NCBI GenBank assembly: GCA_902604715.1
Contig: CACLAD010000003.1
Coordinates: forward strand, 1-64,000
From: an uncultured Bacteroidota bacterium
GTDB lineage: Bacteria > Bacteroidota > Bacteroidia > Flavobacteriales > Flavobacteriaceae
DNA: 64,000 bases
Direction: 5' to 3'
Positions 1-64,000 of the stretch are shown piece by piece. Each line of letters starts with the position of its first letter. The stretch's first letter is position 1. The translations under genes and the position numbers were made by a program. Under the pieces are notes generated by a model. It saw only the letters and a program-made list of their open reading frames with translations. It had not been told where the DNA came from and searched no databases.

Positions 1-1603
1 ATCTTCCAACACCCTCTAAATCACTGGCAGGTGTGTAAACAAAGTCTTCTTCATAAAGATTGGTGAAAGTTCCTTCCTCGACATCTTCTAAGTAAATATT
101 AAGATCTGCAGGGGTAGTTCTGTGAGAAATACCAATTGTCATTTCCTCACCACCTAATGCATTAATTCCAAGGGGAATTACTTTATCCCACATTTCAGAG
201 TAAGCTAAAGTTTGGATAGCTAAGTCCACATCATTTTCGCCAGAAACAACTCTTGTAAATATTGAATTGTAATTAAGCTCAAAGCCCCCAGCGTCTGCAG
301 AAGTAAAGTTATCAGTACCATCTTCCAAAAAGTAAATTTCGGTATGTCTATATATATCATTTTGGCTTAATCCAATAAATAATTCAGCACGATTTTCATC
401 ATCCATAATATCACCAGATATAGCGTCATCAGTACCATCTTCAGTCATGGCAGATAATGGCATAGCAAAATTTACGGATCCATCACCATATTTTCCGCCT
501 ATCATAAATCCTTGACCAGGTGCAATAACAGCACTCGCCGCAGCTGTTGATGTGCCAATAGTTGTATAGGCAGTACCATTCCAAACATATACAGCCTGGT
601 TATTAGCATGCATTTTGGCTAAATTAGTTACAGATAATAAGTGTGTCGTACCATATGTTGCTGCCGATGAAGCATTAGAATTTACAGAAGCATAGGCTGA
701 GAATGGATTAGCAAAAAGGTTAAATCTTGTTCCAGCAACTGAAGCCGCATCACCATCAGAATCACCCTCAGTAATAGCGACCGATATAGTGGTTGTATGT
801 AGGTTCCCTGTAAAATCAATCTCAGAATTTTCAGATCCATCGGTTGCCATCTGATAACCTTTACCTGAAGTTAAGGTACCATGGAAAGTTGCATCATCAC
901 TTGAAAATGTACTCCATGAACCATAGCCTGAGGTATTATCGGATCCAGGCTGGTTATTATATTCACCAATACCAAAATCACCATTACTATTAGCAATTGC
1001 AGTTTGAGCTACGATATCAGAGGCTGTCTCACCTGAAACAGGTGATCCAATTAAATCCCATGCAGTTGAAACACCAGAAATACTTCTTTTATAAGTTACC
1101 TCAACAGTACTATTTCCAGTATAAATAAAAGATGAAAATTCAGATGAAGATGAATTAAGTGTAATACCACCAGAATTAGTTATTGATGAAGATGAGGACG
1201 CAAAAATCAACTGTTTACCTGCAAAAATGGTAATTATACCATTTGAGCCAACGTTTAAATCAGACTCAGTAAAAACCAATGTGTTATTAACTTCCAATTT
1301 ACCACTTACAGTGGAATTAGAACTAGATGCACCTGTTACAGTCAATAATTGATTATTTTTCAATGTTCCGGGGTTGTTGTTCGCGCCATCGTTTTGAATA
1401 TCTAAAGATCTAACCGTTTTGGCTGCGTCGTTTATAATAACAGTTACTCCATCAGGAATAACAACATCATCACCGGATTGAGGTTCTCCAGCGGGACTCC
1501 ATGTTATAGCATCCCAATAACCAGAACCAGATGCTGTTTTAGTTTCTGAAAAAGCAGGAATGCTCAATAGAAAAGATAAAAACAAAAGTAATATTCTATT
1601 CAT
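1..1603 (-). CDS. Large secreted surface protein, C-terminus beyond window (partial)
   Basis: This frame is open from an ATG at 1603 to the window edge, giving about 534 residues without a stop. It is absent from the ORF track because the stop lies outside. The N-terminus (MNRILLLFLSFLLSIPAFS) is a clear signal peptide. The rest is rich in Ser, Thr, Asn and Gly, with beta-rich segments such as VVIPDGVTVIIND near residue 50 and a Ser run (ASSSSS) near residue 145. Segments like WDLIGSPVSGE and LFANPFSAY resemble those of large flavobacterial exported proteins. Such proteins usually end in a T9SS sorting domain, but that end is not visible, so the export route is inferred. I cannot assign a function. 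A weak -7-like TATATTTA lies upstream on the minus strand. Confidence 0.85.
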   Translation of the reverse strand, partial: MNRILLLFLSFLLSIPAFSETKTASGSGYWDAITWSPAGEPQSGDDVVIPDGVTVIINDAAKTVRSLDIQNDGANNNPGTLKNNQLLTVTGASSSNSTVSGKLEVNNTLVFTESDLNVGSNGIITIFAGKQLIFASSSSSITNSGGITLNSSSSEFSSFIYTGNSTVEVTYKRSISGVSTAWDLIGSPVSGETASDIVAQTAIANSNGDFGIGEYNNQPGSDNTSGYGSWSTFSSDDATFHGTLTSGKGYQMATDGSENSEIDFTGNLHTTTISVAITEGDSDGDAASVAGTRFNLFANPFSAYASVNSNASSAATYGTTHLLSVTNLAKMHANNQAVYVWNGTAYTTIGTSTAAASAVIAPGQGFMIGGKYGDGSVNFAMPLSAMTEDGTDDAISGDIMDDENRAELFIGLSQNDIYRHTEIYFLEDGTDNFTSADAGGFELNYNSIFTRVVSGENDVDLAIQTLAYSEMWDKVIPLGINALGGEEMTIGISHRTTPADLNIYLEDVEEGTFTNLYEEDFVYTPASDLEGVGR

Positions 1604-1734
1604 ATTAGTTTTTTTAAATGAGTTTGAGCCGGTAAATATAAAAAAAATGTTGATAAGTGCCTAAATTTACAAATTTTGATAGAAATTTATATGAGATATT
1701 ACTATGTCCGGCATCTTGTTAATAAATACTAAAT

Positions 1735-2493
1735 TTACCTAGTAAAAATAAGCTCTTTTTCAGTTGATAATTCTTTACTAAACAAATACCCATCATGGTC
1801 AAATGATTTTACATCAACAATATCAGATATTTTATTATCAATAATAAACCGAGTCATCATTCCTCTAGCTTTTTTTGAAAAAATCGCAATGGTCATGTAT
1901 TCACCATTTTTCAATTGTTTGAAGTTTGCAGAGTATATTTCGCTTTTTATCACCTTACCATCAATCGCTTTAAAATACTCATTGCTGGCGAGGTTGAGAA
2001 CGGGTTCATTTTCATATAACTCTGAGTTTAGCTGCTCAGAAATTTTTTTTCTCCAGAAATCATATAAGTTTTTGTTTGAATCAAAAGCTAATTTAGTACC
2101 CATTTCTAATCTGTAGGCCTGTATTAAATCTAAAGGTTTAATAAGCCCATATAGTCCAGAAATAATTCTGAGAGTATTTTGCATAAAATCAATTTTGTTA
2201 GAATCAATTGAATAGGCATCCAAACCCCTGTAAACATCACCGTTAAAGGCATAAACTGCCTGTCTCGCATTTTTCTTCGTGAATGGCAACGACCAATCAT
2301 GATTTCTCACATAATTCAAATCTGCGATTTTACTAGAAATACTCATTAGCTCAGAAAGAACTTTTGGGCTTTTTCTTTTTAAAATAGAGTTCAAATATTC
2401 TGCCTCTTTTTCAAAACACAATGAGGAATTTTTTTTTGTTGGAAGCTGAGATTTAAAATCAAGTGACTTAGCAGGTGATAGTAATATTTTCAT
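1735..2493 (-). CDS. yaaA: Peroxide stress protein YaaA (UPF0246/DUF328)
   Basis: The 252-residue product starts with MKILLSPAKSLDF, the hallmark N-terminus of the YaaA/UPF0246 family, and has the usual full length. Other family-typical segments are GLYGLIKPLDLIQAYRLEMG (about residues 114-133), LNLASNEYFKAI and the C-terminal SKKARGMMTRFII. In E. coli YaaA lowers free iron and DNA damage during peroxide stress and is cytoplasmic. The same role here is inferred from family membership. It lies 71 bp downstream of rluD on the same strand, so it may be read with it. A TACTTTTA element in that gap is only a weak match to a -7 box. Confidence 0.93.
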   Translation of the reverse strand: MKILLSPAKSLDFKSQLPTKKNSSLCFEKEAEYLNSILKRKSPKVLSELMSISSKIADLNYVRNHDWSLPFTKKNARQAVYAFNGDVYRGLDAYSIDSNKIDFMQNTLRIISGLYGLIKPLDLIQAYRLEMGTKLAFDSNKNLYDFWRKKISEQLNSELYENEPVLNLASNEYFKAIDGKVIKSEIYSANFKQLKNGEYMTIAIFSKKARGMMTRFIIDNKISDIVDVKSFDHDGYLFSKELSTEKELIFTR

Positions 2494-2564
2494 TTCAAAT
2501 TGATTTAATATTAAAAGTAGTTAAGATATTTTATTTTATCAAAGAATTCAATTAATATGCCACA

Positions 2565-3569
2565 TTAAATTCTTGAATAACTTTCCCATTTTCGGATACA
2601 ATTTTTGAAATCAACCGGAAGATTGGAATCAAACTGCATAAATTTGCCGTTTACAGGATGGGTGAAACCCAATGTTTTTGCGTGTAGTGCTTGTCTTGGA
2701 AGTAATTTGAAGCAATTATCTGCAAATTGTTTGTATTTTGTATATGTGGTACCCTTAAGAATAATATTACCCCCATATCTTTCATCATTAAACAAAGTAT
2801 GTCCAATGTGTTTCATGTGTACCCTAATCTGATGCGTTCTACCTGTTTCGAGAGTACATTTTACCAAACTAACATAATTCATACGACTTATTACCATGTA
2901 GTTTGTGATAGCTCTTTTACCACCTGCTAAACTATCATCACCTAGAACTACATTTTGCAATCTGTTTTTTGGGTTTCTTCCAATATAATTGTCAATCCGA
3001 CCACTATCATCTTTAACATTTCCCCATACCAAAGCAATATATTCCCTCTTGGAAGTTTTATTTGCAAATTGATTTGATAAATGCACCATTGAATTATCAT
3101 TTTTAGCAACAACCAGTAGTCCACTGGTATCTTTATCTAATCTGTGAACCAATCCAGGTCTGTTCGAAGAATTTTTTGGAAGATTTTCAAAATGATAGAT
3201 TAATGCATTTATCAAGGTGCCTGAATAATTACCATGTCCAGGGTGAACTACCATCCCAGCAGGCTTATTTAATACCACTAAATCATCGTCTTCATAAACT
3301 ATATCTAAAGCAATATTTTCTGCAACCAATAAATTTTGGTGGGGAGGGTATTCAAATTTAACCTTTATTTCGTCCAAGGGTTTGACCTTATAATTTGACT
3401 TTACAACGATTCCATTTACTTCAATACTACCATTCGTTGCGGCTGCTTGAATCTTTGTTCTCGTGGCATTTTCAACAAAATTCATCAGATACTTATCGAT
3501 CCTGAGGGGTGTTTGTCCTTTATCAACTTGAAATGAAAAATGTTCAAATAGTGACCTATTGTTTTCCAT
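2565..3569 (-). CDS. rluD: Ribosomal large subunit pseudouridine synthase, RluA/RluD family
   Basis: The 334-residue protein has an N-terminal S4 RNA-binding domain (LRIDKYLMNFVENATRTKIQ, about residues 22-41) followed by the RluA-type catalytic domain. The catalytic aspartate sits in the HRLDKDTSG motif (about residues 142-150), and GRTHQIRVHMKHIGH is the conserved C-terminal motif. The enzyme isomerises uridines in 23S rRNA. I use the RluD name on domain layout, but site specificity is not proven. Its start overlaps the end of the PASTA-protein gene by 14 bp, implying co-transcription and probably translational coupling. Confidence 0.93.
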   Translation of the reverse strand: MENNRSLFEHFSFQVDKGQTPLRIDKYLMNFVENATRTKIQAAATNGSIEVNGIVVKSNYKVKPLDEIKVKFEYPPHQNLLVAENIALDIVYEDDDLVVLNKPAGMVVHPGHGNYSGTLINALIYHFENLPKNSSNRPGLVHRLDKDTSGLLVVAKNDNSMVHLSNQFANKTSKREYIALVWGNVKDDSGRIDNYIGRNPKNRLQNVVLGDDSLAGGKRAITNYMVISRMNYVSLVKCTLETGRTHQIRVHMKHIGHTLFNDERYGGNIILKGTTYTKYKQFADNCFKLLPRQALHAKTLGFTHPVNGKFMQFDSNLPVDFKNCIRKWESYSRI

Positions 3570-4107
3570 TGCCTAATTCAAAATCTATTACCGAAGTTCT
3601 TTTCAAATAATCCCCCTCATTAAGTTCATTACCATCGCTGGAAATTGAGATAACCTCATTCCTAGCGATATAATCGACATATTCAATCTCACCAAAAATA
3701 AATCCAAGAGACTCAATAGTTTTCCTAGCTTGTCTAAGGGTAATTCCTGTGATCTTTGGGATTTGAATCATTTCAAAATCTGAAGCATTTAAAGTTAAAT
3801 ATATCTTCCTTCCCTTCTTTACACTTGCATTTGCCGTAGGAATTTGATCAAGTACAGAGTTAATTTTAAATTCTGGATTGTAATTTCCGGAATCCGAAAT
3901 AATATATTGTAAATCTAATTCAACTAATTCAGATTGAAATTCCTCAATATTTTTACCTATTAAGTCAGGAACTAAAATAAAATCTCCATGGCGTGTGTTG
4001 AATCGAAGAAAGACAACTAAAACAACAAAAAAAATAACAGCTGTAAAGATAATTCTAAAAGATGTTTTAAAGAATGATTTACTAAATAGAAATCGAAGTA
4101 CTGACAT
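3556..4107 (-). CDS. Membrane-anchored PASTA-domain protein
   Basis: The product of about 183 residues has a short cytoplasmic N-terminus, one membrane segment (about residues 17-36, IIFTAVIFFVVLVVFLRF) and two PASTA repeats outside: VPDLIGKNIEEFQSEL and IPKITGITLRQARKTIESLG. PASTA domains commonly bind peptidoglycan fragments or beta-lactam-like ligands, and no kinase or transpeptidase domain is attached. The gene is flanked by ddl (D-Ala-D-Ala ligase) and rluD, a common flavobacterial arrangement, which hints at an envelope role. I chose the second ATG (4107), since related proteins start MSxxxFLFSK. The ORF track start at 4113 adds two residues. Confidence 0.85.
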   Translation of the reverse strand: MSVLRFLFSKSFFKTSFRIIFTAVIFFVVLVVFLRFNTRHGDFILVPDLIGKNIEEFQSELVELDLQYIISDSGNYNPEFKINSVLDQIPTANASVKKGRKIYLTLNASDFEMIQIPKITGITLRQARKTIESLGFIFGEIEYVDYIARNEVISISSDGNELNEGDYLKRTSVIDFELGNGKQ

Positions 4108-4123
4108 ATACAAAATTGAAATA

Positions 4124-4131
4124 CAAACTTA
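4124..4131 (-). promoter_or_regulatory. -7 promoter element for the PASTA-rluD operon
   Basis: On the minus strand this reads TAAGTTTG, an exact match to the Bacteroidota -7 consensus TAnnTTTG, 10-16 nt before the PASTA gene start. No clear -33 TTG is seen. Confidence 0.5.
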
Positions 4132-4157
4132 ATTAAATTAAAATAACTTTAATTAGC

Positions 4158-4165
4158 TACTTTTG
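4158..4165 (+). promoter_or_regulatory. -7 promoter element for ddl, leaderless type
   Basis: TACTTTTG matches TAnnTTTG exactly and lies only 5 nt before the ddl ATG at 4171. Transcription would therefore start at or within a few bases of the start codon. The box is in the divergent gap with the PASTA gene. Confidence 0.6.
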
Positions 4166-4170
4166 GAGTT

Positions 4171-5148
4171 ATGAATCTTTTTCGATCAAAAAATATTGGA
4201 ATTCTAATGGGGGGGTATTCAAATGAATATGAAATATCTATTAGAAGTGGTGAAGTTGTTTATGAAACCCTTAAGGATATATTTAATTGTTACAGAATAT
4301 ATATCAGAAAAAATGAATGGATTCTAAAAAAGGATAATGATTCATATACAATAGATATTGATAATTTTAAAATTGATGGGCTCACAGATTTGAAGTTAGA
4401 TTGTATTTTTAACGCAATACATGGAACACCCGGTGAAGACGGCAAAATTCAAAAATATTTTGAAGATAAAAATATTCCGATTACAGGATGTAATTCATAT
4501 CAATCTAAGCTAACATTTGATAAAATAAATTGTTTAAACTTTATCTCCTCTAAAGGTGTAAAAGTTGCCTCGTCTATCAGCCTATCAAAATCTGAAAACA
4601 TCGATATTGTTAAAATTGAAAATACAATCGGTTTTCCTTGTTTTATAAAAGCTAGTAATTCTGGAAGTAGTTTTGGGGTATATAAGGCTTATGATAAAGA
4701 AGAAATCATCAATTGTATCAATTCAGCATTTGAAATTGACAATAAAGTCTTAGTTGAATCATTTATTGATGGTAGAGAATTTTCAATTGGCGTAATAAGC
4801 TTAGATGGGGTTACACAGGTTTTACCAATAACTGAAATAATAACTTCCAATGATTTTTTTGATTATGAGGCTAAATACGAAGGAAAAGCTGAAGAAATTA
4901 CCCCTGCTAATATTACTGATGAGTTGGAATCTGAGTTAAGGTTATTATCTAAGAAAATCTACGATCTTTTAAAATTAAAAGGTTTTTCAAGAAGTGAATT
5001 TATTGTGACTGAAAAGGGCATATATTATTTAGAAACCAATACGGTGCCTGGATTAACTTCAGAGAGTATTTTACCTCAACAAGCTCGTTGTGCTGGAATA
5101 TCATTAAAAGAATTATTTATCAACACGATTAATGAAGCAATTATTTAA
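4171..5148 (+). CDS. ddl: D-alanine--D-alanine ligase
   Basis: This 325-residue ATP-grasp enzyme joins two D-alanines for peptidoglycan precursors in the cytoplasm. Family motifs are visible in order: GILMGGYSNEYEISIRSG at the N-terminus, IHGTPGEDGKIQ (about residue 90), FIKASNSGSSFGVYKA (about 166-181), the ATP-grasp segment VLVESFIDGREFSIGV and the C-terminal YYLETNTVPGLT. Length is normal. It starts a plus-strand pair with coaD, 13 nt apart. The PASTA-protein gene diverges from the same 60-bp gap, so cell-wall functions cluster here. Confidence 0.97.
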   Translation: MNLFRSKNIGILMGGYSNEYEISIRSGEVVYETLKDIFNCYRIYIRKNEWILKKDNDSYTIDIDNFKIDGLTDLKLDCIFNAIHGTPGEDGKIQKYFEDKNIPITGCNSYQSKLTFDKINCLNFISSKGVKVASSISLSKSENIDIVKIENTIGFPCFIKASNSGSSFGVYKAYDKEEIINCINSAFEIDNKVLVESFIDGREFSIGVISLDGVTQVLPITEIITSNDFFDYEAKYEGKAEEITPANITDELESELRLLSKKIYDLLKLKGFSRSEFIVTEKGIYYLETNTVPGLTSESILPQQARCAGISLKELFINTINEAII

Positions 5149-5149
5149 A

Positions 5150-5157
5150 TAAATTTG
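5150..5157 (+). promoter_or_regulatory. Possible internal -7 element for coaD
   Basis: TAAATTTG matches TAnnTTTG, lies just after the ddl stop codon and ends 4 nt before the coaD ATG. It could give a separate leaderless coaD transcript in addition to ddl-coaD read-through. No -33 is obvious. Confidence 0.4.
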
Positions 5158-5161
5158 AATT

Positions 5162-5614
5162 ATGAAAAAAGCTGTATTTCCAGGTTCTTTTGATCCAATC
5201 ACCTTGGGTCATTGTGAAATAATTAAAAAAGCTTGTGAAATTTTTGATGAGGTGATTGTTTCAGTTGGAAATAATTCAGATAAAAATTACAGATTTTCCC
5301 TTGATCAAAGATTAAAATTTATCTCTGACGAATTTATAAATACCCCGAAAGTTTATGTTGAAAAATATGAAGGCTTGACTGTTGATTTTTGTAAAAGCAA
5401 AAACATAAAGCATATTGTTAGAGGGCTGAGAAATCCAGCAGATTTTGAATTTGAAAAGAAAATTGCTCTGTTCAACAACAGTTTAGAAAATGTAGAAACT
5501 ATTTTCTTTCTTACTTCCCCCAACAACGCTTTCATCTCTTCATCAATGGTTAGAGAAATAATTGATAAAGGCGGTGATTTTAAAAAGTTTGTTCCAAATT
5601 CTGTTTTAGTCTAA
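5162..5614 (+). CDS. coaD: Phosphopantetheine adenylyltransferase
   Basis: The 150-residue product starts AVFPGSFDPITLGH, containing the nucleotidyltransferase (T/H)xGH motif. It also has IVRGLRNPADFEFE (about residues 81-94) and the C-terminal ISSSMVREI motif, all diagnostic of CoaD. It transfers AMP to 4'-phosphopantetheine, the penultimate step of coenzyme A synthesis. Length is slightly short but within the family range. It follows ddl by 13 nt. Its stop interlocks with that of the convergent NUDIX gene in a shared CTAA tetranucleotide. Confidence 0.97.
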   Translation: MKKAVFPGSFDPITLGHCEIIKKACEIFDEVIVSVGNNSDKNYRFSLDQRLKFISDEFINTPKVYVEKYEGLTVDFCKSKNIKHIVRGLRNPADFEFEKKIALFNNSLENVETIFFLTSPNNAFISSSMVREIIDKGGDFKKFVPNSVLV

Positions 5615-6195
5615 ACAATTAACAATCTAATATTGGCATAACTTTTTGGTAGAATATCCGATAAATTTTCAATTCCAATCCACTCTACTCTTGTTATACC
5701 TTCCTTCTTTTGAGGCCTTAATTTTCCTGTAAAATCAGATTTCATTTCAAACCAATAAGTGGTTTTTAAATAATTTATTCCACCCCTTTTAAATATATGA
5801 TATGTTTTATCAAGTGGTTTTATAATTGATAAATTTTTAATTGCTGTTTCTTCCTCGACTTCTCTAATTGCTGTTTGAGCAATATTTTCATTTTTCTCAG
5901 CTTTACCTTTTGGCAAATCCCACTTTTTATTTCTTTGTATAAAAAGAATCTCAGATTTATTATTTATGACTTTACCCCCTGCAGCGATTATTTCAGGGTA
6001 CTTTTTTTTTAACATCTTTAAAATGACATCGTGTTCACTAGAGAATACTCCAATTGAATTAATTTTCTTTTTGTCTAGTAATTTAAGTAAATCTAAATTT
6101 TCAAAAAGTGAAGTGTTTATAATTAAACTGTTATTTAAATCAGATTTTTTGTCTGAAATAATTATCGATTTTTCTTTGTAAAAAATTTGTAGCAT
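5611..6195 (-). CDS. NUDIX hydrolase with extra N-terminal domain
   Basis: The 194-residue protein has a C-terminal NUDIX domain. The NUDIX box begins GKAEKNENIAQTA and continues REVEEETAI at about residues 97-119. It keeps the catalytic Glu residues, but the usual Gly near the end (REVEEETG) is Ala. The first ~70 residues form a separate small domain seen in many Bacteroidota NUDIX proteins. The enzyme should hydrolyse a nucleoside-diphosphate derivative, but the substrate cannot be told. The gene overlaps coaD tail-to-tail by 4 bp and diverges from pyrE. Confidence 0.88.
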   Translation of the reverse strand: MLQIFYKEKSIIISDKKSDLNNSLIINTSLFENLDLLKLLDKKKINSIGVFSSEHDVILKMLKKKYPEIIAAGGKVINNKSEILFIQRNKKWDLPKGKAEKNENIAQTAIREVEEETAIKNLSIIKPLDKTYHIFKRGGINYLKTTYWFEMKSDFTGKLRPQKKEGITRVEWIGIENLSDILPKSYANIRLLIV

Positions 6196-6211
6196 TGAAA
6201 AAAATACTAAA

Positions 6212-6219
6212 CAAAATTA
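6212..6219 (-). promoter_or_regulatory. -7 promoter element for the NUDIX gene
   Basis: Read on the minus strand this is TAATTTTG, matching TAnnTTTG, 16 nt before the NUDIX start. It is separated by one base from the oppositely oriented pyrE -7 box. Confidence 0.5.
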
Positions 6220-6220
6220 A

Positions 6221-6228
6221 TACTTTTG
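6221..6228 (+). promoter_or_regulatory. -7 promoter element for pyrE
   Basis: TACTTTTG matches TAnnTTTG and ends 8 nt before the pyrE ATG. A TTG at 6195-6197 could be the -33 element with a 23-bp spacer. It abuts the divergent NUDIX -7 box. Confidence 0.55.
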
Positions 6229-6236
6229 TTTAACGA

Positions 6237-6884
6237 ATGACGGAAAACCAACAACAAAATAACTATAAATCCCAAACGGCTGAGCTTCTTTTAAAACTAA
6301 AAGCCATTAAATTAAAACCTAATGATCCATTCACATGGGCATCCGGTTGGAAATCTCCAATATATTGTGATAATAGAATTTTACTTTCAGACCCTGAGTC
6401 TAGAAATATTATTGCAAATTATTTTAGTGAAATAATTAAAAACAAATACGATGATGTGCAGTTAATTGCAGGTGTTGCAACAGGGGCAATTGGAATAGGG
6501 GTATTAGTTGCTCAAAAACTCAATCTACCTTTTATATATGTTAGACCTGAAGCTAAAAAGCATGGAAGAAAAAATCAAATCGAAGGTAAAATTTCTGAAA
6601 ACCAAAAAATAGTTGTCATTGAAGATTTAATTAGTACAGGAAAAAGCTCGCTGGGTGCTGTAGAAGCATTGCGAAAATCAAATTTAGATGTGATGGGCAT
6701 GCTTGCAATATTCACATATGGATTTAATGCATCGGTTGAAAATTTTGAAAAAAATAAAGTTGTTTTGGACACATTAAGTGATTACAATGAACTTATTAAA
6801 AAGGCAACTGAAATAAAATATATCAGCGAAAAAGACTCAGAAACATTAAAAAAATGGAATGAAGACCCTGAAAATTGGACCTAG
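6237..6884 (+). CDS. pyrE: Orotate phosphoribosyltransferase
   Basis: The 215-residue enzyme converts orotate and PRPP to OMP in pyrimidine synthesis. Visible motifs are FTWASGWKSPIYCDNR (about residues 32-47), the substrate-contacting KKHGRKNQIEGK (about 111-122) and the PRPP-binding loop IVVIEDLISTGKSS (about 125-138). Length is normal. It is a single gene between the divergent NUDIX gene and the convergent birA, sharing a CTAG stop-stop overlap with birA. The start is supported by a -7 box 8 nt upstream. Confidence 0.97.
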   Translation: MTENQQQNNYKSQTAELLLKLKAIKLKPNDPFTWASGWKSPIYCDNRILLSDPESRNIIANYFSEIIKNKYDDVQLIAGVATGAIGIGVLVAQKLNLPFIYVRPEAKKHGRKNQIEGKISENQKIVVIEDLISTGKSSLGAVEALRKSNLDVMGMLAIFTYGFNASVENFEKNKVVLDTLSDYNELIKKATEIKYISEKDSETLKKWNEDPENWT

Positions 6885-7609
6885 ACCAATAACTTAATTG
6901 TATTTTCAGAGTAATTAATCTCTTCATTATTTGTTTTCTTAATCCTCAACTCTCCCCTTTTGTTAACAGAAATTATTTTACCATAAAATTTTTTGTTGTC
7001 TAGACCAATAAAATATGAATCTGTATTTTTTAAAAATAATTGATTATTATAATTTTCAAGTAGAGCTTCTTTATTTTTTTCAAATTGTAAAAATTTCTTA
7101 CAAAATATTTCTGCTAATCTGCTTGCCATTGAGTCTAACGAAAATTCACAACCTGTTTCAATAAATAATGATGTAGCATTGGGTAGTTTATCAAATTTTT
7201 TTTGATTGACATTTATCCCAACTCCGATAACGCTCTCATTTATTAATTTTCCTTTTACAGAATTTTCAATCAATATCCCAGAAATTTTTCCGTTAACTGT
7301 CATAATGTCATTTGGCCATTTAATTTTCATTTTATTTAAATTATTTTCTTTTAGTAACTGAAAAACAGAAAGTGAACTAATTACATTTAGCATGAATTGA
7401 TCTTTAACATCAAGCTTATTAAATTTCTTGTAAATACTAAAAGCCAGGTTATTAGAGGCCTCGTTTTCCCAAATATTATCATTTCTACCTTTGCCCTTTG
7501 TTTGATGTTTGGAAACAACTACCGTTAAATCATCCAGACTGTCTTTTGTTAAAAGTCTTTTCAAATAAGAATTTGTGGAATCTATGGCATCAAGTTTGAT
7601 TATTTTCAT
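6881..7609 (-). CDS. birA: Biotin--[acetyl-CoA carboxylase] ligase (no DNA-binding domain)
   Basis: The ORF track start (7675) adds a hydrophobic 22-residue leader that overlaps rsfS and its promoter. I place the start at ATG 7609, giving 242 residues beginning MKIIKLDAIDSTNSYLK, the normal start of catalytic BirA. Motifs are KGKGRNDNIWENEASNNLAFS (biotinyl-AMP binding region), KIKWPNDI and GKISGILIE. There is no N-terminal winged helix, so this is a ligase only and not a bio-operon repressor. It biotinylates the carboxylase carrier protein, a partner of accD in this window. Confidence 0.93.
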   Translation of the reverse strand: MKIIKLDAIDSTNSYLKRLLTKDSLDDLTVVVSKHQTKGKGRNDNIWENEASNNLAFSIYKKFNKLDVKDQFMLNVISSLSVFQLLKENNLNKMKIKWPNDIMTVNGKISGILIENSVKGKLINESVIGVGINVNQKKFDKLPNATSLFIETGCEFSLDSMASRLAEIFCKKFLQFEKNKEALLENYNNQLFLKNTDSYFIGLDNKKFYGKIISVNKRGELRIKKTNNEEINYSENTIKLLV

Positions 7610-7631
7610 TCTGAAAAAGTAAAAAAAATAA

Positions 7632-7650
7632 TAAATTTGTACAAGTACAA
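7632..7650 (+). promoter_or_regulatory. rsfS -7 element overlapping a palindrome
   Basis: TAAATTTG (7632-7639) matches the -7 consensus and lies 20 nt before the rsfS ATG. It overlaps the near-perfect palindrome TTGTACAAGTACAA (7637-7650), two 6-bp arms around 2 bp. The palindrome sits at the transcription start of rsfS and upstream of divergent birA, where an operator could act on both. Confidence 0.4.
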
Positions 7651-7659
7651 AGATTCTTA

Positions 7660-8019
7660 ATGGCAGGCAGAACAAAATTTAAAAAACTAATCAGATCAAT
7701 TATTGATGGTATTGAAGATGTAAAAGGAAATGAGATTAGTTTATTAGATTTGAGAAAATTAGAAAATAGAATTAGTGATTATTTCATCATTTGTGATGGA
7801 AATTCGAACACACAGGTAAGTGCAATAATAAGTTCTGTTACTAAAAAGGTCAGTAAGGAACTAAAGGATAAACCTTGGGGAATTGAAGGAGTTGAAAATG
7901 CTGAATGGGTTTTGCTTGATTATGTAGATGTTGTAGTTCATGTCTTTCAAAAAGAAAAGAGAGAATTTTATGATCTAGAAGGATTGTGGGGAGATGCAAA
8001 AAGAATTGAATTAAATTAG
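7660..8019 (+). CDS. rsfS: Ribosome silencing factor RsfS
   Basis: The 119-residue product belongs to the RsfS/Iojap (DUF143) family. The motifs are SDYFIICDGNSNTQVSAI (about residues 40-57), the characteristic GIEGVENAEWVLLDYVDVVVHVF (about 74-96) and the terminal FYDLEGLWGDA. RsfS binds ribosomal protein L14 and blocks subunit joining in poor growth conditions. It lies 4 nt upstream of ftsH and is surely co-transcribed with it, a common Bacteroidota pairing. The ATG follows a -7 box by 20 nt. Confidence 0.95.
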   Translation: MAGRTKFKKLIRSIIDGIEDVKGNEISLLDLRKLENRISDYFIICDGNSNTQVSAIISSVTKKVSKELKDKPWGIEGVENAEWVLLDYVDVVVHVFQKEKREFYDLEGLWGDAKRIELN

Positions 8020-8023
8020 ATAA

Positions 8024-9958
8024 ATGAAAAACCAAAAAAAACAACAGAAGCGACCTCAATTTAACCAATATTGGATATTTGGTTCTATTGTATTAGTATT
8101 CCTTCTATTAAATATATTTTCTGGGGCAGGTTCGCAAACTTCATTAACCACAACTCCATCCAAATTTTTTGAGTTTGCTTCTAACGGAGATGTTGAAAGG
8201 ATTGAAATAATCAATAAACGTGAAGTTTTTGTTTACTTAACACGTGAAGCAAGAATTAAAGATGAACATAAAAATTCATCAAAAAATTCACTTTTGTCAA
8301 TTGGTTCAAAAAACCCTAACTACAGGTTTGAGTTTGGTGATTTACAAAATTTTGAGAATAGATTATCTCTAGTAAATGACAATTTTAACCAAAATATCGA
8401 AGTCAATTATATAACTCAGCAAAATATATGGGGAGATATAATAATATCAATGCTCCCGTTTATCGTTATTATTGCCATATGGATTTTTATAATGAGAAGG
8501 ATGTCTGCTGGTGGTGGTGGTGCTGGAGGTCAAATTTTTAGTATTGGGAAATCGAAAGCAAAATTATTTGATGCAAACTCTCAGGTAAAAATTACTTTTA
8601 AAGATGTTGCAGGCCTCGAGGGAGCAAAAGAAGAAGTACAGGAGATCGTTGATTTTTTAAAGAATCCCAAAAAATACACTGCACTAGGCGGAAAAATACC
8701 AAAAGGAGCTCTACTGGTTGGAGCACCTGGTACAGGAAAAACACTACTTGCAAAAGCAGTTGCTGGCGAGGCAAAGGTTCCGTTCTTCTCTCTTTCTGGT
8801 TCAGATTTTGTTGAGATGTTCGTCGGAGTAGGTGCTTCAAGGGTTAGAGATTTATTCAAGCAAGCAAAAGAAAAATCACCTTCGATAATATTCATTGACG
8901 AGATTGATGCAATTGGACGTGCTAGGGGAAAAAGTAATTTTACAGGTTCTAACGATGAGAGAGAAAACACATTAAATCAATTATTAACAGAAATGGATGG
9001 TTTCGGCACAAATACCAATGTTATTGTTATTGCCGCAACAAACCGGGCAGATGTGCTAGATAAAGCTTTGATGCGAGCTGGAAGATTTGACAGACAAATC
9101 TATGTTGATTTACCTGACGTAAGAGAAAGAAAGAAAATTTTTGAAGTACACCTCAGACCTCTAAAAAAATCCTCATCTGTAGATGTTGACTTTTTATCAA
9201 AACAAACCCCTGGTTTCTCAGGTGCTGACATAGCAAATGTGTGTAATGAGGCTGCTTTAATTGCCGCAAGAAAAAACAAAAAATCTGTAGGAAAACAAGA
9301 CTTTTTAGATGCTGTTGACAGAATTGTTGGTGGACTCGAAAAGAAAAATAAAATTATTACCGAGGATGAAAAAAAGGCTGTGGCATTCCATGAAGCTGGT
9401 CATGCCACTGTAAGTTGGATGCTTGAACATGCTGCTCCACTTGTTAAAGTAACAATTGTTCCAAGAGGAAGATCACTAGGAGCAGCTTGGTATTTACCCG
9501 AGGAAAGATTAATTGTACGACCTGAGCAAATGTTGGACGAAATGTGTGCTGCACTTGGAGGTAGAGCTGCAGAAAAGGTAATTTTTAATAAAATTTCAAC
9601 GGGGGCACTTAGTGACCTAGAAAAAGTAACAAAACAGGCAAGAGCAATGGTTACCGTTTATGGATTGAATGACAAGGTTGGTAATTTGACCTATTATGAT
9701 TCATCGAATGGCAATGAATATGGTTTTACAAAACCATACAGCGAACAAACTGCAGAAACTATTGACAAAGAGATTTCTGCTATAATTGAAAAACAATATC
9801 AAAGAGCAATTTCAATTCTTAGAAAGAATAAGAAAAAACTTGTACAATTGGCTGAAGTACTACTTACCAAAGAAGTTATTTTTAAAGATAACTTAGAAGA
9901 AATCTTCGGTAAAAGACCATTTGATAAAGATAATAAGAAAGTAAATAAAGCTAAATAA
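8024..9958 (+). CDS. ftsH: ATP-dependent zinc metalloprotease FtsH
   Basis: The 644-residue membrane protease has two membrane segments (about residues 15-33 and 137-155) around a small periplasmic domain, then a Gly-rich linker. The AAA+ module follows, with Walker A GAPGTGKT (233-240), Walker [12 protein letters not shown] and the second region of homology [21 protein letters not shown]. The M41 protease zinc motif HEAGH is at 456-460. It degrades misassembled membrane proteins and short-lived regulators. Length is normal. It follows rsfS by 4 nt and precedes the LUD-cdsA-psd membrane-lipid genes. Confidence 0.98.
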
Positions 9959-10048
9959 TTATTATTTATTGTCATACTTAATAAAATTTAACTTCATTTA
10001 TATAACTTTATAAAATTATTTCCTTCTTGGAATAAAAACTCAAATAAA

Positions 10049-10651
10049 TTGAATTTTTTTAGTAAGTTTTTCAAAAAATCCTCATCAAAAGAAGACTCTA
10101 AAAAATCTGAAAGTAAATTTCTTCCCAAAAAAAAAGCTGTTATTGAAGAAAGATTCATATTAAAATTTATCGAAAATGGAGGTAAATTTCTTTATTGTGA
10201 AGATCTTGATGAAGTTCAGGATAACTTTAATTTGATAATTAAAGAAAACGAATGGGTAAATGATGATATTCTGATCATTAATTCAGATTTAAAAAAAACA
10301 TATAATTTAAATAATACTTTTAGTTCTAGTCTTGACGAAACAAAATGTTTTGTTACTGATTGTGAAAACCTTATTGCAAATGATGGGTCAATTTTAATTT
10401 CATCTAATCAGATACATGAAAAAAAATTAAATGAATTTCCGCAAAGTCTAATAATTTTATCAGATACAAGAAAACTGAAAAATACAATCAGTGAAGGTCT
10501 TTCAGAAATTAAATCTAAAAGTAAAGACATACCAACAAATATCACTACTATTAAAAATTTTAACACAATCAAAGAGGATAAAGATTTTTTAAGTTATGGA
10601 ACTTCTTCAAAAAACTTATATTTGATCCTTCTAGAAAAAGGATTTAAATAA
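10049..10651 (+). CDS. LUD (LutC/YkgG) domain protein, TTG start
   Basis: The 200-residue protein matches the LutC/YkgG-type LUD family kept between ftsH and cdsA in flavobacteria. Landmarks are FIENGGKFLYCEDLDEV (about residues 34-50) and the C-terminal DTRKLKNTISEGL and SKNLYLILLEKG. The only plausible start is TTG at 10049, which gives the expected N-terminus MNFFSKFFKK. The 90-bp gap before it shows no clear TAnnTTTG box. LutC elsewhere takes part in lactate oxidation, but this isolated paralogue sits 3 nt from cdsA and has no lutA or lutB beside it. Its role is therefore unknown and may concern the envelope. Confidence 0.82.
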   Translation: MNFFSKFFKKSSSKEDSKKSESKFLPKKKAVIEERFILKFIENGGKFLYCEDLDEVQDNFNLIIKENEWVNDDILIINSDLKKTYNLNNTFSSSLDETKCFVTDCENLIANDGSILISSNQIHEKKLNEFPQSLIILSDTRKLKNTISEGLSEIKSKSKDIPTNITTIKNFNTIKEDKDFLSYGTSSKNLYLILLEKGFK

Positions 10652-10653
10652 TT

Positions 10654-11478
10654 TTGAAGGAATCTAGTAAAAGAATAATTAGTGGATTTGTATTTGGTGG
10701 GGTTTTTATTGCCTCACTCTATACACATTTAAGTTTTAGTATTTTGACGTTCATTTTTGGTATTATCTCAACAAAGGAATTCAATAAACTTACAGATCAA
10801 AGTGGTGTTGGTTATTATATAGCGTTTTCGATTATTTATACATACTTTGCGTTAACTGAATTTTATTTAAATAGTAATCTTCAGCCAAACTCATGGTTTA
10901 ATGACTTAAAAGATACTCTTCTAATTTTTAGTATTTTTGTCTCACTTTTTCTTCTACGGGATTTGTTCTCTTCAAAAAATTTACCGGGTATCCTAGTAAA
11001 AAAGTACTTTAGATTTATTTTCTATATAACATCCTCATTTGTTTTTATATATCTGATTGCAAATTTTAAAGGATTTTATGAAACTTCAATAATTCTTGGT
11101 TGTTTTATTTTGATTTGGGTCAACGATAGCTTCGCATATATTGTCGGAAAAAGTTTTGGCAAACAAAAACTATTTTATAGCATATCGCCTCACAAAACAG
11201 TAGAAGGATTTTTAGGAGGTCTTTTATTTTGCTGTATTTCTGCATCAATCGTCTCAAGATATATAGATGAAACATTAACTACTCCAAACTGGCTAATAAT
11301 TGCAATAATTGTAAGTGTTTTTGGAACACTGGGAGATTTAATAGAATCAAAATTAAAAAGAGAATCTAACGTAAAAGACAGTGGTAAAATTATTCCAGGT
11401 CATGGTGGAATATTAGACAGACTTGATAGTATTATATTTGCAAGTCCATACATTTACTTATATCTAAAATTAATATAA
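10654..11478 (+). CDS. cdsA: Phosphatidate cytidylyltransferase (CDP-diacylglycerol synthase)
   Basis: The 274-residue integral membrane protein has about eight hydrophobic segments and the CdsA C-terminal signature. The signature is seen as SPHKTVEGFLGG (about residues 185-196), FGTLGDLIESKLKRESNVKDSG and IPGHGGILDRLDS. It makes CDP-diacylglycerol from phosphatidate and CTP, the branch point for phospholipids. The start is TTG at 10654, just after the LUD gene stop. psd begins 2 bp after its stop, so the two consecutive phospholipid genes form one operon. Confidence 0.95.
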   Translation: MKESSKRIISGFVFGGVFIASLYTHLSFSILTFIFGIISTKEFNKLTDQSGVGYYIAFSIIYTYFALTEFYLNSNLQPNSWFNDLKDTLLIFSIFVSLFLLRDLFSSKNLPGILVKKYFRFIFYITSSFVFIYLIANFKGFYETSIILGCFILIWVNDSFAYIVGKSFGKQKLFYSISPHKTVEGFLGGLLFCCISASIVSRYIDETLTTPNWLIIAIIVSVFGTLGDLIESKLKRESNVKDSGKIIPGHGGILDRLDSIIFASPYIYLYLKLI

Positions 11479-11479
11479 T

Positions 11480-12127
11480 ATGTTTCATAAAGAGGGTTTA
11501 AATATTATTTTAAGCACATTCGTTATTACAGCAATTCTGATAATAGCCCTTGACTACTTTGAAGTAAAAAATGCTCTTCCTATAAAAATATTCTTGATTA
11601 TAATGCTGGGATTAGTTTTACAATTTTTTAGAAACCCAAAAATCACAGTAAACAAAAATGAAAATCATATTTTATCTGCTGTAGATGGTAAGGTTGTGAT
11701 AATTGAAGAAGTGTTTGAGCCTGAATTTTTTAAAGAAAAAAAATTACAGGTTAGTGTTTTCATGTCTCCCTTAAATGTTCATGTAACTCGATATCCTATG
11801 AGTGGTGATATTATATTTTCCAAATACCACCCAGGAGCCTATTTAGTCGCATGGCATCCTAAGTCAAGCACGAAAAATGAAAGAACTACTATTGTACTAA
11901 AGAATAAAGTATTTGGGGAAATTTTATATAGGCAAATAGCAGGTGCAATAGCAAGAAGAATTGTTAACTATGCGAAAGTTGGAGATTTGGCTGAACAAGG
12001 TAAAGATGCAGGGTTTATAAAATTTGGCTCAAGAGTTGATTTTTTTTTACCTATTGGAACAAAATTAAACGTAAAATTAAATCAGAAAGTTAAAGGGGGA
12101 ATTACAGTGATAGCTACAAAAGATTAA
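11480..12127 (+). CDS. psd: Phosphatidylserine decarboxylase, short type
   Basis: The 215-residue enzyme decarboxylates phosphatidylserine to phosphatidylethanolamine at the inner membrane. It has an N-terminal hydrophobic hairpin (about residues 9-50), then AVDGKVVIIEEV, VFMSPLNVHVTRYP and the processing site KFGSRVDFFLP. In the last motif cleavage at Gly-Ser creates the pyruvoyl prosthetic group. The compact length fits the short Psd type. It ends the LUD-cdsA-psd operon and interlocks with the valS stop in TTAA. The matching synthase pssA is not in the window. Confidence 0.95.
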   Translation: MFHKEGLNIILSTFVITAILIIALDYFEVKNALPIKIFLIIMLGLVLQFFRNPKITVNKNENHILSAVDGKVVIIEEVFEPEFFKEKKLQVSVFMSPLNVHVTRYPMSGDIIFSKYHPGAYLVAWHPKSSTKNERTTIVLKNKVFGEILYRQIAGAIARRIVNYAKVGDLAEQGKDAGFIKFGSRVDFFLPIGTKLNVKLNQKVKGGITVIATKD

Positions 12128-14760
12128 TTTTTAAGCTTATCAAGCCTGGCAGTTAATACAGAAATTTTTGACATTGCATCATCTCTTTTCTTAATTTCAT
12201 TTTGAATAACCGCTTCAGGTGCATTTTCTGTAAATCTTTTATTATCCAATTTTGCATTCACAGATTTTAAAAATCCCTTTTGATATTCTAGATCTTCATT
12301 TATTTTGATGATTTCTTCATCAAAATTAATGTCTTCTTCATAGGGAATAGAATAAATATTAGATTTTACCCTAAAAGTTAAAGCATTTTGGATTTCCGAG
12401 CCACTATATTCAATGTTTGATATATTACAAAGTTTTGAGATTATAGAATCATAATTTTTTGTAAAATTATCATTATTAACAACACTTAGATTTATACTTT
12501 CTCTGAACGAAATTTGATGTTTTTTTCTAATGTTTCTGATTCCTGAAATTATATTTTGAATAGTTTCAAAATCATTTATTATTTCATTATTTATGTTATT
12601 GCTAGATTTTGGCCATTTTGAAATAACTAAAGCCTCTTTAGAAGACCTTTTTGCAATTAAATGCCATAATTCTTCAGAAATAAAAGGCATGAAAGGATGT
12701 AATATTAAAAGGTTATTTTCAAAAACCTTAATGATTTCTTTGTGAGTCCTTGAATCAATAGGCTTGCCATACTTAGGTTTAATAATTTCTAGTAAAACTG
12801 AGCAAAAGTCATCCCATATTAACTTATATGTAGTCATTAGTGCATCACTAATTCTAAACTTGCTGAAATGATCGTTAATCTGATTTAAAGCATAATTAAA
12901 TTTATGATTGTACCAGTTTATAGCATTAGAACAATACTCGGGTTGTTCATTATTGCTAATTTCCCAGCCACTAACCAATCTGTAAGAATTCCATATTTTA
13001 TTAGAAAATGATTTTCCCTGATCGCAGAGATTGATATCAAAAAGTAAATCATTGCCAGCAGCTGAGCTGAGCATTAATCCAACCCGGACACCATCAGCAC
13101 CATAATCATCTATTAACTTTAATGCGTCTGGTGAATTACCTAATGATTTACTCATTTTCCTTCTTTTATTGTCTCTAACAATTCCTGTGAAATAGACATT
13201 TTTAAAGGGTTTATCATCTATAAATTCATAACCAGCCATAATCATTCTTGAAACCCAAAAAAAGATAATGTCAGGACCTGTAACTAAGTCATTGGTAGGA
13301 TAATAATACTTTATTTCATCATTTTCAGGGTTATTAATACCATCGAAAACACTTATTGGCCATAACCAAGAAGAAAACCAAGTATCTAACACATCAGAAT
13401 CTTGATTTAAATCATCCTTTGTAATTTTATTATTTCTTGTTTTTTCTCTAACCAAAACTAAAGCCGAGTCAATATTTTCAGCAACAACATAATCCTTTTC
13501 TCCTTTTCCATAGTAGTATACTGGGATTTGATGTCCCCAATATAATTGCCTAGAAATATTCCAATCAGTTATATTTTCCATCCAATTACGAAAGGTATTA
13601 TCAAATTTTTTGGGGTAAAATTTAATCTCGTCAGAATTTAAAACTGATTGAATTGCGGGTTTAACTAGTCCTTCCATTTTCAAAAACCACTGGTGACTAA
13701 ATTTTGGTTCAATTACCGCACCGGTCCTCTCACTGACACCCACATTGTGAGTGATATTCTCATCTTTTACAAAAAGTTTTAAGGAATCAAGCTCTTGAAT
13801 TATTTTTTTTCTTGCTAAAAATCTATCCATTCCAGAATAATGAAGACAAATATCATTTAAAGATGCATTTTCATTTAGAATATCAATAAACTCCAAATTA
13901 TATTTTTCCCCTAAAACCTTATCATTATGATCATGTGCTGGTGTAACTTTCAAACATCCAGTTCCATAGTCAATGTCAACATATTCATCAGAGATAATTG
14001 GCACATGCCTATCAACTATTGGGACTATAGCTTTCATTCCGATTAAATCCTTAAATCTATCGTCATTTGGATTAACACAAATGGCTGAATCACCTAAAAT
14101 TGTTTCAGGCCTAGTAGTAGCTACAGTAACATATTCATCAGAATCAACTATTTTATATTTTACATAGTAAAGTTTATCATTTTTTTCAATAAAGTTTACC
14201 TCCTCGTCTGAAAGTGTTGTCTTTGCCTGAGGATCCCAATTAACCATTCTATAACCCCTGTAAATCAAACCTTTTTTATATAAATCGATAAAGACTTTTA
14301 CCACCGACTTATTCATGTTTTCATCAAGTGTAAATTTTGTTCTTTCCCAGTCACACGAACAACCAATTTTTTTCAATTGTTCTAAAATTATATTTCCAAA
14401 TTCATTTTTCCATTCCCATGCGTGATTTAAAAAATCTTCTCTTGAAATATCACTTTTTTCAATACCATTTGATTTTAATTTTTCAACAACCTTTGCCTCT
14501 GTAGCTATTGAGGCATGATCGGTTCCAGGAACCCAGCAGGCATTTTTACCCATCAATCTTGCTCGTCTTACTAAAATATCTTGAATTGTGTTATTAAGCA
14601 TATGGCCCATATGTAAGACCCCCGTAATATTTGGAGGGGGAATTACTATTGTGTATGGTTCACGGCTATCAGGTTTTGAAGAAAAATAATTATTATCCGT
14701 CCAGTAAGAGTACCATTTATCTTCAATTTTTTGATGATCGTATTTATCGAGATTAGCCAT
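12124..14760 (-). CDS. valS: Valine--tRNA ligase
   Basis: I place the start at ATG 14760 (MANLDKYDHQKIEDKWYSYW), giving 878 residues. The ORF track start at 14790 adds ten residues unlike the family. The class I signature is PPNITGVLHMGHMLN (about residues 41-55) and the KMSKS loop appears as RRKMSKSLGNSP. Between them lie the editing insertion with TTRPETILGDSA and the zinc-free core, followed by the anticodon-binding helical domain. The C-terminus forms the tRNA-contacting coiled coil (about 810-878). It is transcribed alone. Confidence 0.97.
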   Translation of the reverse strand: MANLDKYDHQKIEDKWYSYWTDNNYFSSKPDSREPYTIVIPPPNITGVLHMGHMLNNTIQDILVRRARLMGKNACWVPGTDHASIATEAKVVEKLKSNGIEKSDISREDFLNHAWEWKNEFGNIILEQLKKIGCSCDWERTKFTLDENMNKSVVKVFIDLYKKGLIYRGYRMVNWDPQAKTTLSDEEVNFIEKNDKLYYVKYKIVDSDEYVTVATTRPETILGDSAICVNPNDDRFKDLIGMKAIVPIVDRHVPIISDEYVDIDYGTGCLKVTPAHDHNDKVLGEKYNLEFIDILNENASLNDICLHYSGMDRFLARKKIIQELDSLKLFVKDENITHNVGVSERTGAVIEPKFSHQWFLKMEGLVKPAIQSVLNSDEIKFYPKKFDNTFRNWMENITDWNISRQLYWGHQIPVYYYGKGEKDYVVAENIDSALVLVREKTRNNKITKDDLNQDSDVLDTWFSSWLWPISVFDGINNPENDEIKYYYPTNDLVTGPDIIFFWVSRMIMAGYEFIDDKPFKNVYFTGIVRDNKRRKMSKSLGNSPDALKLIDDYGADGVRVGLMLSSAAGNDLLFDINLCDQGKSFSNKIWNSYRLVSGWEISNNEQPEYCSNAINWYNHKFNYALNQINDHFSKFRISDALMTTYKLIWDDFCSVLLEIIKPKYGKPIDSRTHKEIIKVFENNLLILHPFMPFISEELWHLIAKRSSKEALVISKWPKSSNNINNEIINDFETIQNIISGIRNIRKKHQISFRESINLSVVNNDNFTKNYDSIISKLCNISNIEYSGSEIQNALTFRVKSNIYSIPYEEDINFDEEIIKINEDLEYQKGFLKSVNAKLDNKRFTENAPEAVIQNEIKKRDDAMSKISVLTARLDKLKN

Positions 14761-14849
14761 AAATAAATTTCTCATTACGAAAATACTCATATTTCTTAAT
14801 CTGACTAATTATAATTATATTTATATGAATAAAATTTATTAAAAAAATT

Positions 14850-15278
14850 ATGAAAAAAATTTGTGCACTTGTAATGATTTTTATGATCAGCTTTTTAGGT
14901 TTTTCTCAGAACAAAAAAGCGATTATTACTTTTGAAAAAACTGTTATTGATTATGGTACAGTTGATAAAGGAGCTAATGGTGTGAGAGACTTTGTATTTA
15001 CAAATACTGGAGACGCACCATTAATTATTTCCAATGTCAAGTCTACATGTGGATGTACAATTCCCAAAAAACCTGAAAAACCAATATTACCTGGTGAATC
15101 AGATAAAATTCAGGTTAAATATGATACTAAAAGAGTTGGTTTTATAAGAAAGTCAATTAGTGTAACTTCAAATGCTTCAAATCCAAATGTTATTTTAAAA
15201 ATAACAGGGCAAGTTATTGCTGATAATAATAAAACTGGTTTAGAAAACAAAAAGAAAAGTATAGTAGAGGACTACTAA
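14850..15278 (+). CDS. Secreted DUF1573 domain protein
   Basis: The 142-residue protein has a signal peptide (MKKICALVMIFMISFLGFSQ). It then carries a single Ig-like DUF1573 domain with the family core FTNTGDAPLIISNVKSTCGC (about residues 50-69) and the end motif VILKITGQVI. DUF1573 proteins are periplasmic or outer-surface beta-sandwich proteins common in Bacteroidota, without an established activity. The CGC cysteines are conserved and may form a disulfide. It lies 14 nt before the aminotransferase gene and may be transcribed with it, although the functions look unrelated. Confidence 0.88.
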   Translation: MKKICALVMIFMISFLGFSQNKKAIITFEKTVIDYGTVDKGANGVRDFVFTNTGDAPLIISNVKSTCGCTIPKKPEKPILPGESDKIQVKYDTKRVGFIRKSISVTSNASNPNVILKITGQVIADNNKTGLENKKKSIVEDY

Positions 15279-15292
15279 AACACACATTGACA

Positions 15293-16486
15293 ATGCTTAC
15301 AATTTCAAACAAGGGGAGGCTAATGCCAGAGTCCCCCATAAGAAAGCTAGTTCCTTATGCTGAAAAAGCAAAGAAAAATGGTGTAAAGGTTTTTCATTTA
15401 AATATTGGTCAACCAGACATTGAAACCCCTTACTCTGCAATCGAAGCTGTTAAAAATTCTAATATTAAGGTATTAGCTTATTCAAAATCTGAAGGAGATT
15501 TTGAACTTAGAAATAAAATTTGTGATTATTATTCTAAAATTAATATTGAGATTAATGAATCACAGGTGATAGTTACTAGTGGAGCAAGCGAGGCTTTGTT
15601 ATTTACAATTGGAAGTATTATGGACCCTGGAGATGAAATAATTATCCCAGAACCCTTTTATGCAAATTATAACGGATTTTCTGTTGCAAACGGAGTAAAT
15701 ATTATTCCTATATTTTCTAGCATTGATAATAATTTTAAATTACCAAAAATTCAAGAGTTTGAAAACCTTATTTCTTCAAATACAAAAGCAATTTTAATTT
15801 GTAATCCAAATAATCCGACAGGCTATGTTTATTCATATGATGAAATAAAAACATTAGTTGAAATTGTCAAAAAACATAATTTATTTCTGATTGCAGATGA
15901 GGTATATCGTGAATTTACTTATGATAATGTTTCCCACACATCTATTATGAAATTTGATGATATTAAACAACATGCGATTGTTATTGATTCAGTTTCAAAA
16001 AGATATAGTATGTGTGGTGCAAGGATTGGATGTATTATTTCAAAAAATAGTGAATTTATTTCTACAGCAATGAAATTTGCTCAGGCTAGACTATCTCCGC
16101 CCACTCTAGCTCAAATAGCCAGTACAGCTGCAATGGACACAGGAGAAGATTACTTTGATAAGATAATTAATGAATATGATAATAGAAGAAAAACATTATT
16201 ACAAGGATTAAATAAAATACCTGGGGTAAAAGTATCAGAACCAAAGGGAGCATTTTATTGTGTTGTTGAACTTCCGGTAGACAACTCGGAACATTTTGCT
16301 AAATGGCTGTTGGAAGAATATTCCTTAGACAACGAAACGATAATGGTTGCTCCAGCCGCAGGTTTCTATTCTACCCCCAATATCGGACAGAATCAGGTTC
16401 GAATTGCATATGTACTCAATCAAAATGATTTAGAATCTTGTATTAATATTCTCAAAAATGGTTTAATGGAATATTTAAAACAATGA
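15293..16486 (+). CDS. PLP-dependent aminotransferase, class I/II (aspartate aminotransferase-like)
   Basis: I start at ATG 15293 (MLTISNKGRLMPESPIRKLVPYA), typical of this flavobacterial group. The ORF track uses a TTG two codons earlier. The fold-type I landmarks are visible: LNIGQPDIETP, the NPNNPTGYVYS loop (about residues 168-178), IADEVYREF and the PLP lysine in DSVSKRYSMCGARIG. It should transfer amino groups between an amino acid and a keto acid, but the substrate is not readable from sequence. It is one of two such paralogues here, the other at 48972. Its stop overlaps the murB start in ATGA. Confidence 0.9.
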   Translation: MLTISNKGRLMPESPIRKLVPYAEKAKKNGVKVFHLNIGQPDIETPYSAIEAVKNSNIKVLAYSKSEGDFELRNKICDYYSKINIEINESQVIVTSGASEALLFTIGSIMDPGDEIIIPEPFYANYNGFSVANGVNIIPIFSSIDNNFKLPKIQEFENLISSNTKAILICNPNNPTGYVYSYDEIKTLVEIVKKHNLFLIADEVYREFTYDNVSHTSIMKFDDIKQHAIVIDSVSKRYSMCGARIGCIISKNSEFISTAMKFAQARLSPPTLAQIASTAAMDTGEDYFDKIINEYDNRRKTLLQGLNKIPGVKVSEPKGAFYCVVELPVDNSEHFAKWLLEEYSLDNETIMVAPAAGFYSTPNIGQNQVRIAYVLNQNDLESCINILKNGLMEYLKQ

Positions 16487-17490
16487 TTACAAAAAAAAAT
16501 TTTTCATTAAAAAACTATAACTCATTTAATATTGATGTAAATGCCAAAGAATTTATTGAAATAAACTCCAAAGAAGAATTGATAGGGCTTAACGGATTAT
16601 TAAAAAATGAAAAAATACTTTTTTTGGGAGGTGGAAGTAATATCTTATTTACAAAAGATTATGACGGAACTGTAATTTACTTAAACCTTAAAGGAATAAA
16701 AATCGAAAAAGAGAGTACAGACTTCTCAGTGGTAAAAGCTAATGCTGGAGAAAATTGGAGCGATTTTATTGAGTTTTGCCTGAATAATAATTTAGGTGGT
16801 GTAGAAAACCTATCACTTATTCCAGGAAATGTTGGTTCTGCACCTGTTCAAAACATAGGAGCGTATGGTGTTGAGCTTAAAGATGTTTTTTTATCATGTG
16901 AAGTTTTTAATTTTGATGATTTTTCTTTGAAAGATTTTGATTTGTCTGATTGTGAATTTGAATATCGAAATTCTGTTTTTAAGAAGAATAAAAATCTGAT
17001 TATACTATCAGTTAAACTAAAGCTTACAAATAATAATCATGATATCAACACATCTTATGGTGATATTAATGATGAATTGAAAAAATCGAATATTGATAAT
17101 CCTACAATAAAGGATATTTCAAGAGTTATTTCTAATATAAGGATAAGAAAACTTCCTGATCCAAAGCAAATTGGCAATGCGGGAAGTTTTTTTAAAAATC
17201 CTATAGTAAATAAAGAGAAGCTAAACTGGATTGAGAAACATCACAAAAATGTTCCATCATATAAAATTGATAAAAATGATTATAAAATTCCAGCAGCTTG
17301 GTTAATCGAAACAGCAGGTTTGAAAGGCAAAAAGTTTGGTAAATTTGGAATTCATAAATATCAACCACTAGTTCTTGTAAATTATGGTGGGGCTAAAGGC
17401 AGTGATATTTACAAACTTTCACTTTCAATAAAAGAAATAATAAAAAAAATTTTTAAGATAGAACTTGAAACTGAAGTTAACATTATTTAA
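16483..17490 (+). CDS. murB: UDP-N-acetylenolpyruvoylglucosamine reductase
   Basis: The 335-residue FAD enzyme reduces UDP-GlcNAc-enolpyruvate to UDP-MurNAc in the cytoplasm, the second step of peptidoglycan precursor synthesis. Motifs are NYNSFNIDV, the FAD-binding FLGGGSNILF (about residues 46-55), NLSLIPGNVGSAPVQNIGAYG (about 109-129), YRNSVFK and GNAGSFFKNP near the catalytic serine. Its ATG lies in the ATGA that also ends the aminotransferase gene, so translation is probably coupled. A -7 box for the next gene begins immediately after its stop. Confidence 0.96.
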   Translation: MITKKNFSLKNYNSFNIDVNAKEFIEINSKEELIGLNGLLKNEKILFLGGGSNILFTKDYDGTVIYLNLKGIKIEKESTDFSVVKANAGENWSDFIEFCLNNNLGGVENLSLIPGNVGSAPVQNIGAYGVELKDVFLSCEVFNFDDFSLKDFDLSDCEFEYRNSVFKKNKNLIILSVKLKLTNNNHDINTSYGDINDELKKSNIDNPTIKDISRVISNIRIRKLPDPKQIGNAGSFFKNPIVNKEKLNWIEKHHKNVPSYKIDKNDYKIPAAWLIETAGLKGKKFGKFGIHKYQPLVLVNYGGAKGSDIYKLSLSIKEIIKKIFKIELETEVNII

Positions 17491-17498
17491 TAACTTTG
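17491..17498 (+). promoter_or_regulatory. -7 promoter element for the Cys4 miniprotein
   Basis: TAACTTTG matches TAnnTTTG and begins at the base after the murB stop codon, ending 7 nt before ATG 17506. A TTG at 17465-17467 is a possible -33 element at 23 bp. The resulting mRNA would be almost leaderless. Confidence 0.55.
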
Positions 17499-17505
17499 AA
17501 TTGAT

Positions 17506-17703
17506 ATGGTACCTACAATAGTCACAATCATAGTACTTGGGTTATGTATTTTGGGAATAAGCATCAAAATCTGGGCAAAAGAGGATGGAGAGTTTTCAGG
17601 AACCTGCGCTAGCCAAAATCCATATCTAAATCAGGATGGTGAGAACTGTGGTTTCTGTGGAAAAAGTCCTGAGCAATTTAAGGACTGTCATGGGAAAAGT
17701 TAA
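17506..17703 (+). CDS. Four-cysteine single-span membrane miniprotein, NqrM-like candidate
   Basis: The 65-residue protein has one N-terminal membrane helix (about residues 2-23). A hydrophilic tail follows, FSGTCASQNPYLNQDGENC and then GFCGKSPEQFKDC, with four cysteines spaced C-14-C-2-C-9-C. This suggests metal or iron-sulfur binding next to the membrane. The layout resembles NqrM (DUF539), the Na+-NQR maturation factor: one helix, then G(S/T)C and a Cys cluster. Spacing differs, so the match is inference. The genome has a full nqr operon. Its 3' end overlaps the NRAMP-like gene by 14 bp. In flavobacteria such proteins are usually left as 'membrane or secreted protein'. Confidence 0.8.
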   Translation: MVPTIVTIIVLGLCILGISIKIWAKEDGEFSGTCASQNPYLNQDGENCGFCGKSPEQFKDCHGKS

Positions 17704-18916
17704 CGATTTCCTCAAAAAGCTTGGTCCGGGATTATTATTTGCAGGTACCGCGATCGGTGTTTCTCATTTAGTACAATCAACAAAAGCAGGGGCCGAATTT
17801 GGATTTGGACTAACTTGGGCACTATTTCTTGCCATAATACTTAAGTACCCATTCTTCAAATATGCACCAAAGTATAGCCTGGTTACAAATGAAAGTGTAC
17901 TACATGGTTATAAAAAACTACATACTATATTACCGGTTTTTTTCTTTCTTATAACACTTGGAACCATGTTTACAATACAGACTGCCGTTACAATTGTAAC
18001 AGCTGGTCTAGCAAATTCAATCTTCGGAGATATAATTTCAGTTGAAATTTGGACACTTATTATACTGCTGCTTTCGTTTTTTTTGCTCCTGATTGGAAAG
18101 TATAAAACTCTCGATAAATTAATTAAATACCTGATAATTGCGTTAACAATCAGCACAATATTATCCTTTATTTTTGCGGGTTTTAATTTCAGCAAACCAG
18201 TAGATGTAAAACAAGTTTTCCCTACAGATTCTAGTGGGGTGATTTTTCTAATTGCATTTATGGGATGGATGCCAGCACCATTAGACGTTTCTATATGGAA
18301 TTCATTATGGACAATAGAAAAAAGAAAACAACAAAAAAACTATTCTGTTTCAAACTCACTCTTTGATTTTAATCTTGGCTATTTTGGAACCGCAATTTTA
18401 GGTGTTTGCTTTATAGGGGTCGGATATTTTACGATTTACGGAACCCAAGAGATATTAAGTGAATCCGCAGGAATCTTTTCTAGTCAACTTATCTATTTGT
18501 ATACAGATAATTTAGGTTATTGGTCATATTATTTGATAGCATTTGCGGCTTTTTCCACTATGCTTAGTACTACGATAACCGCATTGGATGCATCGCCAAG
18601 AGCTATGGGAATAACCACGGAATTAATTTTCAATAAAAAAATAAAACATGCATATCTTTTTTGGTTAATTATATTATTATTTGGTACAATCATAATATTT
18701 TTTAGTTTTACTTCCCAGATGGGTCTTCTAATAAAAATTGCAACTATTTTATCATTTCTGACAGCACCATTTTATGCGATAATGAACTACTTATTGATTT
18801 CTTCCAAATACACGCCAAAGAAAAATAGACCATCAAAAAAAATGCATATTTTGAGTATTCTAGGAATTATTTATTTGTTAGGATTTTCGGTATTCTTTTT
18901 GATAAAAGGTATATAG
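17690..18916 (+). CDS. NRAMP-superfamily transporter, divergent
   Basis: The true start is ATG 17690 (MGKVNDFLKKLGPGLLFAG). The ORF track GTG start lies inside the preceding gene. The 408-residue product has about eleven membrane segments and the NRAMP-like opening LGPGLLFAGTAIG with AGAEFGFGL. The metal-coordinating motif DPGN of helix 1 is not present (GVSHL at that place), and the MPH motif of helix 6 reads MPAPLD. The fold assignment is sound but Mn2+ or Fe2+ transport cannot be assumed. It may belong to a divergent branch with another substrate. It is translationally coupled to the Cys4 miniprotein. Confidence 0.85.
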   Translation: MGKVNDFLKKLGPGLLFAGTAIGVSHLVQSTKAGAEFGFGLTWALFLAIILKYPFFKYAPKYSLVTNESVLHGYKKLHTILPVFFFLITLGTMFTIQTAVTIVTAGLANSIFGDIISVEIWTLIILLLSFFLLLIGKYKTLDKLIKYLIIALTISTILSFIFAGFNFSKPVDVKQVFPTDSSGVIFLIAFMGWMPAPLDVSIWNSLWTIEKRKQQKNYSVSNSLFDFNLGYFGTAILGVCFIGVGYFTIYGTQEILSESAGIFSSQLIYLYTDNLGYWSYYLIAFAAFSTMLSTTITALDASPRAMGITTELIFNKKIKHAYLFWLIILLFGTIIIFFSFTSQMGLLIKIATILSFLTAPFYAIMNYLLISSKYTPKKNRPSKKMHILSILGIIYLLGFSVFFLIKGI

Positions 18917-18934
18917 GTTTTGTATTTTAGTTTT

Positions 18935-18942
18935 TATATTTG
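18935..18942 (+). promoter_or_regulatory. -7 promoter element for lipA
   Basis: TATATTTG matches TAnnTTTG exactly and lies 23 nt before the TTG start at 18966. It supports initiation there or at ATG 19008. Confidence 0.5.
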
Positions 18943-18965
18943 TGAACTAATGTAAATTTAAAGCT

Positions 18966-19934
18966 TTGTCTCAAAGAATAAATAATTTAGAAACTGCTTT
19001 CTATACAATGGAAATTCCTGAAACAGATACTGTTTTGAAGGAAAAATCTGAGTGGTTTAAAGTTGACTTACCTAAAAGAATAATTGAACACAAAAAAAAG
19101 CCAGACTGGTTAAGAGTTAAATTACCTATTGGACCGAAATACGCGAAACTCAGAAAGTTAGTTGACGAAAATAATTTACACACAATTTGTACCTCAGGTA
19201 GCTGTCCAAATATGGGGGAATGTTGGGGTGAAGGAACTGCAACGTTTATGATACTAGGAAATATCTGTACAAGATCATGTAAATTTTGTGGAGTCAAAAC
19301 GGGTAAACCACTCCCAGTCGACTGGGAAGAAGCTGAAAAAGTTGCCAATAGTATTAAAATCATGCAAATTAAACATGCTGTTTTAACCAGTGTTGATCGC
19401 GATGACCTAAAAGATGATATGGGAAGCAAATTTTGGGTTGAAACTATCAATAAGATCAGAGATTATAATCCTGGCATTACCCTTGAAGCTCTAATTCCTG
19501 ATTTTCAGGGAATTCACGAGCACATTGATAGATTGGTAAATGTTAAACCAGAAGTCATTTCCCACAATATAGAAACAACAAGAAGACTGACAAGAGAAGT
19601 AAGAGTACAGGCAAAATATGATAGAAGCATGGAAGTCCTGAAATATATGAAAGAAACGGGACAAAGGAGAACAAAATCTGGTATCATGTTAGGTTTAGGT
19701 GAAACTAAAGAAGAAGTCATTGAAACCATTTATGACCTTAAAAATGCAAAGGTAGATATAGTTACTATTGGTCAATATTTACAGCCCAGCAAAAAACATC
19801 TGCAAGTGCAAAGATTTGTTACTCCTGATGAGTTTTTAGAATACAAAGAAATAGGCGATAAGTTAGGGTTTAGACACTTTGAAAGCAGTGCTTTAGTCAG
19901 ATCTTCATATCGTGCTAGGAAACACATTCAGTAA
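18966..19934 (+). CDS. lipA: Lipoyl synthase
   Basis: This radical-SAM enzyme inserts two sulfurs into octanoylated carrier domains. Both iron-sulfur clusters can be seen. The auxiliary-cluster cysteines are CTSGSCPNMGEC (about residues 78-89) and the radical-SAM motif is CTRSCKFC (about 104-111). The C-terminal RSSYRAR carries the conserved serine ligand. The 322-residue frame starts with TTG 18966. ATG 19008 would give 308 residues and is a real alternative, because homologues usually begin closer to KPDWLRVKLP. It is convergent with lpxK, 1 nt apart. Confidence 0.96.
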   Translation: MSQRINNLETAFYTMEIPETDTVLKEKSEWFKVDLPKRIIEHKKKPDWLRVKLPIGPKYAKLRKLVDENNLHTICTSGSCPNMGECWGEGTATFMILGNICTRSCKFCGVKTGKPLPVDWEEAEKVANSIKIMQIKHAVLTSVDRDDLKDDMGSKFWVETINKIRDYNPGITLEALIPDFQGIHEHIDRLVNVKPEVISHNIETTRRLTREVRVQAKYDRSMEVLKYMKETGQRRTKSGIMLGLGETKEEVIETIYDLKNAKVDIVTIGQYLQPSKKHLQVQRFVTPDEFLEYKEIGDKLGFRHFESSALVRSSYRARKHIQ

Positions 19935-19935
19935 A

Positions 19936-20928
19936 TCAACCAATTTTTTCTTCAATTTTTTCCATTAAAGTTTTTTCAGCTGAAATCTCCATACTTATAG
20001 GTAAATAATATAAATTTTCAATGTGAAATTTCCTTAGCTTCGTATAATCTTTTTCTGTTGTAATAACGAAACTTTCTTTAATTTTTGATATGTCTTTTAG
20101 CCTATAATTGTAATGGTCAGGGTATTTAAGATGATTGATAAATAAACCCATATCCTCAAGTTGTTTAATCAAATTTTCAGAGTTTACAATGCCTGTTATG
20201 ACATCAACCTTTTGGTTTGAAAGTTCAGAGATGTTTATTGAATTATTAGCTGAAAAGAGGACATTTGAGTATTTGATTTTACTGAAAAAAATATGTTGAT
20301 TATATTTTAAATTTATTATTTCAATTAATTGTTGCCTGTTATTTTCTGATAAATTTTCTGGACATTTTGTAATAATAATCGAGTCAGCTCTTTTGTATCC
20401 ACTTTTTGATTCTCTTAAATTACCCCTTGGTAATAAGTAATCATTGAAGTATAAATTTGAATAATCAGATAATAAAATTGAATATGTAGGAATTACTTTT
20501 CTGTGTTGAAAAGCATCATCTAATATTATCATATTTATACCAATACTTATTAATTTTTTTATGCCACGTATCCTTTTTTTATCAACTGCAACCTTTATAT
20601 TTTTAAATTTCGAATAATATTGAAAAGGCTCATCCCCTATCGAACTCGCATCATCTTTTTCAGATGCTAAAATAAAACCTTGAGTCTTTCTTTTGTAACC
20701 TCTACTTAATACAGCTATTTTATATTTATGGGAAAATTTTTTTATAAGAAACTCAACCATTGGAGTTTTCCCAGTACCACCCACGGCCAAGTTCCCCACA
20801 CTAATCACAGGAATTTCAAAGGAGAAAGATCTTAGTAAACCAAAATCATAAAACTTATTTCTTAAAAAAGTAATTAAATAAAACTGAAGACTAAGTTTCC
20901 AATAAATTATTTTTTTTATCAATTTCAT
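19936..20928 (-). CDS. lpxK: Tetraacyldisaccharide 4'-kinase
   Basis: The 330-residue kinase phosphorylates the 4' position of the lipid A disaccharide at the inner membrane. It has an N-terminal hydrophobic/amphipathic segment, then PVISVGNLAVGGTGKTPMVE, the Walker A motif of LpxK (about residues 40-59), and SRGYKRKTQGF, KLISIGINMIILDDAFQHRK and ITTEKDYTKL. The presence of lpxK shows an outer membrane with lipid A. The gene is alone on its strand, convergent with lipA and divergent from the Nif3-family gene. Confidence 0.95.
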   Translation of the reverse strand: MKLIKKIIYWKLSLQFYLITFLRNKFYDFGLLRSFSFEIPVISVGNLAVGGTGKTPMVEFLIKKFSHKYKIAVLSRGYKRKTQGFILASEKDDASSIGDEPFQYYSKFKNIKVAVDKKRIRGIKKLISIGINMIILDDAFQHRKVIPTYSILLSDYSNLYFNDYLLPRGNLRESKSGYKRADSIIITKCPENLSENNRQQLIEIINLKYNQHIFFSKIKYSNVLFSANNSINISELSNQKVDVITGIVNSENLIKQLEDMGLFINHLKYPDHYNYRLKDISKIKESFVITTEKDYTKLRKFHIENLYYLPISMEISAEKTLMEKIEEKIG

Positions 20929-20947
20929 CCTAACTAAAGTAATTATT

Positions 20948-20955
20948 TATCTTTG
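20948..20955 (+). promoter_or_regulatory. -7 promoter element for the Nif3-family gene
   Basis: TATCTTTG matches TAnnTTTG and lies 17 nt before ATG 20973 in the divergent lpxK gap. No convincing -33 is present. Confidence 0.5.
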
Positions 20956-20972
20956 AAATAAATAATTAAGTG

Positions 20973-22067
20973 ATGTTAGTTAAAGATGTAATTGACTTTT
21001 TGGATAGTTATTCTCCACTAAAGTATTCAGAGGATTTTGATAATACTGGACTTATAGTTGGGGATAAAAATGCAAATGTGAATGGAATTATAATTTGCCT
21101 TGACTCAACTAAAGAAGTTATTCAAGAAGCAATTGATTCAAACAGTAACCTAATAATAAGCTTTCATCCCATAATTTTTAATGGCTTAAAACAGCTTTCA
21201 CCAGGAAATTATGTAAATGATTCAATAATTTTAGCGATAAAAAATAATATTTCAATTTTTGCAATTCATACAGCATTAGACAACTCAAATATGGGAGTAA
21301 GTATGAAATTATGTGATGTATTAGGTGTTTCTGATAAAAAAGTTTTAATTCCAAAGACTAAAACAATCAAGAAATTGACAACATATATACCAAAAGATGA
21401 TGCTACAAATCTAAAAAATAAATTATTTGGTATTGGGGCTGGATCAATTGGAAAATATGACAATTGCAGTTTTTCTTTTGAAGGTGAAGGAAGCTTCAAG
21501 GGAAATGAAAGTTCAAATCCAACTATTGGAAATAAACTAAAAGACACTATTCAAGATGAAGCTTGTATAAATATCACATTCTTAAAACACCTTGAAGAAA
21601 AAGTATTATCTGTACTTAAAGAAGTGCACCCTTATGAAGAAATAGCATATGAGATTAAAACTTTAGAGAATGTTAATGAAAATATTGGTATGGGTATGTA
21701 TGGAGAGCTGAAGGAGGCGCTGAGTGAAAATGATTTTTTTAAACTGATAAAAAATAAACTTGATATTAAATTTTTAAAGCATTCAAAATTGATAAATAAA
21801 AGTATAAAAAGAGTGGCTGTACTTGGTGGCTCTGGCAGTTTTGGGATAGAAAAAGCAATTTCTGTAAATGCTGATGCATATTTATCAGCTGATCTGAAAT
21901 ACCATGATTACTTTAAAGCTGACAATTTAATTTTATTAGTTGATGTTGGGCATTATGAGAGTGAGCAGTTTACAAAAAATTTATTGTATGATATTCTTAC
22001 AAAAAAATTCCCTAATTTTGCAATCGCTTTAACAAGAACAAATACAAACCCTGTAAAATACAGTTAA
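20973..22067 (+). CDS. Nif3-like dinuclear metal center protein (GTP cyclohydrolase I type 2 family)
   Basis: The 364-residue product starts at ATG 20973; the ORF track uses the adjacent GTG. It has the two Nif3 halves: YSEDFDNTGLIVGD with SFHPIIFNGLKQL (N-terminal metal site), and GGSGSFGIEKA, ADLKYHDYFKA and LVDVGHYESEQF (C-terminal metal site). The middle insertion of about 130 residues (PII-like) is typical of the long form. The biochemical role is not established for the family. The next gene, a coiled-coil DUF164 protein, begins 1 nt after its stop, a conserved Bacteroidota pairing. Confidence 0.92.
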   Translation: MLVKDVIDFLDSYSPLKYSEDFDNTGLIVGDKNANVNGIIICLDSTKEVIQEAIDSNSNLIISFHPIIFNGLKQLSPGNYVNDSIILAIKNNISIFAIHTALDNSNMGVSMKLCDVLGVSDKKVLIPKTKTIKKLTTYIPKDDATNLKNKLFGIGAGSIGKYDNCSFSFEGEGSFKGNESSNPTIGNKLKDTIQDEACINITFLKHLEEKVLSVLKEVHPYEEIAYEIKTLENVNENIGMGMYGELKEALSENDFFKLIKNKLDIKFLKHSKLINKSIKRVAVLGGSGSFGIEKAISVNADAYLSADLKYHDYFKADNLILLVDVGHYESEQFTKNLLYDILTKKFPNFAIALTRTNTNPVKYS

Positions 22068-22068
22068 A

Positions 22069-22848
22069 ATGGCTAAGAAGAAAGAACCAACAGTTGAAGA
22101 AAAATTGAGAGCTTTATATGATTTACAATTAATTGATTCAAGAATTGATAAGATTAGAGATATAAGAGGCGAATTACCTTTAGAAGTAAGAGATTTAGAA
22201 GATGAAATTGAAGGGCTTAATAAAAGAATTGAAAAATTAGATGTAAGTCTAAAAGAATTAGACGATCAAATCTCATCTAAGAAAAATCTTATTGAAGAAG
22301 CAAAAGCTCTGATGAAAAAATATACAGAGCAGCAAAAAAATGTCAGAAATAATCGTGAATTTGACTCATTGACCAAAGAAACTGAGTATCAAGAACTTGA
22401 AATTCAACTTGCTGAAAAAAATATTAAAGAATTTAAAGCACAAATAGAACTTAAAAATGAGTCTGTTGAATCTGTAAAATCTACTCTTTCTGAAAAAGCA
22501 GATCATCTTAAACACAAAAAAGGCGAACTCGATACTATTTTAAAAGAGACCGAAAAAGAGGAAAACATGCTGCTCAGTAAATCTGAGGATTACAAAAAAT
22601 TGATTGAAGAAAGATTATTATTTGCATATGCTAAAATAAGAAGCAATGTCAAAAATGGTCTAGCCATTGTTCCTATTGAAAGGGGCGCTGCAGGTGGTTC
22701 ATATTTCACTATACCCCCTCAAGTTCAAATGGAAATCGCATCTAGAAAAAAAATAATCACTGATGAACATAGTGGTAGAATTTTAGTTGATGAAGTTTTA
22801 GCAATTGAACAAAATGAAAAAATGGAAAAACTTTTTTCAAGTATATAA
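22069..22848 (+). CDS. C4-type zinc ribbon family (DUF164/COG1579) coiled-coil protein lacking the cysteines
   Basis: The 259-residue protein is mostly a long antiparallel coiled coil (about residues 10-185), rich in Glu and Lys. It then has a small C-terminal domain, IPPQVQMEIASRKK and ITDEHSGRILVDEVLA. That domain corresponds to the zinc ribbon of COG1579 proteins, but the whole protein contains no cysteine, so it cannot bind zinc in the usual way. Function is not established; a nucleic-acid or ribosome role is often suggested. It is co-transcribed with the Nif3-family gene. Confidence 0.9.
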   Translation: MAKKKEPTVEEKLRALYDLQLIDSRIDKIRDIRGELPLEVRDLEDEIEGLNKRIEKLDVSLKELDDQISSKKNLIEEAKALMKKYTEQQKNVRNNREFDSLTKETEYQELEIQLAEKNIKEFKAQIELKNESVESVKSTLSEKADHLKHKKGELDTILKETEKEENMLLSKSEDYKKLIEERLLFAYAKIRSNVKNGLAIVPIERGAAGGSYFTIPPQVQMEIASRKKIITDEHSGRILVDEVLAIEQNEKMEKLFSSI

Positions 22849-22856
22849 GATTTGCT

Positions 22857-23498
22857 TTGAATAAAATTATTATTTCATTATTCATCCTGGGACTATTTAA
22901 CAATTCATGTGCCCAAGAATCATCTACAAAGACTCAAGCCGAATTAGAACCTATTTTGGTTAACGATGAATATGTACATAAAGCATACTTTGCAAGTGGA
23001 TGCTTCTGGTGTGTAGAGGCAATTTATGAAAGTTTAATTGGTGTTGATGAGGTCGTAAGCGGTTATTCTGGAGGGAAAACAATTAACCCAACATATGGAT
23101 TAGTAAATACAAAATTGACAGGGCATGCTGAAACCATTGAGGTTGTCTACAATCCAAATAAAATTACTTTTTCAAACTTATTAGATGTTTATTTTGGTTC
23201 TCAAAATATTGAACAAATAAATGGTCAAGGACCTGATATGGGGCCACAGTATAGATCAATTATTTTTTATCAAAACAAAGATCAAAAAGAAATGATTTAC
23301 TCAAAAATTAATCAGATAGAAATAAACACAGGCCTAGAAGTCGCTGCAGAAGTTTACCCGTTTAGAAAATTTTGGGTTGCTGAAAATTATCACCAAAACT
23401 TTAAAAAAAATAATCCAAATCACCCATATATTAAAAATATTTCTGATCCTAGATTCAAAAGTTTCAAATTTAAATTTGAAGATTTAATTAAAGATTAA
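22857..23498 (+). CDS. msrA: Exported peptide-methionine (S)-S-oxide reductase MsrA
   Basis: The 213-residue enzyme reduces methionine-S-sulfoxide in proteins. The catalytic motif is GCFWC (about residues 48-52), with GYSGGKT and GHAETIEVVYNP downstream and FWVAENYHQNF near the end. The N-terminus MNKIIISLFILGLFNNSC looks like a lipoprotein or other signal sequence with Cys18, so the enzyme should act in the periplasm. The start codon is TTG at 22857; no other start would keep the domain intact. It lies 8 nt after the DUF164-family gene. Confidence 0.95.
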   Translation: MNKIIISLFILGLFNNSCAQESSTKTQAELEPILVNDEYVHKAYFASGCFWCVEAIYESLIGVDEVVSGYSGGKTINPTYGLVNTKLTGHAETIEVVYNPNKITFSNLLDVYFGSQNIEQINGQGPDMGPQYRSIIFYQNKDQKEMIYSKINQIEINTGLEVAAEVYPFRKFWVAENYHQNFKKNNPNHPYIKNISDPRFKSFKFKFEDLIKD

Positions 23499-23502
23499 AA
23501 AA

Positions 23503-24144
23503 ATGGATTTTTTTAATATCCTGACTTCAGATTATATTGAAAGCCATTCATCTAATGAAAGAGATTTACTTGCTGATCTTAGAAGAGAAACAGAGATAAA
23601 ATGCCTTAATCCAATAATGCTGAGTGGTAAGGTTCAGGGAATTTTTTTAAGTTTGATTTCAAAAATAATTAATCCAAAAAATGTATTAGAAATCGGAACA
23701 TACTCTGGGTACTCAACTTTATGTATAGCTGAGGGTTTAACTACAAATGGTATTATACATACAATCGATAAAAATGAGGAACTTTTAGAAATCCAAAATA
23801 AATATTTTGAAAAATCTGGATATAGAAATCAAATAAGACAGTACACTGGCAATGCCCTAGAAATAATCCCTAGGATTAAAGTGAATTTTGATATGATTTT
23901 CCTTGATGCCGACAAAGAAAATTATTCTAATTATTTAGATATTGTAAAAACTAAGCTAAATATGGGAGGGGTATTATTAACCGACAATGTATTGTGGCAC
24001 GGCAAGGTTTTAAAAAGTAGTGAAACTAACGATGAAACTACAAAATTAATAGATAAGTTCAATAAGAAATTAGCTTTAGATTCTAACTTTAAGACTGCTA
24101 TGCTTCCTCTAAGGGATGGCATAAGTATTTCAATAAAACTATAA
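23503..24144 (+). CDS. SAM-dependent O-methyltransferase (family 3)
   Basis: The 213-residue protein has the SAM-binding core of caffeoyl-CoA-type O-methyltransferases. The motifs are [20 protein letters not shown] (about residues 64-83), [22 protein letters not shown] (about 130-142) and [13 protein letters not shown] (about 155-167). Asp and Asn residues in the last two are metal ligands in this family. The acceptor is unknown in bacteria. It follows msrA by 4 nt and overlaps the end of tatA tail-to-tail by 6 bp. Confidence 0.9.
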
Positions 24145-24411
24145 ATCTCTTTTAACTGAACCTGTAACGGAATCAATTTCAGATTTTACTTTATCAATTT
24201 CAGATTTTACCTGATTTGAAATATCAGAGTTTTTATCTATGGTGTCTTTAGAATTATTAATTTCTTGCTTTATTTCGTTTGTAGCATGTTTTATGTTGTT
24301 AATTCCTTTGCCAAGATTTCTTGCAAAATCTGGGATCTTATCTGCACCAAACAACAAAACAACGATAAAAATTATAAATCCAATTTCAGGACCACTAATA
24401 AATAAAATCAT
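24139..24411 (-). CDS. tatA: Sec-independent translocase subunit TatA/TatB family
   Basis: The 90-residue protein has one N-terminal membrane helix, [17 protein letters not shown], followed by the amphipathic helix [20 protein letters not shown] is the family hallmark (FGxxKLPE). The tail is predicted coiled or disordered and contains a direct heptad repeat [14 protein letters not shown] encoded by a 21-bp DNA repeat. It forms the protein-conducting part of the twin-arginine system; tatC is not in this window. TatA versus TatB cannot be separated by sequence alone. Confidence 0.9.
24173..24210. repeat. 21-bp periodic direct repeat in the tatA tail
   Basis: TCAATTTCAGATTTTAC occurs at 24173-24189 and 24194-24210, period 21 bp, encoding two copies of VKSEID. 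It adds one heptad to the C-terminal tail. Confidence 0.8.
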
Positions 24412-24430
24412 AATTTGACTTAGCTTTATA

Positions 24431-24438
24431 CAAATATA
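24431..24438 (-). promoter_or_regulatory. -7 promoter element for tatA
   Basis: The minus strand reads TATATTTG, matching TAnnTTTG, 19 nt before the tatA ATG and inside the divergent tatA/pepE gap. Confidence 0.5.
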
Positions 24439-24477
24439 ATGAGTAAGTTTATTTAACTAAAGTAACTCATAAATTTT

Positions 24478-25182
24478 ATGAAAAAAATGTTACTGGCCAG
24501 CACCTCAACAATTTATGGTCAGAAATATCTTGAATATTTACACGATGAAATTAAAAATTTGTTTTCTGGATGTAAAAAAATTCTTTTTGTTCCCTACGCA
24601 AGACCATCTGGTATTTCACATCTCGAATATACTGAAAAAGCAAAGAATATATTTAAAATTCTTAATCTTGAAATCATTGATTATACTAATGAAGACCTAA
24701 GAGAATCTCTTGAAAACTGTGACGGGATATTTATTGGTGGTGGCAATACATTTTTATTATTGGATAAACTTTATCAATATAGTTTGATTGATATTTTAAA
24801 AAATAAAATAAATTCTGGAATTCCATACTTAGGAACAAGTGCCGGATCAAATATTTGTGGTATGACAATAGGTACAACTAATGATATGCCTATTGTTCAT
24901 GTAAAAAACTTAAAAGCTCTAGGAATTATTCATTTAAATATAAACCCACATTATATTGAACCAATAGATGGGTTTGAACATATGGGTGAATCAAGGGAAA
25001 CAAGAATTAATGAGTTTCATAAATTTAATGATCAAGTTGTTATTGGCTTAAGGGAGGGCTCATATCTTCAAGTACAAGGAGATGACATTTTTTTAAAAGG
25101 ATTAAAACATGCGATTGTTTTCAAAAAAGAGAATGAAAAATTTGAAATTGAAAATGGGTTTAATCTTAAAAATATAATTTAA
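24478..25182 (+). CDS. pepE: Dipeptidase E (peptidase S51)
   Basis: The 234-residue protein matches S51 dipeptidase E, a cytoplasmic peptidase that cleaves Asp-Xaa dipeptides. It has ILFVPYARPSG, IFIGGGNTFLLLDKLY (about residues 83-98) and the nucleophile motif YLGTSAGSNICG (about 119-130). NINPHYIEP follows, with the catalytic histidine. Length is typical. It is divergent from tatA and followed 26 nt later by gpmI, which has its own -7 box. Confidence 0.93.
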   Translation: MKKMLLASTSTIYGQKYLEYLHDEIKNLFSGCKKILFVPYARPSGISHLEYTEKAKNIFKILNLEIIDYTNEDLRESLENCDGIFIGGGNTFLLLDKLYQYSLIDILKNKINSGIPYLGTSAGSNICGMTIGTTNDMPIVHVKNLKALGIIHLNINPHYIEPIDGFEHMGESRETRINEFHKFNDQVVIGLREGSYLQVQGDDIFLKGLKHAIVFKKENEKFEIENGFNLKNII

Positions 25183-25196
25183 AAGCTCCAATATTA

Positions 25197-25204
25197 TATC
25201 TTTG
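25197..25204 (+). promoter_or_regulatory. -7 promoter element for gpmI, leaderless type
   Basis: TATCTTTG matches TAnnTTTG and ends just 4 nt before the gpmI ATG at 25209, so the transcript should start at or next to the start codon. Confidence 0.55.
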
Positions 25205-25208
25205 AATT

Positions 25209-26726
25209 ATGAAAGAAAATAAGGTTTTATTAATGATTTTAGATGGTTGGGGTAAATCAGAAAATCCGAAAACCTCTGCAATTGCTAATGCCAATACATC
25301 ATTCATTGAATCTTTATACAATAAATACCCAAATGCTAACCTCAAAACCGATGGTCTTGAGGTAGGACTACCCAAGGGGCAAATGGGAAACAGCGAGGTC
25401 GGTCATTTGAATCTAGGTGCAGGAAGAATTGTTTATCAAGAATTATCAAGAATAAACATTTCAATAAAAGATGGCAGTTTTCATTCAAACATGGTTTTAT
25501 CAAATGCCTTTGAATACGCTGATAAAAACCAAAAAAGAGTTCACTTGATGGGGCTTATAAGCAACGGAGGTGTCCACTCCCACATAGATCATCTATATGA
25601 GCTTATTAATATTTCTGAAAAATATAACTCCGAGGTTTATATTCATGGTTTTACTGATGGTAGAGACGTTGACCCTAAATCATCTATAACAGATATCAAG
25701 AGGCTAGAAAAAAATTTGATTGGTAGAAATTGCAAATTTGCCTCAATCATTGGTAGATATTATTCAATGGATAGAGATAATAGATGGGAAAGAACAAAGC
25801 TAGCATACGATTTGGTATGCCACGGAAAAGGAAAACATGTTTTAAATTTTTCTGAAGAAATCGAAAATTCATACAATAAAAATTGTACAGATGAATTTTT
25901 ATTGCCAATGATTAAAATTGATGAAAATAATAATCCCCTAGGAATAATTTCTGAAAATGATGTTGTTATTTTTTTCAATTTTAGAACTGATAGAGGAAGA
26001 CAACTTACAAAAGTGATGACTCAGTCAGATTTTAATGAGTTTAAAACAAAAAAGGAAAATTACCATTTTGTAACAATGACTAAATATGATAATTCATTCA
26101 AAAATATTAATGTAATTTTTGAGAATAATGATTTGAAGAATACTCTTGGTGAGGTTTTAGAAAAAAATAAAAAAACCCAACTCAGAATAGCTGAAACTGA
26201 AAAATATCCACATGTTACCTTTTTCTTTTCTGGAGGTCGAGAAGTACCCTTTCAAAACGAAAAAAGAATTTTAAAAAATTCACCTAATGTAGCAACCTAT
26301 GATCTTAAACCAGAAATGAGTGCTTATGAAATAACCGATGAATTGATCACTGAAATAAAAAATCAAACTAATGATTTTATTTGTCTTAATTATGCAAATG
26401 GCGATATGGTGGGTCATACTGGGAGTTTTGAAGCAGCGATAAAGGCTTGTGAGACAATTGATGAATGTGTTGAAAAAGTTGTTAATTCTTGTATCAAGAA
26501 TCAATATACTGTATTGTTAATTTCAGATCACGGAAATTGTGATATGATGATCAATGAGGATGGGACACCAAATACTGCGCACACTAGAAACTTGGTTCCG
26601 TTAATTTTAATTAATTCAGAATATAAATCAATTTCTGATGGTATTCTATCAAATATTGCGCCCACAATACTGAAGATTATGGATATTGAGATTCCATCCG
26701 AGATGACTGAAAAGCCACTTGTTTAA
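25209..26726 (+). CDS. gpmI: 2,3-bisphosphoglycerate-independent phosphoglycerate mutase
   Basis: The 505-residue Mn-dependent enzyme interconverts 3- and 2-phosphoglycerate in glycolysis. Alkaline-phosphatase-superfamily motifs are present: MILDGWG at the N-terminus, the catalytic serine in GQMGNSEVGHLNLGAGR (about residues 57-73), FTDGRDVDP, FRTDRGRQL, NYANGDMVGHTG and LLISDHGNCD with HTRNLVP near the end. Length is normal. map begins 4 nt after its stop, so gpmI, map and the methyltransferase gene probably form one transcript. Confidence 0.97.
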   Translation: MKENKVLLMILDGWGKSENPKTSAIANANTSFIESLYNKYPNANLKTDGLEVGLPKGQMGNSEVGHLNLGAGRIVYQELSRINISIKDGSFHSNMVLSNAFEYADKNQKRVHLMGLISNGGVHSHIDHLYELINISEKYNSEVYIHGFTDGRDVDPKSSITDIKRLEKNLIGRNCKFASIIGRYYSMDRDNRWERTKLAYDLVCHGKGKHVLNFSEEIENSYNKNCTDEFLLPMIKIDENNNPLGIISENDVVIFFNFRTDRGRQLTKVMTQSDFNEFKTKKENYHFVTMTKYDNSFKNINVIFENNDLKNTLGEVLEKNKKTQLRIAETEKYPHVTFFFSGGREVPFQNEKRILKNSPNVATYDLKPEMSAYEITDELITEIKNQTNDFICLNYANGDMVGHTGSFEAAIKACETIDECVEKVVNSCIKNQYTVLLISDHGNCDMMINEDGTPNTAHTRNLVPLILINSEYKSISDGILSNIAPTILKIMDIEIPSEMTEKPLV

Positions 26727-26730
26727 AATT

Positions 26731-27543
26731 ATGAGTATGCAAAAATCACTAGAGGAGATTGAATTAATCAGAGAAAGTGCACTTTTAGTTTCAAAAACTT
26801 TAGGTTTGTTAGCAAATGAAATTAAAGAGGGTGTCACAACTTTAATGCTCGATAAAATAGCAGAGGAATTTATAAGGGACAATAACGCTGTTCCTGGTTT
26901 TTTAGGATTATATGACTTTCCAAACACTCTTTGTACAAGTCCAAATTCCCAGGTTGTTCATGGTATTCCAAATGATAAACCTTTAAAGAACGGAGATATA
27001 ATTTCAATAGATTGTGGAGTTTTAAAAAATAATTTTTATGGAGATCATGCATATACATTTTCAGTTGGTGAAGTTTCAGATGAAATCAATAGATTATTAA
27101 AAATTACAAAAGAATCTCTTTATCTAGGTATAAGAGAATTTAAGTCTGGAAATCGTGTGGGTGACGTTGGTAACGCTATTCAAAATCATTGTGAGAAAAA
27201 CGGATATGGTGTTGTAAGAGAGTTGGTTGGTCACGGAATTGGAACAATAATGCATGAAAAGCCAGAAATGCCAAACTATGGAAGAAAAGGAACAGGAAAA
27301 AAATTTCAAGACGGTATGGTCGTTGCCATAGAGCCAATGATAAATATGAAATCTCATAATATAATTCAGCACGATGATGGTTGGACCATAACAACAAAGG
27401 ATAATCTTCCAAGTGTTCACTTTGAACATAATATTGCAATAATTAATGGTCAACCCGAAATACTTTCAACTTTTAAATACATTTATGATTCACTTAATAT
27501 TTTTTCCTCTGAAGAAATTGAATTCCATAACCACTTTTCTTAG
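26731..27543 (+). CDS. map: Type I methionine aminopeptidase
   Basis: I start at ATG 26731 (MSMQKSLEEIELIRES); ATG 26737 is also possible, and the TTG in the ORF track lies inside gpmI. The 270-residue enzyme removes the initiator methionine. The metal ligands appear in order: IISIDCGV, YGDHAYTF, the histidine of LVGHGIGTIMHE, and GMVVAIEPMIN with FEHNIAI at the C-terminus. It lies between gpmI and a methyltransferase gene that begins directly after its stop. Confidence 0.96.
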   Translation: MSMQKSLEEIELIRESALLVSKTLGLLANEIKEGVTTLMLDKIAEEFIRDNNAVPGFLGLYDFPNTLCTSPNSQVVHGIPNDKPLKNGDIISIDCGVLKNNFYGDHAYTFSVGEVSDEINRLLKITKESLYLGIREFKSGNRVGDVGNAIQNHCEKNGYGVVRELVGHGIGTIMHEKPEMPNYGRKGTGKKFQDGMVVAIEPMINMKSHNIIQHDDGWTITTKDNLPSVHFEHNIAIINGQPEILSTFKYIYDSLNIFSSEEIEFHNHFS

Positions 27544-28308
27544 ATGAGTAGCTTAGTAAAATTCATTCTTAATATAATCCCAAGAAGCATTCTAACAAGA
27601 TTAAGTTTTCTTTTGAAACCGCTAATAAAAATATATTTAAGCGGTAATAAGTATATTGATCCTATTGATGGGTCAAGTTTTAGAAAATTTCTACCCTATG
27701 GATACAATAATGTGAGGGAAAATGCACTATCTCCATCTACCTTTTCATTGGAAAGACACAGGCTTTTGTGGTTATACTTAGAAAATGAAACAGATTTTTT
27801 TAAAAAAGAACTCAAAGTTCTTCATTTTGCGCCTGAAGCAGCATTTCTTGAAAAATTTAAAAAGCTTGAAAATATTTCATATGACACCATCGATTTAGCC
27901 TCCCCCCTAGCAAATATAAAAGCTGATATTTGTGATTTACCCCTCGACAATGATTACTATGACTTTATTTTATGTAATCATGTTTTGGAGCATGTAATCG
28001 ACGATAAAAAAGCCATGCAGGAATTATACCGCGTATTAAAAAAAGACGGTATCGGAATTTTCCAAGTACCTATAAATATCTCAAATAAAAAAACATATGA
28101 AGATTTTACAATAACTGACCCAAAAGAAAGAAATAAAGCTTTTGGACAATACGATCATGTCAGAATTTACGGAATGGATTTTTTTGACAGACTTGCAGAA
28201 GCAGGCTTCACAGTGGAAAAATGTGAGTATACCTCTAAATTTACTTCGGAAGAAATAATTAAATATTGCTTACCCAGTCGAGAAATAATTCCTGTTTGCA
28301 GAAAATAA
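27544..28308 (+). CDS. SAM-dependent methyltransferase, class I
   Basis: The 254-residue protein has a methyltransferase core: KVLHFAPEAAFLEKFKKL (about residues 95-112), DICDLPLDNDYYDFILCNHVLEHV (about 128-151), YRVLKKDGIGIFQVP (about 162-176) and FDRLAEAGF. The N-terminal ~45 residues are hydrophobic and basic, perhaps a membrane-contacting segment. The acceptor substrate is unknown. It starts immediately after the map stop codon and ends 3 nt from convergent apbE. Confidence 0.87.
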   Translation: MSSLVKFILNIIPRSILTRLSFLLKPLIKIYLSGNKYIDPIDGSSFRKFLPYGYNNVRENALSPSTFSLERHRLLWLYLENETDFFKKELKVLHFAPEAAFLEKFKKLENISYDTIDLASPLANIKADICDLPLDNDYYDFILCNHVLEHVIDDKKAMQELYRVLKKDGIGIFQVPINISNKKTYEDFTITDPKERNKAFGQYDHVRIYGMDFFDRLAEAGFTVEKCEYTSKFTSEEIIKYCLPSREIIPVCRK

Positions 28309-28311
28309 CGA

Positions 28312-29280
28312 TTAATAAAAACTATTTAACTCCAATTCTTCAAGTTCATTATTATCATTCTCAAAGATTACTAAAGATGAAATATTATAATTATTATTAA
28401 AGAAATTTTTTATTTCATCTAAAGTCATTGTGTGAATCGCAGTTGCATAGGCGTCTGCATCGATACATGAGGATGCTTTTACCGTTACACTTAAAATATT
28501 AGTTCTACTAGGATAACCAGAAAAAGGGTTAATTATGTGAGCATAACGACTACCCATTGAATCAATTTTAAATTTTCTGTAGGTTCCTGAGGAAGCTAGT
28601 GAAGTATTATTTATCTCGAGTGTGCTGTAAATGCTTCTGTCTCCGTCAAATCTTGGCATATCTATTGCCACGACCCAAGGCTTGCTTTTATTCATATTTA
28701 ATCCTAAAGCTGTGATTTCACCACCAATTTCGATAAGATAATTATCAATTTTTTCTTTTTTTAAAAAATTCCCAATTTGATCGACTGCATAGCCTTTGGC
28801 TATTGCATTAAAATCAAGATATGAATCAAACGGTCTTTTGACATTATCATCAATAATTTCAAATTTATCAAAACCAACTCTTTGAAGCAAGTAAGGCAAA
28901 TTATCATATTCAATATTAAATTTTTCAGGGCCAAAACCCCAATAATTGACTAACAAACCAATCGATGGATCAAATCTACCATTGGTTTCTTTGTATATTT
29001 TTTTTGAAGAATTAAAAACATTTTTAAAATGATTGTCAATTTTAGGCTTCTGATTTTTATTTACTTTAGAAATTATAGAATTTGGTTTATATGTTGACAT
29101 CGAGTTGTCTATTTCTGACAAAATACTATCAATTTCTTTTGAGAAATTTTCATTTGAGTAGCTGTAAAATTGAATGTTATATGTTGTGCCATAAACAAAA
29201 CCTGTTAAAGTTGTAAGACGAAGTTTATTACAAGAGTTTATAAAAAGAAAAATAAAAAGAAGAGATACAATATTCTTCAT
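28312..29280 (-). CDS. apbE: FAD:protein FMN transferase ApbE (lipoprotein)
   Basis: The 322-residue enzyme attaches FMN covalently to threonines of NqrB and NqrC. The N-terminus MKNIVSLLFIFLFINSC is a lipoprotein signal with Cys17, placing it in the periplasm, where the NQR flavin sites face. Motifs are FDPSIGLLVNYWGFG, LDFNAIAKGYAVDQIG (about residues 159-174), IEIGGEITALG and DADAYATAIHTM (C-terminal metal site). It is the last gene of the nqrABCDEF-apbE operon, 30 nt after nqrF. Confidence 0.96.
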   Translation of the reverse strand: MKNIVSLLFIFLFINSCNKLRLTTLTGFVYGTTYNIQFYSYSNENFSKEIDSILSEIDNSMSTYKPNSIISKVNKNQKPKIDNHFKNVFNSSKKIYKETNGRFDPSIGLLVNYWGFGPEKFNIEYDNLPYLLQRVGFDKFEIIDDNVKRPFDSYLDFNAIAKGYAVDQIGNFLKKEKIDNYLIEIGGEITALGLNMNKSKPWVVAIDMPRFDGDRSIYSTLEINNTSLASSGTYRKFKIDSMGSRYAHIINPFSGYPSRTNILSVTVKASSCIDADAYATAIHTMTLDEIKNFFNNNYNISSLVIFENDNNELEELELNSFY

Positions 29281-29310
29281 AGAAGTAAAAAAAGTTAGAT
29301 AATTTAAAGT

Positions 29311-30618
29311 TTATCCTCCGAAATCGTCAAAACGAATATTTTCATCTGGAATACCAAAATCTTCCCCCATTTTTTGAACTGCTTGATTCATAAGCGGTGG
29401 ACCGCAGAAATATAACTCAATATCCTCTGGGGATTCATGGTCACTTAAATAGTGATCTATTACACAATTATGAATGAAACCTGTAAATCCGTCTCCTTCG
29501 GAATTTAAATCTTTTTTTACTTTCCAATTATCCTCTTCTAGAGGGTCTGAAAGTGCTACATAGAATTTGAAGTTTGGAAAATCCTTTTCAAGCTTATAGA
29601 AGTGATCTAAATAAAACAGTTCCTTACGAGATCTTCCTCCATACCAAAAAGTTATTTTACGTCCAGTCTGCAATGTTCTAAATAAATGATATAAGTGTGA
29701 CCTCATGGGTGCCATACCAGCTCCACCTCCAACATAAAGCATTTCAGCATCTGATTCATTAATAAAAAATTCACCGTATGGACCAGATATTGTTACTTTA
29801 TCTCCAGGCTTTCTTGAAAATATGTATGATGATGCTATCCCTGGATTAACATCCATCCAATCATTTGCTTTTCGGTCATAAGGAGGGGTCGCAATTCTAA
29901 CATTTAACATTACATCTCTTCCCTCTGCAGGAAATGATGCCATAGAATATGCTCTCTCAACAGTTTCACTATTTTTCATCACTAAAGGCCATAGCTTGAA
30001 GTTATCCCATTCTGATTTGAATTTATCGGGTGAGTCATGCTCTTCAGGATGAGCTGTTATATCCATATCACTGAATTTTACCTCCGACTCAGGAATATCA
30101 ATTTGAATATATCCGCCAGCTTTATAATCCATATCCTCTGGAATTCTAACAACAAATTCTTTTATAAAAGATGCTACATTATAATTACTTACAACTGTAG
30201 CTTCCCATTTTTTTATACCAAATACTTCCTCAGGGATTGAAATGTCCATGTCTTGCTTCACCTTTACCTGACATGCCAGTCTTGCTCCAGATTGCAATTC
30301 TTTTCTGGAAAAATGAGGAGTTTCCGTCGGTAATGCCTCACCTCCACCAGATTTTACATGGCATTCACATTGAATACAAGTTCCTCCTCCTCCACATGCT
30401 GATGGAAGAAATATCTTTTGGGCGCTCAAAGTCGTTAATAATGAATCACCTGATGAAACTTCGATTTCTTTTTCGCCGTTAATTTTGATTTTGACAGGGC
30501 CTGAAGGGGATAATTTTTCTTTTACAAACAGTAAAATTAAAATTAAAAGTAACGATACAACTAATAATATTCCTACTACTAATAAAATTGACTGCATTAT
30601 GGATGTTGCTAAAATCAT
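29311..30618 (-). CDS. nqrF: Na+-translocating NADH:quinone reductase subunit F
   Basis: The 435-residue subunit takes electrons from NADH. It has one N-terminal membrane helix (about residues 9-32). The 2Fe-2S domain follows, with cysteines at about 75, 81, 84 and 116 (ACGGGGTCIQCEC and LACQV). The FAD/NADH reductase domain shows RAYSMASFP, GPYGEFFI, YVGGGAGMAPMRSHL and FCGPPLMNQAV. Electrons pass NADH to FAD, then to 2Fe-2S. It is 3 nt after nqrE and 30 nt before apbE. Confidence 0.98.
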   Translation of the reverse strand: MILATSIMQSILLVVGILLVVSLLLILILLFVKEKLSPSGPVKIKINGEKEIEVSSGDSLLTTLSAQKIFLPSACGGGGTCIQCECHVKSGGGEALPTETPHFSRKELQSGARLACQVKVKQDMDISIPEEVFGIKKWEATVVSNYNVASFIKEFVVRIPEDMDYKAGGYIQIDIPESEVKFSDMDITAHPEEHDSPDKFKSEWDNFKLWPLVMKNSETVERAYSMASFPAEGRDVMLNVRIATPPYDRKANDWMDVNPGIASSYIFSRKPGDKVTISGPYGEFFINESDAEMLYVGGGAGMAPMRSHLYHLFRTLQTGRKITFWYGGRSRKELFYLDHFYKLEKDFPNFKFYVALSDPLEEDNWKVKKDLNSEGDGFTGFIHNCVIDHYLSDHESPEDIELYFCGPPLMNQAVQKMGEDFGIPDENIRFDDFGG

Positions 30619-30621
30619 TTT

Positions 30622-31350
30622 CTAATTTATATCATTATTAATTTCATATACTATTTCTTGTTGTTCATCTTCATTAGTATTGCCATTTTCTGATTCATCA
30701 TTTTGAACTAAAATTTCTTTTGGTGCTTCATCATCTCCGGTTAACATTCCCCCGAAACTCATAAAACCTATAGCCATGAGACCGGTTATTATGAATGTGA
30801 TACCCAAGCCTCTTAAAGGTCCAGGCACAGATGAATATCTAATTTTTTCTCTGATTGCAGCAATTGCTAAAATAGCTAGAAAAAATCCGAAGCCTGAGCC
30901 AACACCATAAGTTGTAGCTAATTGTATAGAGGCAATTTCCCTTGACTGCATAAATAATGAACCTCCTAAGATAGCACAGTTTACTGCTATTAATGGCAAA
31001 AAAATTCCAAGTGAATTATAGAGGGAGGGTGAAAACTTTTCTACAATAATCTCTACAAGTTGAACCATAGTCGCTATTGTTGCAATAAACATTATAAAAG
31101 AAAGAAAACTCAAATCATAATCGATTAAACTTGGATGAAGCCATGCTAATGCACCATCTTGTAAAATATATTGATCAAGAAGCCAATTCAGAGGAACAGT
31201 AATCGCCAGAACAAAGGTTACGGCTGCACCAAGACCAATCGCTGTCGAAACTTTTTTTGATACAGCTAGATATGAGCACATTCCTAAAAATGTTGCGAAT
31301 ACCATATTGTCAATAAAAACAGACTTAAAAAATAATTCTATATGCTCCAT
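30622..31350 (-). CDS. nqrE: Na+-translocating NADH:quinone reductase subunit E, with acidic C-terminal tail
   Basis: The integral membrane subunit has six membrane segments. The two conserved cysteines at about residues 25 (TFLGMCSYLAVS) and 125 (LIAVNCAILGG) help hold the intramembrane iron centre with the NqrD cysteines. The family usually ends near MAIGFMSFGGM at about 200 residues. Here a further ~40-residue, strongly acidic, Asn- and Glu-rich tail follows, for a total of 242. The tail is probably lineage-specific and of unknown use. It starts 1 bp after nqrD. Confidence 0.97.
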   Translation of the reverse strand: MEHIELFFKSVFIDNMVFATFLGMCSYLAVSKKVSTAIGLGAAVTFVLAITVPLNWLLDQYILQDGALAWLHPSLIDYDLSFLSFIMFIATIATMVQLVEIIVEKFSPSLYNSLGIFLPLIAVNCAILGGSLFMQSREIASIQLATTYGVGSGFGFFLAILAIAAIREKIRYSSVPGPLRGLGITFIITGLMAIGFMSFGGMLTGDDEAPKEILVQNDESENGNTNEDEQQEIVYEINNDIN

Positions 31351-31995
31351 TTATTCTTCGATTAAATGTTTACTTCTTGCTCTCTGCACCCAAATTATGA
31401 TTCCTACTACAATCAATGCCATCGGTGATAATAACATAAATCCGTTATTTTCATAACCAATTGCATATAAACCAGTTTTATCAATTGGATCCCCTAAAAT
31501 AGGTATACCCCAAAGGGTACCTGAGCCAAGTAATTCTCTGAAGAAACCAACCATTATTAATATCACCGCATAACCAAAAGCATTACCAATCCCGTCCAAA
31601 AACGATCTCCATAAACCATTACCAAGAGCAAATGCTTCAAATCTTCCCATAATTATACAATTTGTAATTATCAACCCGATGAAAACTGAAAGGGTCTTAC
31701 TTAATTCATACGCAAAGGCTTTAAGTACTAAGTCAACAATAATAACAAGTGTTGCGATAACCGTTAATTGGACGATAATTCTAATTTTTGACGGGACAAT
31801 ATTTCTAATCATTGATATAACAACATTACCAACACCCATTACAAATAATACCGATACAGACATTACCACAGACGCTTCGAGTTCAGCAGTAATGGCTAAG
31901 GCTGAACATATACCCAAGACCTGAACCGTAATAGGATTATTATCTGAAAGTGGGTCTGTAATTAATTGACGATCTTTTTTTGAAAGTATTCCCAT
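31351..31995 (-). CDS. nqrD: Na+-translocating NADH:quinone reductase subunit D
   Basis: The 214-residue integral membrane subunit has about six helices. It carries conserved cysteines at about 30 (VLGICSALAIT) and 113 (IITNCIIMGR), the partners of the NqrE cysteines around the iron centre. NqrD and NqrE are inverted-topology homologues and form the central part of the sodium pump. Length is normal. The gene is packed between nqrC (1 nt) and nqrE (0 nt). Confidence 0.98.
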   Translation of the reverse strand: MGILSKKDRQLITDPLSDNNPITVQVLGICSALAITAELEASVVMSVSVLFVMGVGNVVISMIRNIVPSKIRIIVQLTVIATLVIIVDLVLKAFAYELSKTLSVFIGLIITNCIIMGRFEAFALGNGLWRSFLDGIGNAFGYAVILIMVGFFRELLGSGTLWGIPILGDPIDKTGLYAIGYENNGFMLLSPMALIVVGIIIWVQRARSKHLIEE

Positions 31996-31996
31996 A

Positions 31997-32746
31997 TTAG
32001 TTATTTAGTGAGTTAAAATAGGGTTGATATAAACTTAGATCACTTCTAATCATCGCGGTTACTCCATCGCCAGTGATTGTTGAACCAGCAATTGCATCCA
32101 CTTCATTGTCATATTTATCTTCATTTTTTGGATCTAGGTTAGTCTTCGAAACAGTTACTCCCTTAAAGTTTCCCTGAATATCTAATAATGATTCTCCAAT
32201 AAAATCATCCATAAAAAATCTTTGTTTAATATTTGCTCCAAGTCCTGGAGTTTCGGCTTTGTGATCAAAATAAATACCTCTGATTATCATATCTTCATCA
32301 ACCGATACATATGCCCAAATCGCATCCCAAAGTCCCTTTCCACGGATTGGTGCTACATATAAATTTCTTCCGTCTTTCTCTGCAATAAATAATGGAAGTT
32401 TTCTTTTATGACTTGGATCTTTAGCTAAAGCTTTTTGTTTTTTTACATCTATTAGGTAAGCCTTATCGTCCTCAATAACCTGATTTCCTTGAATATAAAT
32501 TTGTTTGGTAATGTACTTGTTAAACTCTTTTTCTGTTTTGTCTGCAGCAATAAAGTTTACACTATTACCTTCATTTTCGTTAATTCCGATAGCATATAAT
32601 ATATTTTGCTGTTTTTCAAGAATCTTATTAATCCTAATTTTATCTTTCAACGATGAATCAATAGCAGCCAGTAGCGTACCAACAATAACAACCAGCCCAA
32701 CTGCAAATAAAAGTGTGTATGTATTTTTTTCAGTATTAAGTGCCAT
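31997..32746 (-). CDS. nqrC: Na+-translocating NADH:quinone reductase subunit C
   Basis: The 249-residue subunit has one N-terminal membrane helix (about residues 10-30) and a periplasmic FMN domain. The covalent FMN site is the threonine at about 223 in VDAIAGSTITGDGV, which fits the ApbE target motif DxxSGAT with conservative changes. GLWDAIWAYVSVD and HKAETPGLGANI are further family motifs. It lies 2 nt after nqrB. Confidence 0.98.
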   Translation of the reverse strand: MALNTEKNTYTLLFAVGLVVIVGTLLAAIDSSLKDKIRINKILEKQQNILYAIGINENEGNSVNFIAADKTEKEFNKYITKQIYIQGNQVIEDDKAYLIDVKKQKALAKDPSHKRKLPLFIAEKDGRNLYVAPIRGKGLWDAIWAYVSVDEDMIIRGIYFDHKAETPGLGANIKQRFFMDDFIGESLLDIQGNFKGVTVSKTNLDPKNEDKYDNEVDAIAGSTITGDGVTAMIRSDLSLYQPYFNSLNN

Positions 32747-32748
32747 AA

Positions 32749-33960
32749 TTATGCTGTTTTAAGTTTTAATCTATTTAACCTCATTTTTACATTTGATTGA
32801 ATTACATAGTGATCAATAGTCGGAGCAAAGACATTCATTAATAAAATAGCTAAGAAAACACCTTCGGGGTAAGCAGGGTTAAATACTCTAATCATAATTG
32901 ATATAAAACCAATTAAAAAACCGTATATCCATTTTCCTTTGTTAGTTTGAGCAGCTGTAACAGGATCTGTTGCCATAAAAACGGCTCCAAAAAGAATACT
33001 CCCGATCAGTAAATGCTCCCAGAAAGGAACACTCATAAGTCCATAGAATTTACTGGAATCGGTGATTACCCCAGCTTCAATCACGCCGTTAAAAATTAAA
33101 CCCATAACAAGAGCACCAATTAAAGTACTTAAAATGATTCTCCAACTACCAATTTTACTAAAAATTAAAAATAAGGCACCAAATATTATAAGTAGTTTCG
33201 ATGTTTCACCGACTGAACCTGGAATAAATCCAAAAAACATATCTGAGATTGAATAAATAATATCTTGATTTTGAGCATAGCTGCCTAGAATAGTTTCACC
33301 AGAAATAGCTTCAGGTGTACCGGCTCTATCTACTGCATCATAGACCCAAACTTTATCACCACTCATCCATGTTGGATAAGCAAAAAATAAAAAAGCTCTA
33401 ATTGTTAGTGCAGGATTTAAAATGTTCATTCCCGTCCCACCAAATACTTCTTTACCGATCACAACTCCGAAAACAACCGAAACAGCGAGCATCCAAAGTG
33501 GTAGGTCTACAGGCACAATTAGAGGCACAAGCATTCCAGTTACTAAATAGCCCTCCTCAACTTCATGACCTTTGATAACCGCAAAAATAAATTCAACTGT
33601 TAAACCAACTACATAGGAAACAATGACAAGTGGAAGTACTTTCATCGAACCAATCATCAAATTATCAAAAGTTAAAAAGTTACCAAAAAGTGATGCCTGC
33701 GTAGTAATACCATTTGCAGCGTCAATTGCTAAGTTATGTTGATATCCTGCATTAAAAATTCCAAAAATAAGGCAAGGAACTAATGACATAATAACGGTGT
33801 TCATAGTCCTTTTTAAATCATCAGCAACTTTTATATGAGTACCGGTTGAGGTTACATCGTTTGGAGTAAATAGAAAAGTATGAAAGGCGTTAAAAGCAGG
33901 AGCCATTGTTTTACCTCTAAAACTTTCTTTTATTTCATGTAATTTTGACTTTATTGACAT
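32749..33960 (-). CDS. nqrB: Na+-translocating NADH:quinone reductase subunit B
   Basis: The 403-residue integral membrane subunit carries covalent FMN, riboflavin and the quinone site in other bacteria. Landmarks are KVLPLVIVSYVVGLTVEF, GKEVFGGTGMNILNPAL (about residues 169-185) and FMATDPVTAAQT. The likely flavinylated threonine is about residue 223 in EAISGETILG, where the usual SGAT reads SGET. Around ten membrane segments are visible. It is 2 nt after nqrA. Confidence 0.97.
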   Translation of the reverse strand: MSIKSKLHEIKESFRGKTMAPAFNAFHTFLFTPNDVTSTGTHIKVADDLKRTMNTVIMSLVPCLIFGIFNAGYQHNLAIDAANGITTQASLFGNFLTFDNLMIGSMKVLPLVIVSYVVGLTVEFIFAVIKGHEVEEGYLVTGMLVPLIVPVDLPLWMLAVSVVFGVVIGKEVFGGTGMNILNPALTIRAFLFFAYPTWMSGDKVWVYDAVDRAGTPEAISGETILGSYAQNQDIIYSISDMFFGFIPGSVGETSKLLIIFGALFLIFSKIGSWRIILSTLIGALVMGLIFNGVIEAGVITDSSKFYGLMSVPFWEHLLIGSILFGAVFMATDPVTAAQTNKGKWIYGFLIGFISIMIRVFNPAYPEGVFLAILLMNVFAPTIDHYVIQSNVKMRLNRLKLKTA

Positions 33961-33962
33961 AA

Positions 33963-35300
33963 TTAACCTATTTCTTTTTTCATTAAATCTAGCCCCTCTC
34001 TAATAATATTTTGATGAGGTTGTTTCGAAACACATATAAACTCAGTAAGAGCAAAATCCTCAGGTGAAACTTCATACATTCCTAGGGCTTCCATCTCATC
34101 AAGATCCTTGTACATACATGCCTTTAAAATTTGCATTGGGTATATATCAAGGGGAAAAACTTCTTCGAAAGCCCCTGTAACAACAAATGCCCTATATTCA
34201 CCATTGGAGTTTGTGTTTAAATCGTATTTTTTTTCTGGGAAAAGCCACGAAAAAGTTAGAGCTCTAGATACAGAAAACTTATCAAACATTGGCTTCGCCC
34301 ATCCGAACAAATCATAATCATCACCCTCAGGAATAGCTGTAACCTCGTTACTATAATATCTTAAGTGAGCAATAGATCCTAATTTTGTCCCAGTAAGAAC
34401 ATTTCCGGAAATTACTCTGGAATTTTTTTTATTTAATTTTAGAAAACTAGAAATATTGGAGCCGATTAATGTTTTGACGTATTTTGGGTTTGAAACAGAT
34501 GAACCAGCTAGTGCAATTAGTCTTTCTGCTAAAAACTTACCCTCCAATAGAGCCCTACCAATTATTGTAAGATCTGGAAGATTTAAAGTCCAGATTATAT
34601 CACCTTTATTAATTGGGCATACCTTATTGATAATTGTACTTAGATTTCCTGATGGATGAGGACCTGAAACATTGTGAATAACCACATCACTCAATTCTCT
34701 TAAAAAACTCTGGCTTTCTTTTCTCAGAGAAATATTTATAGGTCTACTACAAAGTTTTGATAAAACAGATATTGCACATGAAACACTTTCTTTCTCGTCT
34801 TTAGTGACAAAATCAAAATCTGCAGATAACGGTGATGAATCAAAACCAGAAATAAAAATTTCCTTTGGATTTGATTTCGGGTCAGCAATCACATCATAAG
34901 GACGTTGCTTTATAAATGGCCATAAACCATTTTCAACTAAAAAGTCTATGATAATGTCCGGTTCCTCAGATTTTAACTTTTCAATTTTTTTGTAAGAAAT
35001 ATTTTTATCAGGCTCAATTTTAATTTCTAAAACTTTTCTTCTGTCTCCTCTTATAATTTCTTTTATTTTTCCTGAAACTGGAGAAACAAACTTAACTCTC
35101 TCAGAATTTTTATCAAAAAATAAAGCTTCTCCAGCCTTAACAGAGTCATTTTCCTTCACAATTAATTTGGGGTAAACCCCATGAAAATCCGAAGGGTAAA
35201 CCGAGTAATCCTTTGAAAGTTTTGCCTCTTCGATTTCGAGCGAAGGAGCGCCTATTAACATTAAATCTAAACCCTTCTTTACAACGATGTCTTTAGACAT
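33963..35300 (-). CDS. nqrA: Na+-translocating NADH:quinone reductase subunit A
   Basis: The 445-residue cytoplasmic subunit opens with KKGLDLMLIGAPS and has the NqrA landmarks YPSDFHGVYPKLIVKENDSV, VSGKIKEIIRGDRRKVLEI, GPHPSGNLSTI and the C-terminal YEVSPEDFALTEFICVSK. NqrA has no cofactor of its own and takes part in the quinone-binding region with NqrB. It is the first gene of the operon and follows the strongest promoter seen in the window. Confidence 0.97.
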   Translation of the reverse strand: MSKDIVVKKGLDLMLIGAPSLEIEEAKLSKDYSVYPSDFHGVYPKLIVKENDSVKAGEALFFDKNSERVKFVSPVSGKIKEIIRGDRRKVLEIKIEPDKNISYKKIEKLKSEEPDIIIDFLVENGLWPFIKQRPYDVIADPKSNPKEIFISGFDSSPLSADFDFVTKDEKESVSCAISVLSKLCSRPINISLRKESQSFLRELSDVVIHNVSGPHPSGNLSTIINKVCPINKGDIIWTLNLPDLTIIGRALLEGKFLAERLIALAGSSVSNPKYVKTLIGSNISSFLKLNKKNSRVISGNVLTGTKLGSIAHLRYYSNEVTAIPEGDDYDLFGWAKPMFDKFSVSRALTFSWLFPEKKYDLNTNSNGEYRAFVVTGAFEEVFPLDIYPMQILKACMYKDLDEMEALGMYEVSPEDFALTEFICVSKQPHQNIIREGLDLMKKEIG

Positions 35301-35337
35301 ATATTTGGACTGTTAGTTTTCTAAATTAAATTCGCTG

Positions 35338-35368
35338 CAAAAATAAGCCAATATTGAAGATATTACAA
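35338..35368 (-). promoter_or_regulatory. Promoter of the nqrABCDEF-apbE operon
   Basis: On the minus strand a -33 TTG (35368-35366) is followed 20 bp later by TATTTTTG (35345-35338), an exact Bacteroidota -7 box. Transcription would start near 35333 and give a leader of about 33 nt before the nqrA ATG. Confidence 0.6.
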
Positions 35369-35408
35369 TTAATTTTTGATTATTTTTAGCATGATTTTTT
35401 AACAAAAA

Positions 35409-36656
35409 ATGAAAAAAATATTCATTCTATTAAGCATCTTTTATTTGGTTGTGAATTTTACATTTTCACAATCATTAAATCCAGACTTAGTTAAGTCGAT
35501 TTCTTTTCAAAAACCGAACGATAATTTAGCCTCTAATCTTTTCATAGGAACCATGGGGGAAAGCTTTAAAATATCATTTGATATCCTGTCAGGATTCGAA
35601 TACGATTTATATTATAAAATTGAACATTGTGATTTTGACTGGGAAAAATCAGAGCTTTTAAAATCAGAATACTTGCAGGGATTCGATGATGTAAAAATTC
35701 AAAATTATTTTAGCAGTTTTAACACATATCAAATTTACACTCATTACAATATCAATTTTCCAAATCCAAACACGAGATTTAAAAAGTCTGGAAACTACAT
35801 TATTAAAATTCTCGACGAATTCGGTGAGGAATTATTTAGAAGAAAGTTTATACTTTATGAAAACCTGTCTACTGTTCAATCGGAAATTAAAAGGTCTAGA
35901 GATATTAAATTTATTAATGAAAAACAAGTTGTAAGTTTTGAAGTAAACCCAATGAATATTCAGTTTAACAACCCAGCTAAAACCGTTAAAATAAAAGTTT
36001 TTAAAAACAATGACTTGAATTACTCAATAGAAAATATTAAACCTCAATATAATTTGGGCAAAAAACTGATTTATAAGTATGACAATGAATTGAGTTTTTG
36101 GGGAGGAAATGAATATTTATACTTTGAAAATAAATTTGTTCGCAATACAAATATCAAAATTAGAGGTTTTGATCTAAATGATATATATAGCAACTACCTA
36201 TATACCGATATACCAAGAAAAAATAAAAAATATACTTATAATCCTGACATAAATGGAGGATTTTTATTTGATGTTAGTAATTCTTCAAATCCTGAATTTG
36301 AGGCAGATTATGTAAATGTCAATTTCTCCCTTAAAAAACCTGACATTATTGACAGTGAAACCAAAATTTATATAGTTGGTGATTTTAACAACCATGAAAT
36401 ATCAAAAAATTATGTTATGAGTTACAATCCTATTAATGAATTATACAAATCAATTATTAAATTAAAACAAGGCTTCTATAACTATAAATATGTAGCAGTA
36501 GACAGTAACAACGAAATAATTCATGGCAAAATTGACGGAAACTTTGACGAAACCGAAAACGAGTACAATGTAATAGTTTATTACCGTAATTATGGGGAGA
36601 GGTATGATAGAGTTGTGGGTTTTGGAAAAGGGCTATCACAATACATTACGAACTAA
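35409..36656 (+). CDS. Type IX secretion system Plug protein (DUF5103 family)
   Basis: The 415-residue secreted protein begins with a signal peptide (MKKIFILLSIFYLVVNFTFSQ). It matches the DUF5103 family, renamed T9SS plug protein. Typical segments are YKIEHCDFDWEKSELLKSEYLQGFDD (about residues 66-91) and HYNINFPNPNTRFKKSGNYIIKI, with a C-terminal second domain, KIYIVGDFNNHEI. In Flavobacterium johnsoniae the Plug closes the periplasmic side of the SprA translocon. It is divergent from nqrA and 27 nt before apaG. Confidence 0.88.
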   Translation: MKKIFILLSIFYLVVNFTFSQSLNPDLVKSISFQKPNDNLASNLFIGTMGESFKISFDILSGFEYDLYYKIEHCDFDWEKSELLKSEYLQGFDDVKIQNYFSSFNTYQIYTHYNINFPNPNTRFKKSGNYIIKILDEFGEELFRRKFILYENLSTVQSEIKRSRDIKFINEKQVVSFEVNPMNIQFNNPAKTVKIKVFKNNDLNYSIENIKPQYNLGKKLIYKYDNELSFWGGNEYLYFENKFVRNTNIKIRGFDLNDIYSNYLYTDIPRKNKKYTYNPDINGGFLFDVSNSSNPEFEADYVNVNFSLKKPDIIDSETKIYIVGDFNNHEISKNYVMSYNPINELYKSIIKLKQGFYNYKYVAVDSNNEIIHGKIDGNFDETENEYNVIVYYRNYGERYDRVVGFGKGLSQYITN

Positions 36657-36683
36657 AAAAATTCATTATTTTTACAGTAAATT

Positions 36684-37070
36684 ATGGTAACACAAATTAC
36701 TAAAGGCATTAAGATTTCAGTTGACACTTTTTTTCAAGGCACCTACTATAAAGAAAGGAAGCTTCACTATGCATTTGAGTATTCAATTTCTATTGAAAAC
36801 CAAAGCTCTGAGGTTGTACAACTCAATTCACGACACTGGGTAATATTAGATTCATTAAATAATGAGGAAGTTGTAAACGGGGAAGGAGTCATTGGTGAAA
36901 AACCAGTGATTAGACCTGGGCAGATACATAAATATAAGTCGGGATGTTTATTGGCTTCACCCTTTGGTGCAATGTATGGTTATTACAGAATGATTAATCT
37001 TAGTAACACCCAAAAGTTTAATGTCATTATTCCCTCTTTTAAATTAAGTGCACCATTTGCTATTAATTAA
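36684..37070 (+). CDS. apaG: ApaG (DUF525) protein
   Basis: The 128-residue protein is a single Ig-like ApaG domain. Motifs are YAFEYSISIENQSSEVVQL, SRHWVILDS, VVNGEGVIGEKPVIRPG and YKSGCLLASPFGAMYG. The family occurs in bacteria and in eukaryotic FBXO3/PDIP38 proteins, and its bacterial role (possibly metal- or phosphate-related) is unsettled. Length is normal. It lies between the T9SS Plug gene and pruA on the same strand. Confidence 0.95.
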   Translation: MVTQITKGIKISVDTFFQGTYYKERKLHYAFEYSISIENQSSEVVQLNSRHWVILDSLNNEEVVNGEGVIGEKPVIRPGQIHKYKSGCLLASPFGAMYGYYRMINLSNTQKFNVIIPSFKLSAPFAIN

Positions 37071-37117
37071 AAATAAGTTAAAAATTAGTTGTATTTTACC
37101 GGACCAAACAAATACTT

Positions 37118-38752
37118 ATGAGTACAGGTTTTTTTAAAGTTCCAAAAGCAAAAAATGAAATAGTAAAATCTTATCAACCAGGTTCACCTGAAAGAAAGGA
37201 AGTGATTGAGACCTATCAAAAAATGATGAGTTCTTTCACAGAAGTTCCAATGTATATCAATGGTAAGGATGTAAAATCCAAAAGCAAAAAAAACATCAAC
37301 CCTCCACATGATCACCAAAAGATAGTGGGTGAATATTATATCGCTGAACCTAAACATATTGATGCTGCAATTGACTCTGCGCTTGCGGCAAAAGAAAATT
37401 GGGAAAATATGTCCTGGGAAAATCGGTCTGCAATTTTTCTTAAGGCAGCCGAATTAATTTCTGGCCCATATAGATCAAAAATCAATGCCGCAACAATGAT
37501 AGGTCAATCAAAAACAGTGCATCAAGCAGAAATTGATTCAGCCTGTGAATTAATTGATTTTTTAAGGTTTAATGTTGAATATGTTACACAAATCTATAGC
37601 AATCAGCCAGAAAGTGATAGTGATGCGTGGAATAGAGTTGAATATAGACCTCTTGAAGGATTTGTTTATGCCGTAACTCCATTTAATTTTACCGCAATTG
37701 CAGGTAATTTACCAACCTGTATGGCTATGCTTGGAAATGTTGTTCTTTGGAAACCAAGTAGTACACAAATTTATTCAGCAAAAATTATAATTGATGTATT
37801 TAAAGAGGCAGGTTTGCCTGATGGAGTTATTAATGCGGTATACGGTAATGCATCTCTAATCACTGAAAAAGCTCTTTGTAGAAAAGAATTTAGTGGTCTT
37901 CATTTTACAGGCTCAACACCGGTTTTTAATAGTTTTTGGAAAACCATTGGTGAAAATATCTCTAACTACAATACATATCCTAAAATTGTTGGTGAGACCG
38001 GAGGTAAAGATTTTATTTTAGCTCACAAATCTGCCTACCCAAAACAAGTGTCTACAGCTATCACGAGAGGTGCTTTTGAGTTTCAAGGACAAAAGTGTAG
38101 CGCAGCTTCAAGGGGATATATTTCTAATTCCTTGTGGAGTGAAGTAAAAAAATATTTGCAGGATGATTTGGAATCAATCTCAATGGGTTCACCTGAAAAT
38201 TTTGAAAACTTTGTCACCTCTGTAATTGATGAAAAGTCATTTGACAAAATCACCTCATACATCAAAAATGCTAAATTAAGTAATGATGCAGAAGTAATTA
38301 TCGGGGGAAATTTTGATAAATCAAAAGGATATTTTATTGAACCAACTGTAATTCTTACAAAAGACCCCAATTATGTAACCATGCGTGAGGAAATTTTTGG
38401 ACCTTTGATGACCATATATGTTTACTCAGATGATAAATTTGAAGAAACTCTTAGACTCGTAGATAAAACCAGTGAATACGCTTTAACAGGTGCTATTTTA
38501 GCATCTGATAGATATATAGTTGAGAAAGCAACTATAGCACTAAAACACTCAGCTGGTAATTTTTATATAAATGATAAACCTACAGGAGCCGTAGTTGGAA
38601 AACAACCATTTGGTGGAGCTAGAGGATCCGGAACAAACGATAAGGCTGGAAGTATGCTTAACCTTTTAAGATGGGTTTCACCAAGATTAATAAAAGAAAC
38701 ATTTGTTACACCAACAGATTATAGATACCCATTTTTAGAAAAAATAGATTAG
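37118..38752 (+). CDS. pruA: L-glutamate gamma-semialdehyde dehydrogenase (delta-1-pyrroline-5-carboxylate dehydrogenase)
   Basis: The 544-residue NAD+-dependent enzyme performs the second step of proline catabolism, yielding glutamate. It is of the long, stand-alone P5CDH type. Motifs are the Rossmann segment FTGSTPVFNSFWKTIGEN, VGETGGKDFILAH with the catalytic glutamate, the catalytic cysteine in FQGQKCSAASRGY (about residues 323-335) and the C-terminal PFGGARGSGTNDKAG. The partner proline dehydrogenase is not in the window. Its stop interlocks with that of the Omp28-like gene in TTAG. Confidence 0.96.
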   Translation: MSTGFFKVPKAKNEIVKSYQPGSPERKEVIETYQKMMSSFTEVPMYINGKDVKSKSKKNINPPHDHQKIVGEYYIAEPKHIDAAIDSALAAKENWENMSWENRSAIFLKAAELISGPYRSKINAATMIGQSKTVHQAEIDSACELIDFLRFNVEYVTQIYSNQPESDSDAWNRVEYRPLEGFVYAVTPFNFTAIAGNLPTCMAMLGNVVLWKPSSTQIYSAKIIIDVFKEAGLPDGVINAVYGNASLITEKALCRKEFSGLHFTGSTPVFNSFWKTIGENISNYNTYPKIVGETGGKDFILAHKSAYPKQVSTAITRGAFEFQGQKCSAASRGYISNSLWSEVKKYLQDDLESISMGSPENFENFVTSVIDEKSFDKITSYIKNAKLSNDAEVIIGGNFDKSKGYFIEPTVILTKDPNYVTMREEIFGPLMTIYVYSDDKFEETLRLVDKTSEYALTGAILASDRYIVEKATIALKHSAGNFYINDKPTGAVVGKQPFGGARGSGTNDKAGSMLNLLRWVSPRLIKETFVTPTDYRYPFLEKID

Positions 38753-39780
38753 TTAAAATCCTGAAATTCAGTTGCAACTGCTGTTTGTGAGTTTATCGAT
38801 GTATTATCTGAGTTTACAACAAAAGCAACAATGTAAGAACTATCAATTTGAATTTCTGAATTTAAAATATCAAATGAAAAGGTTTTTGTAATATCATCAA
38901 ATGGCTGTGTATCATCAAAATTATCACCTAGAATATTAGTAAAGCTATGAACTAGAACATCATTGTGAACATAATCTTCAATTGGATTTCCCATTTCATA
39001 AAAATAGCTAGTATCATCGTAGTTCAAATAATTTGCCTGATCCGCAATCAATCCATTTTCGGTTAGGTACACGACTAACTTGTGATTTGTCATAGCATAT
39101 GAAGAAACAAAGCGAATACTAACATTCAAATTATTGCCCTCAATATGACTATCTATCGATATCGCCAAGTTATTATGTAAATTAACGATGTCATCTAGAA
39201 AATTTAATTCATACGGATCAATCCATTCAGTTGTTCTATTGATCCTCGACTCTGGTAATCCGAAAGGCCCTAATGCACTTGTTAACTCCTGTTCTTGAGG
39301 TAAAGTAAATTGATCATTTTGATGAGTTGCAACAACAGAAATATTTTCAGGATACACTTGTCGGGCTTGCTCTATAGCTAATTTAACTGGGGGACAATAT
39401 CCACACCAAGTACCAGTGAAATCTTCCATTAGTACTTTGTTAAGGGGATTGACTACACTATAATCAATTTCTTCAGTAATATATATTTGTCCATTGATCG
39501 TATATTCAGCATATACACTATGATTACCAATTTCATCGTGAGTAATATGATTGTCTAAAATTTCTAATCCATCAACAAAAAAAATTGAGATATCTGTGAT
39601 TTCATTTTGACTTTGATCAAAGACATGAAATTCAATGTTTTGGCCAGGAATGTATGAGCTTTTAAGATTAATACCAGAAACTATCTCAGGCTCTGAGGTT
39701 AGATCTGAAAAATCTTCACGATCACTACAAGAAAATAGCAGAAATACAATGGTAAAAAATTTTAAAAATTTTGTTTTCAT
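38749..39780 (-). CDS. Omp28-related lipoprotein with thioredoxin-like CxxC
   Basis: The 343-residue protein has a lipoprotein signal (MKTKFLKFFTIVFLLFSC, Cys18). A beta-sandwich region follows (about residues 30-110), then an Omp28-type thioredoxin-like domain with MEDFTGTWCGYCPPVKLAIEQA (CxxC at 126-129). The C-terminal part matches the Omp28 extension. Omp28 proteins are outer-membrane-associated in Porphyromonas; a thiol-disulfide role is suggested by the motif but not shown. It is divergent from a TlpA-family gene, and a related Omp28 fusion lies at 42765. Confidence 0.88.
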   Translation of the reverse strand: MKTKFLKFFTIVFLLFSCSDREDFSDLTSEPEIVSGINLKSSYIPGQNIEFHVFDQSQNEITDISIFFVDGLEILDNHITHDEIGNHSVYAEYTINGQIYITEEIDYSVVNPLNKVLMEDFTGTWCGYCPPVKLAIEQARQVYPENISVVATHQNDQFTLPQEQELTSALGPFGLPESRINRTTEWIDPYELNFLDDIVNLHNNLAISIDSHIEGNNLNVSIRFVSSYAMTNHKLVVYLTENGLIADQANYLNYDDTSYFYEMGNPIEDYVHNDVLVHSFTNILGDNFDDTQPFDDITKTFSFDILNSEIQIDSSYIVAFVVNSDNTSINSQTAVATEFQDFN

Positions 39781-39793
39781 ACCTAAACAAATC

Positions 39794-39801
39794 CAAATTT
39801 A
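39794..39801 (-). promoter_or_regulatory. -7 promoter element for the Omp28-like lipoprotein gene
   Basis: The minus strand reads TAAATTTG, matching TAnnTTTG, 13 nt before the start codon at 39780. Confidence 0.45.
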
Positions 39802-39858
39802 CATATTTTAGAAATTAAATTAACGATAATAAAAAAGAAAGTATATTTACAAATGTTT

Positions 39859-40347
39859 ATGAAAAGAATCTTATTTTTTTTAATACTATCAATTTCCTTA
39901 TCAGCATATTCACAAAAGAGTATCCCAAATATAAGCTTGAGTGATTTTGAAGGCGAAAAAACTAAAATTTTTGAAGTTATTGATGAAAATCAAATTACTA
40001 TAATTTCACTTTGGGCGACATGGTGTGTTCCTTGCATTAAAGAACTTGACGCAATAAATGAAGTTTATGAAGATTGGAAAGATGAATTAGATTTTAATCT
40101 TGTAGCGATCAGCGTTGATGATAGCAGATCAGTCAGAAGAGCAAAAGCGCTTGTAAATGGAAAGTCCTGGCCCTATGAAATATATTTAGATACTAATCAA
40201 GATTTTAAAAGAGCTCTTGGAACATCATTTATTCCCCAAACTCTCATAGTAAAAAACAAAAAGATATTATATCAACACATAGGCTACCAGCCTGGTGATG
40301 AGGATTATCTTTTTGAAAAACTAAACACTTATGCAGATTCAAATTAA
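39859..40347 (+). CDS. TlpA/ResA-type periplasmic thioredoxin
   Basis: The protein of about 162 residues has a signal peptide (MKRILFFLILSISLSAYSQ) and a thioredoxin fold with the active site LWATWCVPCIKELDAI (Cys56 and Cys59) and the cis-proline loop GTSFIPQTLIVKN. It should reduce disulfides of exported proteins. I prefer ATG 39859 over 39853 (two residues longer) because the signal then starts MKR. Its end overlaps the DUF6029-like gene by 17 bp, so the two are coupled. Confidence 0.92.
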   Translation: MKRILFFLILSISLSAYSQKSIPNISLSDFEGEKTKIFEVIDENQITIISLWATWCVPCIKELDAINEVYEDWKDELDFNLVAISVDDSRSVRRAKALVNGKSWPYEIYLDTNQDFKRALGTSFIPQTLIVKNKKILYQHIGYQPGDEDYLFEKLNTYADSN

Positions 40348-41980
40348 ATTATTAGTGATTTTTATTTTTTTATTCCTTACAGCTCTTTCTCAAGAGAACA
40401 CATATATTTATGGGAGTTTTGAAAGTAACTCTCAATACTTACATGATGATGAAGGTTTAAATTTTTATTCACCTTCCGATAATTTTCGTTCTAACAATTA
40501 CTTAAAAGTAGATTTTCAAACTGGAAATTTTTCATATGGAATTCAATATGAAAGCTATTTTCCCAGCGCATTATTGGGTTATTCTGAAATATTTGATAAT
40601 AATGATGGAATAGCTCAATATTATATGAAATATGAAAATAAAAATAGTGAAATCTCTGTAGGTTCATTTTATGAACAATTTGGAAATGGGCTTATTTTTA
40701 GAGCATGGGAGGACAGGCAACTTGGTATTAATAATTCCCTTCGAGGAATTAGATATAAATTTAATCCATCAAAAGAAGTACAAATTTCAGGCATTCATGG
40801 AAAGCAGCGATTTGGTTTTGAGTATTCAAATTCTGTGATTTCAGGAATTGATTCTAATATTGATATTTCTGGAATTTTAAAACTCAATAATTTTGGTTTT
40901 AATTTTGGTCTTAGCCATTTAAACAGATATCAAAAATTAAATGCTGGATTTGGCGAACCTGAAAATGTTCAGATAGCAGGAGCCCGTTTTGACCTATTCT
41001 ATAAAGATTTTTATGTTAATGCCGAATTAGCAAAAAAAGGTAAGGATGTTATTGCAAACGAAGGTGAAATATTATCTCAAAGAAAGTATGATGGTACAGC
41101 ATTACAAATTGATTTTGGGTATTCAAAAAAGGGATTTGGAATAAACAGTACAGTTAGAAGACTTGAAAATTTTAATTTCTACAGCGATAAGTTAGCTGAG
41201 GGAAATATTTATAACCAAAAAATATTAAGCTTTGTTCCTGCTCTTACAAAGCAGCAAGATTATTTGTTAACGAATATATATGTATATAATTCACAACCCA
41301 GTTTAGTCATAAATAACATTGAAAAAAGGGTTGGAGAAATAGGATTTCAAAATGACATATTTTATTCTTTTAAAAAGGAAAGTTTTCTTGGAAAATATAG
41401 GACTAAATTGGCATTAAACTTATCTTATTGGGGTGCAATTGGGGCTGAATTTATGGATGATGAATCTTATAATGTTGATTTTGTAGGAAAAGGAAAGAAA
41501 TATTACCAAGACTTTAATATTGAAGTAAAAAACAGATGGAACAAAAGGCTCAGCAGTACAATAACTTTTCTTAATCTATCGATAGACAAAGGTGTTACCC
41601 TTGGAGGACCGGTTGGTGTTGACGGTAATATTGATGCTCAAGTTGGTGTTTTTGAACTAAATATCAAAGATAGTAAAGAAAGAAATAATCGATTTGTTTT
41701 ACAGCATTTGTGGACCAAGGAAGACAGAAAAGAATGGATGGGTTTTGTCTATGAAATAAGTATAAATAATAATGTAAATTTTTTCTTATCTGATCTTTGG
41801 AATTATGGAAGTTCTGACAAGCTTCACTATTATAATTTTGGAGGGAGCTACTCTAAAGGAAGTACACTATTGAGTGCCAACTATGGCAGACAAAGAGGTG
41901 GACTTATTTGTGTGGGTGGAGTTTGTCGTTTTGTTCCAGAAAGTAATGGCTATAACCTGAGTTTATCCTACTCTTTTTAG
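40331..41980 (+). CDS. Secreted DUF6029-like protein, probable outer-membrane beta-barrel
   Basis: The 549-residue product has a signal peptide (MQIQIKLLVIFIFLFLTALSQ). It contains many alternating amphipathic beta strands rich in Tyr, Phe, Asn and Gly, ending in an aromatic residue (SLSYSF), as outer-membrane barrels do. The segments SVGSFYEQFGNGLIFRAWEDR and GIRYKFNPSKEVQISGIHGKQRFG fit Bacteroidota DUF6029 proteins. The function is unknown. Its coupling to the TlpA-like gene and closeness to Omp28 genes suggest an envelope thiol or transport partnership. Confidence 0.78.
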   Translation: MQIQIKLLVIFIFLFLTALSQENTYIYGSFESNSQYLHDDEGLNFYSPSDNFRSNNYLKVDFQTGNFSYGIQYESYFPSALLGYSEIFDNNDGIAQYYMKYENKNSEISVGSFYEQFGNGLIFRAWEDRQLGINNSLRGIRYKFNPSKEVQISGIHGKQRFGFEYSNSVISGIDSNIDISGILKLNNFGFNFGLSHLNRYQKLNAGFGEPENVQIAGARFDLFYKDFYVNAELAKKGKDVIANEGEILSQRKYDGTALQIDFGYSKKGFGINSTVRRLENFNFYSDKLAEGNIYNQKILSFVPALTKQQDYLLTNIYVYNSQPSLVINNIEKRVGEIGFQNDIFYSFKKESFLGKYRTKLALNLSYWGAIGAEFMDDESYNVDFVGKGKKYYQDFNIEVKNRWNKRLSSTITFLNLSIDKGVTLGGPVGVDGNIDAQVGVFELNIKDSKERNNRFVLQHLWTKEDRKEWMGFVYEISINNNVNFFLSDLWNYGSSDKLHYYNFGGSYSKGSTLLSANYGRQRGGLICVGGVCRFVPESNGYNLSLSYSF

Positions 41981-42720
41981 GGAATCAAAATTTTCTTCGA
42001 AAATTTAATGTTGTCTTTTGTTTCAAAATTTAGTATGAGAGTCTTATGAGCGAAAGATGAAAAATCAATAAAGTTATCTCCAATTAATATATTTTTATCT
42101 AAGATCTTTTTACCATGAATATTATATATAGATATAAACATATTTTCCATAGAAATAATATTAAGCTGATTATCATTAAAACGGAAATTGGTAATTAAAC
42201 TATCAAACTCATTTAATCCAAGATTGGAGGAATAAAGATAATTTACTCTATAATCTGTTTGGAGTTCAGGAATACTTACAACTTCATCACCATTTTGATC
42301 CACCATGAAAAAACGAAATGAATATTCAACTGGACTTGTACCGTCACCTGGGTCTTGATTAAAAAAATGATCACCCGAAGAAATCTGGGTTTCACCAGAT
42401 TGAATTGAAACATATCCCCCAAGTGGATATTGAGTAAATAAATCGACACCATTATAACATTCCCCAAAGCAAAACTCCATTCCAGCACCATCGGTCCCTG
42501 AGATTAGGGTTAATTCTGCTCTTAAAAAAATTTCTTCACCTGTTAAATTTCTAACAAAAAAATTAAAACTGGCATCCGAAAATTCAATTGAATCGAATTC
42601 CAATGTTTCATTGTCAGCAATAACAAAACCATCTGAATCTTCAATAATAAAAGCATTTTCGATTTGGGCGTAAATATTAATCGAAATTATGAATGAAAGT
42701 ATTGAAATTAATAATCTCAT
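41977..42720 (-). CDS. Secreted protein with T9SS-type C-terminal sorting domain
   Basis: The 247-residue protein has a signal peptide (MRLLISILSFIISINIYAQ), one beta-rich domain with a Cys pair (MEFCFGECYNGVDLF, about residues 81-95), and a C-terminal beta domain. That domain (ISIYNIHGKKILDKNI, then LILNFETKDNIKFSKKILIP) resembles the T9SS type A sorting signal. It is likely surface-exposed or released. No enzymatic motif is visible, and the cysteines may form a disulfide. It shares a TTAG stop overlap with the DUF6029-like gene. Confidence 0.8.
   Translation of the reverse strand: MRLLISILSFIISINIYAQIENAFIIEDSDGFVIADNETLEFDSIEFSDASFNFFVRNLTGEEIFLRAELTLISGTDGAGMEFCFGECYNGVDLFTQYPLGGYVSIQSGETQISSGDHFFNQDPGDGTSPVEYSFRFFMVDQNGDEVVSIPELQTDYRVNYLYSSNLGLNEFDSLITNFRFNDNQLNIISMENMFISIYNIHGKKILDKNILIGDNFIDFSSFAHKTLILNFETKDNIKFSKKILIP
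41988..42006. terminator. Weak bidirectional hairpin at a convergent junction
   Basis: AAATTTTC/GAAAATTT form a perfect 8-bp stem with a 3-nt loop, 8 bp past the DUF6029-like stop. It is AT-rich and has no following T-run, so termination here is only possible. Confidence 0.25.
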
Positions 42721-42746
42721 AATTGTTTAAAAGTTCTTTATATTAG

Positions 42747-42754
42747 CAAATATA
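42747..42754 (-). promoter_or_regulatory. -7 promoter element for the T9SS cargo gene
   Basis: The minus strand reads TATATTTG, matching TAnnTTTG, 26 nt before the start at 42720. Confidence 0.4.
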
Positions 42755-42764
42755 ACTCTTTGAT

Positions 42765-44675
42765 ATGAACGTGAGAAACTTACTAATATTTTTAATTTTT
42801 TTATTTTTTTTAAAAGTTCACTCACAATCCATTGTTTCTACTGAACCTGAGAATAAAAAAGCCATTGTTGAAGAATCAACTGGAATTCACTGTGGATATT
42901 GCCCAGAAGGACATGCAATAATTAATAATTCTATTTCTCAGTACCCAGATCAAGTTTTGGTGATTAAATACCATTATGGTACATATGCTTGGGATTGTGA
43001 TCCAAATGGAGGTCACGACTTTGAAAATCAATTTGCAATTGATTTGGCAAACCAGGCTTACGCCTCTGCACAGCCAGCAGCATCGATAAATAGAACTGTA
43101 TTCGGAGCTAGCGGTCAAACTGCAATTAGCAGAGGGTCTTGGGCGCAGGAAATAACCAATATCGTTCAGCAACCAGCATATGTAAATCTAGGTGTTGAGG
43201 CATCTATCTCAGGGAGTCAGTTAAATGTAAAAGTTGAAGCATATTATACCGATAACAGTCCTGCAGATACCAACAGGTTGATAATAGCCTTAACACAGGA
43301 CGGAACAGTTGGTCCCCAAAGTGGTGCCACATACAACCCAAGCTTTATTGTTTCAGATGCGCCAAATACGAATTATGCGCACAATGAGTATGATTATCTT
43401 CATATGGACAGGCTGGTTCATATGCTAACAGGAATTAATGGTGAGCCTCTTAATAATACATCTGCGGGGACTTTTATTGAAAGATGCTATTCTTATGACA
43501 TACCCTCATATTATAATGATGCCATTGTTGATTTGCAGGAACTTAAAGTAACTGCTTATATAGCGGAATCTAACAACGACATAATTAATGGTGCTCAAAC
43601 CACTGCCTTGATAAGTTCAGATGCAATTTGTCAGCCTAATGAATATGAGATTTTTATTTCGGAAATAAATGAGCCAAGCGGTATCGTAGTTTCAGAAGAT
43701 GGTGAAAATGATGTTGAAATCACTATTACAAATTTAAGTGATGAAGTTATTCCAGCTAACTCAATTACAGTTTGGTATAATATAAATGGTAATTACTTCT
43801 CTGAAATTTACCCATACTCTATCACATCTGGCGCTACAATAAGTCATACCTTTTCAGAAACTATTAATTTATCCGAAATCGATGGTATATTTTTGGTTGA
43901 ATCTGGTATTGAGTCATCATACGATACTTATTTGGATAATAATTCAATACAAATAGAAGCTGAAATGTATTCTTATTGTACCCCCTCATTAAACTGTTCT
44001 TTGGGTGATGGTTTTCAAAATTTTAGTTTTGCTGATATTAATAATGACTCCGGCTGTGAAGGTTACGGAGATTTTATTGACATTTCAACTGACGTTATAC
44101 AAGGTGATTCCTACAGCTTATCCTTTACAACTGGTTATGGTACTCAGGTAATAAGAGTCTGGATTGATTACAACGATGATCTTTATTTCAGTATGGATGA
44201 ATTGATAGTCGACCAATTTATTATAGCTCAAGGTTCAGGCGCTGGTTCATTCACTGCAACAACAGAAACAATAATTCCTGTAAATGCTCCAGTAGGCGAA
44301 CATTTACTCAGAATTAAATCTGCTTGGAATCAATATGTTCCCGATGATCCATGTGGAATAACAAATTATGGTGAAACAGAAGATTACACTATTAACATAG
44401 TTGAAAGTTTAAGTTTAAACGACATTAGCATTTTAGAAAATATTACAATTTTCCCAAATCCATCAAATGGCAGTTTTAATATTAGAATTTATGAGAAAGC
44501 TGTAAATTATGAAGTATTTAATCTCATTGGTCAAAGAATTTCAAAAGGTAAATTAAATGTTGGAGAAAATTTAATAGACCTGATAAATCATCAAGACGGA
44601 ATTTATATATTAAAACTCCAAGCTGATGACGGTCAAAAAACAAGCTATAAGCTGATTAAGAATTCTCAATTTTGA
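42765..44675 (+). CDS. T9SS-exported Omp28/GEVED multidomain protein with CxxC
   Basis: The 636-residue protein has a signal peptide (about residues 1-21) and an Omp28-type thioredoxin-like domain with the CGYC motif at residues 43-46 (EESTGIHCGYCPEGHA). A beta-sandwich region covers about 295-400. A GEVED domain (about 410-545) follows, with CEGYGDFIDISTDVIQGDSY, RVWIDYNDD and TNYGETEDYTINI. The T9SS type A sorting domain (about 560-636) reads ITIFPNPSNGSFNI and DGIYILKLQADDG. It is probably a cell-surface protein; redox activity is plausible but unproven. Confidence 0.87.
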   Translation: MNVRNLLIFLIFLFFLKVHSQSIVSTEPENKKAIVEESTGIHCGYCPEGHAIINNSISQYPDQVLVIKYHYGTYAWDCDPNGGHDFENQFAIDLANQAYASAQPAASINRTVFGASGQTAISRGSWAQEITNIVQQPAYVNLGVEASISGSQLNVKVEAYYTDNSPADTNRLIIALTQDGTVGPQSGATYNPSFIVSDAPNTNYAHNEYDYLHMDRLVHMLTGINGEPLNNTSAGTFIERCYSYDIPSYYNDAIVDLQELKVTAYIAESNNDIINGAQTTALISSDAICQPNEYEIFISEINEPSGIVVSEDGENDVEITITNLSDEVIPANSITVWYNINGNYFSEIYPYSITSGATISHTFSETINLSEIDGIFLVESGIESSYDTYLDNNSIQIEAEMYSYCTPSLNCSLGDGFQNFSFADINNDSGCEGYGDFIDISTDVIQGDSYSLSFTTGYGTQVIRVWIDYNDDLYFSMDELIVDQFIIAQGSGAGSFTATTETIIPVNAPVGEHLLRIKSAWNQYVPDDPCGITNYGETEDYTINIVESLSLNDISILENITIFPNPSNGSFNIRIYEKAVNYEVFNLIGQRISKGKLNVGENLIDLINHQDGIYILKLQADDGQKTSYKLIKNSQF

Positions 44676-44794
44676 TTTACCACATAAATTAATATGACAG
44701 TTTGCAATAATATTTTTGAAAGATGATATTTAATCTATGAAATGATTGGAATTTTTGGTCTAATATTTGTTTTAAGTTTATATAATTTATTTAC

Positions 44795-47700
44795 ATGAGA
44801 ATTCAATTTCTGATTTTTTTATTTTTTACATTAACAACTTTAGCACAACAAAAAAACTCTAGCAACATAGAGTCATATTTATTGGATAGTTTTTCTGTTT
44901 CTAAAAAAAAATATAATATTAAAAGTTCTGTTGAAACCAACTCTAATTATGATGTTTACTATATTCAACAAAAATTTAATAATCTAGAGATTCACAATGC
45001 AATATCTACAATGTCAATCAAGGACGGTGAAATCAAGTCATATTCTAATCGATTCATTGATGAAAGTTTTGGTAAATCATCTCTACTGCAACCAAAAATC
45101 GATAAATATTCGGCAATAGATCAAGCACTTAATGAATTAAATATCAGAGAATTCAAAATTTCTTCAGATGGACGAACGGACACAAATATTAATAATATAG
45201 AGCCTAAATTAATCTATGTTAACAAAGACGGTAAATTACATCTTTCGTGGAATTTCAATGTAATAACTACTGACCACAAAAACTGGTACGATATTTTTGT
45301 AAGCGCAGATAATGGTGAAATTTTAATAATTGAAAATTGGATGATCAATTGTGAGTTTGATAAAGATGGTAATCATACCCATTCTCACAGTCAAAATCTC
45401 ATTGATAAGAACTTAAATAAATCTTCGATTGATGGTTCAACATATAATGTTGTATCCTTGCCAACCCCGAGTCCAAATCATGGGCCTTTTGAGTTATTAA
45501 CTAATCCCGCTGATCCAATAGCTTCACCATATGGATGGCATGATACCGATGGAATTGACGGTCCTGAACATACTATTACTCGTGGTAATAATGTTTATGC
45601 AAGAGAAGATGATGAAGGTGATGGATTAGGCACAGGAATTAATACTGATTATTCACCTGATGGTGGGGCAGAATTAAATTTTAATTTTCAACCTGATTTC
45701 TCTCTTCCCCCATCTGAAAATATGGATGCATCGATTACTAATTTGTTTTACATAAATAATATGATGCATGACATATGGTACAGATATGGTTTTGACGAGG
45801 CTAGTGGAAATTTTCAAGAAAACAATTACGGAAATGGAGGATTTGGTGGAGATAGTGTTAACGCTGATGGACAAGACGGAAGTGGTTTTAATAATGCGAG
45901 TTTTGGCACACCACCTGACGGATCAAACCCTCAGATGACTATGTTTTTATGGAGTGGTCCAGCTGGTGAACCACTAACAATTTTAAATGGACCATTGGCA
46001 GGTGAATACACAGGTCAACCTGCCGGTTTTGGTGAATCACTTCCCGATGATACACCTCTAACTGGTGTCTTAGCACTTTTATATGACCAAGGAGAACTTG
46101 GAGAGGAATCCCCAGACCCACACGATGCATGTCAAACGATTATAAATCCAACCGATTTAGCAGGTAACATCGTTGTTATTAGGCGTGGAACTTGTGAATT
46201 TGGAACTAAAATTTTAGCAGCTGAAAATGCTGGTGCAATTGCTGTTATAATGGTTAATAATGAGGCTGGAGGCCCAATAACAATGGGTGCAGGTGTTGAT
46301 GGAGGTAGTGTAAATATTCCGTCGATAATGATTAGTCAAGCTGATGGAGAGGCTTTAATTGCACAACTACAAGCTGGAGAAACAATCGATGCATCTCTAA
46401 TTAATGCTTCAAATTATACCGACTCTGATTATGATAATGAAATCATAGCTCATGAGTATGGTCATGGTATTTCAAATAGACTTATGGGAGGCGCACAAGC
46501 TGCAGGTTGTATGCAAAATGATGAACAGCAAGGAGAAGGTTTTTCAGATTGGTTTGGGCTAATGATTACACTTGGAGAAAATGATTCACCTACATTACCA
46601 AGAGGCGTTGCTACATATTCCGCAGGGCAATCTCCAACTGGAGTTGGGATTCGTAATGCACCATATTCACCTGATTTTGCAATTAACGGCTATACTTATG
46701 CTGATACAAACAATACAGCAGCTGTTAGTCAACCTCATGGAGTTGGATTTGTATTTGCAACCATGCTTTGGGATCTAACTTGGTTATTTATAGATGAGTA
46801 TGGATTTGATCCTGACCTTACTTACGGAAATGGAGGAAATAACATGATAATGCAGCTTGTTATTGACGGCCTAAAGCTTGCACCCTGCAGTTCTGGTTTT
46901 GTTGATATGAGAGATGCAATTTTACTTGCTGATGAGTTAGTTTATAACGGTGCTAATGAATGTTTAATTTGGGGTGCTTTTGCAGCTAGAGGTTTAGGAT
47001 GGGAAGCCGACCAAGGAAATGCAAGCAGTCGAACCGATCAAGTGGAAGATTTTTCAATGCCGCCAAGCTGTATGCAATCTAATAATCAAACTGATGCAGG
47101 TGTATTGTCAATTGACTCACCTCAAAGTGGAGTATTAAGTAATAGTGAAAATATTTCTATAACTGTTAGAAATTATGGTGTTTTAGGAGTTTCTAATGTC
47201 GATGTTTATTATCAAATAAATGGTGGTGATCAAATTATTGAAAATATTTCAGGTGTAATAATATCTGGTCAAAGCGTTGAGTATACTTTTGAAACAGGTG
47301 CTGACTTTTCAGTAGTTGGAGACTATGAAATAGTTGCCGGTACGTTACTTGCAAATGATGAAGACGCATCAAATGATTCTATTACAATTACCATAAGCAG
47401 TCAAGAAACATCAAATTGCCCAGATAATTATTCATTGCCAATTGCTTGGAGAGACAATTTTGAATGTTATGACCCATTTATAATTAGTGATATTGGTGAT
47501 TGGATTATGTATGATCTGGACGGAGGAACTACTTGGGGAGCTAATGCAGTAGACTTTGAAAACGAAAGTTATGTTGGTACTGGAATAGTTTATAACGATG
47601 TATTAGCAACTCCGACGGCTGGACCAATCCCTGAGTGGGACACTTATCAAGGAGACCAAGGATTATATTTTGTTGCTTCTGGTGCAAACAGCACTACTAT

Positions 47701-48265
47701 TCCAAATGATGATTGGATGATCAGTCCTGAATTTTCATTGAGTGGAATAACCTCACCTATATTCTCGATGAAAGCAAAATCCGTCAACGACACATATGGC
47801 CTTGAAAGATTTCAGATTGCCGTTGGAACCTCTACAGATTACAATGACTTCACGGTAATCTCAGATGGAGCATATATTGAGGCACCAACTGAATGGACAA
47901 CATATGAATTTGATTTATCAGCATATGAAGGTCAGAATATTAGAATTGCTATTCACTATGTTGGAAATGACTCATTTGTTCTTCAAACAGACTCCTTCAA
48001 AGTTGAAGGAACGTTAGGAATTGGAGAAAATGAAATTTCAGATTTTGAATATTATTACAATCCGTTTAATGATTTACTAATTGTAAATTCAAGTGAAATT
48101 TTGAGAAATATTCAGATTTATAACTTACTTGGTCAAAAATTAATTGAGAAAAACATCAATAATTACGGTTATCAGATAAATCTTGACAACTTGTCAACAT
48201 CAATATATTTTGTTAAAGTTGAAGGTGAAACTGGAGTTAATACATTTAAACTTAGGATTAGATAA
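44795..48265 (+). CDS. T9SS-exported M36 (fungalysin) metalloprotease with PA insert
   Basis: The 1156-residue protease has a signal peptide, a fungalysin-type propeptide (about residues 50-190) and a catalytic domain with the zinc motif HEYGH (553-557). The third ligand is Glu581 in GEGFSDWFG. A protease-associated domain is inserted before the zinc site (about 450-535; NIVVIRRGTCEFGTKILAAENAG). Downstream are a CARDB-like segment, a cleaved-adhesin-like domain (about 890-1070) and a T9SS sorting domain (IYNLLGQKLIEKNINNYGY). It should degrade extracellular protein, matching a marine particle degrader. The 119-bp upstream gap holds TATTTTTG at 44711-44718, possibly a distant promoter. Confidence 0.93.
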   Translation: MRIQFLIFLFFTLTTLAQQKNSSNIESYLLDSFSVSKKKYNIKSSVETNSNYDVYYIQQKFNNLEIHNAISTMSIKDGEIKSYSNRFIDESFGKSSLLQPKIDKYSAIDQALNELNIREFKISSDGRTDTNINNIEPKLIYVNKDGKLHLSWNFNVITTDHKNWYDIFVSADNGEILIIENWMINCEFDKDGNHTHSHSQNLIDKNLNKSSIDGSTYNVVSLPTPSPNHGPFELLTNPADPIASPYGWHDTDGIDGPEHTITRGNNVYAREDDEGDGLGTGINTDYSPDGGAELNFNFQPDFSLPPSENMDASITNLFYINNMMHDIWYRYGFDEASGNFQENNYGNGGFGGDSVNADGQDGSGFNNASFGTPPDGSNPQMTMFLWSGPAGEPLTILNGPLAGEYTGQPAGFGESLPDDTPLTGVLALLYDQGELGEESPDPHDACQTIINPTDLAGNIVVIRRGTCEFGTKILAAENAGAIAVIMVNNEAGGPITMGAGVDGGSVNIPSIMISQADGEALIAQLQAGETIDASLINASNYTDSDYDNEIIAHEYGHGISNRLMGGAQAAGCMQNDEQQGEGFSDWFGLMITLGENDSPTLPRGVATYSAGQSPTGVGIRNAPYSPDFAINGYTYADTNNTAAVSQPHGVGFVFATMLWDLTWLFIDEYGFDPDLTYGNGGNNMIMQLVIDGLKLAPCSSGFVDMRDAILLADELVYNGANECLIWGAFAARGLGWEADQGNASSRTDQVEDFSMPPSCMQSNNQTDAGVLSIDSPQSGVLSNSENISITVRNYGVLGVSNVDVYYQINGGDQIIENISGVIISGQSVEYTFETGADFSVVGDYEIVAGTLLANDEDASNDSITITISSQETSNCPDNYSLPIAWRDNFECYDPFIISDIGDWIMYDLDGGTTWGANAVDFENESYVGTGIVYNDVLATPTAGPIPEWDTYQGDQGLYFVASGANSTTIPNDDWMISPEFSLSGITSPIFSMKAKSVNDTYGLERFQIAVGTSTDYNDFTVISDGAYIEAPTEWTTYEFDLSAYEGQNIRIAIHYVGNDSFVLQTDSFKVEGTLGIGENEISDFEYYYNPFNDLLIVNSSEILRNIQIYNLLGQKLIEKNINNYGYQINLDNLSTSIYFVKVEGETGVNTFKLRIR

Positions 48266-48884
48266 TACTAGAAGGCACGTAAACAATTTTCTTATCAGAA
48301 AAATATTGGATATCAAAGATGTTTTTGATATCCAATACTTTTTTTTCACTAATACCTTTCAATTCATCATCAATATCACCACCTTTTAGAGCAATAATTC
48401 CATTTTCAATGTCATGAAATGAATAATTATTGAATCGACCTTTTGACCAATTAATTAAATTAGGCATTTTAGCAACTGCCCTAGTGACTAAAAAATCGTA
48501 ATTGCAATCTAAATCTTCAGCTCTAGACCACTGCGAATTAATATTCTTTAACTCCAACTCCTTAACAACCTCATCAACTACATCTATTTTTTTTCTTATA
48601 CTATCTACTAAAATAAAATTAGAATCAGGAAAGATTATCGCTAATGGTATTCCAGGAAAACCTCCACCTGTTCCCAAGTCTAATATAGTGGCATCTCTTT
48701 TAAATTTTATAAACTTTGCTATAGAGAGAGAATGAAGAATATGTCTGATGTAAATGTTTTCAATATCTTTTCTAGAAATAACATTTATTTTACTATTCCA
48801 TGTCTCGTAAATATTTTTTAAACTGGAAAGCTGAATAATTTGTTTCTCATTTAGATCTGGAAATTGATCAAGTATAATTTTCAT
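48258..48884 (-). CDS. rsmG: 16S rRNA (guanine527-N7)-methyltransferase
   Basis: I start at ATG 48884 (MKIILDQFPDLNEKQIIQ), giving 208 residues. The ORF track start at 48923 lies upstream of a -7 box and adds 13 atypical residues. Motifs are WNSKINVISRKDIENIYIRHILHS (about residues 28-51), LDLGTGGGFPGIPLAIIFP (SAM binding) and VTRAVAKMPNLINW. It methylates G527 of 16S rRNA. Its 3' end overlaps the M36 gene by 8 bp and contains that gene's terminator hairpin, encoding LDIKNIFDIQYF. Confidence 0.94.
   Translation of the reverse strand: MKIILDQFPDLNEKQIIQLSSLKNIYETWNSKINVISRKDIENIYIRHILHSLSIAKFIKFKRDATILDLGTGGGFPGIPLAIIFPDSNFILVDSIRKKIDVVDEVVKELELKNINSQWSRAEDLDCNYDFLVTRAVAKMPNLINWSKGRFNNYSFHDIENGIIALKGGDIDDELKGISEKKVLDIKNIFDIQYFSDKKIVYVPSSII
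48304..48346 (+). terminator. Intrinsic terminator of the M36 protease gene, inside rsmG
   Basis: A perfect 14-bp stem (48304-48317 with 48324-48337, TTGGATATCAAA/TTTGATATCCAA core) with a 6-nt loop is followed by CTTTTTTTT (48338-48346). It lies 39 bp past the M36 stop, wholly within the coding sequence of the opposite gene rsmG. Confidence 0.8.
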
Positions 48885-48900
48885 TTCAAAAGTTATTAAA

Positions 48901-48908
48901 CAAAAGTA
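48901..48908 (-). promoter_or_regulatory. -7 promoter element for rsmG
   Basis: The minus strand reads TACTTTTG, matching TAnnTTTG, 16 nt before ATG 48884. It supports that start over the longer ORF. Confidence 0.5.
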
Positions 48909-48949
48909 GGATATTGTAAACAATAATTTTAATAATTCGCACTATGTAT

Positions 48950-48957
48950 TATTTTTG
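48950..48957 (+). promoter_or_regulatory. -7 promoter element for the aminotransferase gene at 48972
   Basis: TATTTTTG matches TAnnTTTG, 14 nt before the ATG, in the gap shared with divergent rsmG. Confidence 0.45.
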
Positions 48958-48971
48958 ATAATCTTAAAATT

Positions 48972-50162
48972 ATGGAGGAATATTTATCAGAAAGAGTTAA
49001 GAATTTAGCAACATCACAAACATTAGCGATGGCTGCAAAAGCAAGAGAATTAAGAGCATCTGGAAAAGATGTTATTGGTTTGAGTCTAGGTGAGCCTGAT
49101 TTTAATATTCCTGATTTCATAAAGGAAGCAGCTAAAAAAGCTATCGATGAAAATTACAACTCTTATACACCTGTAGATGGATATGCTGATTTAAAACAAG
49201 CAATAATAAATAAGTTTGAAAGAGATAATGGACTGAAATTCACTTCTCCACAAATAGTAGTTTCCACAGGAGCAAAACAGGCTCTTTACAATATTGCTTC
49301 TGTACTTATTAATCCTGGTGACGAAGTTATATTACCTTGTCCCTATTGGGTAAGTTATGCTGATATAGTTAAATTAAAAGGTGGTATTCCTGTTGAAGTT
49401 AAAACTGATATTAAAAATAATTTTAAAATGACAGGGGACCAGCTTAGAAATGCCATAACTGAAAAGACAAAAATGGTTTGGTTCAGCTCACCTTGTAATC
49501 CTAGCGGTTCTGTTTACTCTAAAAAAGAACTTCAGGAGATATCAAATGTTCTTGAGTCTCATAAGGGTATTTTTATTGTTTCTGACGAAATTTACGAACA
49601 TATAAATTATAAGGGCGGTCATCACAGCATTGGCGGTTTTGATAATGTAAAAGACAGGACAATAACCGTTAATGGAGTTTCAAAGGCTTTTGCTATGACC
49701 GGTTGGAGAATTGGATATATTGGTGCACCGGAATGGATTGCCAGATCATGTAATAAAGTTCAAGGACAAGTGACCAGTGGTGCAAATTGTATAGCTCAAA
49801 GAGCTGTAATCACAGCTCTGACTGAAAAGCCTGAAAAAATTAAATATATGGTTGACGAATTTAAAATTCGAAGAAATTTAATCCTTGACCTTCTTAATGA
49901 TATTACAGGTTTTAAATGTAATATTCCCGATGGTGCATTTTACGTTTTTCCAAATATTTCATATTTTTTTGGAAAAACTATAGATGGATTTGAAATAAAT
50001 AATGCATCTGATATGTCAATGTTTCTTCTTGAAAAAGCATTGGTTGCAACGGTTACCGGAGATGCTTTTGGAAATCCTGATTGCATAAGGATTTCTTATG
50101 CAGCCTCAACTGAGCAAATAAAAAAAGCAGTTGAAAGAATTAAATCTGCAGTTGAAAAGTAA
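48972..50162 (+). CDS. Aspartate aminotransferase-like PLP enzyme (class I, subgroup Ib)
   Basis: The 396-residue enzyme starts MEEYLSERVKNLATSQTLAMAAKARELRASG and continues GKDVIGLSLGEPDFNIPD, the pattern of subgroup Ib aspartate/prephenate aminotransferases. The PLP lysine is in NGVSKAFAMTGWRIGYIG (about residues 234-251). Other motifs are SPCNPSGSVYS, VSDEIYEHI and the C-terminal IRISYAAS. It is a better match to AspC function than the paralogue at 15293. It is transcribed alone, 5 nt from convergent trkH. Confidence 0.92.
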   Translation: MEEYLSERVKNLATSQTLAMAAKARELRASGKDVIGLSLGEPDFNIPDFIKEAAKKAIDENYNSYTPVDGYADLKQAIINKFERDNGLKFTSPQIVVSTGAKQALYNIASVLINPGDEVILPCPYWVSYADIVKLKGGIPVEVKTDIKNNFKMTGDQLRNAITEKTKMVWFSSPCNPSGSVYSKKELQEISNVLESHKGIFIVSDEIYEHINYKGGHHSIGGFDNVKDRTITVNGVSKAFAMTGWRIGYIGAPEWIARSCNKVQGQVTSGANCIAQRAVITALTEKPEKIKYMVDEFKIRRNLILDLLNDITGFKCNIPDGAFYVFPNISYFFGKTIDGFEINNASDMSMFLLEKALVATVTGDAFGNPDCIRISYAASTEQIKKAVERIKSAVEK

Positions 50163-50167
50163 AAGAT

Positions 50168-51652
50168 CTACCTATTATTCCAAAAATAAGAAGTAAGTAT
50201 TATTAGAACAGTAAATAGCTCTAATCTCCCAAGCAACATTAAAAAAGATGACCACCACTTTGCAAGTAATGGTAATTCAAAAAAAGTATTTGTTGGCCCA
50301 AATGCTCCGATTGATGGACCCACATTTCCAAGACTTGATGCAGAAACACCAAGTGCTGATTCAAAATCAAGTCCCAGTATAGCAAAAACAATTGTTCCAA
50401 TCATGAATGAAAGCATGTAAACAATAAAGAACCCTAAAATATTGTGTGTAATTTCAGGAGAAACTGAGGTTTTATTATATCTCAATGGTATAATTGCGTG
50501 TGGATGTAAAATTTTCTTGAACTGTAAAATACCATTTCTGATAATTAAAAGATGACGCATTATTTTAAACCCACCTGATGTACTTCCTGCTGATCCTCCC
50601 AAAAACATCATACCAAAAAATAACAGTAACAATAACGGAGACCATGCGGTATAATCAGCAGTAACAAACCCAGTTGTTGTGATAATTGAAACGACCTGAA
50701 ATAGTGAATGTCTAAATACAGCTTCAACCCTGTTAAACTGACTCTCATAACTCATTAAAAAATCAGTATTAAAGTACAGTATGGTTGCAACTGAAACAGT
50801 AAACCCAATTATAAATAAACTATAAACTTTAAACTCTTCATCTTTAAAGATTTTCTTGAAATTTAATTTAAATCCAAAATAACTTAGCACAAAGTTGGTT
50901 CCTGCAAGAAACATAAATATAATAACGATATATTGAATTAAAGGATTAGAATTCCAATGACCAAGGCTCGCATTTTTAGTTGAAAAACCACCTGAGGCTA
51001 TATTACTCATGGAATGATTTATAGCATCAAAAAAAGACATTCCTGCAATCTTTAAAAAAATTGTTTCAATAATAGTGTATGAAACATATATCAACCACAA
51101 TCTTTTAGCCGTATCCGTGATTCTAGGATGTAATTTATCGGTGCTAGGACCTGGCGATTCAGCATTGAACAACTGCATTCCACCAATACCCAATAGAGGC
51201 AAAATTGCAATTGCAAATACAATCATTCCCATACCTCCTAACCAGTGAGTTATACTCCTCCAAAACAAAATACCCTCAGGTAGAACTTCAACATCATTGA
51301 TTATAGTAGAACCTGTCGCAGTATATCCGGATGTAGTTTCAAAAAATATATTTGAAAAACCATCAATAGTTCCTGTTAAAATATAAGGAATAGTTCCAGA
51401 AAATATCATGGCAACCCAACCCAAAACCACTACTAAATAACCTTCTCTTTTATTTATTTGTTTGTCGTGACTTTTGTTTAAAAACAACATTAATAGACCA
51501 ATAATTGAAACTAAAACTCCTGAAAGAAACAGATCAGCTGTAATACCGTCTTTATAAAAGTAGCTTAAAAAGGCGCTTAAAAACATAAAACCTCCATTGA
51601 TTATCAAAAGAAAACCTAGAAAATATGTTATTATTTTTATATTAATTTTCAT
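50168..51652 (-). CDS. trkH: Trk-type potassium uptake protein TrkH/KtrB
   Basis: The 494-residue channel-like subunit has about ten membrane segments and the repeated selectivity-filter loops. The first is TSGYTATGST (about residues 108-117). Later loops are SNIASGGFSTKN, TTTGFVTADY and SLGNVGPSIG, each with the key glycine. It imports K+ using ion gradients. The gene begins directly after the trkA stop, so the two form an operon in which TrkA gates TrkH. Confidence 0.96.
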   Translation of the reverse strand: MKINIKIITYFLGFLLIINGGFMFLSAFLSYFYKDGITADLFLSGVLVSIIGLLMLFLNKSHDKQINKREGYLVVVLGWVAMIFSGTIPYILTGTIDGFSNIFFETTSGYTATGSTIINDVEVLPEGILFWRSITHWLGGMGMIVFAIAILPLLGIGGMQLFNAESPGPSTDKLHPRITDTAKRLWLIYVSYTIIETIFLKIAGMSFFDAINHSMSNIASGGFSTKNASLGHWNSNPLIQYIVIIFMFLAGTNFVLSYFGFKLNFKKIFKDEEFKVYSLFIIGFTVSVATILYFNTDFLMSYESQFNRVEAVFRHSLFQVVSIITTTGFVTADYTAWSPLLLLLFFGMMFLGGSAGSTSGGFKIMRHLLIIRNGILQFKKILHPHAIIPLRYNKTSVSPEITHNILGFFIVYMLSFMIGTIVFAILGLDFESALGVSASSLGNVGPSIGAFGPTNTFFELPLLAKWWSSFLMLLGRLELFTVLIILTSYFWNNR

Positions 51653-52990
51653 TTAAAAAAGTTTTTCAACCTTTTGAATTGAATCCTTTAAGCAACAAAC
51701 CACAATTCTGTCTCCAGATAAAATTTTAAAATCTCCAAGTACTATATAACCTTTACTTTCTCTGATAACACCAGCAATAATTGCACATCTTGGAAAGTCT
51801 AAGTCTTTAATCGTTTTATTGCAAACTTCAGACTCATCGTTAACCACGTACTCTAATAATTCAGCATCCATATTTGCTAATTGAGATATTGCAACTACCT
51901 CAGCATTATGTACATGCTTTGATATAGCATCTGCAGCAAGTAATTTTTTGTTAATTAAGGTGTCAATACCGCTAATTTGAGATAATTTGTAATAATTGAG
52001 GTTGTCAACAAGTGCTATAGTTTTACTTATTCCCTTAGATTTAGCAATAAGACTTGACATAATATTATCTTCAGAATCTCCGGTTACGGCAATAAATGAA
52101 TCCATCTGGCCCAAATTCTCCTCCTCCAATAATTCAGAGTTAGTACCATCACCATAGATGATTAGACAATTTTCTAAATCTTCAGCTAACTCTTCTGCCC
52201 TTTCTTTATTAATTTCAACGATTTTTACGTTAAAATTATTAGATGATAAGTCTTCTGCTACTTTCTTACCTACTCTACCTCCACCAAGAATCATTACATT
52301 TTTAATAATCCCATTATTTTGACCTGAAAGCTTAAGTAATTCTTCTGCTCCACCAGGCTCAGTCATAAAAACTATATGATCTCCTGAGTGAAATACAGTA
52401 TCTCCTCTTGGGATTATGGTTTTTTCACCCCTCTTTATTGAGATTGGGAAAAAATGAGTTTCAGGAAATATCTCCGCAGCCTCAACTACTGTTTTTCCAA
52501 CAAATGTTGAAGTATGAGTAGCACTTAACCCCAAAGTTATAAGAGCTCCATCATCAAATTCAAACGGATCGGTAAACTCCGCTCTATTAATGGCCATATT
52601 TATCTCCTTTGAAGTTAAAATTTCTGGAGATATTAATTCACTTATTCCCAAATCTGAAAAATCAATATCTTCATTTTCTTTAAGTTCAGGATTAGAAATT
52701 CTAGCTATGGTTTTTTTGGCACCTAGTTGTTTAGCTAAATAACATGCAGTTAAGTTAACGGCTTCTGCAGCTGTAACGCCTACAAAGAGATCTGCTTCAT
52801 CAACATTTGCTTTATTCAGTGTAGAAATTGAAGTACAATCGCCTTGAACAACTCTTATATCTAATTGACTGTTAGGGAAAGTTAGTTTTTCATCATTGGA
52901 ATCTATAAGGGTAATCTCCTGCGATTCATATGATAATAATTTTGCTAAATGAGATCCAACTTCGCCAGATCCCGCAATTATTATTTTCAT
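51653..52990 (-). CDS. trkA: Trk system potassium uptake regulatory protein TrkA
   Basis: The 445-residue cytoplasmic ring protein has two RCK/TrkA-N domains with Rossmann motifs IIAGSGEVGSHLAKLL (residues 3-18) and MILGGGRVGKKVAEDL (about 229-244), each with a TrkA-C domain behind it. It binds nucleotides and controls the TrkH channel. It is the first gene of trkA-trkH, with a -7 box 22 nt upstream. The 134-bp gap to divergent porT also contains an AT-rich stretch with no further recognisable site. Confidence 0.95.
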   Translation of the reverse strand: MKIIIAGSGEVGSHLAKLLSYESQEITLIDSNDEKLTFPNSQLDIRVVQGDCTSISTLNKANVDEADLFVGVTAAEAVNLTACYLAKQLGAKKTIARISNPELKENEDIDFSDLGISELISPEILTSKEINMAINRAEFTDPFEFDDGALITLGLSATHTSTFVGKTVVEAAEIFPETHFFPISIKRGEKTIIPRGDTVFHSGDHIVFMTEPGGAEELLKLSGQNNGIIKNVMILGGGRVGKKVAEDLSSNNFNVKIVEINKERAEELAEDLENCLIIYGDGTNSELLEEENLGQMDSFIAVTGDSEDNIMSSLIAKSKGISKTIALVDNLNYYKLSQISGIDTLINKKLLAADAISKHVHNAEVVAISQLANMDAELLEYVVNDESEVCNKTIKDLDFPRCAIIAGVIRESKGYIVLGDFKILSGDRIVVCCLKDSIQKVEKLF

Positions 52991-53012
52991 TCTTCGTAAT
53001 AAATATTAGGAA

Positions 53013-53020
53013 CAAATATA
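53013..53020 (-). promoter_or_regulatory. -7 promoter element for trkA-trkH
   Basis: The minus strand reads TATATTTG, matching TAnnTTTG, 22 nt before the trkA ATG. A TTG exists 12 bp further upstream, too close to be a good -33. Confidence 0.45.
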
Positions 53021-53124
53021 ATTTATTTTGCCCAATTGGTTACTTTTAAACATAAATTGAGAAAATACAATAATCGCAAAAAAAACGGGTTATTTTATCA
53101 AGTTTTCGTTGATTTAACTGAACT

Positions 53125-53838
53125 ATGAGATTAATCATTGTTATAATTTACTTTTTTCTAATATCAACTAGCGGATATTCACAGCTTTTTACAAAAAAGA
53201 AGGTTCTTAATAATGAAAACTTTGATAAGCCTTCTGTCTCTTGGGGCTATTTCCTAGGGATGAACAATTATGATTTTAATTTTGATTATGTTTCAGATAC
53301 TTATGATATCCAAACCGAAAAATCATTTGGTTTTAATGTTGGTTTAATCGGAAATTTTAGAATCTCTGATTATTTTGATTTACGTTTTGAGCCAGGCTTA
53401 ATAATGTCTAACAGAAACTTAACTTTTAATCCTAACCAATTTGGGGAAACTGAATTTAACGCAAACCTACATTTCAGAGAAATTAAGTCAACTTATATAC
53501 ATTTTCCACTGCTGATAAAAATTTCAAGTAAAAGGGTTAATAATTTTAAGCCATATCTTCTTGGAGGAGTTTCTACAGCGATAAATCTTTCAAGTAAAGA
53601 AAACAGTGTTAATGATAATAGTTTAGGTGAATTTAGAACTAAAAAAAATGTTTTTTTCTATGAATTGGGTTTTGGAATTGATCTTTACCTGGAATGGTTT
53701 AAATTTAGCCCAAGTATTCGGGGGATTTTTGCAATTTCAGATGAACATGTTGATGATAACGACCCCTTGAGTCTTTGGACAAGTAATATTGAATTTATGA
53801 AGACAAGCGGGATACTAATAAATTTTACTTTCCAGTAA
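53125..53838 (+). CDS. porT: Type IX secretion protein PorT/SprT family (outer-membrane beta-barrel)
   Basis: The 237-residue protein has a signal peptide (about residues 1-20) and a small eight-stranded-barrel pattern. Landmarks are KPSVSWGYFLGMNNYDFNFDY (about 34-54), LRFEPGLIMSNRNLTF, STYIHFPLLIKISSKRVNN, KPYLLGGVSTAINL and a C-terminal Phe-Gln after strand GILINFTF. It fits PorT of Porphyromonas and SprT of Flavobacterium, required for T9SS secretion. Overlap with the convergent rRNA methyltransferase gene is 14 bp. Confidence 0.85.
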   Translation: MRLIIVIIYFFLISTSGYSQLFTKKKVLNNENFDKPSVSWGYFLGMNNYDFNFDYVSDTYDIQTEKSFGFNVGLIGNFRISDYFDLRFEPGLIMSNRNLTFNPNQFGETEFNANLHFREIKSTYIHFPLLIKISSKRVNNFKPYLLGGVSTAINLSSKENSVNDNSLGEFRTKKNVFFYELGFGIDLYLEWFKFSPSIRGIFAISDEHVDDNDPLSLWTSNIEFMKTSGILINFTFQ

Positions 53839-54550
53839 TCTGACTTTTCAATTCTGAAAGGATAATACCAACCGAAGTTGCCAGATTTAAACTTTCTATA
53901 TTGTCATTATATCTCTGTATTGTTATATTATGATCGATTTGAGAAGATAATGTATTACTTAAACCATTAGATTCACTTCCAAAAAATATTATTTGATTAT
54001 CAGAAAAAGTAAAATCTCTTAGATTTTGTCCGTTTAGGTCTGCTGCAACTGTGTTATAATTTTTACTATCCAAAAATTTATGAAAATCCATGTATGAAAT
54101 ATTTACTCTGCAAATTGACCCCATTGAGGCTTGAATAACTTTGGGGTTATAACAATCTACACTATTGCTAGAACAAATGATGTTTTTTATTCCAAACCAA
54201 TCACATAACCTGATGATTGTACCTAAATTTCCTGGGTCATTAATCTCCTCAAGAGCAATAATATTTGAATTGAAATCAATCTCTGAACTTTTTGGAATTT
54301 TAAATAAACCCAAAACTTTATTTGGGGTTTTTAGATTGCTGATTTGTTTTAGCTGAGAACTGCTTATCGGAATATAATAGTCAGAAATGTTATACTTTTC
54401 TGATGATGAAAAAATATCAACAACTTCTAACTTAGATCCAAGTAATTCATCAATTATTTTTTCCCCCTCAGCTATAAAAAAGCCTGATTGAATTCTATTC
54501 TTTTTTAATCTTAGAGACTTAATTAATTTTATTTGATTTTTAGTAATCAT
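53825..54550 (-). CDS. TrmH/SpoU-family RNA 2'-O-methyltransferase
   Basis: The 241-residue protein has an N-terminal substrate-binding domain (SGFFIAEGEKIIDELL, about residues 21-36). The knotted SPOUT domain follows, with ALEEINDPGNLGTIIRLCDWFG (about 99-120), FFGSESNGLSNTL and the C-terminal ESLNLATSVGIILSEL. It methylates ribose of a rRNA or tRNA position that cannot be told from sequence. It overlaps porT by 14 bp tail-to-tail, an order shared by many flavobacteria. Confidence 0.92.
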   Translation of the reverse strand: MITKNQIKLIKSLRLKKNRIQSGFFIAEGEKIIDELLGSKLEVVDIFSSSEKYNISDYYIPISSSQLKQISNLKTPNKVLGLFKIPKSSEIDFNSNIIALEEINDPGNLGTIIRLCDWFGIKNIICSSNSVDCYNPKVIQASMGSICRVNISYMDFHKFLDSKNYNTVAADLNGQNLRDFTFSDNQIIFFGSESNGLSNTLSSQIDHNITIQRYNDNIESLNLATSVGIILSELKSQITGK

Positions 54551-54621
54551 GTTATTTGTAATTCCTAACTTTACCCATAGTAAAATTAATATAAACTAAC
54601 CTCAAAACATAACCATTCTTT

Positions 54622-55689
54622 ATGAATCATAATATCAAACCTGGGGTAGCCACAGGTGATCAGGTTCAAGAAATACTAAAACTTGCTAAAGAAAAAAAAT
54701 TTGCTCTTCCTGCTGTTAATGTCATAGGGTCAAGCAGTATCAATGGAGTTTTAGAAACAGCTAAAAAATTAAATTCACCTGTAATTATTCAATTTTCAAA
54801 CGGAGGTGCAGGCTTTAATGCTGGCAAAGGACTTGGTAACGATAATCAACATGCTGCTATTAGCGGATCAATTGCTGGGGCTCACCACGTACATACAATG
54901 GCAAAAGCATATGGAGTTCCTGTTATTTTACACACAGATCATTGTGCAAAAAACCTTTTACCATGGATTGATGGGTTAATCGATGCCAATGAGAAATATT
55001 ACAAAGAAAAAGGATACTCACTTTTTAGCTCGCACATGATTGATCTTTCAGAAGAGCCTATTGAAGAAAATATTAAAATTTGCAAGGAATATTTATCCAG
55101 AATGTCAAAAATAGGGATGACCTTAGAGATTGAACTGGGAATTACAGGTGGTGAGGAAGATGGAGTTGATAATAGTGGGGTTGATGAATCAAAGCTTTAT
55201 ACTCAACCTGAAGAGGTGGCTTACGCTTATGAGGAATTAATTAAGGTGAGTGATAAATTTATGGTTGCAGCAGCCTTTGGAAATGTGCACGGAGTATACA
55301 AACCAGGAAACGTAAAACTAACCCCAAAAATATTAAAAAATTCCCAAGAATTTATTTCAAAAAAGTTTAATCTACCTCACAATACAATTGATTTTGTATT
55401 CCACGGTGGTTCAGGCTCATCAGTTGAAGAAATCAGAGAAGCGATAGGTTATGGAGTGATTAAAATGAATATTGATACAGATATGCAATATGCGTTTATG
55501 ACTGGTGTTAGAGATTATTTCAATGAAAAAAGTGATTATTTAAAAGCACAAATTGGCAATCCAGAAGGCGATGATGTTCCCAATAAGAAATATTATGACC
55601 CAAGAAAATGGATAAGAGAAGGTGAAAGTTCTTTTGTTCAAAGACTTGTTAAAGCTTTTGAGGATTTAAATAATGTGAATACATTATAA
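54622..55689 (+). CDS. fbaA: Fructose-bisphosphate aldolase, class II
   Basis: The 355-residue zinc aldolase of glycolysis and gluconeogenesis shows the class IIA signature VILHTDHCAKNLLPWIDGLI with zinc-binding His and catalytic Asp (about residues 104-123). Other motifs are MTLEIELGITGGEEDG, FGNVHGVYKPGNVKL, FVFHGGSGSS and KMNIDTDMQYAF. Length is normal. No clear TAnnTTTG promoter is present in the 71-bp gap to the divergent methyltransferase gene. accD follows after 33 bp. Confidence 0.97.
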   Translation: MNHNIKPGVATGDQVQEILKLAKEKKFALPAVNVIGSSSINGVLETAKKLNSPVIIQFSNGGAGFNAGKGLGNDNQHAAISGSIAGAHHVHTMAKAYGVPVILHTDHCAKNLLPWIDGLIDANEKYYKEKGYSLFSSHMIDLSEEPIEENIKICKEYLSRMSKIGMTLEIELGITGGEEDGVDNSGVDESKLYTQPEEVAYAYEELIKVSDKFMVAAAFGNVHGVYKPGNVKLTPKILKNSQEFISKKFNLPHNTIDFVFHGGSGSSVEEIREAIGYGVIKMNIDTDMQYAFMTGVRDYFNEKSDYLKAQIGNPEGDDVPNKKYYDPRKWIREGESSFVQRLVKAFEDLNNVNTL

Positions 55690-55694
55690 ATATT

Positions 55695-55702
55695 TAGATT
55701 TG
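55695..55702 (+). promoter_or_regulatory. -7 promoter element for accD
   Basis: TAGATTTG matches TAnnTTTG, 20 nt before the accD ATG and just after the fbaA stop. Confidence 0.45.
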
Positions 55703-55722
55703 TTAATCATTAAATATGATTT

Positions 55723-56577
55723 ATGGCTTGGTTTAAAAGACAAAGCAAAGGAATTCAAACTCCAACAGAAGAGAAAAAGGATATACCAAAGGGACTTTGG
55801 TATAAGTCTCCAACAGGAAAAATAGTTGATACCGAAGAACTTCAAGATAATTTCTATGTAAGTCCCGAAGATGATTATCATGTAAGAATAGGTAGCAGGG
55901 AATATTTTTCAATAATATTTGATGATAAGTTTAAAGAATTAGATAAAAATCTAACTTCGAAAGATCCCTTAAAGTTTGAAGATAACAAGAAATATACTGA
56001 TAGATTAAAAGCAGCAAAAGAAAAAACAAATTTAAATGATGCAATTAGAACAGCTGTTGGTAAATCAATGGGTAATGACATTGTAATCGCATGTATGGAT
56101 TTTAGTTTTATTGGTGGTTCAATGGGTAGTGTTGTTGGAGAAAAAATTGCTCGGGCCATAGATTATTCACTCAAAAAGAAAATTCCATTGGTAATTATTT
56201 CAAAATCAGGTGGTGCTAGGATGATGGAAGCTGCAATATCACTCATGCAACTTGCTAAAACATCAGCAAAATTAGCGCAGCTTGCAGATGCAAAAGTTCC
56301 ATACATTTCTTTATGCACTGATCCAACAACAGGCGGAACTACAGCTTCGTTTGCCATGCTTGGGGATATTAACATCAGTGAACCAGGTGCATTAATTGGA
56401 TTTGCAGGACCCAGAGTGGTAAAAGATACAACCGGTAAAGACTTGCCAAAAGGATTTCAAACAGCAGAATTTGTATTAGATCACGGTTTTCTTGATTTCA
56501 TAACACATAGAAGAGATCTAAAGAATAAAATTAATCTTTATTTAGATTTAATACTTAATAATCCTATCAGAGAATAA
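55723..56577 (+). CDS. accD: Acetyl-CoA carboxylase carboxyltransferase subunit beta, zinc finger cysteines lost
   Basis: The 284-residue subunit transfers the carboxyl group from biotin to acetyl-CoA, starting fatty acid synthesis. The core is complete: [19 protein letters not shown] (about residues 127-145), [34 protein letters not shown] and IGFAGPRVV. The N-terminal zinc ribbon region reads [20 protein letters not shown] and then [13 protein letters not shown]. No cysteine is in that region, where AccD normally has four. The partner accA and the carrier subunit are not in the window; BirA, which biotinylates the carrier, is. Confidence 0.97.
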
Positions 56578-56609
56578 ATTATTTTTTCTTCGTATATCCT
56601 ATTTTTTAC

Positions 56610-56617
56610 TATATTTG
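56610..56617 (+). promoter_or_regulatory. -7 promoter element for rpsO
   Basis: TATATTTG matches TAnnTTTG exactly and is followed by GCGCCGC, a GC-rich start region. The leader to the ATG would be about 43 nt. Confidence 0.55.
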
Positions 56618-56621
56618 CGCC

Positions 56622-56633
56622 GCTGATATCAGC
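56622..56633 (+). promoter_or_regulatory. Palindrome in the rpsO leader
   Basis: GCTGATATCAGC is a perfect 12-bp palindrome directly downstream of the rpsO -7 box. It would lie at the 5' end of the transcript as a 4-bp stem with an ATAT loop. It may be an S15 autoregulatory site or a protein operator. Confidence 0.35.
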
Positions 56634-56663
56634 ATACATAATAATCATTTAAATAATATTGGA

Positions 56664-56933
56664 ATGTATTTAACAAAGAAAAACAAAGAAGATTTATTCA
56701 AAAAGCACGGAAAAGATGCTAAAGATACAGGAAGTGCTGAAGGTCAGATTGCCCTTTTTACACACAGAATAAATCATTTAACAGAGCATCTTAAAAGAAA
56801 TAAGAAAGATTATAACACGGAAAGAGCGTTAGTAAAGCTTGTAGGAAAAAGAAGAGCACTATTAAACTATCTTACTAAAAAAGATGTTTTAAGATATCGT
56901 GCAATTGTAAAAGAGTTAGGATTAAGAAAGTAA
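56664..56933 (+). CDS. rpsO: 30S ribosomal protein S15
   Basis: The 89-residue protein is normal S15. Motifs are DTGSAEGQIALFTHRINHLTEHLKRNKKDYNTERALVKLVGKRRALLNYL (about residues 21-70) and VLRYRAIVKELGLR at the end. It binds 16S rRNA helices h20 to h22 early in 30S assembly and usually regulates its own translation through its leader. The order rpsO-pnp is conserved widely. Its start is ATG 56664 after a 43-nt leader with a palindrome. Confidence 0.97.
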   Translation: MYLTKKNKEDLFKKHGKDAKDTGSAEGQIALFTHRINHLTEHLKRNKKDYNTERALVKLVGKRRALLNYLTKKDVLRYRAIVKELGLRK

Positions 56934-57014
56934 CTCATTTCTATATTTTGTTTATAGTTATTCATTGGTAAAAACCACTTCAACACACAATTTTAATTTA
57001 ACCAAAAAATAATT

Positions 57015-59201
57015 ATGATACCTAAAACGTATAAAGAAGTAATTGATTTAGGAGATGGAAGATCCATTTCAATCGAAACAGGAAAATTAGCGAAACAAGC
57101 ACACGGATCAGTGGTGGTTCAGATGGGAAAATGTATGCTTTTGTGTACAGTTGTTTCAAATTATAAAAGCGCAAATGTTGATTTTTTACCTCTGACCGTT
57201 GATTACAGAGAAAAATTTGCAGCAGCAGGAAAGTATCCAGGTGGATTCTTCAAAAGAGAGGCAAGACCTAGTAGTGATGAAATTTTAACAATGAGACTTG
57301 TCGATAGAGTATTAAGACCTCTTTTCCCGAAGGATTACCACAATGAAACTCAGGTAATGATCCAATTAATGTCACATGACGAGGAGGTTATGCCAGACGC
57401 ATTAGCAGGTTTAGCCGCTTCTGCTGCTATTCAATTAAGTGATTTTCCTTTTGAATGTGCAATATCTGAGGCCAGAGCTGCAAGAATAAATGGTGAATTC
57501 GTCATCAATCCAAGTAGAGTTCAGTTAGAAGAAGCTGATATCGACATCATGGTTGGTGCTTCTAAAGATTCTGTAATGATGGTTGAAGGTGAAATGGAGG
57601 AATGTTCCGAAGAAGAAATGGTTGAAGCTATTAAGTTTGCTCATGAGTTTATCAAAAAACAATGTGAGGCTCAAGAAAAATTAGCAAAAGCATTTGGAAA
57701 AAAAGAAATACGTGAATATGATTTAGCTGATGAAGATGAAGAGCTTATGAAAAAAGTAAATGATTTTACTTATAAAAAATGTTATGATGTTGCTAAAAAA
57801 GGTCTTTCAAAAGTTGAAAGAGGTGAAGCTTTTGGAGCAATAAAGGACGAATTGATGGAATCTTTCACAGAAGAAGAATTAGAAGAACAAGAAGATTTAA
57901 TAAATAAGTATTTCTATAAATCTGAAAAAGAAGCTATCAGAGATTTAACTTTGGAAAAGGGAATAAGATTAGATGGAAGAAAAACAACGGATATCAGACC
58001 TATTTGGTGTGAGGTTGATTACTTACCATCCACCCACGGTTCTTCTTTATTTACAAGAGGTGAAACCCAGGCTCTTGCAACAGTTACTTTAGGTACCTCA
58101 AGAGAAGCAAATCAGATAGACTCACCTACTTTTGAAGGTGAAGAAAGATTCTATTTACATTACAACTTCCCTCCTTTCTCAACAGGTGAGGCAAGACCAC
58201 TAAGGGGTACCTCAAGAAGAGAGATAGGACATGGTAATTTGGCTCAAAGAGCACTAAAAAGAATGGTGCCTGCTGATTGTCCATACACAGTAAGAGTTGT
58301 CAGTGAAGTGTTAGAAAGTAATGGTTCATCTTCAATGGCAACGGTTTGCTCTGGTACAATGGCTCTGATGGATGCGGGTGTACAACTTAAAAAGCCTGTT
58401 TCTGGAATTGCGATGGGATTAATTTCTGACGGAAAAAAACATGCAGTATTAAGTGATATTTTAGGTGACGAAGACCATTTAGGTGATATGGATTTTAAGG
58501 TTACGGGGACAGCTGATGGAATTACCGCTTGTCAGATGGATATAAAAATCAAAGGTCTATCCTATGACATACTAATTGAAGCTTTAAATCAGGCAAAAGA
58601 TGGACGACTACACATCTTGTCAAAATTAACAGATACAATTAGTACACCGAACGCAGATGTTAAAGCACATGCTCCAAAAATGATTACAAGAACAATTCCT
58701 GGTGATTACATTGGCACATTAATAGGCCCTGGTGGTAAAAATATTCAAGAATTACAAAAAACAAGTGGTTGTAGTTTAGTGATTAATGAAGATCCTGATA
58801 CAGAGGAAGGAATTGTTGAAATTCTAGGTACTGATCAAGAAGGAATCGACATGGTATTATCACATATTGAGTCTATGCTATTCAAACCAGAGGTTGGAAG
58901 TGTTTACGAGGTTAAGGTTATTAAACTTCTTGATTTTGGAGCTGTAGTTGAATATTGTGAAGCACCTGGAAATGAGGTTTTACTACACATTAGTGAACTT
59001 GCTTGGGAAAAGACAGAAAATGTAACAGATGTTGTTAATCTAGGCGATACACTAGATGTAAAATATTTTGGAGTTGATCCTAGAACAAGAAAAGATAAAG
59101 TTTCAAGAAAAGCATTATTACCCAAGCCTGAGGGTTATGTTGATAAACCAAGGAAAACTTTTAACAGAAACAATAACAGAAAAGGATTTAATAAAAAATA
59201 A
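57015..59201 (+). CDS. pnp: Polyribonucleotide nucleotidyltransferase
   Basis: The 728-residue exoribonuclease degrades RNA 3' to 5' with phosphate. It has two RNase PH domains (about residues 1-140 and 320-550), with [11 protein letters not shown]-type core motifs and [26 protein letters not shown] domain ([24 protein letters not shown]) and an S1 domain ([18 protein letters not shown]) follow, then a basic Asn/Arg/Lys tail ([14 protein letters not shown]). Length is normal. It follows rpsO by 81 bp; a TATATTTT in that gap is only a near-match to a -7 box. Confidence 0.98.
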
Positions 59202-59239
59202 ATAATATTTTTGTAAAGTTTTATTTACTAAAATATCTT

Positions 59240-59271
59240 CTATATAATTCATAATCTATATAATTCATAAT
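59240..59271. repeat. Tandem 16-bp duplication at the rpoD start
   Basis: CTATATAATTCATAAT occurs twice in perfect tandem (59240-59255 and 59256-59271). The second copy supplies the AT of the rpoD start codon. In the first copy the matching place reads ATC, so only the second gives ATG. Confidence 0.9.
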
Positions 59272-60133
59272 GAGACAGTTAAAGATTACAAAGCAGGTAA
59301 CGAACAGAGAAACGGCATCACTTGATAAGTATTTACAAGAAATTGGTAAAGTTGATCTGATCACTGCCGAAGAGGAAGTTGAATTAGCTCAAAGAGTAAA
59401 ACAAGGTGATCAATTAGCCTTAGAAAAGCTTACAAAAGCAAATTTACGTTTCGTTGTATCTGTAGCAAAGCAATATCAAAACCAAGGACTAACACTTCCT
59501 GATTTAATCAATGAAGGTAATCTTGGTCTGATTAAAGCTGCACAAAGATTTGATGAAACCAGAGGATTTAAGTTTATTTCATACGCCGTTTGGTGGATTA
59601 GACAGTCTATTTTACAGGCTTTAGCAGAACAATCTAGAATTGTAAGACTTCCTCTAAATAAGATTGGCTCAATTAATAAAATAAATAAAACCTATGCTTT
59701 CTTAGAGCAGTCTCACGAGAGACCCCCAAGTGCTGAGGAAATTGCAAATGAACTAGATATGACCATCAACGATGTCAAAGAATCTATGAAAAACTCAGGC
59801 CGTCATGTTTCTATGGACGCTCCACTTGTTGAAGGGGAAGATTCAAATTTATATGATGTATTAAGAAGTGGGGAATCACCAAATCCTGACAAAGAACTAA
59901 TACATGAATCACTCAGAACTGAGATTGAAAGAGCTCTTGAGACACTGACTCCAAGGGAAGCAGATGTTATCAAACTTTATTTTGGTCTAGGTAATCATCA
60001 TCCAATGACTTTAGAGGAAATTGGTGAAACTTTTGATCTTACAAGAGAAAGGGTCAGACAAATAAAAGAAAAGGCCATAAGAAGGCTAAAACACACATCA
60101 AGAAGTAAGATTTTAAAAACTTATTTAGGTTAA
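59270..60133 (+). CDS. rpoD: RNA polymerase primary sigma factor RpoD/SigA (short type)
   Basis: The 287-residue sigma-70 has regions 1.2 to 4.2 but lacks region 1.1, as usual for Bacteroidota. Visible are region 1.2 ([24 protein letters not shown]), regions 2.1 to 2.4 ([36 protein letters not shown] and [15 protein letters not shown]), region 3 and the helix-turn-helix of region 4.2 ([28 protein letters not shown]). It would recognise the TTG/TAnnTTTG promoters in this window. Its start lies in a tandem repeat. Confidence 0.97.
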
Positions 60134-60176
60134 AAAATGACTTCATTATTGATTACCTTTAATATAAATTCTTTAA

Positions 60177-60833
60177 ATGGGTAATCAATTAATCGCTCCA
60201 TCAATACTTTCAGCAGATTTTTCAAATCTTAAGTCAGATATTCATATGGTTAACGAAAGTGAAGCTGATTGGTTTCATATTGACATTATGGATGGAGTAT
60301 TTGTACCAAATATATCTTTTGGGATGCCTGTGTTAAAGTCAATTAACGAATATGCTACTAAAACACTAGATGTTCATTTAATGATAGTAAACCCAGAAAA
60401 ATATATTAAAAAATTTGCAGAGCTTGGAAGTAATATCTTAACAATTCATTACGAAGTTTCAAAAGATACCCTTCAAGACTCTATTAAGGAAATTAAAAAA
60501 AATGGAATGAAGGCTGGTGTAGCAATAAATCCAGATACAGATACAAATGTATTGGAAAATCACATCAATAATATTGATTTGGTATGCGTAATGGGTGTTT
60601 TTCCAGGCTTTAGTGGGCAAAAGTTTATTGAGGCAACCTATGATAGATGTAAGCAGGTAAAAGAAATTATTACAAAACGAAATGCGAAAACACTAATTGA
60701 AATAGATGGTGGTGTAACTATTCATAATGCAAAAAAACTACTAGATAATGGAGCTGATGTATTAGTTTCTGGAAGTCATGTATTTAAGGCTGAAAATCCA
60801 AAAAAAATTATTTCAAAATTAAAGCATATCTAA
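60177..60833 (+). CDS. rpe: Ribulose-phosphate 3-epimerase
   Basis: The 218-residue TIM-barrel enzyme interconverts ribulose-5-P and xylulose-5-P in the pentose phosphate pathway. The signature motifs are IAPSILSADFSNL (N-terminal), WFHIDIMDGVFVPNISFG (about residues 36-53), DVHLMIVNPEKYI, VMGVFPGFSGQKFI and LIEIDGGV with VSGSHVF near the C-terminus. Length is normal. It lies 44 bp after rpoD on the same strand. The gap contains TACCTTTA, a weak -7 match. Confidence 0.97.
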   Translation: MGNQLIAPSILSADFSNLKSDIHMVNESEADWFHIDIMDGVFVPNISFGMPVLKSINEYATKTLDVHLMIVNPEKYIKKFAELGSNILTIHYEVSKDTLQDSIKEIKKNGMKAGVAINPDTDTNVLENHINNIDLVCVMGVFPGFSGQKFIEATYDRCKQVKEIITKRNAKTLIEIDGGVTIHNAKKLLDNGADVLVSGSHVFKAENPKKIISKLKHI

Positions 60834-60894
60834 CATTTATTTAAATAAGATTTAATATAAAAATAATAGACATCTTATTTAGATTACTGATTAA

Positions 60895-60929
60895 AATATC
60901 CGACATTTAATCGATAATATCCGACATTT
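60895..60929. repeat. Two 14-bp direct repeats, 21 bp apart, upstream of the putative sensor gene
   Basis: AATATCCGACATTT occurs exactly at 60895-60908 and 60916-60929. The 21-bp period is two turns of DNA. The downstream copy covers the place where a -33 element would lie for the -7 box at 60943-60950, as in activator-bound promoters. Confidence 0.85.
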
Positions 60930-60942
60930 TATTTTTTTTATA

Positions 60943-60950
60943 TATATTTG
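60943..60950 (+). promoter_or_regulatory. -7 promoter element for the putative sensor gene
   Basis: TATATTTG matches TAnnTTTG, 22 nt before ATG 60973. No -33 TTG is present; the direct repeats occupy that place. Confidence 0.55.
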
Positions 60951-60972
60951 AAGCCTGTAAAATTACCTAATC

Positions 60973-62442
60973 ATGTTAATCAGGTTAATAATATTATTAA
61001 TCATTTTTAATTCTAAATTAGTTTTTTCATTAAACAATAATGAAATAAACGGAAAATTTATTTATGATGTTGACATCGAAAAAAATGAATTATACGTATT
61101 TGATAATGAAATTTCATTAACAACTTATGATTTGAGTAACGATAGAGTAAAATCTAAGTACAAATTTGATGCATTTGTACCTGATTTTAATAATGCAACC
61201 TGGAATGGTTTTTATACAGGTGATTTCTCTTTATCAAAATCAGTTATGAATGGATTTATGGATAATCTGGTACTCAAGAAATCAGAAAATGAAAAATTCT
61301 ATATTTTTCATGATGGAGGAGGTCTTGTAATGAGCTTAAGTAATGGTAGACTCAAAAGATTGGATAACAGTTTTCCATTTATGAACAAGTTTTTGGGAGA
61401 TTTTATCCTTCATGATAAAAAAGTCTATCACTTTGGTGGATACGGATTATTTAGGACAAATAATGCCATGCTTAATTTTGATGAAAATAACACCAATCAG
61501 TGGGATGAAATTACTTTTCAAAATGAAATTCCTAATGAATTATCACTTGGCATCTCATCATTTAATTCTCTTTTGACAAAAGATAACTATTTTATTTTCG
61601 GAGGGAACAAATTTAATAATGGAAATAACTACAAAAATGAATCAATTTTGAAATTCAATTTTAAAAACTATTATTGGACAAAACTTGGAAATATTAATTT
61701 AGATCTTTCTAATGAATCCCTTATTCTTGGAAGCGGAAATTGGTTTTATGTTTTTGGAAAAGAGTTTTTCCATTTTATTGATATAGAAAAATCTTCAATT
61801 TACAAGTATAAATACAAACTAGGGTTTTCGCCAACAGACTTGAGTTCATTAGAATCATTTATCTCCTACAACAATACATTTGAAAATATCAACACTTTGG
61901 ACATTTCAGATGTTACACTAAATATTTTCAAAAACCATAACTCAAAATCAGAAACAGTAATTTTATCAAAATATAAGCTTGGTAATATAATTGATCTTGA
62001 TTCCATTTCAGAATTACCTCTTTTGAGATTTGAGCAATCAAGGAATCAGTTTTTTATACCAATGCTTATTGTTTTAATTATAATTATTATAAATCTTCTT
62101 TATGTTGGACTTAATAAAAAAACAGTATCTGAACCAAAAAAATTATTCTCCTTTGAAAATAATGAACTATTCTTCATGAGTATAAAAATTAATTTAGATA
62201 ATAATTCTTTGGAAATTATTAATATGCTGTTTAAAAACAATAGTATTACAAGTAATGAAATTGTTGCAAAACTTGTTGAAAATGGACTGTCTTATGACTA
62301 TGCATCAAAAGTTAAAAATAAAATTATCGAGTCCCTAAATGAAAAGTTTGAATTTATAACTTCATCATCTGAACCATTTATAAAGATTTCTAAAAGTTCT
62401 CAGGACAAAAGGATACAAATCTTAAGCCTAAATAATAAATAA
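60973..62442 (+). CDS. Membrane-spanning protein with kelch-like propeller and cytoplasmic winged-helix-like domain (putative one-component regulator)
   Basis: The 489-residue protein has a signal peptide (about residues 1-19). A periplasmic region of about 340 residues follows, with kelch-like blade motifs (KVYHFGGYGLFRTN, NYFIFGGNKFNNGN, WFYVFGKEFF). One membrane helix (about 360-380) precedes a ~105-residue cytoplasmic domain. That domain contains LDNNSLEIINMLFKNNSITSNEIVAKLVENG, which looks like a helix-turn-helix/winged-helix module, with no kinase or phospho-acceptor motif. A ToxR-like one-component role is inference. It begins a polysaccharide region and has two direct repeats at its promoter, possibly its own site. 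Confidence 0.75.
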   Translation: MLIRLIILLIIFNSKLVFSLNNNEINGKFIYDVDIEKNELYVFDNEISLTTYDLSNDRVKSKYKFDAFVPDFNNATWNGFYTGDFSLSKSVMNGFMDNLVLKKSENEKFYIFHDGGGLVMSLSNGRLKRLDNSFPFMNKFLGDFILHDKKVYHFGGYGLFRTNNAMLNFDENNTNQWDEITFQNEIPNELSLGISSFNSLLTKDNYFIFGGNKFNNGNNYKNESILKFNFKNYYWTKLGNINLDLSNESLILGSGNWFYVFGKEFFHFIDIEKSSIYKYKYKLGFSPTDLSSLESFISYNNTFENINTLDISDVTLNIFKNHNSKSETVILSKYKLGNIIDLDSISELPLLRFEQSRNQFFIPMLIVLIIIIINLLYVGLNKKTVSEPKKLFSFENNELFFMSIKINLDNNSLEIINMLFKNNSITSNEIVAKLVENGLSYDYASKVKNKIIESLNEKFEFITSSSEPFIKISKSSQDKRIQILSLNNK

Positions 62443-62445
62443 GTT

Positions 62446-63543
62446 TTATTTTTTCAGGATTTGTATTTTCTTATATTCAAAAAATAAATACCAAAATAAA
62501 CTGATAACAATATAAATTGTTGTTAGCTCTATAGAATTAAAATTTTGTTCGATTAAAAAAATCACAATACAATTAAACCAATTAATTGCAGTTAAAAAAA
62601 ATGAGGTTCTAAGATGTGACATCCCACTGTCCAGTAAGATGTGGTGCAGGTGATTTCTATCAGCAGCAAAAGGAGATATTTTTTTTGATATTCTAACTAG
62701 CATTACCCTAAGGGTGTCTAAAACAGGAATGGAAATCATTGATATTGCAATCACAGGAATATTTTCAAGCTTTATTGAAAATACATCAACTAAGTTTGAA
62801 GTTGAGGCACTTGTTATGTAAGTAATTAAATATGTTGCAAACCAAAAACCAATAAAGAGTGAACCGGCATCACCTACAAATAGTTTTTTACCTTTATGAA
62901 AGTTATATCTTATAAACATTGAGCTAGATCCAATTATAATAATAGCGACTGAAGTCAAAGTAAAAAATTCGTTTATATGATTAGTAAAAAGCATAGACGA
63001 GAAAAAAGAAATTGAAAAAATTGCTAAATAGCCATCAATTCCATCTGTTAAATTAATAGCATTCATTATCGATAAATAAACAAATGATGTAAAAATAAGG
63101 CCAGGAACAAAGCCAATATTATTTAACCCCAAGAACCCGTTTAAATTTTGAATTATCGGTAACGTCGAATTTGCATATAATAACATTAAAATCAAAAAAG
63201 TAAGTACTATATATTTATTAAAGGCAGAAATTTCAATAAAGTCATCAAAAAAACCTAGAATTGAGACTAAAATAGCTGTTGCAACAATTGGACTAAAATT
63301 TGAAAATTGAATAAAATCTAAATTATCTAAAATTAAGGCACTGACCATCATAACGGCAGCATAAACTACTCCACCACCCGTAAATACTGACCCTTTGTGT
63401 GCAGCTCTTGAGTTTACAGCCTTTATAAGATTATAACTCTTTGCGAACTGAATATATTTTCTAAAAATAAATCTTGACAGAAATACGGTTGCAACAAGTA
63501 ATCCTAAATAATAAACTAAAAAAAAAGGAAACTCTGAATTCAT
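62446..63543 (-). CDS. Undecaprenyl-phosphate N-acetylaminosugar-1-phosphate transferase (WecA/TagO/MraY family)
   Basis: The 365-residue membrane enzyme has about ten helices. Visible are the conserved cytoplasmic loops AAHKGSVFTGGGVVY, FFDDFIEIS, MNAINLTDGIDG with catalytic aspartates (about residues 160-171), FVGDAGSLFIGFW and RNHLHHILLDSG (His-rich loop). It attaches a sugar-1-phosphate to undecaprenyl phosphate, starting a polysaccharide or O-antigen unit. WecA is preferred over MraY because of the His-rich loop. It is convergent with the putative sensor gene (3 nt) and divergent from the cpsB-like gene. Confidence 0.92.
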   Translation of the reverse strand: MNSEFPFFLVYYLGLLVATVFLSRFIFRKYIQFAKSYNLIKAVNSRAAHKGSVFTGGGVVYAAVMMVSALILDNLDFIQFSNFSPIVATAILVSILGFFDDFIEISAFNKYIVLTFLILMLLYANSTLPIIQNLNGFLGLNNIGFVPGLIFTSFVYLSIMNAINLTDGIDGYLAIFSISFFSSMLFTNHINEFFTLTSVAIIIIGSSSMFIRYNFHKGKKLFVGDAGSLFIGFWFATYLITYITSASTSNLVDVFSIKLENIPVIAISMISIPVLDTLRVMLVRISKKISPFAADRNHLHHILLDSGMSHLRTSFFLTAINWFNCIVIFLIEQNFNSIELTTIYIVISLFWYLFFEYKKIQILKK

Positions 63544-63547
63544 AATT

Positions 63548-63555
63548 CAAATTTA
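63548..63555 (-). promoter_or_regulatory. -7 promoter element for the wecA-like gene, leaderless type
   Basis: The minus strand reads TAAATTTG, matching TAnnTTTG, and ends 4 nt before the start codon at 63543. Confidence 0.5.
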
Positions 63556-63630
63556 ATAATTTAAATAGTGTATATTATAATGTCCTTTAAATTCTTTAAT
63601 ATTTAAGATAATTATATAATAATTTAAAAT

Positions 63631-64000
63631 ATGATTTTTAATCTGTTTAAATCAAAACCAACTTTAAAAGAGCTCATTCCTGAGGGATTTGTTGATATTC
63701 ACTCTCATATTCTACCTGGAATTGATGACGGAGCTAAAAATATTGAGGATTCGATTAAATTAATTATGCAAATGAAGGAGCTAGGATTTGAAAAAATAAT
63801 TGGAACACCCCACACTTACCAAGGGTTATATAACAATTCTTCACAATCTATTAAAAAAGCTTATGTAAATTTAATGGATAATTTAAACAAAGAAATAAAC
63901 ATTGAATATGCGTCTGAATATTTGCTTGATAATAGTCTGATCAAGCGAGCACAGGATAAAGATATTCTTTGCTTAAAAGACAATTATGTTCTTGTAGAGA
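63631..64000 (+). CDS. CpsB/YwqE-type tyrosine phosphatase, PHP domain (partial)
   Basis: The frame from ATG 63631 is open to the window edge (123 codons) and is not in the ORF track. It reads VDIHSHILPGIDDGAKNIEDS near the start, the PHP-domain metal-binding motif HxH of CpsB/CapC/YwqE phosphatases, then IGTPHTY and a second-ligand region INIEYASEYLLDN. Such manganese-dependent enzymes dephosphorylate tyrosine kinases that control capsule export. The C-terminal half is outside the window. Its position beside a WecA-type transferase suggests a surface-polysaccharide locus continues to the right. Confidence 0.9.
   Translation, partial: MIFNLFKSKPTLKELIPEGFVDIHSHILPGIDDGAKNIEDSIKLIMQMKELGFEKIIGTPHTYQGLYNNSSQSIKKAYVNLMDNLNKEINIEYASEYLLDNSLIKRAQDKDILCLKDNYVLVE

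Follow-up and report, generated by a model that had tools for sequence, protein, structure and literature searches.

Here we report that the M36 metallopeptidase gene of a compact, uncultured marine bacterium is very probably served by a working intrinsic (Rho-independent) terminator that lies within the 3′ end of the opposing gene, rsmG, as judged from the sequence and its comparison across a genus. The two genes overlap tail to tail by 8 nt, their stop codons ending at 48265 (M36) and 48258 (rsmG), so that there is no intergenic space between them (Table 1). The hairpin is found downstream of the M36 stop, on the M36 strand and at a position conserved in relatives, its stem beginning at +32 to +37 past the stop in L001-L005 and L007-L011. 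We suggest that the terminator sits in the 3′ end of rsmG because the streamlined genome leaves no room between genes.

Table 1. Features of the M36/rsmG junction, and strong sites elsewhere in the genome
Feature	Position	Strand	Remarks
T9SS-dependent M36 metallopeptidase gene	44795..48265	+	NF038113 1.3e-285; TIGR04183 C-terminal sorting domain
rsmG, 16S rRNA (guanine527-N7)-methyltransferase, 208 aa	48258..48884	-	TIGR00138 1.2e-35
Spacer, M36 stop to extended stem, 33 nt (38 nt to perfect core)	48266..48298	+	
Full 19-nt inverted repeat, 95%, including A/T flanks	48299-48317/48324-48342	.	inverted-repeat extension of stem
Predicted terminator hairpin	48304..48337	+	14 Watson-Crick pairs plus one G-U, 4-nt loop
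Eight-T tract	48339..48346	+	AAA lysine codons of RsmG (E-K-K) on the other strand
Strong predicted terminator sites in sampled stretches	L057:16562-16601; L051:7050-7085; L053:6335-6370; L055:4972-4999; L055:7929-7958; L048:14450-14474		

The initial annotation of the window (the whole 64-kb stretch of DNA that was analysed) had described a 14-bp perfect stem with an eight-T run inside rsmG and had called it the strongest hairpin present, and both descriptions hold. The arms at 48304-48317 (TATTGGATATCAAA) and 48324-48337 (TTTGATATCCAATA) are perfectly complementary over 14 bp, an extra G-U pair shuts the 4-nt loop and brings the stem to 15 pairs, the tail consists of C and then eight T (48338-48346), and the hairpin is the top contiguous stem of the window when both strands are scanned. 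The dyad is near-perfect, with a GATATC core, and 3 of its 15 pairs are G-C in a window of 31% G+C. The folding energy of the 71-nt RNA is -19.3 kcal/mol; dinucleotide shuffles average -6.8 ± 2.3, and 0 of 200 are as good (z = -5.5). The stem-loop is thus stable and has a short loop, and a U-tract directly follows the stem. No structured-RNA match at the curated Rfam score was found in 47500-49000.

All of these bases are also codons. The hairpin lies wholly within rsmG, where it spans RsmG residues 184-194 in full and residues 183 and 195 in part (read as L-D-I-K-N-I-F-D-I-Q-Y-F), and the register is such that the codons of the two arms face each other as reverse complements, the facing pairs being K/F, D/I, I/D, L/Q or V/H, V/Y and V/N. 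The rsmG start was taken as the ATG conserved in relatives. The residues past the hairpin, KKIVYVP, align with RsmG of other Bacteroidota and are conserved throughout that group, and thus the end of RsmG is true coding sequence and the hairpin was not born in a dispensable tail extension. In an AlphaFold model of RsmG (pLDDT 86.8) the hairpin-coded residues 182-195 fall on an edge strand and the link to the last strand: positions 182-185 form a strand, a short turn comes next, a helix then begins, and the conserved last strand follows at 198-204; a search of solved structures covered residues 9-176, short of the hairpin-coded end. The model makes it plausible that this region is a place able to tolerate replacements.

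The genus was sampled in 21 genomes, its named members being uncultured Bacteroidetes/Flavobacteriaceae assemblies, and rsmG was detectable in 18; in 18 of 18 it faces a convergent gene with the same T9SS-type tail, the neighbour being judged by its C-terminus and not by a family search in each. A stem in the identical codon register, with a strong T-tract, is present at 11 of the 18 rsmG loci, decayed at one (L006) and absent from six (L012 and L014-L018). The initial annotation had raised the prospect that silent changes in close relatives would abolish the stem; these 11 congeneric loci have kept it, and an alignment of RsmG C-termini, which it had also proposed, finds the repeat-coded residues to be lineage-specific. 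No clear replacement terminator was found within 400 nt in the six stem-less congeners or in L006, so termination there would be dispensable or done otherwise, and the decay in one congener and absence from six mark the stem as a lineage trait that is not indispensable.

On a tree built from RsmG residues 1-168 and the upstream aminotransferase the stem species cluster, with modest support for the deeper branches, and the fewest changes are one gain (or a loss in the rest) and one decay; the upstream gene used for the outgroup L019 is not the aminotransferase, and the tree is readable only within the genus. At the corresponding locus of L019, a member of a related genus, a 21-nt gap separates the genes and a terminator-like hairpin lies at the junction itself. 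A tree from the C-terminal half of M36 disagreed with this topology, had a very long branch to the outgroup, and was replaced by the one used here. It places L008 with L005, L014 and L015, against rsmG and the aminotransferase, which may reflect interspecies exchange of the C-terminal part of M36.

The arms have changed together. In a 12-sequence alignment that includes L006, 96.1% of cells pair, compared with 91.7% in column shuffles (as high in 0 of 500), and sliding the arms against each other lowers pairing to 44-52%. The double-change cells and the covariation score were each reached in 0 of 500 column shuffles, a comparison not fully corrected for relatedness; counted by pair, double changes are unremarkable (150 of 500), and only two base pairs have changed on both sides. 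Parsimony places three Watson-Crick switches on the tree, one at pair 10/39 (G-C/U-A, once, between the L001-L004 plus L006 clade and the rest) and two at pair 12/37 (G-C to A-U in L007 and G-C to U-A in L013). Pairing is retained through all three, and each involves a replaced amino acid in RsmG; in the two at 12/37 a His has given way to Tyr or to Asn in one arm, and the Val codon opposite has changed silently. RsmG amino acids change in step with the opposite arm, and some compensated changes replace residues. The earlier proposal that the same bases satisfy both a terminator and the RsmG C-terminus is borne out by a hairpin that lies in rsmG codons and a stem that is kept with paired changes.

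The changes also distinguish the strands. Wherever an intact core holds a wobble-type pair, it is G-U on the M36 strand and an A-C mismatch on the rsmG strand, and the reverse was not seen; in L002, L005, L008, L010 and L011 the rsmG-strand stem is weakened and the M36-strand stem intact, with stabilities on the M36 and rsmG strands of -14.9 and -3.0 kcal/mol in L011 and of -17.2 and -9.6 kcal/mol in both L008 and L010. A hairpin of the rsmG mRNA as the selected element was considered and is disfavoured by this wobble-pair bias. The T-tract runs to 9-12 on the M36 strand in most relatives (at least nine unbroken T) and to about three, followed by C, on the rsmG strand. Polarity of the tract is weaker in this genome than in its relatives, with five T on the rsmG side, and a simple tail score is lower on the M36 strand (3.1) than on the rsmG strand (4.1), the opposite of most relatives, because a C interrupts the start of the M36-strand tract. 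Compensatory changes of this kind, taken with the synonymous recoding described below, point to selection on the RNA fold, and the codon-register stem in 11 of 18 loci, the paired changes and the G-U pairs restricted to the M36 strand lend support to the annotation's reading of the hairpin as the intrinsic terminator of M36.

An A/T-rich region with symmetrical codons (K/F, D/I, I/D) might be expected to favour a palindrome as an accident of the RsmG protein sequence, the repeat simply following from amino acids and codon bias. When the 16-residue peptide was recoded synonymously with this genome's codon usage (3000 trials per species), however, recodings as stable as the observed sequence arose in 0-3 of 3000 trials in each of the 11 stem species; non-stem species are ordinary, hundreds to thousands of their 3000 recodings matching the observed stability. 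When about 410 kb of coding sequence was shuffled synonymously in 108 replicates, 11 antisense stems this strong with a T-tract appeared, about 0.1 per replicate, before requiring a position 30-40 nt past a convergent stop codon. The amino acids themselves shift in step with the opposite arm, which also argues against a protein-driven palindrome, and we consider such an origin exceedingly improbable. A protein-bound DNA palindrome, or a mobile or repeated element, seems to us just as hard to credit: it would suit the near-perfect dyad and its GATATC core, but the arm occurs paired only at M36/rsmG, the genome holding one other exact 14-mer and no second palindrome where a REP-like element would be present in several copies, and a DNA site needs neither the strand bias of the wobble pairs nor the polar T-tract of most relatives.

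Two further readings keep the RNA hairpin and assign it another role, and both appear unlikely. A bidirectional terminator, in which the palindrome ends transcription of both M36 and rsmG, is consistent with the stable fold and U-tract found on both strands in this genome, and terminators shared by convergent genes have been reported to be common in E. coli and Zymomonas (PMC7566282). The hairpin, however, lies inside the rsmG reading frame and not downstream of both stop codons, and on the rsmG strand it precedes the stop by about 44 nt, such that termination would yield a non-stop mRNA; moreover, the rsmG-strand fold is weak in the five relatives named above, and its tail has only three T before a C in most. 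An element of RNA stability or regulation, guarding the 3′ end of the M36 mRNA or acting on rsmG through antisense overlap, with termination secondary, draws on the fact that hairpins of terminators can shield the 3′ ends of transcripts as well. The M36 and rsmG mRNAs would share an overlap of about 90 nt, and overlapping transcripts that regulate a neighbour are known (PMC7154746), but a long T-tract conserved immediately behind the stem is a feature specific to termination, and none of the present analyses points to regulation.

We favour a one-way terminator of M36 set in the opposing gene. RNA polymerase leaving M36 would transcribe the antisense of the last RsmG codons, and about 33-38 nt past the stop the RNA would fold into a long A/U-rich hairpin, whose U-tract, specified by RsmG lysine codons on the other strand, would release the transcript before it runs on through the rsmG antisense and the aminotransferase gene beyond, thereby protecting rsmG. 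In the rsmG mRNA the palindrome is part of the reading frame and would be kept unfolded by the trailing ribosome, making the element effectively one-way. In E. coli, the tR2 terminator is fully efficient once it lies more than about 27-30 nt past a stop codon; closer to the stop the ribosome represses it, and repression is also seen when it lies late in a coding region (PMC4824070). If this ribosome effect extends to another phylum, the hairpin should end M36 transcripts and should stay masked on rsmG mRNA under translation. More tentatively, we propose that selection for the antisense terminator may have dictated replacements in RsmG (K-K, D-I...D-I, L/Q versus V/H, V/Y, V/N), and that translation may turn the palindrome into a one-way gate, inactive in rsmG mRNA under ribosomes and active on the untranslated M36 tail.

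The wider genome was surveyed in 454 kb, a third of the total, taken as stretches with simple ORF-based gene calls. Coding density there is about 90%, and 27 of 54 convergent pairs overlap, with 16 more lying less than 20 nt apart. Overlaps of exactly 4 nt occur in 15 of the 54 (e.g., 5611-5614, 6881-6884 and 12124-12127), and one TTAA can hold both stop codons. A 12-13 bp A/T-only inverted repeat was also noted at 20940-20968, in a short gap between divergent genes.

A comparable hairpin-plus-T score is reached at nine sites in the 454 kb, the M36 site included; seven of the other eight lie between genes, and the remaining one coincides with the 5′ end of a DUF2797 ORF that was probably given too early a start. 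M36-rsmG is the only tight convergent pair in the sample with a strong site. The genes served include those for EF-Tu, ribosomal protein L25, OmpH and an M28 peptidase, and two with T9SS sorting tails. Since strong sites follow EF-Tu, L25, OmpH and T9SS-tailed genes, the M36 hairpin appears to be of the organism's own terminator type, and the genes served suggest that strong terminators often follow presumably abundant or secreted proteins, like M36. The few strong intrinsic terminators may mark the most expressed units.

Our observations are consistent with canonical intrinsic terminators in the short-loop stem-loop, the U-tract that follows and the position 30-40 nt past a stop codon, and differ in the long, A/T-rich stem and in its location, wholly inside the opposite gene's codons. 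Bidirectional terminators of convergent genes in E. coli and Zymomonas mobilis (PMC7566282) and Bacillus cereus (PMC5381666) likewise stand at the junction of a convergent pair and fold on both strands, whereas this hairpin is upstream of one gene's stop, not between the genes, with wobble pairs and T-tract favouring one strand. Terminators of B. cereus likewise retain their stems through G-U intermediates and Watson-Crick switches (PMC5381666); here the switching bases are also codons, and some compensated changes replace RsmG amino acids. Convergent transcripts that reach into the opposite gene, with ends inside neighbouring coding sequence, have been reviewed (PMC7154746) and reported in Rickettsia prowazekii, where most convergent transcripts lack a defined stop in the intervening region (PMC3027695); a conserved hairpin, in contrast, is present at M36/rsmG. 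The type of element is thus already known, both as compensating terminators (PMC5381666) and as transcript ends in neighbouring genes (PMC7154746), and it is the placement that is unusual, no description of this exact arrangement having been found among the open-licence literature searched.

The M36/rsmG junction offers a clear natural case in which one DNA segment carries a protein code on one strand and, very probably, a termination code on the other, and the related genomes are numerous enough to follow how both are satisfied together; its value lies in the strength of this evidence for double coding. Such sites would escape any terminator predictor in which coding sequence is masked. For a compact marine bacterium whose M36 product is a secreted protease, an arrangement of this kind would be one way in which a streamlined genome can keep a strong terminator after losing its intergenic space.
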